The position numbers were made by a program, and so were the translations under genes. This document shows positions 1 through 64,000 of a stretch of DNA of 64,000 bases, piece by piece; position 1 is the first letter of the stretch; the number at the start of each line of letters is the position of its first letter. The notes under the pieces are model-generated. The model made no database searches and was not told the DNA's origin. It saw only the letters and a list, made by a program, of their open reading frames with translations. The DNA is from Aureitalea marina (GTDB lineage: Bacteria; Bacteroidota; Bacteroidia; Flavobacteriales; Flavobacteriaceae): NCBI RefSeq assembly GCF_002943755.1, contig NZ_MQUB01000001.1, positions 1,228,501 to 1,292,500 of the forward strand. The letters run 5' to 3'.

Positions 1-2639
1 AAGGACTTGCCGTATTTGTCAATATTGGTCAATATGCCCAGTTTGGCGTTCAGGGATTCATAGGCTCGTGTATTTTGTTTCACCACCTTATTCTTGGTCA
101 GCTCTACTTCATTGTCGGTAAAGCCGGGGCCGTAATCCTGCAACATCTCCCGGATAATATCCAGGGAAGCCTGGGTGGCATTTGCCCGAACGCTGGTCAC
201 TACTCGGAACGGAGCAACAGTTTGCCTGGACGGCACGCCAGAACTGGCCCCATAGGTATACCCCTTTTGGATACGTAATGTCTGGAACAATCGGCCACTG
301 GATCCGCCGCCAAGAACTTCGTTGGCAAAACGCAGTTTAGGAGCCATTGGGTCCGAAGCGGCCAAGGCCATACTGCCTATGTAGATCACGGATTGCTTGG
401 CTCCAGGGACGTCGATGAAATAAAGCTGTTGTTTGGTCGAATTTTCCGGAATGGCATAACTGTTCATTTGAGCAGCATCCACAGTCCAATTGGAATTCAA
501 ACTGGATAGGGCGGCTTCTACCTCTGCCTGGTCAATGTCGCCCACCACCTTCATTGCCGCACCCTGTGGGCTCAGTTTAGAGTAGAGCGCTTTGATATCC
601 TCCAGGCCAATCCCCTCTACGGTCTCCAGGGTTCCCGATGTCGGAACGCTCATAATGTGCTGATCGCCGTACAGTAGTTTGGTGAAATTCAAGGAAGCAA
701 TTGCAGTAGGGTTGGCTTCCCGGCCTTTTAAAGAGGTCTTTAGTTCCTGCTTCAATCGATCAAAATCGGCCGGATCCCAACGGGGTTGCAACAACATTTC
801 CTCCACCAATGCGAGGGTCGCTTCAAAATTTCGGGAAAGACAACTTCCAGAAATTGTGATCTCCTCTGCCCCGGCCGAAACGAAAATTCCAGAGCCTAAT
901 AGGCCTATTGCCTCTTCTAGTTCTGCGGCTGTCCGGTTGGCAGTACCTTCGTTCATCAGATCGGCCATCAGGTAGGCCATACCGGATTTCTCCATGGAAT
1001 CCAGCATATGACCTCCGGGTATGCTAAGTGAGAAACTGACCAAGGGTAGCTCCTGATTCACAATCCCCAGGGTATTCATACCATTGGACATGGAACCGGT
1101 CCAGACGGCTGGCATGCGGAACAAGGGTGGTTCTCCAAAATCGGGTTCAGAACGGTCGTATTTGGAAGGAGTTTTCTCATATTCGGCTTCCTCGCCCTGG
1201 CCCACCTGCTCATTGGCCTTCATGGCAGTAACCTCTTCCTGCCAAACGGTAGCTTCCTCGGCTCCGCTGATGGCCAGTTCTGGGGTATTCTGAGGGATAA
1301 CCGAGGTCATCACATAGTTCTTCCCTTTGATATACTGCTGGTAAACCCGCATCACATCTTCTCGTGTAATACTCTGATAGATCTTGGATCGCTCGGTAAT
1401 AAAACCGGGATCCTTACCAAACTCATTATCCTGCACCAATTGAAAAGCTTTGTTCAAGACAGTCGCCACTCCATAATACAATTGAGTTTCCAATTCGGCC
1501 TTGATACGCTGTAATTGGGTGTCGGTGAATCCGTTGGTCTCAAAGTCGGCCAAACCACTTTCTATTGCTGCCTTCACATCGTCCAGGGCAACACCTTCAT
1601 TGGCCCTGACCCGGAAGACGAATTCACCAGCTAATTCATTGGAACTGTTGTAAGAACTCACATTCGGAGCCAATTTCCCTTCCTCTACTACAGATCGGTA
1701 CAGTGGAGATTTCTTACTGCCACTGAGCAACTGCCCCAGCACTTCAAGAACGAACTCGTCCTTATTGTAGGCCTCTACCGTGGGATAGACCATTCTTAGT
1801 TCAGGCAATTTTGCGAAGTTATCTTTAAAGTACAGTGATTTGGTCTCTTCCAGGGTAACCGGCATAGGTGACATTGGCGCCACTTCCGGTCCGGAAGGTA
1901 TCTCACCGAACCAACGCTCTACCAGGGCTTTTGTTTCCTCGATATCAATATCACCGGCAATTACCAAGGAGGCATTGGATGCTCCGTAGTATTCGTTGTA
2001 AAATTCCTTCACGTCCTCGAGGGTTGCAGCCTGCAGATCAGGCAGTGAACCGATCACCGTCCAGCTATAAGGGTGTCCCTCAGGATAGAGATTCTTTCGA
2101 ATGATCTCGTCTGTATACCCATAAGGAGCATTGTCCACACGCTGGCGCTTCTCATTTTTCACAACCTGCTTTTCTCTTTCCAGGGCGGCCTCGGTTACGG
2201 TGTTGATCATGTATCCAAACCGATCGCTGTCAATCCAAAGGATCTTCTCGAAGGCATCCTTGGGTACCACTTCATAATAGACAGTGCCATCACTCCAGGT
2301 TCCCCCATTTCGACTCCCTCCCCATTCCGGGATCATCTTTCGGTTAGCACCAACAGGGACATTTTCGGAGTCGTTAAATGACATATGCTCGAAAAAGTGT
2401 GCAAATCCGGTCCTTCCCGGTTTCTCGCGGTTGGACCCAACATGCATCATGGTAGCTACTGCAACAATGGGATCACTCTTATCTACATGCAAGATGACCT
2501 CGAGTCCATTATCCAGCACAAATTTTTCATAGTCGAGAGTGAATTCGGTAGACGCGACCTCCCTCTCTTTTGTTTGTTCACAAGCCATAGTCAGACATAT
2601 TACAGCCAGCAAAGGCATTACTTTAAAGTTGATTTTCAT
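1..2639 (-). CDS. M16 family zinc metalloprotease, lipoprotein (3' end outside window)
   Basis: The first ~880 residues of an insulinase/pitrilysin (M16) peptidase. The N-terminus (MKINF...) has a lipoprotein signal with lipobox LTMAC, so the mature protein should start at Cys20 and sit in the periplasm or outer membrane. The inverted zinc motif HxxEH is intact as HFFEH (residues 81-85), and the second zinc-ligand region (VVKNEKRQ) follows about 75 residues later. Two-domain members of this family run to roughly 900-960 residues, so little should be missing beyond the left edge. It probably degrades peptides; the substrate is unknown. The start at 2639 is the only one that gives the signal peptide. 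Confidence 0.9.
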   Translation of the reverse strand, partial: MKINFKVMPLLAVICLTMACEQTKEREVASTEFTLDYEKFVLDNGLEVILHVDKSDPIVAVATMMHVGSNREKPGRTGFAHFFEHMSFNDSENVPVGANRKMIPEWGGSRNGGTWSDGTVYYEVVPKDAFEKILWIDSDRFGYMINTVTEAALEREKQVVKNEKRQRVDNAPYGYTDEIIRKNLYPEGHPYSWTVIGSLPDLQAATLEDVKEFYNEYYGASNASLVIAGDIDIEETKALVERWFGEIPSGPEVAPMSPMPVTLEETKSLYFKDNFAKLPELRMVYPTVEAYNKDEFVLEVLGQLLSGSKKSPLYRSVVEEGKLAPNVSSYNSSNELAGEFVFRVRANEGVALDDVKAAIESGLADFETNGFTDTQLQRIKAELETQLYYGVATVLNKAFQLVQDNEFGKDPGFITERSKIYQSITREDVMRVYQQYIKGKNYVMTSVIPQNTPELAISGAEEATVWQEEVTAMKANEQVGQGEEAEYEKTPSKYDRSEPDFGEPPLFRMPAVWTGSMSNGMNTLGIVNQELPLVSFSLSIPGGHMLDSMEKSGMAYLMADLMNEGTANRTAAELEEAIGLLGSGIFVSAGAEEITISGSCLSRNFEATLALVEEMLLQPRWDPADFDRLKQELKTSLKGREANPTAIASLNFTKLLYGDQHIMSVPTSGTLETVEGIGLEDIKALYSKLSPQGAAMKVVGDIDQAEVEAALSSLNSNWTVDAAQMNSYAIPENSTKQQLYFIDVPGAKQSVIYIGSMALAASDPMAPKLRFANEVLGGGSSGRLFQTLRIQKGYTYGASSGVPSRQTVAPFRVVTSVRANATQASLDIIREMLQDYGPGFTDNEVELTKNKVVKQNTRAYESLNAKLGILTNIDKYGKS

Positions 2640-2706
2640 GTATTTCTGATTTTGCACCCGAAAGTTAATTAAGTATGAGACTTCCTGTCTTAAAAATTGA
2701 ATAAAA

Positions 2707-2737
2707 TTGACATCCATATCCCTGTGGCTTAACTTTG
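2707..2737 (+). promoter_or_regulatory. Bacteroidota-type promoter for the DUF3817-mscS pair
   Basis: TTG (2707-2709), 20 bp, then TAACTTTG (2730-2737) fits the TTG / TAnnTTTG consensus of Bacteroidota sigma factor. The -7 box ends 20 bp before the ATG at 2758. This argues against a TTG start at 2707 for the first gene. Inferred from motif match only. Confidence 0.55.
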
Positions 2738-2757
2738 CACGAAATTCTTTGGACCTG

Positions 2758-3033
2758 ATGACGATCGATACCTTTAGAAAAATTGGAATTTTAGAAGCTA
2801 TTTCCTTCTTGCTTTTGTTAGGAGTAGCCATGCCATTGAAATACATGATGGATATACCCCAGGCAGTATCCGTGATCGGGATGGCCCATGGAATACTATT
2901 TGTTGTCTATGTGTTGGGAGCCTTCCTCATGAAATCAAAGTTAAATTGGTCTTACGGAATCCTGGCCATCGTTCTTTTGTGTTCGGTGGTTCCCTTTGGG
3001 CCATTTTATGCCGAACGAAAATACCTGGTATGA
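2758..3033 (+). CDS. DUF3817 family small membrane protein
   Basis: A 91-residue integral membrane protein (MTIDTFRKIGILEAISFLLL...) with about three hydrophobic segments. The opening 'F+KIGxLEAxSFLLLLGVAMPLKY' pattern is typical of DUF3817, a family whose function is unknown. I chose ATG 2758 because a consensus promoter lies just upstream and because residues before it look non-coding. The stop codon overlaps the start of the next gene as ATGA (3030-3033), so the two are probably translationally coupled. In other bacteria this domain is sometimes found next to or fused to transporters. Confidence 0.75.
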   Translation: MTIDTFRKIGILEAISFLLLLGVAMPLKYMMDIPQAVSVIGMAHGILFVVYVLGAFLMKSKLNWSYGILAIVLLCSVVPFGPFYAERKYLV

Positions 3034-4304
3034 CAGAAAAGGAACTAAAAGGACTATTTAACTGGTTCGAAAATTGGTTCAAGGATCAGGGTATAGGGGC
3101 CTATTGGGCTGAAATTCTTGGCTTTATCATCAATTTAGTCCTGGTCTTGTTTTTGACCTATTTATTGGATCGAATTCTCCGGGTTATCATCGTCTGGTTG
3201 TTCAAGCGATTTAGTAAGTCTACAGCGATCACCTATGACGATTACCTGGTCAAGAGTAACTTTCCGCGATATGTCAGTCACTACGGCCCTGTTCTATTAT
3301 TCTGGTATTTAGAGCCCTTTCTTTTTGATGGCTACGATTTACTTTCTGATATAGTCCTGAAGTTGGTGGACATATATATAGTTGTCCTGACCGTATTGGT
3401 GGTAAGAAGTACATTGCGTTCCACCGTGTGGTATCTCAGGACCAAGGACCAGTATAAGGACAAACCCCTGGAAAGCTATCTACAGGTCCTGATGATCTTT
3501 GCCTGGGCTATCGGCATAATTCTTGGTATAAGCATACTAACTGGCTACGAATTGAAAAGCTTAGTTACCTTGGGCGCAGCATCGGCGGCAGCCATGTTGA
3601 TCTTCCGGGATACCATTTTAGGCTTTGTGGCCAGCATCCAGATCACGGTCAACGATATTGTCCGTATCGGAGATTGGATCTCTATGCCCAAATACGGCGC
3701 TGATGGAGAGGTCAGTGAGATCAACTTGGCAACAGTAATTGTCAGGAACTGGGACATGACCTTTACCACGGTTCCCACCTATAGTCTTATTTCAGACTCC
3801 TTCCAGAACTGGAGAGGGATGCAGGAAAGCGGCGGCAGGCGGATCAAGCGGGCCTTGATGATCAAGCAAAATACGGTGAGATTCCTCAAGGCTGAAGATC
3901 TTCAAAGGCTAAGTAAAGTTCAATTGATTGGCGATCTGATCAAACACCGTCAAGATACCATAGACAAGCACAATTTGCGGGTGAATGCAGACAAAGACCT
4001 CTCTGTGAACGGTCGCAATCAGACGAATTTAGGTCTGTTTCGGGCTTATATTGACCGCTATTTACAGAACACCTCAGGTATCAATAAACAGATGACTTTG
4101 ATGGTCCGACCACTTGCCCCAACTGCCGAAGGTGTGCCCATAGAGATTTATTGCTTCTCTTCTGATAAGGTTTGGAAGAATTACGAGTATATCATGGCCG
4201 ATATCATGGACCACATAATGGCCTCTGTTTCCTATTTTGACCTGGAGATCTTTGAACTGCCATCTGGTTCCGATCTGGGTAAGCTTCAAAAACTAAACGG
4301 CTAG
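3030..4304 (+). CDS. MscS-family mechanosensitive channel (YbdG/miniconductance-like)
   Basis: A 424-residue inner-membrane channel. Several N-terminal transmembrane helices lead into the pore helix (GAASAAAMLIFRDTILGFVASI) and the MscS beta domain (VRIGDWISMPKYGADGEVSEI). The later NWRGMQESGGRRIKRALMI segment is typical of the YbdG-like branch rather than small MscS. Such channels release solutes on hypo-osmotic shock. ATG 3030 overlaps the upstream stop (ATGA); a longer start at 2946 would run through the DUF3817 gene and is rejected. Its stop shares the palindrome CTAG with the stop of the convergent thioesterase gene. Confidence 0.88.
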   Translation: MTEKELKGLFNWFENWFKDQGIGAYWAEILGFIINLVLVLFLTYLLDRILRVIIVWLFKRFSKSTAITYDDYLVKSNFPRYVSHYGPVLLFWYLEPFLFDGYDLLSDIVLKLVDIYIVVLTVLVVRSTLRSTVWYLRTKDQYKDKPLESYLQVLMIFAWAIGIILGISILTGYELKSLVTLGAASAAAMLIFRDTILGFVASIQITVNDIVRIGDWISMPKYGADGEVSEINLATVIVRNWDMTFTTVPTYSLISDSFQNWRGMQESGGRRIKRALMIKQNTVRFLKAEDLQRLSKVQLIGDLIKHRQDTIDKHNLRVNADKDLSVNGRNQTNLGLFRAYIDRYLQNTSGINKQMTLMVRPLAPTAEGVPIEIYCFSSDKVWKNYEYIMADIMDHIMASVSYFDLEIFELPSGSDLGKLQKLNG

Positions 4305-4693
4305 TCCTCGTTCAGGCGATCGCGGACAAATTCCACTTCGGTCTTTCCATGAGGACTGGGTGAACCATTGGGATCTAAGTTGACCATGATGATCTTGTCT
4401 ATAGTGATGATGGTTTCCCGGGTCATCTTGTTTCTGACCTCACATGCCAAAGTCAGGCTGCTCTTTCCAAAATGCTTCACCTCCAAGCCTATTTCGACGA
4501 TGTCCCCTTTTCGCGCAGAACTTTTGAAGTTGATCTCAGAGATGAACTTGGTTACGATCTTGGTGTTCTCCAACTGAATGATAGTGTAGAGTGCAGCTTC
4601 TTCGTCTATCCACTCCAATAATCGGCCTCCAAACAGGGTGCCGTTGGGGTTGAGGTCTTCTGGTTTGACCCATTTTCGGGTATGAAATCGCAT
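4301..4693 (-). CDS. Acyl-CoA thioesterase, hotdog fold (YciA/BACH-like)
   Basis: A 130-residue single hotdog domain. The segment NPNGTLFGGRLLEWIDEEAALY contains the family's GG..L..ID.EA helix, which carries the catalytic acidic residue, followed by ARKGDIVEI and GKSSLTLACEV strands. Enzymes of this group hydrolyse acyl-CoA thioesters in the cytoplasm and form hexamers; chain-length preference cannot be read from sequence. It is convergent with the mscS-like gene, and the stop codons overlap by four bases at 4301-4304. A -7-like TAAATTTG box (complement of 4731-4738) lies about 40 bp upstream, but I find no clear -33 element. Confidence 0.85.
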   Translation of the reverse strand: MRFHTRKWVKPEDLNPNGTLFGGRLLEWIDEEAALYTIIQLENTKIVTKFISEINFKSSARKGDIVEIGLEVKHFGKSSLTLACEVRNKMTRETIITIDKIIMVNLDPNGSPSPHGKTEVEFVRDRLNED

Positions 4694-4836
4694 AGGTATA
4701 GTTGAGTTGTAAGACTATTCTTGCTACAAACAAATTTACGGGATTTAAAGTGTTAAATTCACCTATTTTATAAAGATACTGTAACACTTCAACCCCATTA
4801 AAGACATACCTTTACGTAAATCCAAATAATCATCAC

Positions 4837-5595
4837 ATGAAAAAGTTTAAAATCGCATTCATTGGTCTGTTTTTGTTGGTCTTTATTCCTGCCCAGGCCC
4901 AAACTGCCGATGAGATAATCAACAATTATTTTGAAAACACAGGTGGCGCCGATGCCTGGAATTCACTAGAGGGTACCAAGACCATCGCGAGCGTTACTGC
5001 CCAGGGAATGGATATCCCGGTAGAGATCTACCAAACTAAGGATGGAAAGCAACTGGTCAAGATCACCTTTCAAGGTCAGGAAATCACCCAAGTGGCCTTC
5101 GACGGCGAGACCATGTGGTCTACCAACTTCATGACCATGCAAGCCGAGAAAAGCGATACGGAGACCACAGAGAACATGAAAAAAACGGTAAAAGACTTCC
5201 CTTCTCCATTCCTTAATTACAAAGAGAAAGGATTTACTGTGGAGCTGATGGGAGACGAAACCATCGAAGGAACAGAGACCTTTAAGATCAAATTGACCCA
5301 GGACCCTGTTATGGTAGATGGAAACGAAGAGCCCAATGTGTCCTACCATTACTTCGAGAAAGAGAACTTTGTGCCTATCGTAGTCGAAGCTGAGATTCGT
5401 CAGGGACCAGCTAAAGGTCAGATGAGCAAGTCTACCATGAGCGACTACGAAGAAGTAAATGGCTTGTACTTCCCATTCTCCATGAGCCAAGGCGGGCAGC
5501 CGATCACCATTAAGGAGATCGTCCTGAATCCTGAGATCGACATGGCCCTTTTCAAATTCCCTGAGGCCGCCGCTTCTACCGAAGACAAAAACTAA
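4837..5595 (+). CDS. Exported LolA-like / outer membrane lipoprotein-sorting-like protein
   Basis: A 252-residue secreted protein with signal peptide MKKFKIAFIGLFLLVFIPAQAQ and no lipobox, so it is probably periplasmic. The mature part (TADEIINNYFENTGGADAWNSL) and the repeated beta-strand pattern (ITFQGQEITQVAFDGETMW, YHYFEKENFVPIVVEAEI, NPEIDMALFKFP) match the unclosed beta-barrel proteins annotated as outer membrane lipoprotein-sorting protein. True LolA chaperones are shorter, so a lipid or lipoprotein carrier role is only an inference. It is monocistronic: a strong terminator follows directly. Confidence 0.7.
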   Translation: MKKFKIAFIGLFLLVFIPAQAQTADEIINNYFENTGGADAWNSLEGTKTIASVTAQGMDIPVEIYQTKDGKQLVKITFQGQEITQVAFDGETMWSTNFMTMQAEKSDTETTENMKKTVKDFPSPFLNYKEKGFTVELMGDETIEGTETFKIKLTQDPVMVDGNEEPNVSYHYFEKENFVPIVVEAEIRQGPAKGQMSKSTMSDYEEVNGLYFPFSMSQGGQPITIKEIVLNPEIDMALFKFPEAAASTEDKN

Positions 5596-5603
5596 AATGA
5601 AAT

Positions 5604-5636
5604 AATCCCCTGCTTCTTACAGGGGATTGTTTTTCT
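5604..5636 (+). terminator. Rho-independent terminator
   Basis: Perfect 9-bp stem AATCCCCTG / CAGGGGATT with a 7-base loop, followed by GTTTTTCTT. It closes the LolA-like gene. Confidence 0.85.
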
Positions 5637-5650
5637 TGTAACATACTGTC

Positions 5651-5686
5651 ATAGCCCCTATCGGAATATTCATTCCGACGGGCTAT
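5651..5686. other. Long imperfect hairpin in the leader of the BNR gene
   Basis: ATAGCCC (5651-5657) pairs with GGGCTAT (5680-5686), and inside it CGGAAT (5662-5667) pairs with ATTCCG (5672-5677) around a 4-base loop. No T-run follows, so it is not a canonical terminator. It may be a 5' UTR structure of the downstream gene or a second transcription barrier. Confidence 0.5.
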
Positions 5687-5717
5687 ATGCAATTCAATTC
5701 TAACTAAAACCAAAGTA

Positions 5718-8700
5718 ATGAAACGAGTCTTATTGACCTTTTTGGCCCTTGCTTTGATCCCAGTTGGGACCATGAGCGGCCAGGAAATAGCCCTGAAAGG
5801 GAAAGAACTTTTCGGGGATATGCGCGCAAGACACATTGGCCCTGCCCTGATGAGCGGACGGATCAATGACCTGGAAAATCACCCCTCCAATGCCCGGATC
5901 ATTTATGCCGGAACCGCTGGAGGTGGAGTATGGAAGTCTAGTGATGGTGGAGCCACCTTCGTACCCATATTCGATGATTATGTACAATCCATAGGTGTGG
6001 TAAAACTGGACCCCAATGACCCGGATCAAAGCATCTGGGTTGGTACCGGAGAGACCTGGACCCGTAATTCGGTTTCCGTAGGAGACGGTCTGTATCACTC
6101 TACCGATGGTGGAAATAACTGGAAGGAGATCGCTGGCTTCGAGAAATCCGAGCGAATTGCTTCCATTGCAATCAATCCCGATAACAGCAAGGAGATCTAT
6201 GTCGGTGTGCTTGGAGCCTTATGGAGTGACTCAGAAGACCGTGGGGTTTACAAATCCACTGACGGTGGTGAGACCTGGAACAAGATCTTATACATCGGGC
6301 CCAAAACTGGTGCCGCTGATGTGATCATGGATCCAAACAACCCGAGCATCCTTTATGCCTCCATGTGGGAGTTCAGACGTTCCGGATGGGGATTTGCCTC
6401 GGGAGGAGCCACTTCTGCTCTCTATAAATCGACAGACGGAGGAGCAAACTGGAACAAGATCCACAACGGGTTTCCGGAAGGAGACCTTGGGCGGATAGCC
6501 GTTGCCGTTGCACCCAGTGACTCCAATATTCTTTACGCCGTTTTGGAAACAGAGGAAAAATCACTGAATGGTCTTTGGAAATCGACCGATGCCGGTAGCA
6601 ATTGGGAACACCTGAACAACGACTTCGGTCTGACGGTCCGTCCATTCTATTTCTCCCGTATCACCATCGATCCCAGGGATCCTGATGTTGTCGTTAAAGG
6701 AGGTTTAAGTGGATCTATCAGCCGGGATGGCGGGAAGACCTTTAAGTCCCTGGGGAATATGCACAGTGATATTCACGACATCATCTTCGACATCAACAAC
6801 AGCGACATCATGTACTCCGGTACGGATGGTGGAGTATACCGCTCCTGGAACGGAGGAACAACTTTTGAGATCGTCGAGAACCTTCCGTTATCTCAGTTCT
6901 ATCATATTTCCGTGGACGACGCCCAACCTTATAATGTATACGGTGGACTGCAGGATAATGGTTCCTGGTGGGGACCATCTTCCTCACCTGGAGGGGTCAA
7001 TGCCCGCGATTGGAACAGTGTTGGCGCCGGAGACGGATTCCGCGTATTGAAACACCCGACCAAGAACATCGTTTACTCCGAAATGCAAGGTGCTGAAAAT
7101 GTTTGGCGCTATGACGTAGATCGAAACCGAACCAAGACCATCCAACCATTACCGGCTAAAGGTGATCCTGAATTCCGTTTTAACTGGAATGCCCCCATGG
7201 CGGTCAGTGCTCATGTGCCGGACCGATTCTATATGGGAAGTCAATTTGTGCATCGATCTGATGATATGGGAGACAGTTGGGAGGTCATCTCCCCTGACCT
7301 GACCACCAACGATCCGGCCAAACAAAACCAAGCCGAATCTGGAGGGCTTTCTGTAGACAACAGTGGTGCAGAAAATCATACGACCATCTTTACCATCGCT
7401 GAATCACCCTTGAACAAGGACGTTCTTTGGGTAGGAACTGACGACGGTAATGTTCAGGTTACAAGAAATGGTGGAAAAAGCTGGACCAATGTGACGGCCA
7501 ACTTAAATGGTATCCCAGCCAACACCTGGGTATACCATATTGAGGCCAGTGTACACGGCGAAGGTACAGCCTATGCGGTATTTGACGGTCACACTACAGG
7601 AGATATGAAGCCTTATGCTATGAAGACCACAGATTATGGTCAGAGCTGGAGCACGATTATTTCCGACGATATAGACGATAGAGCCTTTGTAAGAAACATC
7701 CAAGAGGATTATGAAAACGAAGACCTCTTGTTCCTCGGAACTGAGTTCGGTCTTTATGTGACCATCAATGGTGGCTCTACCTGGTCTCATTTCACTAATA
7801 ATATGCCGCCGGTTGCGGTTCACTTCATCGACCTGCAGAAACAGACCAACGATCTTGTCATGGGAACTCACGGTCGCGGTGTGATCATTATTGATGATAT
7901 CAGTCCCTTACGCGAACTGAGTCAGGAGACACTTGCCAAGGACGTTCACTTCTTCTCTACCCGACCCTTCACTATGGTGGAAGAAAGTGGCTTCTCTGGT
8001 TCCTTTGGAGGAGAGACACAGTTTGTCGGGGCGAATAAATCGACGGCTGCGCGTATAGTTTATTACTTGAAGAAACGCCACACCTTTGGCAAAATGTCCA
8101 TGGAGGTTCAGGATATGGAAGGAAATAAGGTTACTACTTTGAACCCGAGTAAGTCGAAAGGCATCAATGTGGTCAACTGGAATTTCTCGACCCGTATCCC
8201 GAAGATGGCCGAAGGAAAAACGCTCTCATTTGGCGGATTTACTTCGCCTCGCGTTCCTGCAGGAACCTATAAGGTGGTGATGACCAAAGGCAAGAATACC
8301 TATGAAACAACCGTCGAGTTAAAGTACGATGAAAAGTCGCTGACCACCCTGAAAGAGCGCAAGCGACAAGAGGAAATTACTCAGCAGTTGTTCGATATGG
8401 TAGAAGATCTGGCATTCATGGTTTACGAATTGGGTGAAACCCAAAAGATCGCCCAGGATGTGATAGACAACAACCCTAAGGGTGCTAAGACCGCCCAGAA
8501 ACTGTATGATGCCCTTGAGGGTCTTCGTAAGGACCTGGTGATCACAACTGGAGATAACTACGTTGCCTCTGCTGAGCCTGAACTCAGGGAGAGAATGGCT
8601 GACCTCTATTCGAATGTAGCCAGTAGTTATGACAAGGTTTCAGGATCACAAATGCAAAACCTGGAACTGATCACTACAGAATTCGAAGAAGCAAAAGTCC

Positions 8701-8813
8701 GTTATCAGGCAATCATGGATAAGGAAGGAGCCAAATTCATGAGCTTTATGGAGAAAAATGAAATGGAAATGCCGAAAATGAAGACTCGAGAAGATTTTCT
8801 CGGAGCCAAGTAA
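5718..8813 (+). CDS. Sortilin/VPS10-like BNR-repeat glycosyl hydrolase-type exported protein
   Basis: A 1031-residue secreted protein with signal peptide MKRVLLTFLALALIPVGTMSGQ. At least eight Asp-box/BNR motifs of the form S.DGG.TW are visible (SSDGGATF, STDGGNNW, STDGGETW, STDGGANW, STDAGSNW, SRDGGKTF, TRNGGKSW, TINGGSTW), which build seven- to ten-bladed beta-propellers. The C-terminal ~250 residues change to a beta domain (VYYLKKRHTFGKMSMEVQD) and a helical tail. The family is common in Bacteroidota and often called glycosyl hydrolase or VPS10 domain protein, but catalysis is not demonstrated by these motifs. No obvious type IX C-terminal sorting domain is seen. It is flanked by terminators on both sides and so is a single-gene unit. 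Confidence 0.85.
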   Translation: MKRVLLTFLALALIPVGTMSGQEIALKGKELFGDMRARHIGPALMSGRINDLENHPSNARIIYAGTAGGGVWKSSDGGATFVPIFDDYVQSIGVVKLDPNDPDQSIWVGTGETWTRNSVSVGDGLYHSTDGGNNWKEIAGFEKSERIASIAINPDNSKEIYVGVLGALWSDSEDRGVYKSTDGGETWNKILYIGPKTGAADVIMDPNNPSILYASMWEFRRSGWGFASGGATSALYKSTDGGANWNKIHNGFPEGDLGRIAVAVAPSDSNILYAVLETEEKSLNGLWKSTDAGSNWEHLNNDFGLTVRPFYFSRITIDPRDPDVVVKGGLSGSISRDGGKTFKSLGNMHSDIHDIIFDINNSDIMYSGTDGGVYRSWNGGTTFEIVENLPLSQFYHISVDDAQPYNVYGGLQDNGSWWGPSSSPGGVNARDWNSVGAGDGFRVLKHPTKNIVYSEMQGAENVWRYDVDRNRTKTIQPLPAKGDPEFRFNWNAPMAVSAHVPDRFYMGSQFVHRSDDMGDSWEVISPDLTTNDPAKQNQAESGGLSVDNSGAENHTTIFTIAESPLNKDVLWVGTDDGNVQVTRNGGKSWTNVTANLNGIPANTWVYHIEASVHGEGTAYAVFDGHTTGDMKPYAMKTTDYGQSWSTIISDDIDDRAFVRNIQEDYENEDLLFLGTEFGLYVTINGGSTWSHFTNNMPPVAVHFIDLQKQTNDLVMGTHGRGVIIIDDISPLRELSQETLAKDVHFFSTRPFTMVEESGFSGSFGGETQFVGANKSTAARIVYYLKKRHTFGKMSMEVQDMEGNKVTTLNPSKSKGINVVNWNFSTRIPKMAEGKTLSFGGFTSPRVPAGTYKVVMTKGKNTYETTVELKYDEKSLTTLKERKRQEEITQQLFDMVEDLAFMVYELGETQKIAQDVIDNNPKGAKTAQKLYDALEGLRKDLVITTGDNYVASAEPELRERMADLYSNVASSYDKVSGSQMQNLELITTEFEEAKVRYQAIMDKEGAKFMSFMEKNEMEMPKMKTREDFLGAK

Positions 8814-8832
8814 TTCCATGGAACTATTTAAG

Positions 8833-8859
8833 AACCCCTGATTTTCAGGGGTTTTTTTA
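8833..8859 (+). terminator. Rho-independent terminator
   Basis: Perfect 9-bp stem AACCCCTGA / TCAGGGGTT with a TTT loop, continuing into a run of T. It ends the BNR gene. Confidence 0.88.
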
Positions 8860-8953
8860 TGGAAACATCTGTTTAAAACCCGGTTAACAACTATCCGAGA
8901 TTTCTGACAAGCCTGGCAATTGGTTTCTTTAATTTTAGTCAAACCCAAACAAG

Positions 8954-9361
8954 ATGGAAGCCCGCGACCAAGTTCTACTCCAACTTAGACCTACTATAGA
9001 AAGTGCCCGCATAATGTCTGGCATGAGCCAGGAGGAGATCTTTCAGAACCAAACCCTGCGGCCTGTGGCCAAGTTACAGAACAACCTTTTATTGGAGATC
9101 TTCAGGAACTACGTTAGGAAGCATAAGAACGTCTTCTACGACCTCTCCATAGAGAAGAGACTGGACTATATTGAGAATGCCATCCACAAGGATATGAAGT
9201 TCAGGAACTCCTTGAAAGGAACGATTATTGGACAATTTACTCTGGAGGAATATCGGGTTTATACGGAAAACTCCTCTGCACTGAACAAGCGAATGATGAA
9301 TATCGTTAAGGAACGACTAAAGAGCCATGTGCAATTATTGGTTCCGGCCTATGTTCACTAG
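8954..9361 (+). CDS. Conserved hypothetical helical protein
   Basis: A 135-residue soluble, mostly helical and basic protein (MEARDQVLLQLRPTIESARI...). I recognise no catalytic motif. The regular spacing of hydrophobic residues (FQNQTLRPVAKLQNNLLLEIF, FTLEEYRVYTENSSALNKRM) suggests a compact all-alpha fold. Codon use and the clean start context suggest a real gene. It is convergent with the DUF2461 gene, and the two stops overlap at CTAG (9358-9361). Confidence 0.6.
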   Translation: MEARDQVLLQLRPTIESARIMSGMSQEEIFQNQTLRPVAKLQNNLLLEIFRNYVRKHKNVFYDLSIEKRLDYIENAIHKDMKFRNSLKGTIIGQFTLEEYRVYTENSSALNKRMMNIVKERLKSHVQLLVPAYVH

Positions 9362-10029
9362 TCTAGTAAGGAAACCCCATTTAGATCAGTAGTCAATACC
9401 TGGCTCATATAATCGAAAAATGGCCGGAGCAATTCGAAGTCATGCACCAGCTTGTCTTTAAAGTTTGCCGAGGTGACCTCCTTGTCCGTATAAGGATGAA
9501 CCACAAAAAAACTCTTTAATCGGATCAGGTCGATATTGGGATCTTCCTTACTGAAGCCTTTTGGTGCAGTCTTGACGGCATAGGACTGCTCAAATCCCCC
9601 GAAGGCCTTATCGAACTCAGGCTCCTTCAAAATAGAACGAATGCTATCTCCATCCATCTGGAATTCCTGCCTGATACGCAGCAGGTCCGCAGGTTCAGGA
9701 CCGAAAAAACCGCCGGCCATCATAGAGTTACCCGGCTCTAAACGTAAATAATAACCTCCTCTTCTATGGGCTCCGGCCCGGGAAAAACTAACGCTTCTAT
9801 GCACATTGTAGGGGGTCTTGTCCTTGCTAAAGCGAACGTCCCTATTTATCCTAAAAACCTTGACTTTCTCAATCTGATCCATTGTGTTCAGACCGGACTC
9901 GACAGCGGCGTAAAAAGCTTTTAATTGTTTCTCATTCTGCTGATAGGTCTTCTTGTGCTCCTGCATCCAATCCCGGTTATTATTGGCCTTGAGTTCAGTT
10001 AGGAAATCGAGTATGGATTGATCGATCAT
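9358..10029 (-). CDS. DUF2461 domain protein
   Basis: A 223-residue cytoplasmic protein spanning a whole DUF2461 (TIGR02453-type) domain. Typical signatures are the N-terminal LDFLTELKANNNRDWMQEHKK, the central FRINRDVRFSKDKTPYNVHRSVSFS, the GGYYLRLEPG strand, and the C-terminal DFELLRPFFDYM. The biochemical function of this family is unknown. It lies 33 bp downstream of the truA-like gene on the same strand and is probably co-transcribed with it. Confidence 0.82.
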   Translation of the reverse strand: MIDQSILDFLTELKANNNRDWMQEHKKTYQQNEKQLKAFYAAVESGLNTMDQIEKVKVFRINRDVRFSKDKTPYNVHRSVSFSRAGAHRRGGYYLRLEPGNSMMAGGFFGPEPADLLRIRQEFQMDGDSIRSILKEPEFDKAFGGFEQSYAVKTAPKGFSKEDPNIDLIRLKSFFVVHPYTDKEVTSANFKDKLVHDFELLRPFFDYMSQVLTTDLNGVSLLD

Positions 10030-10062
10030 AGATGACAGTTTATATCCTTAAAGTTAGCAAAT

Positions 10063-10848
10063 TTAAGGGGCTTGATAACGGATGGATTGCAGTATTAGTC
10101 CGGATGCAGGGGCAATTCGGTCCAAATGAACCCGATTGGATCTACCAATGCTGGTTTTGATGAATTCCAGGTCATACTTGCCCATACCCAGATCGAACAG
10201 CGCACCCATCATCAGACGGATCTGCTGTCGCTTAAATCCTTTACCGATCACCTGCAGGGCAAAGGACTCTTCCGGAAAGAAACTGGCCTGGTAGTACTCA
10301 TTGGGAAGTATGCTGCAGCTTTCGATCTCCACTACCGTTCTGGTCTCCGGATTGGGCTTATATACATAATTGACCAAGTCGTGTTTTCCCTGAAAAAGTA
10401 AGGCTGCCTGTTGCATCAATTCTATATTCAGTCGATCCGTTAACCCTGTCATTAGTGGTGCCGCAAAAGGATGGATTTTTTGACCATGAGCAAAGAGATA
10501 GATATAGGTTTTGGAATAAGGTGCGTCAATGACGTTGAAAGAAGCATCTACCGGATGCAGGTCTAAAAGACGAATGTCTGTCGGAAGGTTATGATTCATA
10601 TTCTCCAGGAAGTCTGCAGTAAGGGGAAGATCATCCAGGAAAAGCTCTACCAGTCCGTGCGCGGAGGAGACCATGGCATCTGTTCTTCCTGAAGCCAGGA
10701 TCTTAAAATTGGAATGTCCCAAAACAAAGGAAACAGTCCGACTAAGCATAAGCTCGACGGTCTTGAGTCCGGGCTGTTTTTGCCATCCGTGATAGCGAAA
10801 ACCCAGGTATTGTATCTCCAACAAGTAACAATGGCGTTCTGATCGCAT
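10063..10848 (-). CDS. truA: tRNA pseudouridine synthase A family protein
   Basis: A 261-residue TruA-type pseudouridine synthase. The catalytic aspartate is Asp57 in SGRTDAMVSS, and the YLGFRYHGWQKQPG opening is typical of the fold. TruA isomerises uridines 38-40 in the tRNA anticodon arm. Two departures from the classic GRTDAGVHA motif are present: Gly is replaced by Met and His by Ser. The C-terminal half (KGFKRQQIRLMMGALFDLG) keeps the family's FxxxQIRxMxG pattern. It could be a Bacteroidota paralogue with a different target site, so the gene symbol is given on family grounds only. Confidence 0.75.
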   Translation of the reverse strand: MRSERHCYLLEIQYLGFRYHGWQKQPGLKTVELMLSRTVSFVLGHSNFKILASGRTDAMVSSAHGLVELFLDDLPLTADFLENMNHNLPTDIRLLDLHPVDASFNVIDAPYSKTYIYLFAHGQKIHPFAAPLMTGLTDRLNIELMQQAALLFQGKHDLVNYVYKPNPETRTVVEIESCSILPNEYYQASFFPEESFALQVIGKGFKRQQIRLMMGALFDLGMGKYDLEFIKTSIGRSNRVHLDRIAPASGLILQSIRYQAP

Positions 10849-10899
10849 AATTCAAAAATATGTACATTTAATAGGTATAACCATAACACAACCAATAAA

Positions 10900-11334
10900 A
10901 TGACTGATTCTAACAAACCGAACACGGCCTTTTGGATCATAGCCGTTGTTGCCCTGATCTGGAACATCATGGGCGTCATGGCTTATCTCGGTTCCGTCTA
11001 CATGGACGATGCCACACGGGATCTGATGACCCCAGAACAGATCGAACTGATGGAAGCAACTCCGGCCTGGGTTACAGGTATTTTCGCCATTGCCACCTTT
11101 GCAGGCGTTCTTGGTGCCTTGCTGATGGTGCTCAAAAGGAAATTAGCAGTCCCTCTCTTCGCTATTTCTTTAATCGCGGTTCTTATTCAGAATGTATATG
11201 CCTGGTTTGCTACCAACGCGGCTGAAGTGTATGGTACCGTGCAGGGCTACGTCATGCCTTTACTGGTAATCACCATCTCTATCTTTCTGTTTTGGTATAG
11301 TAAAGGAGCTACTCAAAAGGGATGGCTCAAATAA
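10900..11334 (+). CDS. Four-helix integral membrane protein, unknown function
   Basis: A 144-residue protein with four predicted transmembrane segments (FWIIAVVALIWNIMGVMAYLG; WVTGIFAIATFAGVLGALLMVL; VPLFAISLIAVLIQNVYAWF; VMPLLVITISIFLFWYS). A charged loop (DDATRDLMTPEQIELMEATP) links the first and second. I do not recognise a characterised family. Close relatives in flavobacteria are uncharacterised, and labels such as sugar transporter would not be supported by this sequence. It starts divergently from truA with a 51-bp gap and ends at a bidirectional terminator. Confidence 0.65.
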   Translation: MTDSNKPNTAFWIIAVVALIWNIMGVMAYLGSVYMDDATRDLMTPEQIELMEATPAWVTGIFAIATFAGVLGALLMVLKRKLAVPLFAISLIAVLIQNVYAWFATNAAEVYGTVQGYVMPLLVITISIFLFWYSKGATQKGWLK

Positions 11335-11353
11335 GAAAATTCAATTAAACTGG

Positions 11354-11379
11354 AAAAGGGGATTGATTTCCCCTTTTTT
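11354..11379. terminator. Bidirectional terminator between the membrane protein and the his operon
   Basis: Stem AAAAGGGGA / TCCCCTTTT (9 bp) with a 6-base loop. It is flanked by A on the left and T on the right, so it can act in both directions. It lies between two convergent genes and terminates the his operon on the minus strand. Confidence 0.8.
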
Positions 11380-11974
11380 AATGCCTGGATCTCAGGGTTT
11401 GAACAATGTCTTCCAACCGATAACCCTTAGTCTGTAGCAGAAGCAAATAATGGAACATCAGATCGGCACCTTCATTTAAAAATGCCTCCTGGTCGTCGTC
11501 TTTTGCCTCGATCACCAATTCCACAGCCTCTTCACCAACCTTCTGGGCAACTTTATTGATCCCCTTAGAGAACAAACGAGCGACATAGCTATTCTCCGTA
11601 TCACCTTCCTCTAATCTCATGGCAATAACGTCTTCTAGTTGGGACAAAAATCCATAGTGGCTCTCATTGACTTCGCCCCAACAGGTATCTGTTCCCTGAT
11701 GGCAGACAGGCCCATGTGGCCTAACTTTGAGCAACAAACTGTCCTGATCGCAGTCCACCTCCGCCGAGATCAACTCCAAAAAGTTCCCGGACTCTTCGCC
11801 CTTGGTCCATAAACGCTCCTTGGAACGGCTATAAAAGGTAACTGTTCCAGTTTGTTGTGTCTTCTGCCAGGCATCAGGATTCATAAAACCAAGCATTAAG
11901 ACCTGTTGGGTCTCAGCATCCTGAATGATGGCCGGTACCAGGCCATCGGCGTATTTATCAAAGTTGATCTTCAT
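11378..11974 (-). CDS. hisIE: Bifunctional phosphoribosyl-AMP cyclohydrolase / phosphoribosyl-ATP diphosphatase
   Basis: A 198-residue fusion covering steps 2 and 3 of histidine synthesis. The HisI half (about 1-105) has the metal-binding cysteines in [18 protein letters not shown] and DTC. The HisE half (about 110-198) has the helical diphosphatase pattern [28 protein letters not shown]. It is the last gene of the his operon and overlaps hisF by 17 bp, which suggests translational coupling. A terminator follows within a few bases. Confidence 0.96.
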
Positions 11975-12737
11975 AATGTGGTATCAAACGGACCGGTATT
12001 CCTTCCTGGTCCAAATATATTTTTAAGTCGGCTATTTCGATCTCCTGGAAATGAAAAATAGAGGCGGCTAGGGCTGCATCCGCACATCCATCTTTAAAGG
12101 TGGAAACAAAATGCTCCATATTCCCGGCACCGCCAGAGGCAATGATCGGTATGTTAACTGTTTCTGATAGCTGTTTCAAGGCTTGATCCGCAAAGCCATT
12201 CTTGGTGCCATCGTGATCCATGGAGGTAAACAAGATCTCTCCTGCTCCCCGTTCTTCTGCTTCTTTAGCCCACTCAAATAAGTCGATTTCCGTTGGCACC
12301 TTCCCTCCTACCAAGTGAACTTTCCAGCCCTGATCGGTCATACGGGCATCAATGGCTATAACCACACATTGGGTCCCATATTTCCCCGCTATCTCGTTGA
12401 TCAGCTCGGGTCTTCTAACAGCAGATGAGTTTATGGAAACCTTATCGGCACCATTCCTGAGCAAGAGGCCCACATCCTCTATCGAAGAGATCCCACCACC
12501 TACGGTAAATGGAATGTCCACCCTGGAAGCCACTCGGTAAACCAGTTCGGCCAAGGTTTTGCGTTTTTCCTCTGTAGCAGATATATCCAGGAATACCAGC
12601 TCGTCCGCCCCTTCTCGGGCATATCGCTCAGCCAGCTGAACGGGGTCTCCAGCATCCCTCAGTCCGACAAAATTTACTCCTTTCACTGTCCGGCCATCCT
12701 TGATGTCCAGACAGGGTATGATCCGCTTAGCCAGCAT
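11958..12737 (-). CDS. hisF: Imidazole glycerol phosphate synthase, cyclase subunit
   Basis: A 259-residue TIM barrel. The catalytic aspartates sit in [17 protein letters not shown] and VVIAIDAR. The phosphate-binding loops VGGGIS and ASGGAG are intact. HisF pairs with the HisH glutaminase encoded two genes upstream to form imidazole glycerol phosphate and AICAR from PRFAR and glutamine. It overlaps the upstream DinB-like gene by 11 bp and hisIE by 17 bp. Confidence 0.97.
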
Positions 12738-13242
12738 AATCCTCGTTCTTGGTGTTTAGATTCATCCCATCGTAGAATCCGAGATCCTCATCCTTTAAGA
12801 GTTTCACCCAAAAGGCGATCTGCCCGGTATGATAGGAATAATGTTCTACAGCATGCATCACAACACCTACCCCAGAAAAATTGAAACCCTGAACAGATCT
12901 TACTCGTATATACTCTTCTTCCGTGGCTGTATTGATTACTTCCTTAGCCTCATTGACCACCTCCAACAGTCCTTGGAATAACTCATGTTTATCCAAACCA
13001 CCTCGTGTATCAAACTCAAGATCGCGTTGACGCTTATCGGACTTGTTGCCCAAAGAAGCAATCACATATTGGGTGATATTCCCCTGTAAATGGAGAATTA
13101 GATTGGCGATGCTATTTAGCTGCGAATTTGGCTTCTTCCAGAGCTCATCTTCGCTTAGTTCATCGAGGGCGCGCCGGATCATCCGGCTGCTCTCATCCAT
13201 GCGGTAACAAGCGTTCAATCGAAATTCTTCTATCCAACTCAT
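12727..13242 (-). CDS. DinB-like / DUF1572-type helical bundle protein within the his operon
   Basis: A 171-residue four-helix-bundle protein of the DinB/YfiT superfamily ([22 protein letters not shown]...). Three metal-ligand-like histidines are placed as in the family: one in [14 protein letters not shown] and two near [20 protein letters not shown]. Members bind a divalent metal, and some are thiol-dependent transferases or hydrolases; the function here is unknown. It overlaps hisA by 4 bp (ATGA) and hisF by 11 bp, so it is structurally part of the operon. No step of histidine synthesis is missing, so a role in the pathway is not needed to explain its place. Confidence 0.82.
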
Positions 13243-13970
13243 GAGTCTGTCTTTGCCTTAAAGTTAACCAATTGTGACAGGCTGATCCTGCCTTCGTATA
13301 TGGCCTTTCCAATGATCACTCCTTCACAGCCTATTTGAGCCAGCGCAGGGAGTTCCGATATATCCGATATCCCTCCAGAGGCGATCAACTTTAATTCAGG
13401 AATGGACTTCAGCATGTGTTCGTAGAGTTCTGTGGCAGGCCCTTGAAGCATCCCATCCCGCCCAATATCAGTACTGATCACCCTTCTGACTCCTCTATCA
13501 AAATATTCTTGAACAAACTCCAGCAAATGGCGATCCGAAGATTTCAACCATCCGTCTGTGGAAATAAAACCGTCCCGGGAATCGGCACCGAGTATGATCT
13601 TATCGGGACCGTAGGAATCCAGCCATCCCATAAAAAGATCGGGATCCTTTACTGCTATACTGCCTCCGGTTACCTGTTGAGCCCCGCAATCGAAGGCGAT
13701 ACGGATATCCTCGTCCGTCTTTATACCACCACCAAAATCAATGGATAAGTCTGTCCTGGTGGACAATTTTTCTAATATCTGATGATTGACGATCCGCTTA
13801 CTTTTTGCCCCGTCCAGATCGACCAAATGCAAATATCGAATTCCATGATCCTGGAACTCCAGGGCGACCTCCAGTGGGTCCTCGTTATACACTTTCTTCT
13901 GCTCATAGTCTCCCTGGGTCAGGCGGACGCATTTACCGTCTATAATATCTATGGCTGGGATTATTCGCAT
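13239..13970 (-). CDS. hisA: ProFAR isomerase
   Basis: A 243-residue TIM barrel, the fourth enzyme of histidine synthesis. The N-terminus [20 protein letters not shown] holds the first catalytic Asp, the segment [14 protein letters not shown] holds the second, and GGGIK and ASGGIS are the phosphate-binding loops. It overlaps hisH by 10 bp and the DinB-like gene by 4 bp. Confidence 0.97.
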
Positions 13971-14548
13971 TTGGTTAGGAAATTTAAAAGGATCTGTGCC
14001 CCTGTTTTACTACTTTTTTCCGGGTGAAACTGTACCCCGTAGAAATTGTCCTTTCGCAAGGCAGTAGTGTATGACAAACCATACTGACTACTAGAAATGG
14101 CATAAGCAGATTCAGGAATATAAAAGCTATGAACCAGGTATACATAACTATCCGGATCAATTCCATCGAATAAGGGTGAGTCCAGATCTGTGATCTGATT
14201 CCAACCGATCTGGGGAACCTTTACGCTATTTGGAAATCGAAGGACAGGCGCATCGAAAATTGAGAGTCCCTGGGTAGGACCTTCTTCATTCTCACCGCAC
14301 ATCAATTGCATCCCCAAGCAGATACCTAAAACCGGTTGGGTCAACCGGGGTATAACCTTATCCAGGCCAGTCGATTGCAATTTATCCATGGCCGAGCTGG
14401 CTTCGCCAACGCCGGGAAAGATCACTTTGTCGGCCTGACGTATCTCGGCTTCATCTTTGGTAAAAACGGCTCTATAGCCCAGCCTCTCCAAGGCAAATTC
14501 AATGCTCTGAATATTACCCGCGCCATAATCTATAATTGCTATTTTCAT
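13961..14548 (-). CDS. hisH: Imidazole glycerol phosphate synthase, glutaminase subunit
   Basis: A 195-residue class I glutamine amidotransferase. The nucleophile is Cys77 in GICLGMQLM, and the His-Glu pair is in [10 protein letters not shown]. It supplies ammonia to HisF. Its start codon shares one base with the hisB stop (TAATG), and its end overlaps hisA by 10 bp. Confidence 0.97.
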
Positions 14549-15684
14549 TAGAGAACCCCTTTTGTAGATGGCAATTCCATATGGTTCGGGTCCCGTTTGA
14601 TAGCCATTTTAATAGATTTGGCAAAAGCCTTAAAGATGGCCTCTATCTTATGGTGTTCATTGGTTCCTTCCGCCTGCACATTGATGTTGGCTTCAGCCCC
14701 GTCGGCAAAGGACTTAAAGAAGTGCAGGAACATCTCCGTAGGCATCTTCCCGATCATTTCCCGTTTAAAATCTGCTTCCCAAACCAACCAGGAACGACCT
14801 CCAAAATCGATGGCAACCCTTGCCAGGCAATCGTCCATGGGCAGGCAATAGCCATAGCGTTCAATTCCCAATTTGTTTCCCAGCGCCTGTTTAAAGCACT
14901 GTCCCAAGGCAATTGCTGTATCTTCTATGGTATGGTGTTCATCTACCTCTAGGTCGCCTTCCACATGTATGTTCAGATCTACACCGCCGTGACGGGATAG
15001 CTGGTCCAACATATGGTCAAAAAAGGCGATACCAGTGTCGATCTTACTGCTACCATGACCATCCAAGTCTAAGTCAATGTTGATCTTGGTTTCCTTGGTA
15101 TTCCTTGCGACGCTTGCCTTTCGAGCTCCGCCAACGACCAAGGCGTAGATTGCGGACCAATCTGTGGTCTCCAGGTCAATGCACTGGCGCAGTGCGGTCT
15201 CATCCTGTTCCAGTTCGGACAGACCCAAGGCCGTCTGATCGTTGATAAAGATTCCCCGGCACCCAAGGTTATGGGCCAATTCCATATCGGTCATGCGGTC
15301 GCCGATCACATAGGAAGCATCCAGGTCGTATTCCCCATTCATGTACTGGGTAAGCAATCCTGTCCCCGGCTTTCGGGTATCCAGGCCTTCCTCCGGAAAG
15401 GAGCGGTCTATCATGACCTCATCAAATGCGATCCCTTCATTTTCAAGGCTTCTCATGATGAAGTTGTGTACTGGCCAGAATGTATCTTCAGGAAATGAGC
15501 TGGTCCCTAATCCGTCCTGATTGGTGACCATGACCAATTCGTAATCCCCTTCACGGACTATGGCAGATAGCCATTGAAACATGCCCGGATAAAAGGTGAT
15601 CTTCTCGAAAGCATCGATCTGCTCGTCCGCTGTTTCGCGGATCAACGTTCCGTCCCGGTCAATAAATAGTACTTTCTTTTTCAT
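14548..15684 (-). CDS. hisB: Bifunctional histidinol-phosphatase / imidazoleglycerol-phosphate dehydratase
   Basis: A 378-residue fusion. The N-terminal HAD phosphatase (1 to about 165) has the nucleophile and acid in FIDRDGTL (Asp9, Asp11), VTNQDGLG, and the [10 protein letters not shown] loop. The C-terminal dehydratase (about 185-378) has the manganese-binding [12 protein letters not shown] and [13 protein letters not shown] motifs. The zinc-binding Cys/His loop of enteric HisB phosphatase is absent here (the equivalent stretch reads [15 protein letters not shown]), which I believe is usual in flavobacteria. The fusion explains why no separate histidinol phosphatase gene is in the cluster. 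Confidence 0.96.
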
Positions 15685-16712
15685 TGGAGTTGTTTCAATA
15701 CGTTCAGTAAAAGTTTATTCTCTGCAGCAGTTCCCACCGTGATCCGCAAGGTATTCTCACATCCCAGCTGTTTACTGCGATCTCGTAGGACGATTCCCTT
15801 GTCCAGTATTTCACGATAACGTCCAGGTCCATCATCAACTCGTATCAAAATAAAGTTGGCTTCCGAAGGAAAGACCTCCTCCACAAATGGAAATTCATTT
15901 AATTGATCAGCCAGGTAGGCCCGTTCTTCCAAAATCTGTTCAACTTCTGTACCTAGTCCGGACTCCAGCCTGGCGATAGCTCTTTGCTGGGTGAGTTGGT
16001 TCACGTTATACGGTGGTTTTATCCTGTTCATGGCCTCGATCACAAGAGGATGAGCCATGGCCATCCCCAAACGGATTCCCGCAAGTCCATATGCTTTGGA
16101 TAAGGTCTGGATCACAACGAGGTTTGGGAATTCCTTCAATCGGTTACTCCAGCTTGGTGCCGCCGCGAAGTCAATATAGGCCTCATCAACAACTACCACG
16201 GTATTGAGGCCCGTTAATAATGCCTCGATCAGCTCCGGTCTGATCAGGTTTCCTGTAGGATTGTTCGGAGAACATACAAATACCATCTTGGTCCTATCGG
16301 AGATTGCTCCTAGTATTCCTTCGACATCGATCTGAAACTTTTTATTCAGAGCCACTTCTTGATAGTCTACCCGATTGATATCAGCCAATACCTTGTACAT
16401 CCCATAGGTCGGTGGCAACAGTAACACATTGTCCTGACCGGGCTCACAAAAGATCCTAAACAACAGATCGAGTATCTCATCGCTACCATTCCCCAGGATA
16501 AGCTGATCTTCCGGTACTCCTTTGTTCTTGGCCAATAAGCTTTTCAACGACCGCTGTCTGGGATCTGGGTATCGGTTCACCCCGGTTTCAAAGGGGTTCT
16601 CGTTAGCGTCCAAAAAGACCATCCCGCCAGCTTCTCCAACGAACTCATCCCGAGCCGATGAATAGGCCTGCAAACTATTGATCCATGGACGTATCAATTT
16701 CTCGACCTTCAT
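15681..16712 (-). CDS. hisC: Histidinol-phosphate aminotransferase
   Basis: A 343-residue fold-type I PLP aminotransferase. The Schiff-base lysine is in [14 protein letters not shown]. Other signatures are LDANENPF near the N-terminus, [15 protein letters not shown], and the cofactor-binding CSPNNPTGN and [10 protein letters not shown] segments. It converts imidazole-acetol phosphate to histidinol phosphate with glutamate. It overlaps hisD and hisB by 4 bp each (ATGA type). Confidence 0.96.
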
Positions 16713-18004
16713 ACCGATTTCCTTTTTAGAGACTCGAGTCTAAGGCTGACAGCCTTGCTGTGCCCCCAAAGTCCTTCTGCTTGAGCCATGGTCTCCACAT
16801 AAGGCCCCAAGGAACTGATACCTTCGGCAGTTAACTTTTGAAAGGTGATGCTCTTACAAAAACTGTCCAGGTTAACTCCGCTGTATTGACGGGCATAACC
16901 ATTTGTTGGCAGGGTATGATTGGTTCCAGAAGCATAGTCCCCAACACTCTCCGGGGAGTAATTCCCCAGGAAAACCGAGCCCGCACTTTTTAAGCCTTGC
17001 AGAAAGAACTCCTCCTCTTCTGAAACCAGAATGAAATGTTCCGGGCCGTAGGTGTTGATCATTTCCAATGCCTGCAATTTATCTTGCAAGACTACGATAC
17101 GGGAATTATCTATTGCCTTTTGCGCTATAGACTTCCTGGGTAAGTCATTTAATTGCTGACAAACAGCATCCTGGCTGGCTTTGGCTAATTCCTCCGAATC
17201 ACATACTAAAATGACCTGGCTATCTGGACCGTGCTCTGCCTGGGAAAGTAGATCCGAGGCAATAAAATCGGGAACACCAGTACTATCAGCATAAACCAAC
17301 AATTCACTGGGACCAGCAGGCATATCGATGGCGACCTTGAATCGGGTCGCCACTTGTTTGGCCACGGTGACGAACTGATTACCGGGCCCAAAGATCTTGT
17401 CTACTGCTCCTATCGATTCTGTGCCAAAGGTCATCGCACCAATGGCTTGGATTCCGCCCACTTTGTAAACTTCCTGAACTCCACAAAGTTTTGCTGCATA
17501 CAGTACTGCCGGATGGATCTTGCCTTCCTTATCCGGTGGGCTGCAGATGATAACTCTGTCACAACCCGCAATTCGCGCGGGAATGGCCAGCATCAATACG
17601 GTAGAGAATAATGGAGCCGTACCCCCTGGTATATACAATCCAACCTGTTCGATTGGCCGTTTTTCCTGCCAGCAACTAACCCCAGGGGAGGTTTCCATGA
17701 GGACAGGATCGCTTTTTTGAGCCTGGTGGAATGCCTGAATGTTCTCCAGCGCTACTTGCATGGCCTGCTTGAGTTCTGGTTCGATGTTGGATGAGGCCTC
17801 TGCCAATTCATCTTCAGTTACCCGTAATTCCTTTGGACGAACCCCGTCGAAGAGCTGGGTATATCTCAGCAGGGCCTGATCTCCTTTTTGTTTGATCTCA
17901 GAGAAGATCTCCAGCACCGTTGGTTCTATTTCATCGTAAGATTGAGACGGTCTCCGGAGAATATCCTGCCACTTCTTACGATTGGGTTCTATATAAATTT
18001 TCAT
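16709..18004 (-). CDS. hisD: Histidinol dehydrogenase
   Basis: A 431-residue NAD-dependent zinc enzyme that oxidises histidinol to histidine in two steps. Family signatures are visible: YIPGGTAPLFSTVLMLAIPA, KVGGIQAIGAMTFGTE, KIFGPGNQFVTVAK, the catalytic region QAEHGPDSQVILV, and GPEHFIL. I start at ATG 18004 (MKIYIEPNRKKW); an upstream ATG at 18037 would overlap hisG and add a charged, non-conserved tail. It lies 13 bp after hisG. Confidence 0.96.
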   Translation of the reverse strand: MKIYIEPNRKKWQDILRRPSQSYDEIEPTVLEIFSEIKQKGDQALLRYTQLFDGVRPKELRVTEDELAEASSNIEPELKQAMQVALENIQAFHQAQKSDPVLMETSPGVSCWQEKRPIEQVGLYIPGGTAPLFSTVLMLAIPARIAGCDRVIICSPPDKEGKIHPAVLYAAKLCGVQEVYKVGGIQAIGAMTFGTESIGAVDKIFGPGNQFVTVAKQVATRFKVAIDMPAGPSELLVYADSTGVPDFIASDLLSQAEHGPDSQVILVCDSEELAKASQDAVCQQLNDLPRKSIAQKAIDNSRIVVLQDKLQALEMINTYGPEHFILVSEEEEFFLQGLKSAGSVFLGNYSPESVGDYASGTNHTLPTNGYARQYSGVNLDSFCKSITFQKLTAEGISSLGPYVETMAQAEGLWGHSKAVSLRLESLKRKSV

Positions 18005-18017
18005 GCTTGTTCTGTTG

Positions 18018-18875
18018 TTAGTTGACCATTTTTTCAATAGGACAGACCAGTATACCTTCTGCGCCCGCTTCTTTCAACTGATCGATCACCTCCCAGAAGG
18101 TATCCTTATGGAGCACGGAATGCACGCTGGACCATCCTTCTTGTGCCAGAGGCAATATGGTCGGACTTTTCATACCTGGAATGATGTTCAGTATCTTATC
18201 CAAGCCACTGTCTGGGGCATTGAGCAGCACATATCTATAGTCTCGTCCTTTGAGCACTGAGCGCATTCTGAATTGCAAGCGTTCCAGATAGACCTGAATT
18301 TCGTCAGATATCTTAGGAGAGACGGCCAGAACAGCCTCACTCTTCAAGATGGTCTCTACTTCTTTCAGGTTATTCTTAAAAAGTGTACTTCCACTGCTGA
18401 CAATATCACAGATAGCATCGGCTAGTCCGATATTGGGTGCGATCTCTACACTTCCGTTAATGATATGCAAATCGGCCTCTATACCTTTCTCCTCCAAATA
18501 AGCCCGAACGGTATTTGGATAGGAGGTGGCGATGCGTTTCCCTTTCAGATCCTGTATGGAGTCATACTCAAAGCTCTTGGCAACGGCCAGGGACACCCTG
18601 CACTTGGAGAATCCTAGCTTTTCGGCAATCTCGATTCCATCACCCTTTTCCACCAGGAGGTTTTCACCGATTATTGCACAATCCACTACTCCATCCTTTA
18701 AATACTGGGGTATGTCCCCATTCCTCAGATAATAGATCTCCAACGGAAAATTGTTGGAAGCAGCTTTGAGCTGATCCCGACCATTGTCAATAGATATTCC
18801 GCAGTCCCTTAATAAATCAAGGGATTGGGTGTGAAGGCGGCCGGATTTTTGAATAGCAATTTTAATTTTTTTCAT
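18018..18875 (-). CDS. hisG: ATP phosphoribosyltransferase, long form
   Basis: A 285-residue long-form HisG, the committed step of histidine synthesis. The catalytic part starts at KIAIQKSGRLHTQSLDLL, and the PRPP-binding loop is in the DAICDIVSSGSTLFKNNL region. The C-terminal ~75 residues form the ACT-like histidine-binding domain (ending GILVCPIEKMVN), so feedback inhibition by histidine is expected. I start at ATG 18875; the ATG at 18908 would lie in the T-run of the attenuator. It is the first gene of the operon, which is controlled by the leader upstream. Confidence 0.96.
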   Translation of the reverse strand: MKKIKIAIQKSGRLHTQSLDLLRDCGISIDNGRDQLKAASNNFPLEIYYLRNGDIPQYLKDGVVDCAIIGENLLVEKGDGIEIAEKLGFSKCRVSLAVAKSFEYDSIQDLKGKRIATSYPNTVRAYLEEKGIEADLHIINGSVEIAPNIGLADAICDIVSSGSTLFKNNLKEVETILKSEAVLAVSPKISDEIQVYLERLQFRMRSVLKGRDYRYVLLNAPDSGLDKILNIIPGMKSPTILPLAQEGWSSVHSVLHKDTFWEVIDQLKEAGAEGILVCPIEKMVN

Positions 18876-18908
18876 CGATCTGTTCTTGTTTTCATCACTT
18901 TTGGGCAC

Positions 18909-18941
18909 AAAAAAACCCGTTTGAAATGCTCAAACGGGTTT
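18909..18941 (-). terminator. Attenuator terminator of the his operon
   Basis: Perfect 12-bp stem (TCAAACGGGTTT at 18930-18941 and its partner at 18913-18924) with a 5-base loop. On the minus strand it is followed by seven T. It lies between the His-rich leader peptide and hisG, where an intrinsic terminator makes sense only if it is conditional. Confidence 0.9.
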
Positions 18942-18968
18942 GATATGTTCCTAACAGGACATCATCGG

Positions 18969-19022
18969 TCACCTCGCCCGAGCGATCAGTGGAATATGAT
19001 GATGTACTAGATAATTTTTCAT
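18969..19022 (-). CDS. hisL: his operon leader peptide
   Basis: A 17-codon reading frame MKNYLVHHHIPLIARAR ending in TGA. It has three consecutive CAT histidine codons at positions 7-9. It starts 10 bp after a consensus -7 box and ends 27 bp before the attenuator stem. By analogy with enteric hisL, a ribosome stalled at the His codons when charged tRNA-His is scarce would favour an antiterminator over the terminator. A possible antiterminator pairs GCTCGGG within the leader's 3' end with CCCG...GAGC in the 5' arm and loop of the terminator. The peptide itself has no expected function. Confidence 0.85.
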   Translation of the reverse strand: MKNYLVHHHIPLIARAR

Positions 19023-19031
19023 GGTTGTGTG

Positions 19032-19064
19032 CAAATTTAAGTAAAATCAGATTTAACTGACAAG
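19032..19064 (-). promoter_or_regulatory. his operon promoter
   Basis: On the minus strand CTTG (complement of 19061-19064), 21 bp, then TAAATTTG (complement of 19032-19039). This matches the Bacteroidota TTG / TAnnTTTG consensus. The leader ATG is 9 bp beyond the -7 box, so the transcript would have a very short leader before hisL. Confidence 0.7.
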
Positions 19065-19098
19065 CCTTTCCGATGAAATTAGCGTTTCATTATGGGTA

Positions 19099-19115
19099 TA
19101 AATTTGTTAGCTTTG
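19099..19115 (+). promoter_or_regulatory. Candidate -7 boxes for the OmpA/HhH/symporter operon
   Basis: Two overlapping-distance TAnnTTTG matches occur: TAAATTTG (19099-19106) and TAGCTTTG (19108-19115). I find no good -33 TTG at 17-23 bp for either, so which one is used is open. Confidence 0.4.
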
Positions 19116-19161
19116 TTATTGTAAGTGAATTCGGTCAAATAAATCAACACCTGACCCCCGC

Positions 19162-20124
19162 ATGAAAAATTTCCTGATCGCTTTACTGATCTTCTGTGTC
19201 TGGGCTTTTTTTGCCCTATGGCTCTACAGTATGATGCGACCGGAACTCAGCGCCAGTAATTCAGGTGGTCCAGACCAGTCCACGTTGGTGGATCAGACCA
19301 ATTCTTCGGATACCTCCTCCCCTGCAGATGATACCAATTCCGAATCTGAAGAGGGAACTGTAACGAACAATATCCCTGGATTGATTGCCGTCAATCAGGC
19401 AGGAGACGTCATCTTCCGATTCGAAGAAGGAATCCCGATCAAGAGAAACCAGCCAGAATTGGCTGTACCGGCCTCGGTCGTCGATTTTAAGTACAAACTG
19501 AATACTTATCTGATTGAACATCCCGACCAGCAGCTCAACGTGATCGCCATGTACAGTGCTTCGGAAAATATCGAGACCCCTAACCTAGGTATTCAACGGG
19601 CAGAGTATATCAAACGTATGCTGATCGACCTAGGTATCGCTCCGGACCGCATCAAAGTTCGCTCCGTGATCAATGGGTTGGAATTTGACCGCTATGGAAG
19701 TTTTCCCAGTGGAATCTCCTTTGAATTTACACCTTGGGACGGGGAGATCACAGAACCGGTTCGCTCCAGCAGCAGCTTACCCTGGTCACGTACAGTCTAT
19801 CCTTGGTATACGGAAGAGCAGATACAGGTTAATTCTGATCTAAAGCGGCTCAGGGAAGAGATCATCGAGCTGAAGACGCTAAATCCCAATATGAAAATCA
19901 CCATTACCTCCCATACCAACGATATCGGAAGTGAGACTGATAACTATCGGCTTGGCCTTAAGTACGCCAAGCAAATGCGCTTGTATTTGGTCAGAAGAGC
20001 TGGGATGGAAAGGAAAAATATCATAGTTTTGTCTGAAGGGGAAACTAAGCCCATAGCACCCAACGAGACTAAAAAAGGTCGTAGATTGAACAAAAGGATG
20101 GAAGTCCTGGTTCAGAACCAATAA
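19162..20124 (+). CDS. Membrane-anchored protein with two OmpA-like domains
   Basis: A 320-residue protein with an N-terminal signal anchor (FLIALLIFCVWAFFALWLYSM) followed by a Ser/Asp-rich low-complexity linker (about 30-65). The C-terminal domain (about 220-320) is a clear OmpA C-terminal peptidoglycan-binding fold: ITITSHTNDIGSETDNYRLGLKYAKQMRLYL and LNKRMEVLV. A second, degenerate copy precedes it (about 75-180: LNVIAMYSASENIETPNLGIQRAEYIKRMLIDLGI). The arrangement suggests a link between inner membrane and peptidoglycan. It heads a three-gene unit with the HhH protein and the symporter. Confidence 0.8.
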   Translation: MKNFLIALLIFCVWAFFALWLYSMMRPELSASNSGGPDQSTLVDQTNSSDTSSPADDTNSESEEGTVTNNIPGLIAVNQAGDVIFRFEEGIPIKRNQPELAVPASVVDFKYKLNTYLIEHPDQQLNVIAMYSASENIETPNLGIQRAEYIKRMLIDLGIAPDRIKVRSVINGLEFDRYGSFPSGISFEFTPWDGEITEPVRSSSSLPWSRTVYPWYTEEQIQVNSDLKRLREEIIELKTLNPNMKITITSHTNDIGSETDNYRLGLKYAKQMRLYLVRRAGMERKNIIVLSEGETKPIAPNETKKGRRLNKRMEVLVQNQ

Positions 20125-20130
20125 TTGGAA

Positions 20131-20865
20131 ATGACAGAGTTTTTCGGAGATTTACCCAATTTGATCGGAATATTTGGCTTGATGCTATCCAGCTTCCTGA
20201 TCGGATATTTCTCGGCCTGGTGGTCGCAGAAGACTCGATTTGGTCAACTCACCAAGAAACTACAAGACCAGGTCAATCTTTTGAAATCTAAACTGGCAGC
20301 TGCTCAGATGGAAAGTCGACACGAAGAACTTCTGTCTGAAGAGCCTGCTCCTGAAAGACCCCAGATAGCCCCACAACGGTCCAAACCGACACCTGCTCCT
20401 ATGAGTAGGAAAGTCTACACCAAACCGGTTGAAGAGAAACCTACGCAACAAGCTGAAATTGCGGAGAAACCTGCGCAGTCTAGTATGACAACCCCTCCAC
20501 CACAACCGGAGCCTGTGGTAGAGCCAGAACCGACCGTCGAAAGACCGGCAGTAGCCGTATCACCGGAAAGGGTAGCTCAAAAGGCGCGATCCAGTTATAT
20601 CTCTTACTCCAAGTCCAAGCCCGAGTTGAACTTTGATAGTTTTGGCTATGCCGACCTGAACAATAAAGACGATTTGACCCGAATTAACGGAATTGGCCCT
20701 TACATTGAACAAAGACTCAATGAAATTGGCATCTTTAACTACGATCAGATCAGCAAACTTCAACTTGCCGACATCCGCGTGATCACCGAGCTGATCGATT
20801 TCTTCCCGGATCGCATAGAACGCGATAACTGGGTTGGACAAGCCAGATCCCTAATGGTTTACTAG
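20131..20865 (+). CDS. Membrane-anchored helix-hairpin-helix protein
   Basis: A 244-residue protein with one N-terminal transmembrane helix (LIGIFGLMLSSFLIGYFSAWW), a coiled-coil stretch (LQDQVNLLKSKLAAAQMES), a long Pro/Glu-rich linker (about 70-150) and a C-terminal helix-hairpin-helix domain. The HhH part (DLTRINGIGPYIEQRLNEIGIFNYDQISKL) resembles the domain of predicted 5' nucleases and L21/NADH dehydrogenase fusions, which often has no nuclease residues. I see no catalytic motif, so DNA or protein binding is inferred. I use ATG 20131; a TTG six bases earlier is also possible. It follows the OmpA gene by 6 bp. Confidence 0.75.
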   Translation: MTEFFGDLPNLIGIFGLMLSSFLIGYFSAWWSQKTRFGQLTKKLQDQVNLLKSKLAAAQMESRHEELLSEEPAPERPQIAPQRSKPTPAPMSRKVYTKPVEEKPTQQAEIAEKPAQSSMTTPPPQPEPVVEPEPTVERPAVAVSPERVAQKARSSYISYSKSKPELNFDSFGYADLNNKDDLTRINGIGPYIEQRLNEIGIFNYDQISKLQLADIRVITELIDFFPDRIERDNWVGQARSLMVY

Positions 20866-20866
20866 T

Positions 20867-22618
20867 ATGCAGCTGGCTACGCTGGACTGGATCCTGATCA
20901 TTTCCTTTTTTGTCATTTTCTTACTCATCGGACTCTTTGTCGCACGCCGAGCAGGTAAGAACACCCAGGAATTCTTTTTGTCGGGAAGAAATATGCCGTG
21001 GTGGTTATTGGGCATTTCCATGGTGGCAACCACCTTTTCTGCAGATACCCCTAACCTGGTCACAGATATTGTTCGGCAAAATGGAATTTCCGGTAACTGG
21101 GTCTGGTGGGCATTCCTGATCACAGGGATGCTAACGGTATTTGTGTATGCGAAACTCTGGAGGCGATCCCAAGTATTGACAGACCTGGAATTCTACGAAC
21201 TGCGCTACAGCGGAAAGGCAGCAGCCTTCCTGAGGGGTTTCAGAGCGCTTTATTTGGGGGTTTTCTTCAATGTGATGATCATGGCGGCGGTTTGCCTCGC
21301 GGCCATTAAGATCGGTGGTATCCTTTTTGGACTGGCTCCCTGGGAGTCCGTACTCTATGCATCCATTGTTACGGTGGCATATAGTTCTATTGGAGGGCTA
21401 CGAGGAGTGATCTTCACCGATTTTCTTCAGTTCGTTGTGGCCATGATCGGTTCTGTACTGGCGGCTATTTACATAATCAATATGCCGGAGATCGGTGGAT
21501 TGGAAAAACTGCTGACCCATGAGCAGGTAGCGGATAAACTGAACTTCTTACCAGATTTTAGCGATAATTCTGCCTTGTGGTCCCTACTGATCATCCCATT
21601 AGCTGTACAATGGTGGAGCGTCTGGTATCCAGGTGCTGAACCGGGTGGTGGTGGATATATCGCTCAAAGGATGCTTGCCGCCAAGGACGAAAAGAATGCC
21701 ATTGGTGCCACACTCTTATTCAATGTGGCCCATTATGCCCTTCGACCCTGGCCTTGGATACTGATTGCCCTGGCTTCTTTGGTCCTGTACCCGGAATTGA
21801 GTGATATTGCCCAGGAATTCCCAAATGCAACCCTGGGGCACGACCTGGGATACCCGGCCATGCTAACTAATTTACCTGCAGGACTACTGGGCTTGGTCGT
21901 TGCTTCCTTGATCGCCGCCTTCATGAGCACGATTTCTACCCATTTGAATTGGGGTTCTTCCTATGTCGCCCTGGATTTTTACAAACGATTTGTAAAGCCT
22001 GAGGCCTCTGAAAAAGAATTGGTCAATATTGGCAGACTGTCTACGGTATTATTAATGGCCATTGCAGCCTTGATCGCCTTGGCCCTGAGCGATGCCTTGA
22101 GTACCTTCTCCATTCTACTGCAGATTGGAGCCGGCACCGGTCTTATCTTTATACTCCGTTGGTTCTGGTGGCGTATCAATGCCTACAGCGAGATCACCGG
22201 GATGATTGTCTCCTTTGTCGTTGCCCTGGTATTCGAATTTGGCGGTATTGACTGGTCGGATTCGACCAAGCTAGTGGCAGGAGTCGGCATAACAACGGTT
22301 TGTTGGGTAGCAGTTACCCTATTGACACGACCAACTGATATTAGCGTTTTAAGTAGTTTCTACAATAAGATCAAACCGTATGGCAACGGCTGGAATGCAT
22401 TTAGGAAGCTGGCCGAGGCTAAAAATATCGAACTGGATAAAACCTCAGACAACTTCACCCGGGACCTGGCCAGTATGCTCTTGGGTATATTGTTCGTGTA
22501 TACAGCCCTTTTTGCGACCGGCTACATCATTTATGGCAATGTAACCGGATCGCTTGTGCTAGGCGGTATAAGCCTGGTTTCGGCCTACCTGATCTTCTAT
22601 TTCTGGAAGAAGAACTAA
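20867..22618 (+). CDS. Sodium:solute symporter (SSS family)
   Basis: A 583-residue transporter with about 13-14 transmembrane helices. Family signatures include FFLSGRNMPWWLLGISMVATTFSADTPNLV (first core helix with the Na+ site region), VAYSSIGGLRGVIFTDFLQF and the AAFMSTISTHLNWGSSYVALDFYKRF segment, which carries the Ser/Thr pair of the second sodium site. The substrate cannot be told from sequence. The ATG follows the HhH gene stop by one base. It is convergent with the prohibitin gene with only 5 bp between stops. Confidence 0.88.
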   Translation: MQLATLDWILIISFFVIFLLIGLFVARRAGKNTQEFFLSGRNMPWWLLGISMVATTFSADTPNLVTDIVRQNGISGNWVWWAFLITGMLTVFVYAKLWRRSQVLTDLEFYELRYSGKAAAFLRGFRALYLGVFFNVMIMAAVCLAAIKIGGILFGLAPWESVLYASIVTVAYSSIGGLRGVIFTDFLQFVVAMIGSVLAAIYIINMPEIGGLEKLLTHEQVADKLNFLPDFSDNSALWSLLIIPLAVQWWSVWYPGAEPGGGGYIAQRMLAAKDEKNAIGATLLFNVAHYALRPWPWILIALASLVLYPELSDIAQEFPNATLGHDLGYPAMLTNLPAGLLGLVVASLIAAFMSTISTHLNWGSSYVALDFYKRFVKPEASEKELVNIGRLSTVLLMAIAALIALALSDALSTFSILLQIGAGTGLIFILRWFWWRINAYSEITGMIVSFVVALVFEFGGIDWSDSTKLVAGVGITTVCWVAVTLLTRPTDISVLSSFYNKIKPYGNGWNAFRKLAEAKNIELDKTSDNFTRDLASMLLGILFVYTALFATGYIIYGNVTGSLVLGGISLVSAYLIFYFWKKN

Positions 22619-22623
22619 GTGTA

Positions 22624-23439
22624 TTAATTGTTGTTCAGGATAAGTGGAAGACCATTGTCTCCGGATCCAACCACCACGATCTTGGCATTGGGGGACTGAG
22701 CCAGTTCCAGTGTGGCCTGGATTCCTTTTTCCTGTAGGATCTTATCGGTTAGCGATGCACTGAGGATGGTGTTGGCGGCAGCCTTACCTTCTGCCTCAAT
22801 ACGCTGTCGCTCGGCTTCCTTTTCAGCTTTCTCCAAACGGAATTCGTATTCCAGGGCCTCTTGTTCCTGCTTCAACTTACGCTCAATGGCATCCTTGATG
22901 GTTGGAGGTAAGGTCACATCGCGCACCAAGACCTCATTCAGCTGAATATATTGCTTGTCCAGGATCTTCTTGGTCTCAGTAAATATCTCATCTTGAATGG
23001 CGTCTCGCTTGGACGAATACAACTGTTCCGGAGTATAACGCCCAACCACACTTCTCGCTGCCGATCGAATGGCTGGCTGAATAACGCGCCCCAGGTAGTT
23101 CTCTCCTTTTTCCTGGTGTAATTTCCCCAAGTCCGCATAGATGGGTTGATACCAGGCTGATGCCTCAATTTTGATCTCTAGTCCGTTGGACGAAAGCACA
23201 GGCATGGGTTCAAAGATCTCCTGTTGCCTTACTTCGTAAATATAGACCTTGTTCCAAGGAGCAATTACGTGAAAACCTTCACCCAATGGTGGCCCATCGG
23301 TCACTACTCCTCCTCCAAAGGTCTTATACAAAACACCGGCCTCTCCGGATCCGATGGTCACGGCCGATTTGGCCAATACGATAATAGTTATAATAATGAG
23401 GGCCAATACCGGTATCCCCACTTTGGGTAATCTTTCCAT
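22624..23439 (-). CDS. Prohibitin/SPFH-domain membrane protein
   Basis: A 271-residue protein with an N-terminal transmembrane helix (VGIPVLALIIITIIVLAKSAVTI) and an SPFH/band-7 domain (about 30-205; GEAGVLYKTFGGGVVTDGPPLGEGFHVIAPWNKVYIYEVRQQE). A charged coiled-coil (KLKQEQEALEYEFRLEKAEKEAERQRIEAEGKA) and a short tail follow. Such proteins oligomerise into large membrane rings and help organise membrane proteases in mitochondria and bacteria. It lies 22 bp downstream of the VWA gene and is probably in one transcript with it and fabG. Confidence 0.85.
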   Translation of the reverse strand: MERLPKVGIPVLALIIITIIVLAKSAVTIGSGEAGVLYKTFGGGVVTDGPPLGEGFHVIAPWNKVYIYEVRQQEIFEPMPVLSSNGLEIKIEASAWYQPIYADLGKLHQEKGENYLGRVIQPAIRSAARSVVGRYTPEQLYSSKRDAIQDEIFTETKKILDKQYIQLNEVLVRDVTLPPTIKDAIERKLKQEQEALEYEFRLEKAEKEAERQRIEAEGKAAANTILSASLTDKILQEKGIQATLELAQSPNAKIVVVGSGDNGLPLILNNN

Positions 23440-23461
23440 GATAAATTATTTTGTTATGATA

Positions 23462-25495
23462 TTAGATAAGTCCGTTGTACTTCCTGATGAACCACTCTGC
23501 TGCTAAGGATAGAACCAGTAAAGCGAGCAGGTATTTCCAGTCTATTAAAGGTACGATTTTTTGTTCGCTTTTTTGAATCAACTGGTAGCGTTGATCGGCA
23601 AGCAACTGAGCAAAGAGCACATCCCGGTCACTCCAAAGATAGGCCTCTGCTTCCCGATTAGTCGCCATCCTCCTAAGTTTCGTTACAGCGGTGGTCAGGT
23701 ATTGTTTCTCCAGGTTGAAGTCCAGAATGGTTAAAGACCCGGATCTGGATAGCCCCTGATCTTCTGCGTTGATCTCAAAGCTGTATTCACCAGCAGCAAG
23801 ATCACTCAGGTCTAGTTCAAAATAGTTGTTCTTTAGCAACATAGGCCGATTGATGACTTGGTTACTTCCCAAGTCTACCAGTCGACAATTCAACCGAACA
23901 TTCGGGTCAAAAACATAGTTTTGATCGAAGTACTGAGCTCGGATAGATATGGGACCATTGTTGTAGTAGAATGTCTCGCTATCTAACGTTAGCCTGGAAC
24001 GTTGGCTGTTATCTGACAAGTATTGGACCATCTGGCCCAGAAAGGAATCGTAGCTCACAAAATCTCCATCCACCAAATAGTTCCTCGAGCGCCACTTCCA
24101 TATTCCTTCCCCATCCCAAATTCCGTAGCGGGCTCTACCAGAACTCCAGGTGGTCAACATGGGGCTACCACTCAGTATCCCATCGATACTTTGCCTGAGT
24201 AAGACCTTATTTGACACCAGGACTGTCAAAGTTCCAAAAGTGGTCTGTAGGGGTGGTAATCGATCAAAATCGAGATCGGGAACGGCAAAATTATCATAAC
24301 TCGAATCCAAACGACCTTGAGAGTACTCGGATTGCCGGCTGTAGTCTTTCTCAAAGAAATCCTGACTCCTGTTGAGCCAATTCCATTGAGTGGCCAATCC
24401 GGTAATGAACAAGGCACTCCGTTCCTGCTCTACAGTGGTTCGTATCAACTGCTCAAAACTCCTGTCGGGTTGATAAAAAATCAGCAATTGGGCTTGATCC
24501 ATCCTGTTTATCGCCTCCTGAGGGGTGACCAAGGTGACCTTACGTTGTTCATTGGTTTCAATAGAGCGTTTCAGCATCCCCAGATCCGGATGACTCATAT
24601 TGCTGACCAGCATGACCTCGGAAGTCTCGTCAACTACCTCAACTGCAAAGGGACGCTGGTTATTATCCCTGTTTCGCTCTGAACTCAATCCTGAAACACG
24701 GACGGTATAGCGCTGCACGCCTATTTGTTCTGCTGGCAAGTTCAAAGATACAGTCCGGCTATTCTGTTCCTGGTTCAGATCAATAAGCTCATTGTAGACC
24801 GTTCCGGTCCCGGACAGTATCTCGAAACGAGCTTCAACTTCACCTCTTCCCTGATAATTGACCACCACCTCAACTGGAAATTCATTACCCAAAAAGGCAT
24901 ATCGGTTCGCATTGACCTGCGCGATCGAAAGATCTTCGAATGGAATGGTATCACCCATGATCAGGGGGTAAACCGGCATGCGGTCAGTAGTACGGGCAAA
25001 TTCGTAATCCTCCCCCAGGGTTTGATTCCCGTCGGACAACAACAAGGCTACTCCCGTTTCCTCCTTGTAAAGCCCGGAAATACCTTTAAGCGCTGCCGTA
25101 ATATTGGTTAGGGGTTCGTCAAAACTCAAACTATCAGCAGGTCTTAACTGTCCCCCGAATTGATATTGCCGAATATCGAATCGCTCATTTAATGCCTCAT
25201 TTTCACTGATCTCAGCACCCATTGCCAATGATATACTGTCCAGACCTAATTCCTTCATAGAGGCAGAATTATCCGTGAGGACCACCAGTTGAGGCTTGAC
25301 CAATTTATAGATGGTGTTACTGATGGTGGGATTGATCAAAAGGATCAACAGGGTGAAGATCACTAGGAATCGCAGTCCTCCCAATAACCATCTAAGCGGT
25401 AGGCGTTGACGAGACCGGTATCCATACATAAAAAAGGCCAGAGCAGCTGCTGCTACTCCGGCTAAGATCAAATATAGAACGGTGTTCCCGGTCAT
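23462..25495 (-). CDS. Membrane protein with degenerate von Willebrand A domain
   Basis: A 677-residue protein with two N-terminal helices (LYLILAGVAAAALAFFMYGY; LRFLVIFTLLILLINPTI) and one close to the C-terminus (LLALLVLSLAAEWFI). The region after the second helix reads QLVVLTDNSASM, a MIDAS-like D.S.S motif, followed by the SDGNQT segment. The rest is beta-rich, with a repeat of Ig-like extracytoplasmic regions. The design resembles BatA/aerotolerance-like VWA proteins and glutamine amidotransferase-like membrane proteins of Bacteroidota. The function is unknown. It lies 3 bp after fabG. Confidence 0.72.
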   Translation of the reverse strand: MTGNTVLYLILAGVAAAALAFFMYGYRSRQRLPLRWLLGGLRFLVIFTLLILLINPTISNTIYKLVKPQLVVLTDNSASMKELGLDSISLAMGAEISENEALNERFDIRQYQFGGQLRPADSLSFDEPLTNITAALKGISGLYKEETGVALLLSDGNQTLGEDYEFARTTDRMPVYPLIMGDTIPFEDLSIAQVNANRYAFLGNEFPVEVVVNYQGRGEVEARFEILSGTGTVYNELIDLNQEQNSRTVSLNLPAEQIGVQRYTVRVSGLSSERNRDNNQRPFAVEVVDETSEVMLVSNMSHPDLGMLKRSIETNEQRKVTLVTPQEAINRMDQAQLLIFYQPDRSFEQLIRTTVEQERSALFITGLATQWNWLNRSQDFFEKDYSRQSEYSQGRLDSSYDNFAVPDLDFDRLPPLQTTFGTLTVLVSNKVLLRQSIDGILSGSPMLTTWSSGRARYGIWDGEGIWKWRSRNYLVDGDFVSYDSFLGQMVQYLSDNSQRSRLTLDSETFYYNNGPISIRAQYFDQNYVFDPNVRLNCRLVDLGSNQVINRPMLLKNNYFELDLSDLAAGEYSFEINAEDQGLSRSGSLTILDFNLEKQYLTTAVTKLRRMATNREAEAYLWSDRDVLFAQLLADQRYQLIQKSEQKIVPLIDWKYLLALLVLSLAAEWFIRKYNGLI

Positions 25496-25498
25496 GAA

Positions 25499-26245
25499 TT
25501 AAGTCAGCATTCCTCCATCCACATTCAACACCTGTCCGGTCACATAGGAAGAAAGGTCGCTACCCAGATAGACACAGGCATTGGCAATGTCTTCCGGAGT
25601 ACCACCCCGCTTCAGTGGAATGGCATCCCTCCAACCCTGCACAACGGCTTCATCCAGTTTACCGGTCATCTCGGTCTCAATAAATCCAGGTGCAATGGCA
25701 TTACACCGGATGTTGCGGCTACCCAATTCCAAGGCTACAGACTTGGTAAATCCAAGAATTCCAGCCTTTGATGCCGCATAGTTGGTTTGACCGGCATTCC
25801 CCTTAACACCGACCACAGAACTCATATTGATAATGGATCCCGCACGTTGTTTCAACATGGTACGCTGCACAGCCTTGGTCATATTAAAGACCGATTTTAG
25901 GTTGACCTCCACCACTTTGTCGAAGTCCTCCTCGGACATTCGCATCAACAGGTTATCCTTGGTAATCCCGGCATTGTTGATCACAATGTCGATCTGACCA
26001 AAATCTTCCAGTACCTGAGAGATCAGTTCCTGGGCTTGCTCGTAATCGGCCGCATTGCTCTTATAGGCCTTAACCTTAACGCCCTGGGCTGATGCTTCGC
26101 TGGCAATTTCCTCGGCGGCCTCAGCCGACGAATTATACGTAAATGCCACCTGGGCTCCATGGCGGGCATAGGCCTCTACAATTCCTTTTCCTATCCCTCG
26201 GCTTCCCCCGGTAATGATGGCTGTTTTTCCTTCGAGTAGTTTCAT
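25499..26245 (-). CDS. fabG: 3-oxoacyl-ACP reductase
   Basis: A 248-residue short-chain dehydrogenase. The cofactor loop is TGGSRGIGKG (12-21), NNAGIT follows at about 90, and the catalytic Ser-Tyr-Lys are Ser142/143, Tyr156 and Lys160 (MSSVVG...TNYAASK). The C-terminus SYVTGQVLNVDGGM is the FabG signature. It reduces beta-ketoacyl-ACP with NADPH in fatty acid elongation. It heads an operon with the VWA and prohibitin genes. Confidence 0.9.
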   Translation of the reverse strand: MKLLEGKTAIITGGSRGIGKGIVEAYARHGAQVAFTYNSSAEAAEEIASEASAQGVKVKAYKSNAADYEQAQELISQVLEDFGQIDIVINNAGITKDNLLMRMSEEDFDKVVEVNLKSVFNMTKAVQRTMLKQRAGSIINMSSVVGVKGNAGQTNYAASKAGILGFTKSVALELGSRNIRCNAIAPGFIETEMTGKLDEAVVQGWRDAIPLKRGGTPEDIANACVYLGSDLSSYVTGQVLNVDGGMLT

Positions 26246-26267
26246 ATGCTGCAGTTAAGTTGAACCT

Positions 26268-26295
26268 CAAATATAGCGAATCCTTTACGCAACAA
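26268..26295 (-). promoter_or_regulatory. Promoter for fabG
   Basis: On the minus strand TTG (complement of 26293-26295), 17 bp, then TATATTTG (complement of 26268-26275), 22 bp before the fabG ATG. Confidence 0.55.
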
Positions 26296-26298
26296 GCG

Positions 26299-26326
26299 TA
26301 AAAAAACCCGGTTGATCACCGGGTTT
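26299..26326 (-). terminator. Terminator after sucD
   Basis: Perfect 9-bp stem AAACCCGGT / ACCGGGTTT with a 5-base loop, followed on the minus strand by a T-run. It separates sucD from the fabG promoter. Confidence 0.85.
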
Positions 26327-26348
26327 ATCGTTAATTATATGATAAATG

Positions 26349-27221
26349 TTATCCGAGTACTTCGGCCACTTTTTTACCGATCTCAGCCGGGGAATCTACC
26401 ACGTGTATCCCACAAGCTCTCATGATCTTCTTTTTGGCCTGGGCTGTATCGTCAGATCCACCAACTATGGCTCCGGCATGTCCCATGGTCCTTCCGGCCG
26501 GTGCAGTCTCACCTGCGATGAATCCAACCACTGGTTTGTTACTTCCGGACGCTTTGTACCAATTGGCTGCTTCTGCTTCCAATTGTCCTCCGATCTCCCC
26601 GATCATGACCACAGCTTCAGTCTCGTCGTCCATGATCAGCATTTCCAGAGCAGCTTTAGTGGTTGTCCCGATGATAGGATCTCCTCCTATACCGATAGCA
26701 GTTGTAATCCCGAGTCCTTCACGAACGACCTGATCGGCGGCCTCGTAAGTAAGAGTCCCGGATTTAGAGACGATACCTACTTTTCCTTTTTTGAATACAA
26801 ATCCGGGCATGATTCCCACTTTAGCCTCACCCGGCGTAATAACCCCTGGGCAATTAGGACCAACCAATTGACAATCCCTGTCCTGGATGTAAGCGTAGGC
26901 CTTGATCATATCGGCAACCGGAATACCTTCTGTGATCGTAATGATCACTTTGATGCCTGCGTCGGCGGCTTCCATGATAGCGTCTGCTGCGAAGGCCGGT
27001 GGAACAAAGATGATACTGGTATCGGCCCCTACAGCCTCTACGGCCTCAGATACCGTATTGAATACCGGTTTGTCCAAATGTGTTTGTCCTCCCTTACCTG
27101 GAGTCACACCCCCTACTACCTGGGTGCCGTATTCGATCATCTGAGAGGCGTGGAAAGTTCCTTCGCTTCCTGTAAAACCTTGTACGATGATCTTAGAATC
27201 TTTGTTGACGAGTACACTCAT
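26349..27221 (-). CDS. sucD: Succinyl-CoA synthetase alpha subunit
   Basis: A 290-residue subunit of the TCA-cycle enzyme that makes succinate and ATP or GTP. The CoA-binding Rossmann part starts with DSKIIVQGFTGSEGTFHASQMIEYGT, and the NCPGVITPGEAKVGIMPG segment follows. The phosphorylated histidine is His248 in RTMGHAGAIVGG. The beta subunit gene (sucC) is not adjacent, which is common in this group. A -7-like TATTTTTG box (complement of 27280-27287) lies about 60 bp upstream; no matching -33 is clear. A long open frame on the opposite strand is a codon-bias shadow. Confidence 0.95.
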   Translation of the reverse strand: MSVLVNKDSKIIVQGFTGSEGTFHASQMIEYGTQVVGGVTPGKGGQTHLDKPVFNTVSEAVEAVGADTSIIFVPPAFAADAIMEAADAGIKVIITITEGIPVADMIKAYAYIQDRDCQLVGPNCPGVITPGEAKVGIMPGFVFKKGKVGIVSKSGTLTYEAADQVVREGLGITTAIGIGGDPIIGTTTKAALEMLIMDDETEAVVMIGEIGGQLEAEAANWYKASGSNKPVVGFIAGETAPAGRTMGHAGAIVGGSDDTAQAKKKIMRACGIHVVDSPAEIGKKVAEVLG

Positions 27222-27316
27222 TGCTTTAGTCGCTGTTGTTGATTAGCGCGGTGCACAGAGGCATCCGCATATTCGATGGCAAAAATAAGGCTTTTAAGCT
27301 ATTCCGGGAAGGGAAT

Positions 27317-27730
27317 TCAGACCTTAACTTTATGATAGGATTCTGTGGTGTCGTCCTTGTCCGTTACAGGTTGGGAAACCTGGTATCCACGGAACAATTT
27401 ATCGTCCTTGATCTCCCAGATCGCAATGAAATGAGCAATTCCCAGCTCTTCATCCGGATTTTCAATGGTCCGTATGTAGTATTTGTAGCGAATGGTTACA
27501 TGGTTGTCGTCCTGTAGCAGATGACTGACTTCTACCCGCAGGTCGTCATAGGTTCTTCGGATCTCTGAAAAGAAACCGACTATGTCATCGTAATGCATAA
27601 TGCTCAAACCATCACTACTATTCCAGATCAGGATGACATCCGGGTGAAAATAACGTTGCATCACCCTGGGATCACCCAAAATATCGGCGAGATAAAAATT
27701 TCGGACTACCTCTTTTGCACTTCTACTCAT
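27317..27730 (-). CDS. NTF2-like (SnoaL-fold) protein
   Basis: A 137-residue protein of the NTF2-like cone fold (KEVVRNFYLADILGDPRVMQRYFHPDVILIWNSSDG...HFIAIWEIKDDKLFRGYQVSQP). Members include isomerases, hydrolases and simple binding proteins, so the role is open. I choose ATG 27730 (MSRSAKEV), which overlaps the upstream lpxD-like stop by 8 bp; a start four codons earlier is possible. It is the last gene of the lpx cluster before sucD. Confidence 0.7.
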   Translation of the reverse strand: MSRSAKEVVRNFYLADILGDPRVMQRYFHPDVILIWNSSDGLSIMHYDDIVGFFSEIRRTYDDLRVEVSHLLQDDNHVTIRYKYYIRTIENPDEELGIAHFIAIWEIKDDKLFRGYQVSQPVTDKDDTTESYHKVKV

Positions 27731-28673
27731 CTTTGGATTCAAATTTGTCCAACTTGTCTATTATATCAGGAATCAGCCGTATAGCGGCAATTTCCTTGTA
27801 TTTTTTTCTAAACTCGTCTGCGGGAGTACCAAAATAGGACTTGTGTCCGGGCAGGGACTTGCTCACACCACTTTGGGCCGAAATAACAGCCTTCTCCCCT
27901 ATGGTCACTCCACTGGTAATGCCTACTTGCCCCCATATGGTTACCATATCCTCTATGAGGACACAACCCGCGATACCAACCTGAGATGCGATCAGACATC
28001 GTTTCCCGATCACACTGTCGTGACCTACATGGACCTGATTATCCAACTTGGCTCCTTCCCGAATAATGGTTGAAGCACTGACTCCCCTATCGATGGTACA
28101 AAGCGCCCCGATATCGACATGATCCTCAATCACTACATTACCACCACTGACCAGTTTATCGAAATAATCCGGTCTGTTCTTGTAATAGAAGGCATCTGCA
28201 CCGAGTACAGTACCTGAGTGGATGGTCACATTATTCCCAATGATGGTCTTATCATAGATGGTCACATTGGGATGGATCAGGCAATTCTCACCTATCACTA
28301 CGTCATTGCCGATAAATACATTGGGTTGAATGATGGTATGATTCCCGATCTGGCAGCTATCCGCAATTACCGCCGTGGCCGCAACAAAAGGATTGAAGTG
28401 ATTGGTCAATTTGTTGAAATCCCTAAAAGGATCATCAGAGATCAGCAGGGCCTTGCCTGGAGGGCATTGCACACTTTTATTGATAAGGACGATCGTAGCC
28501 TGGGAATTGAGCGCCTTGTCGTAATACTTAGGATGATCAACAAATACGATATCTCCGGGGCCAACCACATGGATCTCGTTCATGCCAAGCACTGGGAAAT
28601 CAGCATCTCCCACATAATCGCAATTTAAAATGCGGGCAATACCTTCGAGTGTCTGTGGCTGATCAAATCGCAT
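27723..28673 (-). CDS. Second LpxD-like acyltransferase with left-handed beta-helix
   Basis: A 316-residue member of the LpxD family. An N-terminal uridine-binding-like domain (about 1-95) is followed by hexapeptide repeats of the left-handed beta-helix (IGNHTIIQPNVFIGNDVVIGENCLIHPNVTIYDKTII) and the HVGHDSVIGKRCLIASQVGIAG segment that matches the catalytic His region. It shares its layout with the bona fide lpxD at 31444-32469 but differs clearly in sequence. It may acylate a different sugar or use a different acyl chain, or be a regulatory copy. It lies 6 bp after efp. Confidence 0.8.
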   Translation of the reverse strand: MRFDQPQTLEGIARILNCDYVGDADFPVLGMNEIHVVGPGDIVFVDHPKYYDKALNSQATIVLINKSVQCPPGKALLISDDPFRDFNKLTNHFNPFVAATAVIADSCQIGNHTIIQPNVFIGNDVVIGENCLIHPNVTIYDKTIIGNNVTIHSGTVLGADAFYYKNRPDYFDKLVSGGNVVIEDHVDIGALCTIDRGVSASTIIREGAKLDNQVHVGHDSVIGKRCLIASQVGIAGCVLIEDMVTIWGQVGITSGVTIGEKAVISAQSGVSKSLPGHKSYFGTPADEFRKKYKEIAAIRLIPDIIDKLDKFESKDE

Positions 28674-28679
28674 AGTTAT

Positions 28680-29246
28680 TTATTCTTTGACGCGCTCCTG
28701 GTATTGGCCTTTTTCCGTATCGATCTTGATCTTATCCCCTTCGTTGATAAAGAGTGGGACATTTACACGGGCTCCGGTCTCGACCGTAGCCGGCTTGGTA
28801 GCATTGGTAGCCGTATTACCCTTTACACCAGGCTCAGTAGCCGTAACTTCCAAAACAACAGATGGAGGCATTTCCACAGAAAGAGGCATGCTATCTTCCG
28901 AATTGATAATTACGGTCACTACTTCGCCTTCCTTCATCAATTCATAAGAATCCAATGCATCGCGCTGCAATTGGATCTGTGAATAATCGTCCGTATTCAT
29001 GAAATGATAGGTCTCACCTTCGTTATACAGATACTGGAATTTGTGGGTCTCTACCCGTACATCCTCGATCTTGTGACCAGCAGAAAAGGTATTGTCTACT
29101 ACTTTCCCAGTTGTCACACTCTTTAGCTTGGTTCTTACGAAGGCTGGTCCCTTACCGGGCTTTACGTGCAGAAATTCAATGATCTTATAGATATCGTTGT
29201 TAAAACGAATGCATAATCCTTTACGGATGTCTGAAGTTGTTGCCAT
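28680..29246 (-). CDS. efp: Elongation factor P
   Basis: A 188-residue translation factor that rescues ribosomes stalled at polyproline. Three beta-barrel domains are present: KOW-like (1-65), OB (about 66-125) and C-terminal OB (130-188). The tip of domain I reads HVKPGKGPAFVRTKL, with Lys32 at the position modified in other bacteria. I see no epmA or earP-type gene in the window. It sits inside the lipid A cluster, 13 bp after lpxA. Confidence 0.95.
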   Translation of the reverse strand: MATTSDIRKGLCIRFNNDIYKIIEFLHVKPGKGPAFVRTKLKSVTTGKVVDNTFSAGHKIEDVRVETHKFQYLYNEGETYHFMNTDDYSQIQLQRDALDSYELMKEGEVVTVIINSEDSMPLSVEMPPSVVLEVTATEPGVKGNTATNATKPATVETGARVNVPLFINEGDKIKIDTEKGQYQERVKE

Positions 29247-29259
29247 AAAATAGGTCTAG

Positions 29260-30045
29260 TTAATTGGTGCTGAAATACCCTTTCATGATACCGCGTTTAC
29301 TGTTCTTGATAAACTGCAATATCTCATCGCGTTCCGGGGTAGCTTCCATCTCGGCCTCAATGATCTCCGAAGCCTGAGTGTTATTATAATTTCTTTGGTA
29401 CAGTAATCTGTAAATATTTTGAATCTCCCTGATCTTATCCGGTGAAAATCCACGTCTCCTCAGTCCAATGGAGTTTATTCCCACATAAGAGAGTGGCTCT
29501 CGGGCCGCTTTGACAAAAGGAGGAACATCCTTTCTCACCAAAGAACCTCCGGTTACAAAAGCGTGATTGCCGATCATACAGAACTGGTGTACGGCGGTCA
29601 TACCAGCCAAAACCACGTAATTGCCTACGGTGATATGTCCAGCCAGAGTACTGTTGTTGGAGAAAATACAGTTGTCTCCTACGATACAGTCGTGGGCGAT
29701 ATGACAGTAGGCCATGATCAGACAATTATTCCCGATGACCGTCTTGCCTCTATCTACTGTACCCCTGTTCACGGTCACATACTCTCGTATGGTCGTGTTG
29801 TCTCCAATCTCTGCTGTGGTCTCTTCGTCTTGGAATTTCAGGTCCTGAGGAATGGCCGAGATAACTGCTCCCGGAAAAATATTGCAATTCTTCCCTATTC
29901 GAGCTCCTTCCATAATGGTCACATTCGAGCCGATCCAGGTTCCCTCACCGATCACAACATTATTGTGAATGGTAGTAAAGGGTTCGATTACTACATTCTT
30001 GGCGATCTTGGCCCCTGGGTGTACATATGCTAAGGGTTGATTCAT
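29260..30045 (-). CDS. lpxA: UDP-N-acetylglucosamine acyltransferase
   Basis: A 261-residue left-handed beta-helix enzyme, first step of lipid A synthesis. Hexapeptide repeats fill residues 1-185, the catalytic histidine is in HIAHDC (about His118), and the C-terminal helical domain includes GLRRRGFSPDKIREIQNIYRLLY. It transfers a 3-hydroxyacyl chain from ACP to UDP-GlcNAc. It overlaps lpxC/fabZ by 4 bp. Confidence 0.96.
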   Translation of the reverse strand: MNQPLAYVHPGAKIAKNVVIEPFTTIHNNVVIGEGTWIGSNVTIMEGARIGKNCNIFPGAVISAIPQDLKFQDEETTAEIGDNTTIREYVTVNRGTVDRGKTVIGNNCLIMAYCHIAHDCIVGDNCIFSNNSTLAGHITVGNYVVLAGMTAVHQFCMIGNHAFVTGGSLVRKDVPPFVKAAREPLSYVGINSIGLRRRGFSPDKIREIQNIYRLLYQRNYNNTQASEIIEAEMEATPERDEILQFIKNSKRGIMKGYFSTN

Positions 30046-31451
30046 TCGAGATTTTTTGTTTTGACGATTTGTGCCATGAGTTCGGCCTCGGTAACCAACT
30101 TGTCATTGGCATAGGCATTTCCTTGCATGTGGACAATACCTCGACGGATCGGGGTGATCAGGTCCAATTTAAAGATCAGTGTATCACCCGGTTTTACCTG
30201 CTGCTTGAACTTCACGTTATTGATCTTCATGAAGTAAGTGAGGTAATTCTCCGGATCAGGCACCGTACTCAAGGCGAGTATTCCACCGGTTTGAGCCATT
30301 GCTTCCACAATCAGGACCCCAGGCATAACAGGTGCTCCCGGAAAATGCCCCACAAAGAAGGGTTCATTCATGGTTACATTCTTCAGACCTACTACGCCCG
30401 TATCAGTTAGCTCCAATATCTTATCGACCAGCAAAAATGGTGGACGGTGAGGTAACATGGCCATGATATCATTGATGTCCTTGACCGGCTCCTTCTGCAC
30501 ATCGAACTTAGGCACCTTATTCCGACGTTCGATCTTGATGATCTTGGACAATTTCTTGGCAAACTGAGTATTGACAAAATGCCCAGGTTTGTTGGCAATC
30601 ACTTTACCTCGGATCCTAGTACCAACCAGTGCAAGGTCTCCGATCACATCCAGTAGCTTATGCCGTGCCGCCTCATTGGGGTGATGCAAGGTCAGATTAT
30701 CCAATATACCATTGGGTTTAACCGAGATCGAATCTTTCTTAAAGGCTACTCGCAGTTTATCCATGGTCTGGGGAGACAGTTCCTTATCTACATAGACAAT
30801 GGCGTTGTTCAAGTCTCCTCCTTTGATCAGCCCATGTTCCAATAACATCTCCAATTCGTGCAGGAAGCTAAAGGTCCGGGAATCGGCTATTTCAGATTTA
30901 AATTCCGAAAGGTGTTTGAGGGAAGCATTCTGTGTTCCAAGTACCTTGGTCCCAAAATCGACCATGGTAGTGACCTGATATTCGTCAGACGGGATCACGG
31001 TTATCTCACTTCCAGTCTCTTCGTCGGTAAAGGAAATAACTTCCTTGACAATGTATTCCTTTCGATCGGCATCTTGTACCACGATTCCAGCATCTTCCAA
31101 GGCTTCGACAAAATACTTGGAGGAGCCATCCATGATCGGTGGTTCCGAGGCATTAAGCTCGATGATGCAATTGTCCACTTCCATCCCGACCAAAGCCGCA
31201 AGGACATGCTCTGACGTCTGTATCTTCACTCCTAGTTTCTCCAGATTGGTACCTCTTTGGGTGTTGACCACATAGTTGGCATCGGCTTCAATTACCGGAC
31301 TACCTTCGAGGTCTACCCGAACAAAGGTATAACCATGGTTTTCGGGAGCTGGTTTAAACGTAATAGTCACCTCTTTACCCGTGTGTAAACCTACACCGGT
31401 TAGCGAGATGTCTTTCCCGATGGTACGCTGCTTAGCAATACAATCAGTCAT
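30042..31451 (-). CDS. lpxC/fabZ: Fused UDP-3-O-acyl-GlcNAc deacetylase / 3-hydroxyacyl-ACP dehydratase
   Basis: About 469 residues. The N-terminal LpxC part (about 1-300) has [20 protein letters not shown], the zinc-ligand [14 protein letters not shown] and [12 protein letters not shown]. The C-terminal FabZ part (about 320-469) has [13 protein letters not shown] and the catalytic [23 protein letters not shown]. The fusion couples the committed step of lipid A synthesis to fatty acid dehydration and is typical of Bacteroidota. I favour ATG 31451 ([10 protein letters not shown]), which overlaps lpxD by 8 bp, over the ATG at 31469. Confidence 0.95.
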
Positions 31452-32469
31452 TTTTTGGTTGTTTTTCAAGTTGATTGATACGCTCGACTATCTTGGGAAG
31501 ATTTTTAAAGTGAACGTAACTCTTATTGTAATCTCCATAATTCAGTGCTGGTGATCCTTGAATGGTTTCGTTGTCTTTTACATTTCGTCCTATGCCACTT
31601 TGCGCTTGTATGCGCACATTGTTCCCAATGGTGATATGTCCAACGATTCCGACCTGACCTCCTATCATGCAGTTGCGACCGATCTTGGTCGAACCTGCAA
31701 TCCCGGTCTGGGCCGCAATTACTGTATTTTCTCCAATCTCTACATTATGGGCGATCTGAATCTGGTTATCCAGCTTCACACCCCTACGAATAACAGTAGA
31801 CCCTAAGGTGGCTCGGTCTATGGTCGTCCCAGCTCCTATATCTACCTGATCCTCGATTATCACATTGCCGGTTTGAGGTACTTTTTTGTATTCTCCTCTT
31901 TCGTCCGGAGTGAATCCAAAACCATCTGCACCAACTATTGCTCCACTGTGGATCACGCAATTGTTTCCAATGATACTCTCCGAGTAGATCTTGGCTCCAG
32001 CAAATACCACAACATTATCTCCGATCTGAACATTGTCACCTATATATACGTTCGGATAGATCTTGGCATTATCTCCTAGAGAAACATTCTCTCCGATATA
32101 TGTAAAAGCACCGACGTAGATTTGATCGCCATAAGTAGCGGAGTCCGAAATAAAAACAGGAGCCTCAATCCCGGTCTTGTTCATCTTCACCTGATTGTAG
32201 TACTCCAGTAACTTGGAAAATGCTTTGTAGGCATCGGGCACTCGAATCAAGGTGGTCGATATATTATTCTCTACTGTGAAGTCCTTATCTACAATTGTAA
32301 TAGATGCCTCGGTAGTGTATATATAAGGTGTGTACTTTGGATTGGCCAGAAAGGTCAGACTACCTTCAGTCCCTTCTTCGATCTTCGCTAGTTTGGAAAC
32401 CTCAACCTGAGCGTCTCCCTCTACCTCTCCTTCCAGTATTCCTGCAATTTGCTGTGCCGTAAATTTCAT
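31444..32469 (-). CDS. lpxD: UDP-3-O-(3-hydroxyacyl)glucosamine N-acyltransferase
   Basis: A 341-residue enzyme, third step of lipid A synthesis. An N-terminal uridine-binding domain ([33 protein letters not shown]) precedes left-handed beta-helix repeats ([29 protein letters not shown]). The catalytic region [23 protein letters not shown] and the C-terminal helix ([17 protein letters not shown]) are intact. It is the first gene of the lpx cluster, and a -7-like TATTTTTG box (complement of 32542-32549) lies about 70 bp upstream. Confidence 0.96.
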
Positions 32470-32560
32470 TGTTTGGCTAATTGGTCTCGGAAGTCATGAC
32501 GCCTACAGTTCGTAGCTATTCTAGTTTATCACCGAGTCTTGCAAAAATAGAAAAAAAGGA

Positions 32561-33787
32561 TTAGTAAATCTGCTTGGGAAAACAGAGGTAATACTTCTTG
32601 ATAGGTGTACTTAATGTCCTTAGGTTTAGTTGATCACTGGCTTGGACCACATCCATAACGTCACCCTTTTTAGTAAGTAATAGAATGGCATCGCGATCCA
32701 TATGGTAGGCCTGATTGGATATGGACCCACTAAAGACAAAAAAAGAAGCCTCGTCCAAGGGGAGCTTTAATTCTTTGGAAACCCGTTGTAAGTGATGGTC
32801 GATTTCTGCTTTTGAAAATTCTTCTTCTTGCAGGCTAATCTTGAGTAAATTCCGATTTAGAATCATAGCAGACAATCTGCTCAATACCGAATCCGGATGA
32901 TCCACCCACTGCTTCATGGCCCACAGAATATCACTGTCGTCCAGACGAGCAAACCGATGGAGCACTTCCGAATCAAAGTTCTGATAATCTTCTCGTTCCA
33001 TAAAGAACCTCATATCGGAACTCATGGCCAAGTTTTGGCCTACTTTTAATAAACTTCTCGCTCTTCTAAGTAATTTGATCAACAACTGTTCGGCCACGAT
33101 TCCCGTCTTGTGCAAATAAACCTGCCAGTACATCAGTCTTCTGGCAATGATAAATTTCTCTACGGAGTAGATCGCTTTTTCTTCCAATACCAGCTTGTTG
33201 TCGTGTATGTTCAACATGGAGATCAGCCGTTCAGAATTGATCGCTCCCTCAGACACCCCAGTATAAAAACTATCACGCTTTAAATAGTCCAGGCGATCTA
33301 CATCCAATTGTCCGGAAATCAACTGATGGAAAAAAGGACGGTCATATTCCTGAGTGAACATGGCGATGGCCATGTCGAGTTTCCCTCCCAGCTGATCGTT
33401 CAACTCTTTCATGAACAACAGAGACAGATGTTCGTGGGATACCCCATGTACGATACTGTGTTCCACTGCATGAGAAAAAGGCCCGTGGCCTATATCATGC
33501 AAGAGCACAGCCGCCAACAAGGAAGATCTTTCTTCATCGGAAAAAGTAACCCCTTTAAATTGAAGGACATCCAGTGCGCGTCCGGCCAAATGCATGGCCC
33601 CTAAGGCATGATGAAACCGGGTATGATGAGCCCCTGGGTAGACCAAGTAAGACAATCCCATCTGCGAAATACGTCGTAATCGCTGAAAATAAGGATGCTC
33701 GACAAGGGTGAAGATCAACTCGTTGGGAATGGTAATAAATCCGTATATCGGATCGTTTACTATTTTGAGTTTGTTGATGGAATGCAA
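32561..33787 (-). CDS. HD-domain phosphohydrolase (dGTPase-like)
   Basis: A 408-residue HD-superfamily protein. The metal-binding residues are in RFHHALGAMHLA, LLHDIGHGPFSHAVEH and GQLDVDRLDYLKRDSFYTGV. This layout is that of YdhJ/SAMHD1-like nucleotide phosphohydrolases. The natural substrate may be dNTPs or another nucleotide; the sequence does not decide it. It starts 98 bp from porX, divergently. Flavobacteria often keep this gene next to lpxD. Confidence 0.86.
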   Translation of the reverse strand: MHSINKLKIVNDPIYGFITIPNELIFTLVEHPYFQRLRRISQMGLSYLVYPGAHHTRFHHALGAMHLAGRALDVLQFKGVTFSDEERSSLLAAVLLHDIGHGPFSHAVEHSIVHGVSHEHLSLLFMKELNDQLGGKLDMAIAMFTQEYDRPFFHQLISGQLDVDRLDYLKRDSFYTGVSEGAINSERLISMLNIHDNKLVLEEKAIYSVEKFIIARRLMYWQVYLHKTGIVAEQLLIKLLRRARSLLKVGQNLAMSSDMRFFMEREDYQNFDSEVLHRFARLDDSDILWAMKQWVDHPDSVLSRLSAMILNRNLLKISLQEEEFSKAEIDHHLQRVSKELKLPLDEASFFVFSGSISNQAYHMDRDAILLLTKKGDVMDVVQASDQLNLRTLSTPIKKYYLCFPKQIY

Positions 33788-33839
33788 ACTTTAACTTTTA
33801 TTTAGGCTGAGAGCCGGGTCGGGTCCAACACTTCGGAAG

Positions 33840-33847
33840 TATTTTTG
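33840..33847 (+). promoter_or_regulatory. Candidate -7 box for porX
   Basis: TATTTTTG fits TAnnTTTG, 38 bp before the porX ATG. No convincing -33 TTG is seen at the usual distance. Confidence 0.35.
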
Positions 33848-33885
33848 ATAGACTCACCTGCAATAGCTTCAAACAAAGATAGACA

Positions 33886-35436
33886 ATGCGCGATATAAAA
33901 GTACTCTGGGTAGACGACGAGATCGACCTACTAAAACCCCACATCATATTTCTGGAGAACAAGAACTACCAGGTAACCACGGCCCAAAGTGGTACTGAGG
34001 CTCTGGAGGAGATAAAATCCGAACGATTTGACATTGTTTTCCTGGACGAGAATATGCCCGGGCTAACTGGTCTGGAAACCTTGTCCGAGATCAAGGAGCA
34101 AGAAGCATCCCTACCGGTGGTTATGATCACCAAAAGTGAAGAGGAATACATCATGGAAGAGGCCATTGGCGCCAAGATCGCAGATTACCTGATCAAGCCC
34201 GTCAACCCCAACCAGATCCTGCTCAGCTTAAAGAAGAACCTGGACCACTCCAGGCTGGTCTCTGAAAAGACCACCTCTTCTTATCAACAGGAATTCAGAA
34301 AGATCGCCATGGAATTATCCATGGTAAGCAGTTTTGAGGAATGGGCTGAGCTTTACCAGAAATTGGTCTATTGGGAATTACAATTAGAGGATATCGAGGA
34401 CAGCGGTATGTTCGAGATCCTGGAATCTCAGAAGACCGAGGCCAATATTCAATTCTGCAAATTCATTGATAAGCATTATCCAGATTGGTTTGGTTCCAAT
34501 GCCGATGCACCTGTGATGTCCCATACCTTATTTAAGGAATGGATCGTACCCCAGCTTCAAAAGGGAAGTCCAACGTTGTTGATCGTGGTGGACAATTTAA
34601 GGTATGACCAGTGGAAGGCCTTTGAGCCCTTTTTGACCAATGCCTATCAAAAGCGGGAAGAAGAAATGTTCTGCAGTATTCTCCCTACCGCCACTCAATA
34701 TGCCCGAAATGCCATTTTTTCTGGATTGATGCCCAGTGAAATGGAACGACTGCACCCGAAGTTATGGCTCAATGATACAGATGGAGGAGGCAAGAATATG
34801 TATGAAGCCCAATTCCTGGAAGCGCAGCTAAACCGATTGGGTCTCAATTTAAATTGGTCCTATCACAAAATATCCAGTTTAAGACAAGGTAAAAAACTAG
34901 CAGAGAGCTTTAAGTCTCATAAACAAGAGGATCTGACGGTAGTGGTGTATAACTTTGTGGATATGCTGTCTCACTCCAAAACCGAAATGGAGGTGATCAA
35001 AGAACTGGCCTCTACCGACAAGTCATATCGATCCTTAACTCAAAGTTGGTTCAAGAACTCTCCGTTGATGGACATCATCATGCAGGCGGCTCAGCTCGGA
35101 TTCCGGTTGATCCTGACTACAGATCACGGTACCATCAATGTCAAACAACCATCCAAGGTGATCGGCGACAAGAACACCAGTCTCAATCTGCGCTACAAGA
35201 CAGGTAAGAGTCTTACCTATGAGGGTAAGGATGTTCTCGCGGCTAAAAATCCAAAATCCATCCATCTTCCTTCCATTAACATGAGTAGCTCCTATATTTT
35301 TGCCAAGGGAGATCTCTTCTTCGCCTATCCAAATAACTACAATCATTATGTCAGTTATTACCGCAATACCTACCAACACGGTGGTGTTTCTTTGGAAGAA
35401 ATGATCATTCCATTCGCTGTATTGGATCCTAGATAG
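33886..35436 (+). CDS. porX: PorX: response regulator receiver fused to a PglZ/alkaline-phosphatase domain
   Basis: A 516-residue two-component regulator without a DNA-binding domain. The receiver (1-120) has the acid pocket DDE (10-12), the phospho-acceptor Asp54 (VFLDENMPG) and Lys104 (YLIKPVNP). The PglZ domain (about 200-510) has the metal-dependent hydrolase signatures VVDNLRYDQWKAFEPF, PTATQYARNAIFSG and LTTDHGTINVKQPSK. PorX partners with the PorY kinase and controls type IX secretion in Bacteroidota. The C-terminal domain is a phosphodiesterase in characterised examples. It is followed by tsaE, a conserved flavobacterial order. Confidence 0.93.
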   Translation: MRDIKVLWVDDEIDLLKPHIIFLENKNYQVTTAQSGTEALEEIKSERFDIVFLDENMPGLTGLETLSEIKEQEASLPVVMITKSEEEYIMEEAIGAKIADYLIKPVNPNQILLSLKKNLDHSRLVSEKTTSSYQQEFRKIAMELSMVSSFEEWAELYQKLVYWELQLEDIEDSGMFEILESQKTEANIQFCKFIDKHYPDWFGSNADAPVMSHTLFKEWIVPQLQKGSPTLLIVVDNLRYDQWKAFEPFLTNAYQKREEEMFCSILPTATQYARNAIFSGLMPSEMERLHPKLWLNDTDGGGKNMYEAQFLEAQLNRLGLNLNWSYHKISSLRQGKKLAESFKSHKQEDLTVVVYNFVDMLSHSKTEMEVIKELASTDKSYRSLTQSWFKNSPLMDIIMQAAQLGFRLILTTDHGTINVKQPSKVIGDKNTSLNLRYKTGKSLTYEGKDVLAAKNPKSIHLPSINMSSSYIFAKGDLFFAYPNNYNHYVSYYRNTYQHGGVSLEEMIIPFAVLDPR

Positions 35437-35505
35437 TTTTTTTGTAAGTATTTACGCATCCTAATGCTTTTTGTCGATTTTTTCGACTTCTAATCGATTT
35501 TTTTA

Positions 35506-35513
35506 TATATTTG
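35506..35513 (+). promoter_or_regulatory. Candidate -7 box for tsaE
   Basis: TATATTTG (TAnnTTTG) lies 16 bp before the tsaE ATG in an AT-rich gap that also holds two copies of TCGATTTTTT. Confidence 0.4.
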
Positions 35514-35529
35514 TTCAGAGGCCTAGCAT

Positions 35530-35943
35530 ATGAAGTACACCTATACGCTGAAAGACCTTCCAGATTTGGCCAGGAAAATACTTTCAGAAATTACCTACAA
35601 GAACCTGCTTTTTTACGGGGAAATGGGTACGGGTAAAACCACACTGATCAAAGAATTGGCCAGGAAGCTAGGAGTCGAAGAAGAGTTAAGCAGTCCGACG
35701 TTCGCCATCGTAAATGAGCATAAAACTGACGACGGACCACTTTATCACTTCGACTTTTATCGTATAGGTGACGTAAGTGAAGCCTTAGACATAGGAATGG
35801 AAGAGTACTTGGAATCAGGCGATTGGAACATGATCGAATGGCCGGAGCGGATAGAAAGCCTGATAGAACCTCCTTATGTTAGAATGGAAATAACAACCAA
35901 CGATAACGGAAGTAGAACATTAAAGATGTTGTCAGTGAACTAG
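35530..35943 (+). CDS. tsaE: tRNA threonylcarbamoyladenosine biosynthesis ATPase TsaE
   Basis: A 137-residue P-loop ATPase with Walker A GEMGTGKTTLIKEL (about 30-43), SSPTFAIVNEH and the acidic HFDFYRIGD segment. It works with TsaB and TsaD to make t6A37 on ANN-decoding tRNAs in the cytoplasm. Confidence 0.95.
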   Translation: MKYTYTLKDLPDLARKILSEITYKNLLFYGEMGTGKTTLIKELARKLGVEEELSSPTFAIVNEHKTDDGPLYHFDFYRIGDVSEALDIGMEEYLESGDWNMIEWPERIESLIEPPYVRMEITTNDNGSRTLKMLSVN

Positions 35944-36056
35944 AATTGTAATGAGATTCCCCAATAGGATCCGCATTTTGTAAGCCCCCTTATCTATCGG
36001 AAATTTGGTCGGATAGTTTGAGTATAGGGTAAACTATACAAAATACGGCTAACAAT

Positions 36057-36090
36057 TTTGATATACTTGTTTTTTTTCGTAATAGGTTTG
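36057..36090 (+). promoter_or_regulatory. Promoter for the small lipoprotein gene
   Basis: TTTG (36057-36060), 22 bp, then TAGGTTTG (36083-36090), 30 bp before the ATG. Upstream, at 36014-36039, two overlapping inverted repeats occur (TAGTTT / AAACTA and GTATAG / CTATAC). Confidence 0.55.
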
Positions 36091-36120
36091 TAATAATAAC
36101 CTCACAAACAAACAAGTATT

Positions 36121-36261
36121 ATGAAACTATCAAAGTACCTATTTATCGTTGCGATTCTTGGAGCGACCTTCTGCATGTCTTGCACACCGGAGAGTATCGA
36201 AGATGAACAAACCGAACAACAAGTCGACAAAGACAAAGTCAAACCACCAGTTTACGGCTAG
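36121..36261 (+). CDS. Small lipoprotein, 46 residues
   Basis: MKLSKYLFIVAILGATFCMSC is a complete lipoprotein signal with lipobox CMSC (Cys21). Only about 26 mature residues follow; they are acidic and Gln-rich and end in PPVYG. It has its own consensus promoter. The reading frame is short, but the lipobox, promoter and spacing support a real gene. The function is unknown. Small lipoproteins with a Cys at the mature start and a charged tail are often found at this place next to the alanine-dehydrogenase-family gene in flavobacteria, by recollection. Confidence 0.72.
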   Translation: MKLSKYLFIVAILGATFCMSCTPESIEDEQTEQQVDKDKVKPPVYG

Positions 36262-36294
36262 TAAATCGTTAGCATTAGGGGGATAATCGTATTA

Positions 36295-36735
36295 ATGATA
36301 GCGATATCACCCTTTTTGTTCTATTCATACAAGAGTTTCCCGGAAACACAAATCTGGGAGACTCCTTTTTTTACTCTATCTACGAGCTTTGCTGATTGGT
36401 TTACCTATGCTTGGTTTCTGGTGGGTAAATTGGTTCCCTTATATCTTCTTTTCATTTGGTTCTTTACGTGCAAGCACTGGTGGCACTGGATCATTCTTGC
36501 TCCTATTACAATGTATAGTTTCCAACTTTGGGGATTAATACGAGAAAGTGGAGGCCACTATGACGTGGATGAAATTTTTTATTTGATCCCTTTGATGGCC
36601 ATCCTAATCCCCGCTGTTTATCTTATCAGAGCAAAACTGTTCTCCAAAATTAGAGGAAATGATTTACAAAGTTTCGAAGAAGAATTGGGTACTCAAAAAA
36701 ACATGTGGGGACAACTTAAAGACCTCTTCCAGTAA
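36295..36735 (+). CDS. Integral membrane protein, unknown function
   Basis: A 146-residue protein with about four hydrophobic segments, rich in Trp and Phe (KLVPLYLLFIWFFTCKHWWHWIILAPITMYSF) and with a charged cytoplasmic tail (FEEELGTQKNMWGQLKDLF). I recognise no family. An AGGGGG stretch lies 12 bp before ATG 36295. An in-frame stop at 36262 rules out a long extension. Confidence 0.65.
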   Translation: MIAISPFLFYSYKSFPETQIWETPFFTLSTSFADWFTYAWFLVGKLVPLYLLFIWFFTCKHWWHWIILAPITMYSFQLWGLIRESGGHYDVDEIFYLIPLMAILIPAVYLIRAKLFSKIRGNDLQSFEEELGTQKNMWGQLKDLFQ

Positions 36736-36784
36736 TAGTTCTTTTGCTTTTATTCCTTAACTTGTAGTTGTCAAGCCCAGGCCA

Positions 36785-37983
36785 GTGGAACAACAACGCT
36801 CTCCTTTTACCAAAGCTCAGCTCTTACCCCAGGAGGAAACCCTGGAGATCAGCCGTCAGAAAGGCCGTTTGCTGATCGGGCTGCCCAAAGAAAATCACTT
36901 CCAGGAAAAACGGATCTGCCTAACCCCAGACGCCGTAGCTGCTATTGTAGCGAATGGTCACGGTGTACTGATAGAAAGCGGAGCCGGAGCCAATGCGGGT
37001 TTTAGCGACCAAGAGTATAGCGAGAACGGGGCCGAGGTTACCCAAGACACCCAAAAGGTCTTTGACTGCCCCATGCTGCTGAAAGTAGAACCCCCTACCC
37101 TGGAGGAACTGGAGCGTATTCAGCCCAACACCGTCCTTATTTCGGCACTGCAACTAAAAACGCAGAACAGGGACTATTTCGAAACCCTGGCCGACAAAAA
37201 AATTACAGCACTGGGCTTTGAGTTCATACAAGATGAAGATGGGAGTTTTCCCGCAGTAAAAGCCCTCAGCGAATTGGCCGGAACGGCATCTGTGCTGATC
37301 GCCGCCGAGCTTATGGCCAACGACCCGGCCGGTAACGGTCTCCTGTTTGGAAATATCGGTGGCGTTCCCCCGTAGAGGTAGTTGTTATTGGCGCTGGCAC
37401 CGTCGGTGAATTTGCTGTACGCTCCGCCTTAGGACTTGGGGCTAATGTCAGGGTATTCGACAGCTCCATCACCAAATTGAGGAAGTTGCAAACCAAGGTT
37501 GGCTTCCCCTTATACACTTCGACCATTCAGCCCAAGAATCTTTTTAAAGCACTACGGCGATGTGATGTGGCCATTGGGGCCGTGAGAGGAAAGAACAGAT
37601 CACCTATTATTGTCACGGAAGAAATGGTGATGTCCATGAAAAAGGGCGCCATAGTCATTGATGTAAGTGTGGATATGGGAGGTTGCTTTGAAACCACCGT
37701 CATCACCACTCACGACCAACCAACCATGGTCAACCACGAGGTCATCCATTATGGGGTTCCCAACATTCCTGCTCGCTATCCCCGGTCAGCCTCGGTCTCC
37801 TTGAGCAACATCTTCACCCCCTATCTATTGGATATCGGGGAGTGCGGAGGGCTGGAAGAGGCTATTCGTTTCGAACCTGGCCTAAAGAATGGACTCTATA
37901 TGTACCGCGGAATATTGACCCACAAGGCTGTAGCCGAGTGGTTCGATCTGCCCTATCGGGACATCAACCTGCTTATATTTTGA
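36785..37983 (+). pseudogene. Alanine dehydrogenase / PntA-like protein, interrupted by a 1-bp frameshift
   Basis: The first frame (GTG start, 36785-37375) codes for 196 residues, ending ...LFGNIGGVPP then TAG. The second frame continues at once with VEVVVIGAGTVGEFAVRSALGLG and runs to 37983. Joined, they give about 399 residues, the normal family length. The break lies in a run of five C at 37367-37371; a sixth C would restore the frame. Residues matching Arg15 and Lys75 of Ald are kept (Arg43, Lys100), and DMGGCFET near the NAD site is kept. The residue matching the catalytic His96 of classical Ald is Gln123 (ALQLKT), so alanine oxidation is uncertain. Either a sequencing error or a real loss. 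Confidence 0.85.
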
Positions 37984-37984
37984 G

Positions 37985-38365
37985 ATGAAACTGATCCATA
38001 GACTGGCCTATTTTGGCGGGGGTTTTCTCATTGGTATGATCCTGCTTCTCTTTTTCCTGGGAGGCAAGCGCGCTTCTTGCGATTACGGCCCAACAGCACG
38101 TACCTTAAAGAATATCCGGACTAAGAAATTGGTGGTAGATTCTGCCAGCTTATTGACTCTGAGGCAAATGCATATGGATACCTCGGACGTAGGCCATGTT
38201 CTCAAAACTGGAGATGTAGATTTCTCCAAAAGCCAGACTAGCCTGGACAGCTGCAGGATCTATTGGGTCAGTGGCAACTCCCGCGAACAGTTGATACAAT
38301 TTAAAGTAGAGAATTGCAGTGAAGAGGCCCGGGTCTTTAATCTGCAAGCGGTTCTGCAGGATTAG
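37985..38365 (+). CDS. DUF4258-like membrane-anchored protein
   Basis: A 126-residue protein with one N-terminal transmembrane helix (LAYFGGGFLIGMILLLFFLGG) followed by a conserved CDYGPTARTLKNIRTKKL and GDVDFSKS. It matches DUF4258-type flavobacterial proteins by overall pattern. It follows the alanine-dehydrogenase-family gene by 1 bp. Its 3' end overlaps the convergent AraC-like gene by 29 bp. The role is unknown. Confidence 0.68.
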   Translation: MKLIHRLAYFGGGFLIGMILLLFFLGGKRASCDYGPTARTLKNIRTKKLVVDSASLLTLRQMHMDTSDVGHVLKTGDVDFSKSQTSLDSCRIYWVSGNSREQLIQFKVENCSEEARVFNLQAVLQD

Positions 38366-40100
38366 GAGTCGTCTTAAGTTCGTCCTTTTCCAATTTCTTG
38401 ATGTAATACGAGGGATAGATTCCGAAATTTCGGTAAAAGGCTTTAGAAAAGGATTCTGCCCGATTAAAGCCGGACTCGCCAGCGACCGCTCGAATGGTAT
38501 ATCTCTGGAACATCCTATCCTCACGCAGCCTGTCAAAGGCGTACTGTGTTCTAAGTGAGTTGATATACTGTGAAAAGTTCTTTCCCTTATTCAGGTTAAT
38601 CACCGAAGACAAATACTTGGCATTGGTGCCGAAGGAACGGGCTATACTGTTTAAGGAGATGTCCGCGGACAAATAGGCTTTCTTGCGTTCAAACTGTTCC
38701 AATCGGTCCAGAATTTCCCGTATCACCTCATCGGATATTTCCTGCCTTCTCATCTTTGATTTTCTGGCTGTAGGGCCCGAATTACTCTTCAAGCTCTCGT
38801 ATCGTTTGCGATAAAGGACATGTTTGCGATAGTAATATACGAGGGCCCAGCAACTCAGCAAGACGAAGCCAAACAAAACCCCGATCTTGATCCCATTGAC
38901 GCGCTTGTTCCGATTTAAACGAGCCAATAATTCCTGTTTTTGAGCAATCAATTCGTTCGTTTCCAGCTCCTTGATCAACTCAGGCTCAAAATACTGATAG
39001 TTAACCCTCATAATACTGTCGAAAGTGATCAGTCTACTCAAATATTTCATCTGGCTCTTATCATCATCAATTGATCTGTAATACCCAAGAAGTGTATCAA
39101 ACAACTCCCGTTTATACGGTTGAATTCTAATTTTTTCGGTCGAGAAGATTGAATCGGCCTTAAGCATCATCGTTAATCCAGATTCGTAATTATTAAGCAT
39201 TTTGGTTCTAGATAATCCGGCAATCATATATGCGTTAAATAAACTTGAGGACATATAAATACCCGTCCCACCACTTATTATGCTATCACCAATTCGTATT
39301 GATTCCTTATAATTCTCTGCTATATACTCTAATTCCATTTGAAACTCGATTACCCAATTTCGATGATAATCAAGGTGTTCACCTTTATAATTTTCCAATA
39401 ACTTTAATGCTTCTTTTAAATAGACGCGAGCAGAGTCTAACCTCCTCATATTGTAATAGATGAATGCATAATTTTCGGAACTTACTATAAAATCGTTCAA
39501 GAGTATTTCTTCTACATCAAATTCAACTCCGATTCGATTCGCAGACCTAAGTTTCTCGATATAGTTTTTGTCCTGAACTAATTCATCACGACGTTTCTGG
39601 AGCTTCAAAGCCTCTATTCTATTGCCCCAAATAGCTTTCTTATAGATTAGTTTATCAAGTAAATACACCTGTTGAAGACTATTTTCATTCTGAATGGAAA
39701 GTTTATAAGCTTCCAAATAATTCCTAGTACAATTGACTAAGTCATCACCCAATTGAAAATTATAACCACGCAAAATATAACCAAGTGCCGGATAGGTGAT
39801 ATGGTTTAGATCAGCTGTAAGGGTAATGACGCTATCAGCAAATTGAATATTCCGCTCCAGCGAGAATATACGTGCCAATCGATCATAGCCCCTGGCCATC
39901 TTAATGGTGTCTTTCTCTTTCCTGGCCCTATCCAGGTAGATGCGGGCAACACGCTCGGCAGCCAGGCTGTCCTGTATAACCTCATCGAACATGGTCAGGA
40001 GTTGTTCGTCAGATAATTGATCAAGGGATTCCGCTTGTTGCGCATAGGAAAGTTGACACAAACCGGCCAACATCCATAATGATAGGAGGATGGTTCTCAT
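38337..40100 (-). CDS. TPR-containing membrane-bound AraC-family regulator
   Basis: A 587-residue protein with signal peptide MRTILLSLWMLAGLCQLSYAQ, a periplasmic helical-repeat sensor (about 25-385; TPR-like), one transmembrane helix (GIKIGVLFGFVLLSCWALVYY) and a C-terminal AraC HTH (about 470-565: LSADISLNSIARSFGTNAKYLSSVINLNKGKNFSQYI and TIRAVAGESGFNRAESFSKAFYRNFGIYPSYY). This layout is common in Bacteroidota and lets an outside signal reach a membrane-bound DNA-binding domain. The target and the signal are unknown. The middle of the gene is visibly more AT-rich than its neighbours. Confidence 0.85.
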   Translation of the reverse strand: MRTILLSLWMLAGLCQLSYAQQAESLDQLSDEQLLTMFDEVIQDSLAAERVARIYLDRARKEKDTIKMARGYDRLARIFSLERNIQFADSVITLTADLNHITYPALGYILRGYNFQLGDDLVNCTRNYLEAYKLSIQNENSLQQVYLLDKLIYKKAIWGNRIEALKLQKRRDELVQDKNYIEKLRSANRIGVEFDVEEILLNDFIVSSENYAFIYYNMRRLDSARVYLKEALKLLENYKGEHLDYHRNWVIEFQMELEYIAENYKESIRIGDSIISGGTGIYMSSSLFNAYMIAGLSRTKMLNNYESGLTMMLKADSIFSTEKIRIQPYKRELFDTLLGYYRSIDDDKSQMKYLSRLITFDSIMRVNYQYFEPELIKELETNELIAQKQELLARLNRNKRVNGIKIGVLFGFVLLSCWALVYYYRKHVLYRKRYESLKSNSGPTARKSKMRRQEISDEVIREILDRLEQFERKKAYLSADISLNSIARSFGTNAKYLSSVINLNKGKNFSQYINSLRTQYAFDRLREDRMFQRYTIRAVAGESGFNRAESFSKAFYRNFGIYPSYYIKKLEKDELKTTPNPAEPLAD

Positions 40101-40406
40101 CTTTTACGATTTAGAAAGCAGGTCAGTGTGGTGTGAAGACAGAATAAAACTACGAAGAAACTCTACCGTTTAAACCAAATTCTAGGTGTATGATAATCCA
40201 CAGAAACTCAACTACCTGTTTATTAGGTAGTTATAACAAAAGTGCCAATCGATATTCAAGAAGTGTCATTTACCTTTCTTGAATACACAGAGCATGACCT
40301 TGATTTTCAATCGTATAAGGCTAAGATTTGTGGAGTGAAACCGCCCGGGATCTAATTGAAGTTTAACTGGGGAGTTATTACCATTGGAAGTGTTCCGGGT
40401 GGTTTT
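40101..40406. other. 306-bp gap with two perfect inverted repeats
   Basis: No gene is seen. It contains AACTACCT (40210-40217) / AGGTAGTT (40225-40232) with a 7-base spacer, and TATTCAAGAA (40253-40262) / TTCTTGAATA (40276-40285) with a 13-base spacer. Both could be operators of the AraC-type gene or RNA hairpins downstream of nothing obvious. I find no full TTG/TAnnTTTG promoter on either strand. Confidence 0.6.
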
Positions 40407-41579
40407 CTAAATACCCCTCCTCTGCTTTTCCCGTTTTAGCAGATCCAACTCCCGGTTGGTCTGGCCAGCAACAGAAGTATTCTCCTCCGCTCTTCGGATC
40501 AAATAAGGCATGACATCCTTAACCGGGCCAAAAGGAATGTATTTGGCCACATTATAGCCCGCTTTGGCCAAATTATAACTGATGTGGTCACTCATCCCAA
40601 ATAACTGCCCAAACCACACCTGTTTGTCGTTCTCATTCAGTCCCATTTCCTTCATTCTCTCCATGGCCAGATAAGTACTGAGCTCATTGTGTGTACCCAA
40701 AAATAGACCGATCTCGGATAGATTGTCCAGTATATAGCGCATCACCTGGTTAAAGTGCTCGTCTGTCTCGGATTTACTGCCACAAATTGGAGTAGGATAT
40801 CCCTTGGCTTCGGCCCTGTCGTTCTCTTTCTCCATATAAGCCCCTCTGACGATCTTAAAGCCCAGATGATAGTTGTTCTCCCGCGCTCGCTGATGTATCT
40901 CCTTCAGATAGGCTAAACGGTCCCAGCGGTAGCACTGAAGCGTATTGTATACAATGGGCTTTTCCTTGTTGTACTTCTGCATCATGGCCTCGCATAGATC
41001 GTCGGCTGCCTGTTGCATCCAGGACTCTTCTCCGTCTATCAGCAGGACGACATCACATCGTACAGCCTCCGCACATATGGTATCGTAGCGGGCTACTATC
41101 CGCTCCCATTCTGCCTTTTCTTCGGAACTCAGCTCCCCTCCTTCCGAAACCTTCTGCCAAATGGCAAACCGGCCAAAACCGGTTGGTTTAAAGACGGCAA
41201 AAGGCATGTTGGGGTTGTCTTTGGCGTGCCTGGTGAGTTCCATGACCTTATCCAAGGTGCGGTCAAACTGCTGCTCTTCCTCCTTGCCTTCTACCGAATA
41301 ATCCAATACCGAATACACATCCACTCCGGCTAGTTTTTCTACGGTCGATGCACAGTCGTCTTCACTCACCCCTCCGCAGAAATGATCAAATACAGTAGAT
41401 CGGATTAGCCCTTCAACAGGCAGATTGACGTTAAGGGCAAACTTGGTCACAGAGGTTCCTATACGAACCAGGGGCTCCTTAGAGATCATTTTGAAGAGAA
41501 AATAGGCTCTTTCCAATTCTGAGTCACTTTTCAATGAGAAAGCGGTCTCTGTATCTTCGAATAAGGTTTTTGGGATCAT
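40407..41579 (-). CDS. Proline dehydrogenase
   Basis: A 390-residue FAD-dependent ProDH of the TIM-barrel type, oxidising proline to pyrroline-5-carboxylate. Signatures include LGFKIVRGAYMEKENDRA (the conserved KxVRGAY), FLGTHNELSTYLAMERM, VWFGQLFGMSDHISYNLAKAGYNVAKYIPFGP and the C-terminal YLIRRAEENTS, which carries the two substrate-carboxylate Arg. The partner P5C dehydrogenase is not in the window. It is divergent from aroB, with only 68 bp between starts. Confidence 0.92.
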   Translation of the reverse strand: MIPKTLFEDTETAFSLKSDSELERAYFLFKMISKEPLVRIGTSVTKFALNVNLPVEGLIRSTVFDHFCGGVSEDDCASTVEKLAGVDVYSVLDYSVEGKEEEQQFDRTLDKVMELTRHAKDNPNMPFAVFKPTGFGRFAIWQKVSEGGELSSEEKAEWERIVARYDTICAEAVRCDVVLLIDGEESWMQQAADDLCEAMMQKYNKEKPIVYNTLQCYRWDRLAYLKEIHQRARENNYHLGFKIVRGAYMEKENDRAEAKGYPTPICGSKSETDEHFNQVMRYILDNLSEIGLFLGTHNELSTYLAMERMKEMGLNENDKQVWFGQLFGMSDHISYNLAKAGYNVAKYIPFGPVKDVMPYLIRRAEENTSVAGQTNRELDLLKREKQRRGI

Positions 41580-41647
41580 GTGTGCTTGTCTTCCTCACAA
41601 AAATATTAGTTTTGAACGTAATTCTAAGGCCAAATTTCTCCTTCCAT

Positions 41648-42729
41648 ATGAAGCCCGAAACAAGTCAAGTTAAAAATGTCCATTTCCGGTCCGAAGGTTG
41701 GGATCGATTGGTGGGGCTCCTGAACTCCGATAAGGTGGGTCGCTGCTTTCTGCTTACCGACACCAATACCCAAAGAGACTGCCTGGACCTTTTCTACAAG
41801 CTGTCCCGATTAGACAGTTCTCGCTTGGAGATCCTGACTGTACCAGCAGGAGAAAAACATAAAAACCTAGATACCTGCCTAGAGTTGTGGAACTCCCTCT
41901 CGGATCTAGGTGCCGACCGATCCAGTGTGTTGGTCAATCTAGGAGGCGGTGTAGTGACAGATATGGGAGGCTTCGTAGCCAGCACTTACCAGCGAGGAAT
42001 TCGGTTTGTGAACATTCCTACTTCTCTACTCGCTATGGTCGATGCTTCCATAGGAGGCAAGAATGGAGTGGATCTGGGTAATCTAAAGAACCAGGTCGGA
42101 ATCATCAGAGAACCAGAATTTGTATTGATCGATCCCGGCTTTCTAAGCACTCTAGATCAGGATCAATTACTGTCCGGACAGGCCGAAATGTTTAAGCATG
42201 GTTTGATCCATTCTGCCGATTATTGGAATGCGGTCAAAGAATTTGACGTCAATGATCTTGGCCTTAGTGAGAAACTGATCCTGGAATCTGTTGTGATCAA
42301 GGATCAGATCGTCACGGAAGATCCAACAGAAAAAGGCATTAGAAAGGCGTTGAATTTTGGCCATACACTAGGTCATGCCATAGAGACCCATTGCCTGGAA
42401 AGCGAGGACAACCGGGGCCACTGCTTCACGGTGAAGCCATAGCAATTGGAATGATACTGGAGGTTTATATCTCCATGAAGTTGAAATGCTTTCCGAATGC
42501 GGCTGCAATGGAGATCATTGAGTACCTGTCCAGTCATTATCCCATGCGCCCTTTCAACCTTGATGAGCAAGCCCTGATCACGGAATACATGAAACACGAC
42601 AAGAAAAACAGGAATGGTCAGATCAACTTTGTGCTCCTATCCAACTTCGGAGAAATAGCCCTAGACCAGCAGGTTCCTCAAGAACTACTCTCCCAGGCCT
42701 TCGAATACTATAACAGCAACTTAACTTAA
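41648..42729 (+). pseudogene. aroB: 3-dehydroquinate synthase, interrupted by a 1-bp frameshift
   Basis: Shikimate pathway enzyme. The first frame (ATG 41648) runs through LVNLGGGVVTDMGGFVASTYQRGIRFV, SLLAMVDASIGGKNGVDLGNLKNQVG and the metal-binding NFGHTLGHAIE. It then leaves the family sequence after SEDNRG and stops at 42442. From about 42418 the +1 frame resumes with PLLHGEAIAIGMILE, the next conserved block, and ends at 42729. Together they give 360 residues, the usual length. The break is in CCGGGGCC (42412-42419), where one G or C seems missing. An upstream start at 41534 would add a non-conserved extension and overlap the proline dehydrogenase start; I reject it. Confidence 0.9.
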
Positions 42730-42792
42730 ATCTAAAGTTCTAAGCGCATTTTTTCTTAGCTTTAAGGTACTAACCAATTAGTCTGCAGTGCC

Positions 42793-43089
42793 ATGAAGCG
42801 AATTATTGTCGACTATAAGAAGTTAACCCCCGAAATCCTAACCCTATTGGTAAGTCGCTATCCCGACGGATACGACGACAAACATATCATTGTCTTTAAG
42901 AATTCCAGGAATGATACAATCGAAGCCGTCGAGGTACGAACTGAAGACACCATTTATCTGGTCAAAGTGAGCTCTAGACTAGCTTCCTCCATGGCCGCTT
43001 TTGACCTGGAAGATCAAGACAACAGTGCAGTAGCGGAACCTCCTAAAGAGAATGTCGATTCCAACACTCTAAAAGAGGAAAGTAATTAG
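42793..43089 (+). CDS. Conserved hypothetical protein, 98 residues
   Basis: A small soluble protein: a compact alpha/beta part (MKRIIVDYKKLTPEILTLLVSRYPDGYDDKHIIVF...VEVRTEDTIYLVKVSSRL, about 1-70) and an acidic disordered tail. I recognise no family. Its position after aroB looks conserved in flavobacteria, by recollection only. Confidence 0.65.
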   Translation: MKRIIVDYKKLTPEILTLLVSRYPDGYDDKHIIVFKNSRNDTIEAVEVRTEDTIYLVKVSSRLASSMAAFDLEDQDNSAVAEPPKENVDSNTLKEESN

Positions 43090-43095
43090 TATCGT

Positions 43096-43575
43096 TTAGA
43101 TTTCCTGGAAAATGGAGTGCATCAGACGTTTTTTGTCATTGATGCTCTCTTCAAGCGAGATCATGGTCTCCGTCCTGGTAACCCCGTCTATATCGTCTAT
43201 CATATAGATGATCTCCTTGGCGTGGCTCGTATCTCTTGCCCTGACCTTACAGAAAATATTGAATTTACCCGTGGTTACATGGGCAACAGTAATAAAGGGG
43301 ATCGCGTTGATCCGCTCCAGTACGAACTGGGTTTGGGATGTCTTTTGTAGAAATATCCCAACATAGGCGATAAAGGAATAGCCCAATTTTTTATAATCCA
43401 GCATTAAAGAGGACCCGGTAATGATCCCTGCCTCTTCCATCTTCTTCACCCTGACGTGTACTGTTCCGGCAGAAATGCCAAGTCTTTTAGCAATATCCGT
43501 AAAAGGGGTTCTGGTATTCTCGATCAACATGTCCAGAATGTGATGATCGGTCTCGTCTAATTTAAACTTGGCCAT
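43096..43575 (-). CDS. Lrp/AsnC-family transcriptional regulator
   Basis: A 159-residue leucine-responsive-type regulator. The N-terminal HTH reads LDMLIENTRTPFTDIAKRLGISAGTVHVRVKKMEEAGII (about 13-53), and a C-terminal AsnC ligand-binding domain follows (about 70-150, ITVAHVTTGKFNIFCKVRARDTSHAKEI). Such proteins form octamers and respond to amino acids. A -7-like TATTTTTG (complement of 43593-43600) lies just upstream. The proline dehydrogenase nearby may be a target; this is inference only. Confidence 0.9.
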   Translation of the reverse strand: MAKFKLDETDHHILDMLIENTRTPFTDIAKRLGISAGTVHVRVKKMEEAGIITGSSLMLDYKKLGYSFIAYVGIFLQKTSQTQFVLERINAIPFITVAHVTTGKFNIFCKVRARDTSHAKEIIYMIDDIDGVTRTETMISLEESINDKKRLMHSIFQEI

Positions 43576-43620
43576 GGGCTTTAATTTAGCCTCAAAAATA
43601 CTAGGTTTCCATTTAAGAAA

Positions 43621-44781
43621 CTAAGGTATTTGTAAAAAAATCATCAATTTATTGTCAGATTGACGGTGAATTGTTAACACTTTATCACCTACGAAAACGT
43701 TTTCGTGAGAATTTATCAAAATAGACTCGCCCTTCAAATCCACCTCAAAATGACCAAATAACCCACTTAACTCACCCATCTGATCGAGCTGTTTGACAAA
43801 GCGAATACGGCCATCCACCAGTTCTTCCTCTAATTGTAATGCCATATCAACAAGTCCACCACTTTTACTACCTACATTTCTAAGGATGAGATCTCGAAAA
43901 TTCTGACTATGCCTTGGAAGATCATCATAGTTGACTACTGAAGAGGGAAATGTTGATGGCAAGAGACCGAACAGCTGCATCAAAGCGAGAAAGATGAGCT
44001 CTCTGCTCCCATCCCGGTTGTAATCCCCGGGAAAGTGCCCGGCTTCAAATAGTATAGTTGGTATTCCTATGGCCTGGAAGGTATCTCCAACACAGTTAGG
44101 ATTGAAACCATCATCATAGAGCCCAATGCATCCAGGATGTAACCTATTCAGGACGCCCGCCATCTGCCCGATCTTATCCATGGCCTGCAGCCTGGCAGCT
44201 GTCCTACTCTTGTTTTGATCCGCAGCAGGGGCCAAAAACGATATGATAGAAGGGTTTCCGTCATCCATGCCGTAAATACTCCTTTGCCCGTGTAAATTCA
44301 GGCAGAGCTCAGGCTCTAACTCATCAAACCAACTCCTTAACACCTGACTTTCCGGTTGACTCAAGTCTACGGCATCCCTGTTTAGATCGACGGAATTGTA
44401 ATTCTCACGGGTATATGCCTCTGCCCCATCCGGATTGAGCACTGGAATAAGGCAAAAAGTAAACTCTGAGAGGAAATGACTAACCAGTACATCCTCATCC
44501 CGGAAGCGTTTTAGATAAGCAAGCAGATCGAAACAAGCCCGTGTTGTGGTCGATTCATTTCCGTGCATCTGGGACCAACCCAAAATAACACGCTTTCCTC
44601 TCCCGATCTTCATGCCATGGATGGAGCGACCTGACACCGAGGTTCCGAGCTGCTGGATGTCAACCCAATCCTTGTGTTTTTCGAGGAGTGGATCAAGGCT
44701 AGCAAGAGGTAAATATCGTCCAGATAAAGTGGGTTCTAAAACGCTGTGATAGCGCTGGCGGATTTGATCCTTACTGTTCAT
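43621..44781 (-). CDS. M14-family zinc carboxypeptidase
   Basis: A 386-residue cytoplasmic peptidase (no signal peptide). Zinc ligands are His73 and Glu76 (HGNE) and His164 (LNLHGQ). The substrate-binding pair is in VDLNRD (Asn134-Arg135), and the catalytic glutamate is Glu246 (LFEAGHFPGDYNRDG). The C-terminal ~100 residues form a separate beta domain. It starts divergently from the XRE regulator, and two operator-like palindromes lie within 45 bp of its start. It may hydrolyse murein peptides or other small peptides; the substrate is not clear. Confidence 0.85.
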   Translation of the reverse strand: MNSKDQIRQRYHSVLEPTLSGRYLPLASLDPLLEKHKDWVDIQQLGTSVSGRSIHGMKIGRGKRVILGWSQMHGNESTTTRACFDLLAYLKRFRDEDVLVSHFLSEFTFCLIPVLNPDGAEAYTRENYNSVDLNRDAVDLSQPESQVLRSWFDELEPELCLNLHGQRSIYGMDDGNPSIISFLAPAADQNKSRTAARLQAMDKIGQMAGVLNRLHPGCIGLYDDGFNPNCVGDTFQAIGIPTILFEAGHFPGDYNRDGSRELIFLALMQLFGLLPSTFPSSVVNYDDLPRHSQNFRDLILRNVGSKSGGLVDMALQLEEELVDGRIRFVKQLDQMGELSGLFGHFEVDLKGESILINSHENVFVGDKVLTIHRQSDNKLMIFLQIP

Positions 44782-44782
44782 C

Positions 44783-44798
44783 GTTTACAAAAGTAAAT
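44783..44798. promoter_or_regulatory. Operator-like site 1 (overlaps the M14 gene -7 box)
   Basis: GTTTACAAAAGTAAAT, an imperfect palindrome matching GTTTACAATTGTAAAC at 13 of 16 positions. It contains the complement of TACTTTTG (44788-44795), which fits TAnnTTTG on the minus strand, 6 bp before the M14 ATG. Repressor binding here would block the M14 gene. Confidence 0.65.
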
Positions 44799-44806
44799 AA
44801 GAGTAA

Positions 44807-44822
44807 GTTTACAATTGTAAAC
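44807..44822. promoter_or_regulatory. Operator-like site 2, perfect 16-bp palindrome
   Basis: GTTTACAATTGTAAAC is fully palindromic. It lies 24 bp from site 1, within the divergent promoter region. Confidence 0.75.
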
Positions 44823-44841
44823 ATTAAATTGAACTAGTTTT

Positions 44842-44857
44842 GTGTACATATGTAAAC
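44842..44857. promoter_or_regulatory. Operator-like site 3
   Basis: GTGTACATATGTAAAC, 13 of 16 positions identical to site 2 and nearly palindromic, 35 bp from site 2. Confidence 0.65.
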
Positions 44858-44999
44858 AAATTCGCATTACGTTCATTATAAAATCACCATGTCAAATATT
44901 ATTAATTATTATATAATTGTTTTTCAGTTATATAAATAACTTTATTTCAATTATAAGTTTATTTATCTAGGAGTGATTTCAGAGCATTACGCTAAAATA

Positions 45000-45015
45000 C
45001 TCTACATTTGTAAAC
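45000..45015. promoter_or_regulatory. Operator-like site 4 (overlaps the XRE gene -7 box)
   Basis: CTCTACATTTGTAAAC has a perfect right half-site TGTAAAC and a partial left half. It contains TACATTTG (45003-45010), a TAnnTTTG match 31 bp before the XRE ATG. Binding here would repress the regulator's own gene. Confidence 0.6.
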
Positions 45016-45041
45016 ACAATTTGATCGATTTATAAATTACA

Positions 45042-45440
45042 ATGGTCAACAGCCAGGATTTTGCCAAACGACTCCATATAATACTGGATTATTACCAGTT
45101 ATCCGCCACCTCTTTGGCCGATAAATTGGAGGTAAATCGCTCTACCATTTCCCACCTGCTTTCAGGTAGAAATAAACCCAGTTTGGATTTTGTGATGAAA
45201 CTCCTCTCCCACTTCCCCGAGGTAGACTTGTATTGGTTGATGAACGGGACCGGAAAATTTCCTGCTGAAAAAAATGAAGCTATCAGGTCTACCGATTCTA
45301 TTTCCATGGATATGACCCCAACAGAATCCGAAGGAAACAAGTACCATCAAAAAAAAGAAGGACTGATCTCAGACTCCCAGATCGAGCGGATCGTCATCTT
45401 TTTCAAGGACGGCAGCTTTAAAGCCTACGATAGGGATTAA
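45042..45440 (+). CDS. XRE-family helix-turn-helix regulator
   Basis: A 132-residue protein. The N-terminal XRE HTH (about 5-60) is FAKRLHIILDYYQLSATSLADKLEVNRSTISHLLSGRNKPSLDFVMKLLSHFPEVDLYWLMNG, with the recognition helix at VNRSTISHLLSGR. The tail (about 75-132) is charged and ends IERIVIFFKDGSFKAYDRD. It is the first gene of a unit with the lipoprotein that follows. The intergenic region with four matching palindromes and AT-rich DNA suggests that it binds there and regulates itself and the M14 gene. Confidence 0.86.
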   Translation: MVNSQDFAKRLHIILDYYQLSATSLADKLEVNRSTISHLLSGRNKPSLDFVMKLLSHFPEVDLYWLMNGTGKFPAEKNEAIRSTDSISMDMTPTESEGNKYHQKKEGLISDSQIERIVIFFKDGSFKAYDRD

Positions 45441-45472
45441 ATTGTTCCAAAAAATTCGGAAATTCGTTTCCG

Positions 45473-45883
45473 ATGAAACTCACACACGCTCTATTCGCTT
45501 CTGCTCTAATTTTTTTACTGGGCTCCTGTTACCAAACCGAGCGCAATTGTACAGACTTCAAGACCGGAACCTTCCAATTTGAGGCATTAGTGGGCACGGA
45601 AATGCTTACCACCACATTTGTGCGCAATGATAGCATCGAAATTGACTATTTCCAAGGAAAAGCAGACACCTCAGCTATTCGTTGGATCAATGATTGCGAG
45701 TACATCGTCAAGAAGAATAACCCCAGAAATATGGCCGAGGAGAAAGCCATACATATGAAAATCCTGTCCACAGACGGCCCTTTTTATACTTTCGAATACA
45801 ATGTGGTGGGACAGGACCGTAAAGAGCGTGGCACCGCCCGCAAAGTGGATGAATCCCAGTCCAATCGGCCTGTCGACCAATAA
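45473..45883 (+). CDS. Lipoprotein, unknown function
   Basis: A 136-residue lipoprotein with lipobox LLGSC (Cys19). The mature domain is beta-rich (NCTDFKTGTFQFEALVGTEMLTTTFVRNDSIEIDYFQGKADTSAIRW...). Databases have sometimes carried the label DNA topoisomerase IV for this kind of short flavobacterial lipoprotein, by recollection; nothing in the sequence supports it. It follows the XRE gene by 32 bp. Confidence 0.65.
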   Translation: MKLTHALFASALIFLLGSCYQTERNCTDFKTGTFQFEALVGTEMLTTTFVRNDSIEIDYFQGKADTSAIRWINDCEYIVKKNNPRNMAEEKAIHMKILSTDGPFYTFEYNVVGQDRKERGTARKVDESQSNRPVDQ

Positions 45884-45891
45884 ATGACCGT

Positions 45892-45905
45892 AAATAGTAC
45901 TATTT
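45892..45905. promoter_or_regulatory. Perfect 14-bp palindrome upstream of the TerC gene
   Basis: AAATAGTACTATTT, 19 bp before the TerC-family ATG. Possible operator. No known regulator motif comes to mind. Confidence 0.45.
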
Positions 45906-45924
45906 CTGAACAATACCATTAGTA

Positions 45925-46764
45925 ATGTTTGATATTTTAGCCACTCCTGATGCCTTAATGGCCTTGCTGACCCTAACTTTCCTGGAGATCGTCCTGGGTA
46001 TTGACAACATCATCTTTATTTCCCTGGCAAGCAGCAAGCTTCCCGCCAAGCAGCAAAAGAAAGCGACCAACATAGGATTGTTAATGGCCATGCTGATCCG
46101 GGTGGCCCTTTTATTTGGTATAACCTGGCTAACAGCCATGGAAGAGCCCTTTTGGTATATTGACCTATCCTGGATCACCGGAGGTATTAGCGGGCAGAGC
46201 CTGATCCTATTCGCAGGTGGACTTTTTCTGCTGTATAAGAGTACCACTGAAATTCATGAAAAGGTAGAAAACAAGGGCCATGACCAGCAGCAGGTTGAAA
46301 AAAAGCGATCGACCTCCCTTTTCCAAGCTATCGTGCAAATTACCTTGATAAACATCGTATTTTCCTTTGATTCCATCCTGACCGCTGTAGGTATGACTAA
46401 CGGGATAGGAGAATCTCCTACAGACGCTCTGGTCATTATGGTAATCGCAGTGGTGGTGTCTGTGATCATCATGATGGTCTTTGCCCATCCCGTTGGCCGA
46501 TTCGTCAACCAACATCCAACAGTACAGCTTCTGGGAATGGCTTTCTTGATCCTGATCGGATTCATGCTTATCGCTGAGTCTGCTCACCTGGCGCATTTGG
46601 TGGTCTTCGGGAACGAAGTAGGCGCCATTCCTAAGGGATATCTCTACTTTACTATTTCTTTCTCTCTGTTCATTGAATTTATCAATATGCGCTACCGCAA
46701 GAATAAGAACGGAGCTGAACCTCAGCCTCAGGCGGCGGAAATAGTGGAAAAACAGGCCGGTTAG
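45925..46764 (+). CDS. TerC-family membrane protein
   Basis: A 279-residue protein with about seven transmembrane helices. The conserved acidic helices are LTLTFLEIVLGIDNIIFISL and IVFSFDSILTAVGM. A charged loop (KVENKGHDQQQVEKKRSTSLF) links the halves. TerC proteins are linked to metal (manganese) efflux and tellurite resistance; which applies here is not decided by sequence. Confidence 0.88.
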   Translation: MFDILATPDALMALLTLTFLEIVLGIDNIIFISLASSKLPAKQQKKATNIGLLMAMLIRVALLFGITWLTAMEEPFWYIDLSWITGGISGQSLILFAGGLFLLYKSTTEIHEKVENKGHDQQQVEKKRSTSLFQAIVQITLINIVFSFDSILTAVGMTNGIGESPTDALVIMVIAVVVSVIIMMVFAHPVGRFVNQHPTVQLLGMAFLILIGFMLIAESAHLAHLVVFGNEVGAIPKGYLYFTISFSLFIEFINMRYRKNKNGAEPQPQAAEIVEKQAG

Positions 46765-46807
46765 TGTAATGAATATTGCTCTATTCCGTCCAAGTAAACG
46801 CCTTTTG

Positions 46808-46815
46808 TATATTTG
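46808..46815 (+). promoter_or_regulatory. -7-like box directly before the PLP decarboxylase ATG
   Basis: TATATTTG fits TAnnTTTG, but it ends 3 bp before the ATG at 46819, so the transcript would be leaderless or begin within the codon. No -33 TTG at 17-23 bp is seen; the match may be coincidence. Confidence 0.3.
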
Positions 46816-46818
46816 AAT

Positions 46819-48243
46819 ATGCCCGACAACAATACCCTATCCATGGCTCGGACGCTGGAACTTTTTCAGCAGTTGGCCAACCTCATGCTTCAAAAAGAAG
46901 ATCAATACGCGGTCGCTCCTTATTTGCCAGCCTCTGAATTATACGATCAATTGGACCTGAATCTATCCGAAGAACCCATGGCGGATGCGGATTATCAGGA
47001 ATCATTAAGTCGTTTGTTGGAGTATACACCCAAGACCGCCACCCCGGGATTCTTCAATCAACTCTTTGGAGGCCGAAACCCCGATGCCGTTTTGGGGGAT
47101 CTCCTGGCCGTAATGCTGAACAACAGTATGTATACCTACAAAGCTGCAGGACCACAGGTGGGTGTGGAGAAGGTGATCATCAACACCTTAAACCGTGTAA
47201 TCGGCTGGGGTCAGGGAGGTGGTACTTTTGGCCCAGGTGGTTCTATGACGAACCTTATGGGGATGATCATGGCCAGGGACAGCCGTAATCCCAGTGTCCC
47301 ATTTGATGGCATTAAGAACAAGATGACGGTCTACACCTCGGCCGAATCCCATTACAGCGTTCCCAAGAACGCTGCTTTCTGTGGTATTGGGCGGGAACAG
47401 GTACGCTACATCAGCTGCGACGAACAAGGCAGGATACAACCTAAGGCGCTAAAAGATCAGATTGAAAAGGATATTAATGCCGGTTATTTGCCTGTCCTGG
47501 TCAATTTGACAGCCGGGACCACCGTCCTGGGCTCGTTTGACCCTATAGAAGAGGTTGCCCAAACCTGCAGGGAGTACAATATCTGGTTACACGTGGATGG
47601 AGCCTATTGCGGATCGGTCCTTTTGAGTAAAAAATATAAGCATCTGATCCAGGGCATTGAAAAAGCCGACTCATTTAGCCTTAATGCCCATAAAATGCTA
47701 GGCACACCACTCTCCTGTTCCTTGTTGCTGGTAAGAGATCAGGACATGTTGTACAATTCCTTTTCCAACGATGCAGCCTATCTCTATCAGACGGATAGGG
47801 ACGAATTTAACCTGGGCAAGACCAGTTTGCAATGCGGTAGGCGCAATGACGCACTGAAACTATGGACGCTCTGGAAACGAGTTGGAACCACTGGTCTTGA
47901 GCAGTTGGTGAACCATCAATTCGATCTCGCCGATCATGCCAGGAACTACATCGAGAACCACCCGGATTACACCTTATTCAGCTTCCCGGACTCCGTATCG
48001 GTCTGTTTTAACTATAAAGGGATCGATGCACCTACCCTGTGTACAGCCCTGTATGAGCAGTCCAGACTTTTGGTGGGATATGGCTCGTTTGATGGGGATG
48101 AATTTATTCGCTTAGTTACTGTAAATGGGCAGAATAGCATAGTTGACATCGACAATTTTTTTAATACAATTGAAGACTTCGTTCAGGACAACCAGGCTCT
48201 TTTTGGGCTCACTGATCCGCTGGTGAATCAAGACGATTTCTGA
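46819..48243 (+). CDS. PLP-dependent group II decarboxylase (glutamate/aspartate-type)
   Basis: A 474-residue fold-type I PLP enzyme. The cofactor region reads NLTAGTTVLGSFDPIEEVAQTCREYNIWLHVDGAYCGSVLL, and the Schiff-base lysine is Lys292 in LNAHKMLG. The N-terminal GFFNQLFGGRNPDAVLG and the GQGGGTFGPGGSMTNLMGM substrate loop are typical of pyridoxal-dependent decarboxylases such as glutamate, aspartate or sulfinoalanine decarboxylase. The substrate is not clear. Its 3' end overlaps mscL by 16 bp. I prefer the ATG at 46819 to a TTG two codons earlier. Confidence 0.87.
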   Translation: MPDNNTLSMARTLELFQQLANLMLQKEDQYAVAPYLPASELYDQLDLNLSEEPMADADYQESLSRLLEYTPKTATPGFFNQLFGGRNPDAVLGDLLAVMLNNSMYTYKAAGPQVGVEKVIINTLNRVIGWGQGGGTFGPGGSMTNLMGMIMARDSRNPSVPFDGIKNKMTVYTSAESHYSVPKNAAFCGIGREQVRYISCDEQGRIQPKALKDQIEKDINAGYLPVLVNLTAGTTVLGSFDPIEEVAQTCREYNIWLHVDGAYCGSVLLSKKYKHLIQGIEKADSFSLNAHKMLGTPLSCSLLLVRDQDMLYNSFSNDAAYLYQTDRDEFNLGKTSLQCGRRNDALKLWTLWKRVGTTGLEQLVNHQFDLADHARNYIENHPDYTLFSFPDSVSVCFNYKGIDAPTLCTALYEQSRLLVGYGSFDGDEFIRLVTVNGQNSIVDIDNFFNTIEDFVQDNQALFGLTDPLVNQDDF

Positions 48244-48665
48244 CCCTGTTGCAGAATTTTGTTCTGCTCTTCCATTAAAGCTTCGATCCGAGACAGCAAC
48301 TCGATCTCCTTGGGAGTTTTAACCTCCACATCAGTTGGATCTTCCGCCTTATTCCGAATACGATTCATGAATTTGATCACCAGGAATATCGCCAAGGCAA
48401 TGATGATAAAATCCACTACGGCCTCCACGAAGACCCCATAACCAATGGCGATCTCACCATAGCTTTCCGTTGCCTCCTTTAAAACGATCTTTTGGTCCTC
48501 ATAGTTGAGCTGACTGGTGAGGATCATTAGCGGCGGAGAGATGATATTCTTTACCAGGACACTGACCACTTTATTAAAGGCGGTACCAATAACAATACCA
48601 ATGGCCATATCTACCACATTGCCTTTGATGGCAAACTCTTTGAATTCGTTGAAGAATTGCTTCAT
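48228..48665 (-). CDS. mscL: Large-conductance mechanosensitive channel
   Basis: A 145-residue channel with two transmembrane helices. The first pore-lining helix reads KGNVVDMAIGIVIGTAFNKVVSVLV, and the second is VEAVVDFIIIALAIFLVIKFMNRI. The C-terminal helix (SRIEALMEEQNKILQQG) is intact. It opens under extreme hypo-osmotic shock. It is distinct from the MscS-type channel at the left end. Confidence 0.95.
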   Translation of the reverse strand: MKQFFNEFKEFAIKGNVVDMAIGIVIGTAFNKVVSVLVKNIISPPLMILTSQLNYEDQKIVLKEATESYGEIAIGYGVFVEAVVDFIIIALAIFLVIKFMNRIRNKAEDPTDVEVKTPKEIELLSRIEALMEEQNKILQQGQKSS

Positions 48666-48676
48666 GAAATTAAGGA

Positions 48677-51343
48677 TTAGAACAACTGGATCTGACCTTC
48701 AGGATCAGCTGCCGGAGGGTCGTCCGAGCCTTTATTGTCCTCTGCAGGAGCGGGACTCTCAATAGCTTCCTCGTCCACCACTTCAATATCCTCCATTTTA
48801 GGCGGCTCAGGCGGCTCATAAGGCAGGGAATCCTTTTGATTGATCTCCAAGACCTTGTATTTGGTCAACTGGTTCCCCATCGCACTTATTCCTTTGATCG
48901 AAATGAAATCCTCGATGACCACTTCCAGGTTGTCCCTTCTCTCCTTGCCTCTTTCTTTCACAAAGACGACCTCAACCACAGGCCTGTGATCTGTGTAAAC
49001 CCCTTCCAGTTGAGATTTGGGGTGATCCGTGATAATCAGTTCGTCACGCTCGGGATTCTCGATCAAGAAGCGCTTGATGTAGAACAGTTGCCGATCCCCT
49101 TCCCAATAAATTGCTGAAACTGCTTTTGTTGGTTCCCATTTTTCCAAGACGATGAGATCATTGTCAAAGTGCATGGTCAGTTCCGGTATGGCCGTTTTAA
49201 GTATTCCATTTTGCCGGATCATCAACAGGCGATCCTCGCTGGTGAACTCGCCCAGTAATTCCCCTCTACCGTCCACATTTAAGCGTTGCACTGTATCGTC
49301 AAACCAGATCTTTCGGGGTTTCAAGGTAGAAAGTCCCTTTTCCTTCAATTCGATGCGCTTGATGGCATATTTGGTCACGATATTCCCCTTGACTCCTCTC
49401 CCTTTCACCATTAGATCGGCAAAATCCAGGTCAAATTTTAGTTTCTTAATGCTACCCGACTGCCTCAGGAGCACGGTAACGATCTCTGCTTCACCATTGG
49501 GGTTTGCCGTGAAGTATAGCACCCTACTGCCTTTATTCCCTGCCGTGAGGTTGTACTCCTTGTCCCTGGTGATTCCGGTTACAGCAAATCGCTTGACATA
49601 GGTAGAACCTCTTGTACCATCTTTGTAGATCATATTATAGATGGTGCGGCTATCCTTCTTCTTAAAGACGGCCACATGAATGATCCCTTTCCCAACAAAG
49701 GTCTTGGTATCCACCTTAGTAACCATCATCTTCCCATCCTTGGTAAACACAATGATATCATCTATATCACTGCAATCGGCCACGTATTCTTCCCGCCGCA
49801 TGCTGGTTCCGATAAAGCCCTCCTCTCGGTTCACATAGAGCTTGGTGTTTCGGATCACAACCTTGGTCTTCTGAATGTCCTCAAACACCCTGACCTCTGT
49901 CTTGCGTTCCCGGCCGGCGCCATATTCCTTCTTCAATCGCTTGAAATAAGTAATGGAGTAGGCGATGATCTCCGCCAGGTTGTGCTTCACTTCTTCGATC
50001 TTCTCCTCCAGGGCCTCGATCTTCTGCTGGGCCTTATCAATATCAAATTTGGAGATCCGTTTGATCCTGATCTCCGTCAGCCGTACTATGTCCTCCTCTA
50101 CTACAGGACGTTTCAGATGCTTGATATGAGGTTTCAGACCTTTGTCAATGGCTCTGATCACTCCTTCCCAGGTCTCCTCCTCTTCTATGTCCCGATAGAT
50201 GCGGTTCTCGATAAAGATGCGCTCCAGGGAAGCAAAATGCCATTGGTCCTCCAATTCTCCTAACTGGATCTCCAGTTCCTGCTTCAGAAGCTGGACCGTC
50301 CGGTCGGTAGATCGGATCAGCATATCGGTAACCCCGATAAAGAGTGGTTTGTTGTCCTCTATGACGCAGCCCAAGGGTGAGATGGATACTTCGCAATTGG
50401 TAAAGGCATAGAGAGCGTCTATCGTCTTGTCTGGCGATATACCACTTGGTAGGTAAACCAGTATCTCTACTTCGGCAGCGGTGTTGTCCTCAATTCGTTT
50501 GATCTTGATCTTCCCTTTCTCGTTGGCCTTAATGATGGAATCGATCAGGGAGGATGTAGTGGTTGTAAAAGGGATCTCCGTAATGACCAGCGTATTCTTG
50601 TCTTTTTGTGCGATCCTCGCTCTGTTACGGATCTTCCCCCCTCTTAAGCCATCATTATAGGCAGTTGCATCCATGATCCCTCCGGTCGGAAAGTCCGGGA
50701 TCAACTTGAATCGTTTGCCCTGCAGATGATTGACCGAGGCATCGATCAATTCGATGAAATTGTGAGGTAAGATCTTGGTAGAGAGCCCAACCGCTATCCC
50801 TTCTGCTCCTTGCGCCAGCAGCAACGGGAACATTACCGGAAGATTTATCGGCTCCTTTTTACGTCCATCATAAGAGGCCTGCCACTGCGTGATCTTGGGG
50901 TTGTAGACCACATCCAGGGCGAATTTGGACAATCGTGCCTCGATATACCGAGATGCCGCTGCACGGTCACCGGTCAGTATATTCCCCCAGTTACCCTGGG
51001 TGTCGATCAGCAGGTCCTTCTGCCCGATCTGAACCATTGCATCCCCTATACTGGCATCTCCGTGGGGATGGTATTGCATGGTGTGCCCAACAATATTGGC
51101 CACCTTATTGTAGCGCCCATCGTCCAGGTCCTTCATGGAGTGCATGATACGACGCTGTACGGGTTTAAAACCATCCTCTATGGCCGGCACCGCCCGCTCC
51201 AGGATCACATAACTGGCATAGTCCAGGAACCAATCCCGATACATACCCGTTACCCTGGTGATGGTTTCGGTAGGCTGGCCATTCAGATCACTTAGATCCT
51301 GCTCTTCCCCTTCCGGGGTCTCATGCTCCATTTCTTCACTCAT
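48677..51343 (-). CDS. parC: DNA topoisomerase IV subunit A (ParC/GyrA family)
   Basis: An 888-residue type II topoisomerase A subunit. The catalytic tyrosine is Tyr133 (AAASRYIEARLS), the helix-turn-helix region is HTMQYHPHGDASIGDAMVQ, and a C-terminal beta-propeller with an acidic tail follows. The residue at the quinolone-hotspot Ser83 position of E. coli GyrA is Ala97 here (with Ser98 next to it). It overlaps nothing but starts 4 bp after parE ends, so the pair is one unit. Its partner being ParE-type supports topoisomerase IV rather than gyrase. Confidence 0.93.
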   Translation of the reverse strand: MSEEMEHETPEGEEQDLSDLNGQPTETITRVTGMYRDWFLDYASYVILERAVPAIEDGFKPVQRRIMHSMKDLDDGRYNKVANIVGHTMQYHPHGDASIGDAMVQIGQKDLLIDTQGNWGNILTGDRAAASRYIEARLSKFALDVVYNPKITQWQASYDGRKKEPINLPVMFPLLLAQGAEGIAVGLSTKILPHNFIELIDASVNHLQGKRFKLIPDFPTGGIMDATAYNDGLRGGKIRNRARIAQKDKNTLVITEIPFTTTTSSLIDSIIKANEKGKIKIKRIEDNTAAEVEILVYLPSGISPDKTIDALYAFTNCEVSISPLGCVIEDNKPLFIGVTDMLIRSTDRTVQLLKQELEIQLGELEDQWHFASLERIFIENRIYRDIEEEETWEGVIRAIDKGLKPHIKHLKRPVVEEDIVRLTEIRIKRISKFDIDKAQQKIEALEEKIEEVKHNLAEIIAYSITYFKRLKKEYGAGRERKTEVRVFEDIQKTKVVIRNTKLYVNREEGFIGTSMRREEYVADCSDIDDIIVFTKDGKMMVTKVDTKTFVGKGIIHVAVFKKKDSRTIYNMIYKDGTRGSTYVKRFAVTGITRDKEYNLTAGNKGSRVLYFTANPNGEAEIVTVLLRQSGSIKKLKFDLDFADLMVKGRGVKGNIVTKYAIKRIELKEKGLSTLKPRKIWFDDTVQRLNVDGRGELLGEFTSEDRLLMIRQNGILKTAIPELTMHFDNDLIVLEKWEPTKAVSAIYWEGDRQLFYIKRFLIENPERDELIITDHPKSQLEGVYTDHRPVVEVVFVKERGKERRDNLEVVIEDFISIKGISAMGNQLTKYKVLEINQKDSLPYEPPEPPKMEDIEVVDEEAIESPAPAEDNKGSDDPPAADPEGQIQLF

Positions 51344-51346
51344 GGA

Positions 51347-53197
51347 TTATTCCTCAACTTTGTCCAGTTCTACTTTCAGATTATTGATAATGAATTCCTG
51401 TCGGTTCGGCGTATTCTTTCCCATGTAGAAACTGAGTAATTCCTCTATGCTCATGGCCTTGTCCAGCATGACCGGATCCAGGCGAATATCCTCCCCAATA
51501 AAGTGCTGGAATTCGTCCGGAGATATCTCGCCCAATCCCTTAAATCGGGTGATCTCCGGTTTGGGCTTTAGCTTTTCAATGGCGTCTATCCGTTCCTGCT
51601 CTGAATAGCAATAAATGGTCTCTTTTTTATTCCTGACCCGGAATAGTGGTGTTTGCAAAATGTACAAGTGCCCCTCTTTGATCAGTTCTGGGAAAAATTG
51701 CAAAAAGAAAGTGATCAACAGTAAACGAATGTGCATGCCATCCACGTCGGCATCCGTAGCGATCACGATGTTGTTGTATCTCAGGTCCTCCAGGGATTCC
51801 TCTATGTTTAGTGCGGCCTGCAACAGGTTGAATTCCTCGTTCTCGTAAACGATCTTTTTGGTTAGACCATAGCTGTTCAAGGGCTTCCCCTTAAGGCTGA
51901 AAACCGCCTGGGTATTCACATCCCGGCTCTTGGTAATACTTCCACTGGCGGAATCCCCCTCGGTGATAAAGAGGGTGGTTTCCAAACTCCTGTCATTTTT
52001 ACTATCTCCCAAATGCACCCGGCAATCCCGCAACTTCTTGTTATGAAGACTCGCCTTTTTGGCTCTTTCCCTGGCCAGTTTGCGAATTCCACTAAGTTCT
52101 TTCCGCTCTTTTTCGGCCTGGACGATCTTTTTCTGGATCTTTTCTGCCACTTCAGGGTTCTTGTGAAGATAATTATCCAGTTGGGTCTTGATGAAATCAT
52201 TGATGTAGGTCCTAACCGTAGGCAAACCTCCACCCATTTCTGTGGAACCAAGTTTAGTCTTGGTCTGACTCTCAAAGACCGGCTCCATCACTTTGATGCT
52301 TATGGCCCCAACAATGGATTTTCGGATGTCACTGGCATCGTAGTTACGGCCAAAGTACTCACGTACTGTTTTTACAATTCCCTCCCGAAAGGCCGCCTGA
52401 TGAGTCCCTCCCTGGGTGGTGTGCTGCCCATTGACAAAGCTGTGATACTCCTCACTGTACTGGGTACGGCTGTGCGTGAGGGCTATTTCGATATCATTAC
52501 CCTTTAGGTGAATTATGGGATAGAGCATTTGCTCTGCAGGCATATCATCTTCCAACAGATCTTTCAGGCCATTCGTACTCTGGAACTTCTCCCCGTTAAA
52601 ATCGATGGTCAGACCGGGGTTCAGGTAGACGTAATTCTTGAGCATCTTTACCACATACTCAGGCCGATAGCGATAATTCTTGAAAATGCCGGGATCCGGC
52701 ACAAAGGATACCTTGGTCCCTTTACGCTTGGAAGAATCCTCCACAGCCGGATCACTGATGAGCTCTCCCAATTCGAATTCTGCAACCTTGATCTGGTTGT
52801 CACGAACGGATTCTACACGAAAATTAGACGAAAGTGCGTTTACAGCCTTGGTTCCAACCCCATTCAATCCCACAGACTTCTTGAAGGCACGTGTATCGTA
52901 TTTCCCCCCAGTGTTCATCTTGGAAACCACATCCACCACCTTGCCCAGCGGAATGCCACGGCCATAATCCCTCACCCGGACCTCATTGTCCTTGATCCGG
53001 ATCTCGATGGTCTTTCCGGCGCCCATCACGAATTCGTCAATACAGTTATCTATGACCTCTTTCAGAAGAATGTAAATGCCGTCGTCCGGAGAGGACCCAT
53101 CTCCCAACTTTCCGATGTACATACCGGGCCGCATCCGGATGTGTTCTTTCCAGTCCAGGGAACGGATGTTATCTTCGGTATATTGGGCTTTGGCCAT
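51347..53197 (-). CDS. parE: DNA topoisomerase IV subunit B (ParE/GyrB family)
   Basis: A 616-residue ATPase subunit. The GHKL motifs are [25 protein letters not shown] and [16 protein letters not shown]. The TOPRIM domain has [10 protein letters not shown] and [13 protein letters not shown], and the C-terminus has [16 protein letters not shown]. Together with ParC it decatenates chromosomes. A 244-bp gap without a gene separates it from ychF; I see no full promoter there. Confidence 0.94.
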
Positions 53198-53441
53198 AGA
53201 TTAGGGGTATATGGGCTAATATAAAAGTTCGGTCAATAAATTAAAACGAACAAGCTCTAAAGTAATTAACAATGCAGCCCATTGAATTGTTAAGAAAATT
53301 AAGGGCTCGAATACACGCTTTTTCCTATTAAGAGAACGGAAAAAACCGATCAAATTTCATCAGCGAGACAAAAAAATCTTCACTGTGAAATGAACGTGAA
53401 ACAAGAAAATAGGGCAGAATTAGGCCTTACAAATGGAAATA

Positions 53442-54536
53442 TTAGACGTTAAAACGGAAGTGAACAACGTCGCCGTCCTGGACGATATAGTCCTTCCCTT
53501 CTACCGATAATTTACCGGCTTCCCTCACCTTTGCTTCACTTCCAAACTGCACATAGTCATCATAACCAATGACCTCAGCACGTATAAAGCCTTTCTCGAA
53601 GTCAGTATGTATAACTCCCGCAGCCTGAGGAGCTGACGCTCCCACAGGTATAGTCCATGCGCGCACCTCTTTCTCACCTGCGGTGAAATAGGTCTGTCGC
53701 TTCAGGAGCTTATAAGCACTTCGGATCAAACGGGAGGAACCAGCCTCCTCCAATCCTAGATCATCCAGGAAGATCTGCCTTTCCTCGTAGTCGTCCAATT
53801 CGGCAATATCAGCCTCAGTAGCTACAGCCAGAGAGATCACCTCGGCATCCTCGTGTTTCACAGCCTCTCGTACTTGTTCCACGTATGCATTACCAGAGGC
53901 AGCAGAAGATTCGTCCACATTGCAAACGTACATGACCGGTTTGTCCGTGATCAACTGAATGGGAGCTATGAACTCTTCCCTTTGCGAAGGAGTTAGCTCT
54001 ATTGCCCGAACTGAGATCCCGGATTCCAATCCGGATTTGACTATTTCCAAGGCTTCTTTCTCTTTAAGCGCCTCTTTGTCGCCTGTCCTTGCCGCCCGAG
54101 TCGCCTTTTCCAGGCGTTTTTCGACCGTTTCCAAGTCTTTTAACTGTAATTCGATGTCTATCGTCTCCTTATCGCTGATCGGATCAACCCGGCCATCAAC
54201 GTGAACCACATTGTCATTGTCAAAACATCTCAATACATGAATAATGGCATCGGTTTCCCTGATATTGCCCAGGAATTGATTACCGAGCCCCTCTCCTTTA
54301 CTTGCACCCTTGACCAATCCAGCAATATCCACGATCTCTACTGTTGCAGGCACCACGCGCTGCGGGTTGACCAATTCCTCGAGTTTCAGCAAGCGGTTGT
54401 CTGGCACATTGACAACCCCAACGTTAGGCTCAATGGTACAGAAAGGAAAATTGGCGCTTTGAGCCCGAGCATTGGATAAACAATTGAACAAGGTGGACTT
54501 ACCAACGTTGGGCAACCCAACAATACCTGCTTTCAT
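53442..54536 (-). CDS. ychF: Redox-regulated ATPase YchF/OLA1
   Basis: A 364-residue Obg-family P-loop protein. Walker A is GLPNVGKSTLFN, G3 is DIAGLVKGASKGEG, and the G4 motif reads NVDE rather than NKxD, which explains ATP rather than GTP preference in this family. The C-terminal TGS domain ends YIVQDGDVVHFRFNV. I start at ATG 54536 (MKAGIVGLPNVGKST); an earlier ATG at 54605 adds a basic, non-conserved tail. A -7-like TATATTTG (complement of 54555-54562) lies 18 bp upstream. Confidence 0.95.
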   Translation of the reverse strand: MKAGIVGLPNVGKSTLFNCLSNARAQSANFPFCTIEPNVGVVNVPDNRLLKLEELVNPQRVVPATVEIVDIAGLVKGASKGEGLGNQFLGNIRETDAIIHVLRCFDNDNVVHVDGRVDPISDKETIDIELQLKDLETVEKRLEKATRAARTGDKEALKEKEALEIVKSGLESGISVRAIELTPSQREEFIAPIQLITDKPVMYVCNVDESSAASGNAYVEQVREAVKHEDAEVISLAVATEADIAELDDYEERQIFLDDLGLEEAGSSRLIRSAYKLLKRQTYFTAGEKEVRAWTIPVGASAPQAAGVIHTDFEKGFIRAEVIGYDDYVQFGSEAKVREAGKLSVEGKDYIVQDGDVVHFRFNV

Positions 54537-54617
54537 GTGTTGAAATTTTGGCTGCAAATATACAGCTATCCTAGCGAATAGTGATGCCAATAGCCTTCTT
54601 AACAAATGGGATTTTGT

Positions 54618-54663
54618 AAATTAGTTGTATTCAACCTAATCAATAGCCAATAAATTAGTTATA
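54618..54663 (+). repeat. Two direct copies of AAATTAGTTrTA before the coiled-coil gene
   Basis: AAATTAGTTGTA (54618-54629) and AAATTAGTTATA (54652-54663) match at 11 of 12 positions, with starts 34 bp apart. The second ends 1 bp before the ATG. Possible regulator sites or chance AT repetition. Confidence 0.4.
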
Positions 54664-54664
54664 T

Positions 54665-55153
54665 ATGAAAGCAACACTACTACTGCTGGTTGCCTCCGTG
54701 CTGTTCACCAATGGATGGAGCCAGGAAATTCAAGGTGTCCAAAAAGAAACAGTCACCAAGACCGTCGTAACTAAAGGAGTAACCACAGAGGTTAAGACCA
54801 CTACTGAATCAAAAGAAACAGATTCGAAGATCATTTTAGAGAAGAACAAGTCGTCAGAGGATGCGAACTACGACTTCAAGGTCAATGATCCGGCAAGTAC
54901 CACTACAGAGAATGCCAGCCAAAAAGTCAACGCCGAGAACGCCAAGGCCATAGAGGAACTTAAGCGCCAACAACAGCTGGAGATTGAACAGTCCAGAGCC
55001 ATGCAACTTGAGAAAGCACGAAAGGAGAGCGAAGCGCGCAAAAAACAAATGGAGGAAGAAACACGGCTGCAAATGGAAAAGAACAAGCAGGAACTGGAGA
55101 AGCGGGGAGACAAAATGCAGAAATTGAAGAAAACGAAGAAGGACAACCGCTAA
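54665..55153 (+). CDS. Secreted coiled-coil protein, unknown function
   Basis: A 162-residue protein with signal peptide MKATLLLLVASVLFTNGWSQ. A Thr/Val/Lys-rich stretch (TVTKTVVTKGVTTEVKTTTESK-like, about 27-50) is followed by a long charged coiled-coil (about 90-158, rich in Glu, Lys and Gln, with EKARKESEARKKQMEEETRLQME). I recognise no family. It is convergent with the alpha/beta hydrolase gene, with 3 bp between stops. Confidence 0.65.
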   Translation: MKATLLLLVASVLFTNGWSQEIQGVQKETVTKTVVTKGVTTEVKTTTESKETDSKIILEKNKSSEDANYDFKVNDPASTTTENASQKVNAENAKAIEELKRQQQLEIEQSRAMQLEKARKESEARKKQMEEETRLQMEKNKQELEKRGDKMQKLKKTKKDNR

Positions 55154-55156
55154 ATC

Positions 55157-55954
55157 CTATCGCAATATTTGCCGGATTCGATCCTGGTAAATAGAGAACT
55201 CCGCCAGGTCATTGTGACCACCCTCTTCTATGAGGATGAATTCGCTGTTCTTTGGAAATTCTCGCCACAAGGCTTCACCTTGTTCCGACGGGACTACCCG
55301 GTCTTGTGTTCCGTGAAAAATCCGAATAGGACAACCCACTCCAGAAGCAAACGAATACGTCGGAAAATTATACTTTAAAAGCCTGTATACAGGTAAAATA
55401 GGATATTTATTCTTTACCAATGATTTAAGGCTATAAAATGGCGATTCCAGTACCAGACTTGACGGCGAGTTCCGAGCCGAAACATAGGTCGCGAAGGTGG
55501 TCCCCATAGAACGACCATAGACCAGCAACTGCTCCTCGCTGTACCAGTCCAAAGCTTTGACATAAATCAACTGGGCATCATCGTACATGGCCTCAGAGCT
55601 TCGCTCTCCGGTCGATTTCCCATAGCCGCGATAGTCCCAGACCAAAACGTCCCAACCTAACTCGGTAAAGGGCTGGGTCAGATCCTTCCAGCGTTCCAGG
55701 CTACCTCCATTACCGTGATAATACACAATGATCCCTCTCGGGTCTTCCGCCTTCAGTCTTAAGTAGTTCAGTCTGGCGCCATCCCTGGTAACCAGGAAGC
55801 CCTCCTCAAAAGGTGATTGCAGCTGGAAAAGATGATCCTCTTCCAGTGTTTGAGCAGGAAATATCAACGATTCCTGAAAAAAATAAAGACCTCCTAGTAG
55901 TATTCCCATGGTAATAACGCCAAAATAAATCCCTTTTCTGATCCTCCTAACCAT
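55157..55954 (-). CDS. Alpha/beta hydrolase, membrane-anchored (copy 2 of a tandem)
   Basis: A 265-residue serine hydrolase with an N-terminal transmembrane helix (IYFGVITMGILLGGLYFF). The nucleophile elbow is GRSMGT, the catalytic Asp is in FHGTQDRVVPSEQG, and the catalytic His in GGHNDLAEF. The fold resembles BEM46/ABHD13-type enzymes. It overlaps its paralogue by 8 bp. The substrate is unknown. Confidence 0.8.
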   Translation of the reverse strand: MVRRIRKGIYFGVITMGILLGGLYFFQESLIFPAQTLEEDHLFQLQSPFEEGFLVTRDGARLNYLRLKAEDPRGIIVYYHGNGGSLERWKDLTQPFTELGWDVLVWDYRGYGKSTGERSSEAMYDDAQLIYVKALDWYSEEQLLVYGRSMGTTFATYVSARNSPSSLVLESPFYSLKSLVKNKYPILPVYRLLKYNFPTYSFASGVGCPIRIFHGTQDRVVPSEQGEALWREFPKNSEFILIEEGGHNDLAEFSIYQDRIRQILR

Positions 55955-56810
55955 ACTGCTGATCTTGAGATTCCGGGTGGCTGGTAGATTTCAGATCGAT
56001 CTGCTGCCTTTTGTAATTCATGATCTCGTGGATAACCCGGTGGTAGGATTCGAAGGTATGCAGGTTTTTATGCCCTCCACCTATAACCGGCCATAGCCTG
56101 GTCTTTTCCGAATTGATCCGCGACAACTTGACGCTGCTTTTAAAGGGAATCAGCTTATCATTGGTCCCATGGATGATATGGATCGGACATTTCACGTACT
56201 GTATCCATTTGTAGGTAGGCATAGGAAAGCGCATGATCAGGGACAAAGGCATGAAAGGGAGATAGCGTTTGGTGACCTTGGTCAGGCTGTAATAAGGTGC
56301 ATCGAGAATCAACATACGAGGCGAGTTGGTCGAAGCCAGTTTCGTTGCAAAGCCGGAACCCAGGGAACGGCCATATAATATGATATACTCTTCTCTGACC
56401 CGTTCTCTGATCTTGTTATACACATATTGCAGGTCGTGTTTGATGTTCTTTTGTGTCCGCCTGCCTGTGCTCTTACCAAAGCCCCTGTAATCGACCATGA
56501 TCACATCGTATTGATGCCGGGTAAAATCCACTGCAAATTTCCCCCATCCCTTGATGCTTTTTGAGTTTCCCTTTAAGTACAATACTACGCCCCTGGGGTT
56601 CTTCGCCTTAAAGTGCAAACCGTTGATCACAGCCCCATCCCGAGCCTCCAGGTTATATTCATCAACCTCCTGGTTTTCATAATAGAATTCAAATTCGGGT
56701 GGAAGTTTCTCCGGTTTGAACAGGAAATACTCCTGCAAATAGTACAACAGTATACTAATTCCGAGATAGACACTTAAAACTATGACCAATATGGAAAGCC
56801 ACCAGACCAC
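55947..56810 (-). CDS. Alpha/beta hydrolase, membrane-anchored (copy 1 of a tandem)
   Basis: A 287-residue paralogue of the next gene, with an N-terminal transmembrane helix (LSILVIVLSVYLGISILLYYL). Nucleophile elbow GRSLGSGF, acid in IHGTNDKLIPFKS, base in GGHKNLHTF. Shared blocks such as YYHGNGGS/YLKGNSKS and DYRGFGKSTGRR show recent or maintained relatedness to the copy downstream. BEM46/ABHD13-like. Confidence 0.8.
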   Translation of the reverse strand: MVWWLSILVIVLSVYLGISILLYYLQEYFLFKPEKLPPEFEFYYENQEVDEYNLEARDGAVINGLHFKAKNPRGVVLYLKGNSKSIKGWGKFAVDFTRHQYDVIMVDYRGFGKSTGRRTQKNIKHDLQYVYNKIRERVREEYIILYGRSLGSGFATKLASTNSPRMLILDAPYYSLTKVTKRYLPFMPLSLIMRFPMPTYKWIQYVKCPIHIIHGTNDKLIPFKSSVKLSRINSEKTRLWPVIGGGHKNLHTFESYHRVIHEIMNYKRQQIDLKSTSHPESQDQQYG

Positions 56811-56880
56811 TGACCCTAAAATACAAAATGATGTACTTCAGCCGGCACGGCAATCAAAAAACTCGGAATTACGGGATGTG

Positions 56881-57231
56881 TTATTCGTTGTGCATGAATC
56901 GCTGCTTCCCCAGCAATTCTTCTTCAGTTTCCACATTATCCTCGTCAGGGACACAACAATCTACCGGGCAAACAGCAGCACATTGAGGCTCCTCATGGAA
57001 GCCCATACACTCGGTGCACTTATCTGGCACGATATAATAGATCTCGTCACTTACAGGTTCCTGGACTATATCCGCATTGACCTCATTACCATTGGGGAGA
57101 ACGATCTGACCATTGAGGTCCGTACCATCGGAGTAACGCCAATCGTCTGCTCCTTCGTAGATCGCGGTATTCGGGCACTCGGGCTCGCAAGCCCCGCAAT
57201 TAATGCATTCGTCGGTGATAATGATGGCCAT
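56881..57231 (-). CDS. Dicluster 4Fe-4S ferredoxin
   Basis: A 116-residue ferredoxin of the 2[4Fe-4S] type. The first cluster ligands are in [13 protein letters not shown] near the N-terminus. The second set is [22 protein letters not shown] with an insertion between the second and third Cys, as in the YfhL/Alvin class of long ferredoxins. I start at ATG 57231 ([12 protein letters not shown]); an earlier ATG adds a basic tail. It is expressed from a consensus promoter shared in its middle with the acyl-CoA reductase control region. Confidence 0.93.
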
Positions 57232-57248
57232 AACTTTTCTTTTTCTTC

Positions 57249-57256
57249 TAACTTTG
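57249..57256 (+). promoter_or_regulatory. -7-like box for the acyl-CoA reductase gene
   Basis: TAACTTTG fits TAnnTTTG, 40 bp before the ATG. No -33 TTG is seen at the usual distance. It lies 2 bp from the opposite-strand -7 box of the ferredoxin promoter. Confidence 0.4.
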
Positions 57257-57258
57257 CG

Positions 57259-57290
57259 CAAATTTAAGACCTAGTCCTTCTATCTGCAAA
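57259..57290 (-). promoter_or_regulatory. Promoter of the ferredoxin gene
   Basis: On the minus strand TTTG (complement of 57287-57290), 20 bp, then TAAATTTG (complement of 57259-57266). Close match to the Bacteroidota consensus, 27 bp before the ferredoxin ATG. Confidence 0.7.
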
Positions 57291-57296
57291 CACCTT

Positions 57297-58346
57297 ATGG
57301 AATTACAACAAAGAATTAACGCCTTTTCCTTATTAGGCCAGCAGCTTAGAGATTATGTGGATGCCAACCAGGGCAATCATCGGGAGACTGATGAGAAACT
57401 AGACCTGGCCTTGGAGCGCTCTAGTCATGCCAATGGCTGGTTTAAGCGGGAAAGTTTACTGTTCGCCTTGAGGCAATGGGGTCAGCTACTCACCATTGAC
57501 AACCTGGAAAATTGGACGGACCCTTATACATTTACTAAAACACCGCATTATAAGACGGTCGGAGTTGTAGCTGCCGGAAATATACCCTTGGTAGGTTTTC
57601 ACGATCTGCTCGCCGTGTTGATCAGTGGATCAAACTTGAACATGCGGCAGTCCCGCAACGATAAGTTCTTGCTTCCAGCCCTGGTCAGTATACTGGAATC
57701 TGTAGAACCGGCTTTCAAAGGACGAGTAAAATTCACAGAAGATAAATTACAAGACTTCGATGCGGTTATTGCTACTGGCAGCAACAATACAGCGCGATAT
57801 TTTGACTACTATTTTGGACGATACCCCCATATCATCCGGCGGAACAGGAATGGTGTAGCCGTGTTGGACGGAACCGAGACAAGTGAGCAGCTAGAAGGTC
57901 TGGCTGAAGACATCTTCCGTTATTTTGGCTTGGGATGCCGCAATGTTTCCAAGCTGTTCGTCCCTGAGAATTACAACTTTGACGCCTTCTTCCAGGCCAT
58001 GTATTCCAAACGATCTGTGATCGATCATCATAAATACATGAACAATTACGATTACAACAAGGCTGTTTACCTGATGAGCGATATACCCTTGCTGGATAAC
58101 GAATTCATGCTGTTAAAGCAGGACGAGGGCTACAGTTCTCCCATTGGCGTAGTATTCCATGAGAGCTACCAGAACCAGGATCAACTGGCGAATAAGCTTA
58201 TGGAAGACAAGGAACACATTCAGTGTGTTGTCAGTGGTTTAAAACTGGATGGAGCCCTGGATTTTGGCCAGGCTCAGCAACCTGGACTGGATAATTATGC
58301 GGACGGGGTGGACACGGTTGATTTCGTGTTGAATACTTCCCGATAA
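57297..58346 (+). CDS. Acyl-CoA reductase (LuxC-like)
   Basis: A 349-residue protein of the LuxC/aldehyde dehydrogenase-like superfamily. Visible blocks are KTVGVVAAGNIPLVGFHDLLAVLISGSNLNMRQSRND, DAVIATGSNNTARYFDYYFG and the catalytic-cysteine region FRYFGLGCRNVSKLFVPENY. LuxC reduces fatty acyl-CoA or acyl-AMP to aldehyde. In flavobacteria this gene sits with a ferredoxin, serC and serA, and its true substrate is not known to me. The Cys in GLGCRNVSK is the expected nucleophile. Confidence 0.82.
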   Translation: MELQQRINAFSLLGQQLRDYVDANQGNHRETDEKLDLALERSSHANGWFKRESLLFALRQWGQLLTIDNLENWTDPYTFTKTPHYKTVGVVAAGNIPLVGFHDLLAVLISGSNLNMRQSRNDKFLLPALVSILESVEPAFKGRVKFTEDKLQDFDAVIATGSNNTARYFDYYFGRYPHIIRRNRNGVAVLDGTETSEQLEGLAEDIFRYFGLGCRNVSKLFVPENYNFDAFFQAMYSKRSVIDHHKYMNNYDYNKAVYLMSDIPLLDNEFMLLKQDEGYSSPIGVVFHESYQNQDQLANKLMEDKEHIQCVVSGLKLDGALDFGQAQQPGLDNYADGVDTVDFVLNTSR

Positions 58347-58465
58347 TTTCTCAATTTTCTGGCCCTTAATCGGGGGTAATTCACATCTTTGTATTTCCTA
58401 AATCGGGACACCTCATTAGGGCGGAATTCGCCGGAATGAAGTGATGGAAATTAAAAAACCAGAAA

Positions 58466-59533
58466 ATGAAAAAGCATAATTTCAGTGCGGGCCCCTGCGT
58501 ACTGCCGCAGTCGGTGCTACGACAAGCCTCAGAAGCCGTTCTTAATTTCAATGAACTGGATCTTTCCCTGATCGAGATCTCTCACAGAAGCAAGGAATTT
58601 GTAGCGGTAATGGAAGAAGCAAGGACACTAGCCCTTCAGCACCTTGGCCTGGAAGGAAAAGGTTACCAAGCTCTCTACCTTCAAGGTGGGGCAAGTACCG
58701 AATTCCTCATGGTAGCCTACAACCTGATGAAAAGTAAAGCGGCCTACCTGAACACAGGGACCTGGTCCTCCAAGGCGATTAAAGAAGCCGCCATTTTTGG
58801 GGAGGTAGCAGAAGTAGCTTCCTCTAAGCATCAAAACTTCAATTACATCCCCAAAGGATACGATATCCCTGCTGATGCGGATTATTTTCACTGCACCAGC
58901 AATAACACCATTTTTGGGACTCAGATCAAAGAATTCCCAAAGACTGATGCACCTTTAGTGTGTGACATGAGCAGTGATATATTCTCCCGGCAGTTGGATT
59001 TTGAGCAGTTCGATCTGATCTATGCGGGAGCCCAGAAGAATATGGGGCCGGCCGGGACCACCCTGGTTATTGTCAAAGAAGATATCCTGGGCCAGGTAGA
59101 CCGGAAGATTCCTTCCATGTTAGACTACCAGGTGCATATAGGAAAGGATAGCATGTTCAATACACCCTCCGTATTTGCCGTCTACGTATCCATGCTAACC
59201 CTGAGATGGTTGAATGAACAGGGCGGGATTGCAGGTATGGAAAAGATCAACCAGTACAAAGCAGATCTGCTATATAAGGAGATCGATCGCAACCCCCTCT
59301 TCCAGGGCTTTGTCCAAAACAAAGAAGACCGGTCCCTAATGAACGCTACTTTCAACCTGGCCGAAGGCGCCAATAAGGAGATGTTCGACAGCATGTGGCA
59401 AGAAGCCGGGATCAACGGACTGAACGGACACCGCAGTGTTGGTGGATACCGGGCGTCGATGTACAATGCCCTAGAACCGGCCAGTGTCGCTGTGCTGGTG
59501 GATGTAATGAAAGAATTTGAACGTAAATCTTAA
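58466..59533 (+). CDS. serC: Phosphoserine aminotransferase
   Basis: A 355-residue fold-type IV-class V PLP enzyme that makes phosphoserine from 3-phosphohydroxypyruvate. N-terminal HNFSAGPCVLPQSVL, the ISHRSKEF block, LQGGASTEF, and the Schiff-base lysine Lys191 in AGAQKNMGPAG are all present, as is the C-terminal NGHRSVGGYRAS. It lies 119 bp after the acyl-CoA reductase gene and 7 bp before serA. Confidence 0.96.
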   Translation: MKKHNFSAGPCVLPQSVLRQASEAVLNFNELDLSLIEISHRSKEFVAVMEEARTLALQHLGLEGKGYQALYLQGGASTEFLMVAYNLMKSKAAYLNTGTWSSKAIKEAAIFGEVAEVASSKHQNFNYIPKGYDIPADADYFHCTSNNTIFGTQIKEFPKTDAPLVCDMSSDIFSRQLDFEQFDLIYAGAQKNMGPAGTTLVIVKEDILGQVDRKIPSMLDYQVHIGKDSMFNTPSVFAVYVSMLTLRWLNEQGGIAGMEKINQYKADLLYKEIDRNPLFQGFVQNKEDRSLMNATFNLAEGANKEMFDSMWQEAGINGLNGHRSVGGYRASMYNALEPASVAVLVDVMKEFERKS

Positions 59534-59540
59534 TTGAATA

Positions 59541-60491
59541 ATGAAAATACTGGCAAACGACGGAATTTCTCAAAGCGGGGTAGATGCCCTGGAGCACGCA
59601 GGCTATGAGGTGATCACAACCAAAGTGGCCCAGGAACAACTCGAAAATTACATCAACGACAATCAGATCGATGCCATTTTGGTGCGGTCTGCAACCCAGG
59701 TCAGACAAGATCTGATTGATGCCTGTCCTTCCCTTAAGTTGATCGGTCGTGGTGGTGTTGGAATGGATAACATCGATGTGGCTTACGCCCGGGAAAAGGG
59801 ACTTCACGTGATCAATACCCCGGCAGCCTCGTCGGCCTCAGTCGCGGAACTGGTCTTTGCTCACCTGTTTGGCGGCGTCCGATATCTCTTCGACGCCAAC
59901 CGAAACATGCCCCTGGATGGAGATACCAAGTTCAAGGATCTTAAAAAGAACTATGCGGGAGGCCTAGAGTTACGAGGAAAAACCTTGGGGATCGTAGGAT
60001 TCGGACGAATTGGTCAAGAGGTTGCCAAGATCGCCATAGGCTGCGGAATGACAGTCTTGGCCCACGATCGCTTTGTCGATGAAGCTGCTATCGAATTGGA
60101 CTTCTTCGATGGGCAATCTGCCACATTCAACATCAAAACAGTCGAATTGAACGAACTGCTTAATAAGAGTGACTTCCTTTCCCTGCACGTTCCAGCTCAA
60201 AAGGACTATGTGATCGGCCGGGAACAGATCGCTATGATGAAGGATGGAGCCGCTATTATCAATGCTGCTCGTGGAGGAGTTTTGGACGAGGTGGCCTTGG
60301 TGGAAGCACTTGAGAACAAAAAGCTGGCCTTTGCAGCCCTCGATACTTTCGAGAATGAGCCTAAACCAGCCATTCAGGTCCTGATGAATCAAAAAGTCTC
60401 TCTCAGTCCACATATCGGCGCAGCTACCAAGGAGGCACAGGATCGAATTGGAACGGAATTGGCCGGGCAGATCAAAGACCTTCTCGGTTAA
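59541..60491 (+). CDS. serA: D-3-phosphoglycerate dehydrogenase, short form
   Basis: A 316-residue D-2-hydroxyacid dehydrogenase. The NAD loop is LGIVGFGRIGQEVAKIA. The catalytic Arg is in NAARGGVLDE, Glu in DTFENEP and His in LSPHIGAATKE. There is no C-terminal ACT domain, so serine feedback through ACT is not expected. First committed step of serine synthesis, in one unit with serC. Confidence 0.92.
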   Translation: MKILANDGISQSGVDALEHAGYEVITTKVAQEQLENYINDNQIDAILVRSATQVRQDLIDACPSLKLIGRGGVGMDNIDVAYAREKGLHVINTPAASSASVAELVFAHLFGGVRYLFDANRNMPLDGDTKFKDLKKNYAGGLELRGKTLGIVGFGRIGQEVAKIAIGCGMTVLAHDRFVDEAAIELDFFDGQSATFNIKTVELNELLNKSDFLSLHVPAQKDYVIGREQIAMMKDGAAIINAARGGVLDEVALVEALENKKLAFAALDTFENEPKPAIQVLMNQKVSLSPHIGAATKEAQDRIGTELAGQIKDLLG

Positions 60492-60506
60492 AAAAAAACA
60501 GATATC

Positions 60507-61142
60507 ATGAATGGAATTTTAGATCTATTACAAGGAAGTACTGGAGACATCATATTAAGTGGTCTGAGCCAGGAAAGCGGTCAAAGCAAAGATAATACTG
60601 CACAAGTCGTGCAGATGGCATTGCCCATTCTGCTCGGTGCAATGAAGAGAAACTCGAGCACGGAAGCCGGTTCCTCCGGTTTGTTGAGTGCCTTGGACAG
60701 CAAACACGATGGTTCCATCCTGGATCATTTAGACGGCTTCTTTTCCGGAGGTGTGGATGCCGATCAAATGGAAGACGGTAACGGAATTCTGGGACATGTT
60801 CTTGGTGGATCTCAAAATGGAGTAACCCAGGCCCTCTCCGCAAAATCGGGAATGGACACTGGTTCTATCGTCAAGATCCTGACTGTTCTCGCGCCTATCG
60901 TACTTGGATATCTTGGTAAGCAAAAGAGGCAGCAACAGGTGGCTGACTCCGGTGATCTAGGCGCTTTACTAGGCAGCCTGGGCGGCGATGGCAATCAACA
61001 GAGTATGATCGAGTCACTGCTGGATGGTGACAATGATGGCAGTATAATAGACGATATGGCCGGCATGTTTCTTGGAGGAGACAAAGGCAGCTCTAAAGGA
61101 AGCGGTCTTGGAGGTCTACTCGGTGGATTTTTGAAAGGCTGA
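60507..61142 (+). CDS. DUF937 domain protein
   Basis: A 211-residue protein that is low in complexity, with Gly, Leu, Ser and Asp runs. Typical DUF937 blocks are ALPILLGAMKRNS, GSILDHLDGFFSGG and VLAPIVLGYLGKQK, and a Gly/Leu tail (GLGGLLGGFLKG) ends it. The role is unknown. It follows serA by 15 bp and is probably co-transcribed. Confidence 0.82.
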   Translation: MNGILDLLQGSTGDIILSGLSQESGQSKDNTAQVVQMALPILLGAMKRNSSTEAGSSGLLSALDSKHDGSILDHLDGFFSGGVDADQMEDGNGILGHVLGGSQNGVTQALSAKSGMDTGSIVKILTVLAPIVLGYLGKQKRQQQVADSGDLGALLGSLGGDGNQQSMIESLLDGDNDGSIIDDMAGMFLGGDKGSSKGSGLGGLLGGFLKG

Positions 61143-61216
61143 TCACAGCCTTCATCAGGATGTTAAATATTTCTTAGGATTTCCGCGTTCTTGTGCGGCC
61201 TGCTTACCTTTGTGCT

Positions 61217-61618
61217 ATGCGATCCTTTCTGATAGTTCTGGGGGCCATCATAACCATGGCCAGTTGCAATTCTACCAAGAATACGGCTGCGCAATCCAAT
61301 GAGCAGGTCAGCGATACCATTCGCATTGCTAACGATAGCCTAGAGTACGAGATCATCATCATCGAGAATGGTTTCTACAACTGGTTGGTGACCCAATTCC
61401 CGGAGGAGTATTACAGCCTTGGATTCCTAGAGAATCAGAACCGGTTTTACGTAGCGGAATACAATAGGCGGGTGATCAACCCTTTGAGCTTCGATAAGGA
61501 CCTCTATATTTTCACCATCAATTACGACCCGAAGGTCAGTTATGGAAAGGAGGTTAATTACCTTCTGTATAACTACTTCCTGTATTTTGAAAGGACTTAC
61601 GATCAGAAGTTGAAATGA
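61217..61618 (+). CDS. DUF6146-family lipoprotein
   Basis: A 133-residue lipoprotein (MRSFLIVLGAIITMASC, lipobox MASC). The mature part matches the DUF6146 pattern: SLEYEIIIIENGFYNWLVTQFPEEYYSLGFLENQNRFYVAEYNRRVINP, then YDPKVSYGKEVNYLLYNYFLYFE. The function is unknown. ATG 61217 is chosen for the signal peptide; a GTG start at 61193 is rejected. A TACCTTTG -7-like box ends 4 bp before this ATG, with no clear -33. It overlaps the next gene by 4 bp. Confidence 0.78.
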   Translation: MRSFLIVLGAIITMASCNSTKNTAAQSNEQVSDTIRIANDSLEYEIIIIENGFYNWLVTQFPEEYYSLGFLENQNRFYVAEYNRRVINPLSFDKDLYIFTINYDPKVSYGKEVNYLLYNYFLYFERTYDQKLK

Positions 61619-61917
61619 AGAAGCTAAAGGCACGCTGGGGAATAGACAGCAATTGGCAGCTAACGGTTATTTTTATCGTATTTGCGATTACCGGGAGTAC
61701 CTCGGCTAAGTTTGCCGCCCCAATTACAGAGGCTTTGGGAATGAACCCAGAAATGAACGGCTGGATCTACTGGCCGGTGAGAATTCTACTGATATTCCCA
61801 CTTTATCAAATACTTTTGGTGTTTTTTGGTTGGTTATTCGGAGAATTTGCGTTTTTTTGGAACTTCGAAAAGAAAATGTTGAGATCCCTGGGTTTGGGAT
61901 TTCTTCTAAAAGAATGA
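61615..61917 (+). CDS. DUF6787-like membrane protein
   Basis: A 100-residue protein with two hydrophobic segments (WQLTVIFIVFAITGSTSAKFA; ILLIFPLYQILLVFFGWLFGEFAFFWNF) and the KLKARWGIDSNWQ opening typical of DUF6787. It has been linked to lipoprotein diacylglyceryl transferase by weak similarity only. It overlaps both neighbours by 4 bp (ATGA). Confidence 0.72.
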   Translation: MKKLKARWGIDSNWQLTVIFIVFAITGSTSAKFAAPITEALGMNPEMNGWIYWPVRILLIFPLYQILLVFFGWLFGEFAFFWNFEKKMLRSLGLGFLLKE

Positions 61918-62252
61918 AAAAGAACAGTTTACATCCAATAATTGCTTGTCTGCTACTTGTAGTGCTAAGTTTACCATCGCTGATGGAGACTTATCACGCG
62001 ACCTGGCATGATCACGCGGTTGTGGAGTGTGAATTAACTGATACCCATCTACATCAGGACCAGGTGGATTGTTCTCTGGACGATCTACAAATGAGTCCAT
62101 ATAACTCTTTTGTTTTCGCAAGTGACATTGAAGTCATCAATGTCGTCGAGTCTGCCGGTTTGATTCGGTACAACTCCAGGATCGAAAACACACTTCATAC
62201 TCGTTTAAGGGATCGGGGACCCCCCGCGTTGCTTCTTGAGCACCGATTGTAA
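61914..62252 (+). CDS. Small exported His/Cys-rich protein upstream of the TonB receptor
   Basis: A 112-residue protein with a hydrophobic N-terminus (LHPIIACLLLVVLSLPSLMETYH). The following 30 residues hold His28, His32, His34, Cys39, His45, His47 and Cys53 in a short span, a pattern that suggests metal binding. The rest has no motif I know. The ATG overlaps the DUF6787 stop (61914-61917), and the TonB receptor starts 21 bp after its end, so the set looks like one operon. The choice of ATG 61914 is supported by the overlap and by the signal peptide; a start at 61830 would run inside the previous gene. Confidence 0.72.
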   Translation: MKKNSLHPIIACLLLVVLSLPSLMETYHATWHDHAVVECELTDTHLHQDQVDCSLDDLQMSPYNSFVFASDIEVINVVESAGLIRYNSRIENTLHTRLRDRGPPALLLEHRL

Positions 62253-62273
62253 TATTCCCTTAGAACGTAATAA

Positions 62274-64000
62274 ATGAAACCCTTAATAATCGGGATGTTG
62301 TGCTTGTACACCACAGCCGGTCTTTCTCAAAACTGTAAGTTCACGCTCACTGGATCAGTGGTGGATTCCCATGATGGAGATCCGCTGGAAGGTGCTGTCA
62401 TTACTGGTTTTTCAGAAGGTCAGGTCTTCTACACTGACCTGGATGGTCGTTTTTCCATCCCAAACTTGTGTGAGGGTACCTTGGGGTTACAAATCGCTCA
62501 TCCCGAATGCAAGACACAGGTTTTCACTTTGGAAATTACTGGTGACAGGAGCCGTACTTTCAGGCTTGAGCATCATCTGGAATCGCTCAATGAAGTGATC
62601 ATTACTGGTAAGTCCTACCAAACCCAGTCCGAAAGCATACTCAATAATGAAATACAACGAGATCAGATCGAGAGATACACCAGTGGGTCCTTGGGAGATG
62701 TACTGAAGACTGTTAGCGGGGTTTCCTCCCTTAATACGGGAAACACTATTGTCAAGCCGGTAATTAATGGCTTACATAGTAGTCGAATAACCATTGTGAA
62801 CAACGGCGTGGTCATGCAAGATCAGGAATGGGGAGCAGAACATGCACCTAGCATAGATGTAAATACGGCCGGTAACATAACCGTTCTAAAGGGAGCATCA
62901 GCCCTACAATATACAGGAAGTGCAATTGGAGGTGTCGTTGTAGCTCAACCTCAGCGAGTCGTACTAAAAGACAGCATATACGGTCAAACGCTTCTAAGTG
63001 GCGCTACCAATGGCCGTGGAGGAAGCATTAGCAGCTCTCTGGTCTTGGGTACTGAGAAAGGTTGGTTCGCCGAAATTCAAGGTACCTTGAAACGTTTTGG
63101 AGATTTTGAAGCCCCGGATTACGTCCTAAGCAATACCGGAGTGTACGAACGGGATATTATGGTTCGTGGCGGAATCAATAAACTACACTATGGTGTGGAA
63201 GCCAGTTATTCCTACTTCAGAACAGAGATCGGTATACTTCGTGCCTCTCATTTAGGGGGAGCGGCCGACCAGGTTCGGGCCATAGAAAGTGACCGACCAT
63301 TGATCATAGAACCCTTTACCTACGAGATCGATGTACCGAGACAAGATGTGACCCATCATACTGGTCGCATTTCATACTTCCAACGTTTAAAGGATATAGG
63401 GAAGCTGACGGTTCAGTACGACCTGCAAATTAATGAGCGATTCGAATTTGATGTACGACGAGGGGGACGAAGCGATCGGCCTGCCGTAGACTTATTGCTT
63501 ACCACCCACCACCTGCATGCTGGCCTAGAAACTCGATTGGATGATCTCACTAGCCTGAATGTGGGATTAGAGGGACGATATCAAACCAATGAGGCAGATC
63601 CGTCCACAGGTGTACGCAGGTTGATACCCGATTATGACCAATACGATTTCGCGCTATTTGCCATTGCCGACCGACGCTTATCGGACCAATGGGTTGTCGA
63701 AGCTGGGATCCGTTACGATTATCGCTATATGGATGTGCTCAAGTTCTATCGCAAGTCCTTTTGGGAGCAAAGAGGTTATGACGAGGAGTTTCCAGAACTT
63801 GTTATTGAAGACTTCGGAAATCAGGTATTGACCAATCCCCAACCTGAATTCTCAAACTTTTCGGCAACAGCAGGAGCAAATTATAGTTTTGGTGACAGCT
63901 ATGTGTTATTTGCCAACTATTCTTTGGCCATGAGGGCTCCAAATGCCTCAGAACTCTACAGTGAGGGACTACACCACAGTGCATCCAGGATAGAATTAGG
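62274..64000 (+). CDS. TonB-dependent receptor, probable metal uptake (3' end outside window)
   Basis: The first 575 residues of an outer-membrane receptor. A signal peptide (MKPLIIGMLCLYTTAGLSQ) is followed by a carboxypeptidase-regulatory-like domain (about 25-105; GSVVDSHDGDPLEGAVITGF), a plug domain (about 115-225; GDVLKTVSGVSSL...PVINGLHSSRITIVNNGVVMQDQEWGAEHAPSID) and the start of the beta-barrel. The plug block NGLHSSRITIVNNG and the barrel segment LYSEGLHHSAS resemble ZnuD-like zinc and copper receptors. The barrel continues beyond the right edge. Confidence 0.85.
   Translation, partial: MKPLIIGMLCLYTTAGLSQNCKFTLTGSVVDSHDGDPLEGAVITGFSEGQVFYTDLDGRFSIPNLCEGTLGLQIAHPECKTQVFTLEITGDRSRTFRLEHHLESLNEVIITGKSYQTQSESILNNEIQRDQIERYTSGSLGDVLKTVSGVSSLNTGNTIVKPVINGLHSSRITIVNNGVVMQDQEWGAEHAPSIDVNTAGNITVLKGASALQYTGSAIGGVVVAQPQRVVLKDSIYGQTLLSGATNGRGGSISSSLVLGTEKGWFAEIQGTLKRFGDFEAPDYVLSNTGVYERDIMVRGGINKLHYGVEASYSYFRTEIGILRASHLGGAADQVRAIESDRPLIIEPFTYEIDVPRQDVTHHTGRISYFQRLKDIGKLTVQYDLQINERFEFDVRRGGRSDRPAVDLLLTTHHLHAGLETRLDDLTSLNVGLEGRYQTNEADPSTGVRRLIPDYDQYDFALFAIADRRLSDQWVVEAGIRYDYRYMDVLKFYRKSFWEQRGYDEEFPELVIEDFGNQVLTNPQPEFSNFSATAGANYSFGDSYVLFANYSLAMRAPNASELYSEGLHHSASRIEL

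Follow-up and report, generated by a model that had tools for sequence, protein, structure and literature searches.

A probable autoregulatory switch with helically phased operators between divergent XRE regulator and M14 peptidase genes of Flavobacteriaceae

Repressors that act on several related sites at once are known from phages and plasmids. The lambda CI repressor occupies two multi-site operators, OL and OR, in which 16-17-bp sites lie with their cooperative neighbors approximately 24 bp apart, and the two are joined by a 2.3-kb loop. In ImmR/ImmA-type pairs, the gene for an XRE repressor adjoins a gene for a metallopeptidase. RcoLS20, encoded by the Bacillus plasmid pLS20, is an Xre protein that controls divergent promoters through two multi-site operators; it forms a tetramer, and control is lost upon insertion of 5 bp (PMC4207663). 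Here, we describe a locus of Flavobacteriaceae that meets the features of this last class, namely two multi-site operators at divergent promoters and a helical-phase constraint on the spacing between the two clusters, in this instance without binding data. We consider it likely that the locus is a chromosomal, family-wide autoregulatory switch, in which an XRE protein is inferred to repress both an M14 peptidase (M14[-Lrp]) operon and its own gene, most likely with a loop between the clusters. Our literature search, which was limited to open-access papers, found no report of an XRE/M14 module or of such an operator in flavobacteria.

Operators and promoters at the M14 and XRE genes

The original prediction placed four related 16-bp operator sites, at 44783, 44807, 44842 and 45000, between divergent M14 peptidase and XRE genes of Aureitalea marina, in what we refer to as the window (the whole 64-kb stretch of DNA analyzed). 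These coordinates proved exact, the site at 44807 is a perfect palindrome, and the flanking gene pair is corroborated by the Peptidase_M14 and HTH_3 domains found in its products. A fifth, weaker site at 45035-45050 had been missed. The features of the locus are as follows, in window coordinates and with no strand assigned to the operators:

43096-43575, minus strand: Lrp/AsnC-family regulator gene, downstream of M14
43621-44781, minus strand: M14 metallocarboxypeptidase gene (Peptidase_M14, 70.3 bits vs. a cut-off of 21.6 bits)
44783-44798: operator A, GTTTACAAAAGTAAAT, 2 mismatches to GTTTACANNTGTAAAC; M14 start 2 bp away
44788-44795, minus strand: predicted M14 -7 element, TACTTTTG, consensus TAnnTTTG, inside operator A
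44807-44822: operator B, GTTTACAATTGTAAAC, 0 mismatches, perfect palindrome; A-B spacing 24 bp, conserved
44842-44857: operator C, GTGTACATATGTAAAC, 1 mismatch; B-C spacing 35 bp, conserved at 34-36 bp
45000-45015: operator E, CTCTACATTTGTAAAC, 2 mismatches; -42 from the XRE start
45003-45010, plus strand: predicted XRE -7 element, TACATTTG, inside operator E
45035-45050: operator F, AATTACAATGGTCAAC, 4 mismatches; overlaps the XRE start codon (45042); E-F spacing 35 bp
45042-45440, plus strand: XRE-family regulator gene, 132 aa (HTH_3, 33.6 bits vs. a cut-off of 23 bits)

The XRE protein consists of a helix-turn-helix (HTH) region (residues 1-74), a variable linker predicted to be disordered and a conserved C-terminal beta-hairpin, IERIVIFFKDGSFKAY (pattern IERIVIFYxDGxFKxY). 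Its AF2 model contains a confident five-helix HTH followed by a C-terminus made up of the disordered linker and two short strands, and its structural matches include 434 Cro, SinR, C proteins such as C.AhdI and C.BclI, and HigA. We infer that the hairpin is a plausible oligomerization element. The predicted fold of the M14 protein, which has no evident signal peptide, matches carboxypeptidases D, M and A. Residues H73, E76, H164 and E246 are invariant in 23 sequences; from general knowledge of M14 enzymes, we take the first three to be the zinc ligands and E246 to be the catalytic residue. Its role may be in peptide or muropeptide turnover, which is no more than a guess, and the Lrp/AsnC gene is probably in the same operon. 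The XRE gene is followed by genes for a small lipoprotein with an SCYQTERNC motif (45473-45883) and a TerC-family protein (45925-46764).

The prediction had proposed searching the genome and its relatives for the motif. At up to two mismatches, GTTTACANNTGTAAAC occurs at 14 places in the whole 3.07-Mb genome, compared with 12 for a reversed-pattern control, and four of these 14 fall inside a single 233-bp stretch (44783-45015). Motif density is therefore at background elsewhere and at this locus exceeds it by about a thousand-fold or more, with the caveat of circularity that the sites were defined by the same motif that is then analyzed. Besides the four sites, the window holds only one further match at up to three mismatches. 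A genome-wide regulon was rejected, given that matches away from the locus are at control level. The excess at up to one mismatch across family genomes (72 vs. 47 in the control) is roughly explained by 29 sites at XRE loci, and a regulon in relatives was rejected as well. Recurring sites near ATATACACGTGTAAAT, seen upstream in some loci, apparently lie within the M14 gene and seem to correspond to the coding of its conserved YTRxN motif; they were not taken as operators.

In Flavobacterium psychrophilum, the -7 box of the principal sigma factor, sigma-A, has been mapped as TAnnTTTG (PMC9723704). Operator A, whose logo in relatives is gtTTACAAAnGTAAAC, carries a minus-strand box of this type (TACnTTTG) in nearly all of 76 aligned loci, and operator E retains the TACATTTG core in nearly all of 68 loci, together with its position at -42 (±1-2). 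Operator B has no TAnnTTTG box and provides an internal control. Both promoters are thus predicted to lie within operators, which, when occupied, should exclude the polymerase. The predicted leader of the M14 transcript (44781-44798) spans only about 2 bases in the window, so this transcript may be leaderless in the window's genome; in relatives, the leader is about 14 bases.

Operator F is weak in the window's genome and much stronger in most relatives. A site at -7 from the XRE start is present in 96 of 109 loci, with the start codon inside its palindrome (TTTACAATGGTAAAC). Codon 3 of XRE is AAC in 106 of the 109 loci, whereas elsewhere in these genes AAC accounts for just 29.5% of asparagine codons; at codon 2, GTA or ATA is found in 103 loci. 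This bias points to selection on the DNA site rather than on the protein alone, such that a regulatory site dictates codon choice, and apparently residues 2 and 3, of a conserved protein. In two loci from another family of the order (L144 and L145), XRE begins with MDT instead of MVN or MIN and the start-codon operator is absent, an observation that fits the operator dictating these residues elsewhere.

Family-wide conservation and helical phasing

We detected the XRE protein in 381 of 395 Flavobacteriaceae genomes (170 of 177 genera), usually as a single copy. The search of relatives found the palindromes at the same gene pair, in that each of 109 XRE loci carries at least two sites within three mismatches (mean 4.5, vs. 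0.05 in shuffled sequence). This sample comprised 29 loci, including the window's own, and 80 records that included Flavobacterium, Lutibacter, Christiangramia, Maribacter, Winogradskyella, Psychroflexus and Zobellia; a second sample, of 59 loci drawn almost entirely from other genera, averaged 4.9 sites. Wherever at least about 2 kb of sequence upstream of XRE was available (78 loci), it contains a divergent M14 gene, and the Lrp/AsnC gene is found behind M14 in 77 of 78 with enough flank. What had been described as an unnamed local regulatory module extends to nearly the entire family, and no name for it emerged from our searches. More distant families of the order have divergent XRE relatives, mostly with recognizable sites; some of these relatives keep only one or two, and three XRE relatives have none. 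An origin in phages or defense systems was rejected, as PHROGs and PADLOC gave generic HTH matches only and the synteny is family-wide.

The layout of the two clusters is shared by relatives, with A, B and C on the M14 side (24 and 35 bp) and E (approximately -42) and F (-7) on the XRE side; some genera have an extra site, D, at approximately -77 from the XRE start. Two main peaks, at 24 and 35 bp, and lesser ones at 22 and 43-45 bp mark the distribution of spacings between neighboring sites (n = 446), 93% of which fall within 22-25, 33-36 or 43-46 bp. The distance from site B to the XRE start likewise takes values near 244, 255, 266 and 276 bp, with empty intervals between them, so that the pattern repeats every 10.5-10.75 bp (R 0.78). 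The 59 loci fetched after the pattern had been seen reproduced both its period and its phase (58 scored, R 0.74), with an R reached by none of 20,000 draws from a smoothed null. The window itself, at -235, is in phase, although few loci share its distance class.

Parsimony on an approximate M14+XRE tree of 83 loci yielded 42 changes of cluster distance, of which 26 were of 1-2 bp and none of 3-8 bp; of the remaining 16, 14 fell within 9-12 or 19-23 bp. On the same tree, the gap between M14 and Lrp, used as a control, changed by 3-8 bp in 13 of 38 cases (vs. 0 of 42; Fisher p = 1.7e-5), and control gaps displayed no periodicity. The observed coherence was never reached in 5000 tree simulations with control-gap steps (p < 1/5000). 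A simulation that reassigned the observed steps gave p = 0.054, as expected, since those steps are already quantized.

The distance between the M14-side and XRE-side clusters, approximately 200 bp, thus shifts by multiples of roughly 10.5 bp, which is most simply read as a need for proteins on one cluster to face those on the other, as in a short loop. As judged from comparative sequence data, the quantized spacing points to stereospecific binding by an oligomer and probably to DNA looping, with the oligomeric state and the loop both inferred. It is possible, although we think it improbable, that XRE represses both promoters locally without any loop and that the quantization stems from a nucleoid bending protein, supercoiling coupling or RNA polymerase contacts. 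The overlap of A and E with the -7 boxes means that local occlusion would suffice for repression, and the spacer is AT-rich. However, the 24- and 35-bp spacings share the period of the cluster distance, which is most simply attributed to a single protein-protein contact rule. The simplest reading, then, is that neighboring sites obey the same angular rule as the contact between clusters; a bending protein or polymerase-polymerase contact behind the phasing is not excluded. If the loop is real, the helical phase that evolution has kept between the clusters at over 140 loci would constitute a rare comparative-genomic record of one.

Natural losses of XRE and the identity of the binder

Natural losses bear on which protein binds the palindromes. 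Fifteen family genomes, 14 of them from the 395-genome survey, have no recognizable XRE, and an M14 relative is present in all but one of them. Twelve M14-Lrp loci without XRE (L165, L166, L168 and L178-L186) contain no site within two mismatches, and a single three-mismatch site in one genome. In seven of the twelve, a TAnnTTTG box is still present roughly 30 bp ahead of the M14 start. In nine, M14 is directly faced by the lipoprotein and TerC genes, whose usual place is after XRE, indicating that XRE dropped out of an otherwise intact neighborhood. Because the XRE-negative genomes are confined to few genera, they represent only a small number of independent losses. Conversely, the sites persist beside XRE in four genomes in which M14 could not be detected (G043, G046, G056 and G058; the XRE start in G056 is unresolved). 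Along with the promoter boxes inside A and E, loss of the palindromes together with XRE and their retention beside XRE without M14 make it very likely that XRE is the binder and the repressor of both divergent promoters. The original prediction that XRE binds the sites is upheld to this extent, by comparative evidence and in the absence of a binding assay or expression data.

Two other regulators warrant consideration as binders. Operators of the BlaI/CopY type have the form TACAnnTGTA, which the palindrome core resembles, and the genome contains a BlaI/CopY-like repressor gene beside an M56/BlaR1-like gene (L002:1905-2282 and 22-1902, respectively; G000:C1:414310-417325). A copy of the palindrome with one mismatch, CTTTACATATGTAAAC, is located at 415810 in this locus; it sits within the M56 coding sequence, and we took this site, the only strong one elsewhere in the genome, to be there by chance rather than as an operator. 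That a repressor of this type binds the palindromes, with the XRE gene as a bystander, is nonetheless very doubtful. The palindromes vanish without XRE even where M14 and Lrp remain, and they stay beside XRE where M14 is missing. Moreover, the 3-kb BlaI-like locus has one TACAnnTGTA, that inside M56, and none upstream of the BlaI-like gene, and the regulator encoded at the sites is an HTH_3/XRE protein that does not meet the winged-helix criterion of the BlaI family.

The adjacent Lrp/AsnC-family protein is, in our judgment, a slightly weaker candidate still. Its synteny holds in 77 of 78 loci, and arrays of sites are often bound by Lrp-type proteins; however, the twelve XRE-less loci keep Lrp beside M14 with the palindromes gone, and loci such as L152 and L155 keep XRE sites without a visible Lrp gene in the DNA retrieved, whose flanks are incomplete. 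We can practically discount the palindromes being chance occurrences or terminator-like RNA elements, common as short AT-rich palindromes are in AT-rich intergenic DNA, because shuffled sequence yields 0.05 sites against 4.5 observed and positions and spacings are fixed across 168 loci.

The proposed switch and its relation to known systems

The switch that we favor builds on computed features of the locus: the sites, their conservation, the promoter overlap, the codon constraint, co-loss with XRE and helical quantization. An XRE dimer would bind each 16-bp palindrome (consensus GTTTACAnnTGTAAAC), at A-C by the M14 promoter and at E-F, with D in some relatives, by the XRE promoter. Bound over the -7 boxes at A and E, XRE would exclude RNA polymerase and repress the M14(-Lrp) operon and the XRE gene, and at F it may form an additional roadblock over the first bases to be transcribed. 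Dimers on adjacent sites, 24 or 35 bp apart and thus differing by one helical turn, are envisaged to touch at a fixed angle. The clusters, about 200 bp apart, would interact only if correctly phased, most likely by looping of the DNA through XRE oligomers, so that both promoters would switch together. XRE binding, repression, looping and the part of the hairpin in oligomerization are inferences here. The original prediction of a regulatory module is thereby supported; the overlap with both promoters and the helical phasing are features it had not seen.

The inducing signal is unknown and might be a peptide handled by the M14 enzyme. We speculate, with little confidence, that M14 closes the circuit on a looped XRE switch, for instance by trimming the C-terminal hairpin of XRE or by acting on a peptide that XRE senses. 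If true, this would represent a carboxypeptidase version of peptidase-controlled repression that is core to flavobacteria. Irrespective of the signal, the regulator is present, in single copy, in 96% of sampled Flavobacteriaceae genomes without a name that we could find, and its target sites can be read from sequence alone.

Several known systems share parts of this arrangement. ImmR/ImmA-type pairs also have an XRE gene beside a metallopeptidase gene, but an M14 carboxypeptidase is unlike the ImmA/IrrE (M78) anti-repressor, and there is no evidence that M14 cleaves XRE. HigA antitoxins and the C proteins of restriction-modification systems have a small HTH fold similar to that of XRE. We rejected assignment as a HigA antitoxin (24.8 bits vs. 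a cut-off of 47.7 bits), the XRE gene being flanked by M14 and lipoprotein genes; the locus contains neither a toxin nor a restriction gene. The likeness to lambda CI extends to an HTH repressor, several related operators beside two promoters and autoregulation. Unlike CI, XRE has no S24 self-cleaving domain and is a protein of 132 aa encoded at a non-phage locus with a short spacer; an S24-type repressor was ruled out by the lack of an S24 Pfam match and by a C-terminus that consists of the disordered linker and two short strands.

RcoLS20 is the nearest described mechanism that we found, and we suggest a likeness in mechanism class without claiming homology. RcoLS20 controls plasmid conjugation from overlapping promoters with a 75-bp spacer (PMC4207663), whereas the XRE/M14 locus is a chromosomal core locus with about 200 bp between clusters, -7 boxes inside two of its operators, an operator over a start codon and a peptidase as target. 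The tetramer and the loop have been demonstrated for RcoLS20 and are only inferred for XRE/M14; the dependence of the loop on phase, likewise shown for RcoLS20, has its counterpart here in helically quantized distances, for which the evidence is evolutionary only. Common to both are an Xre-family regulator, divergent promoters, two multi-site clusters and control of the regulator's own gene.
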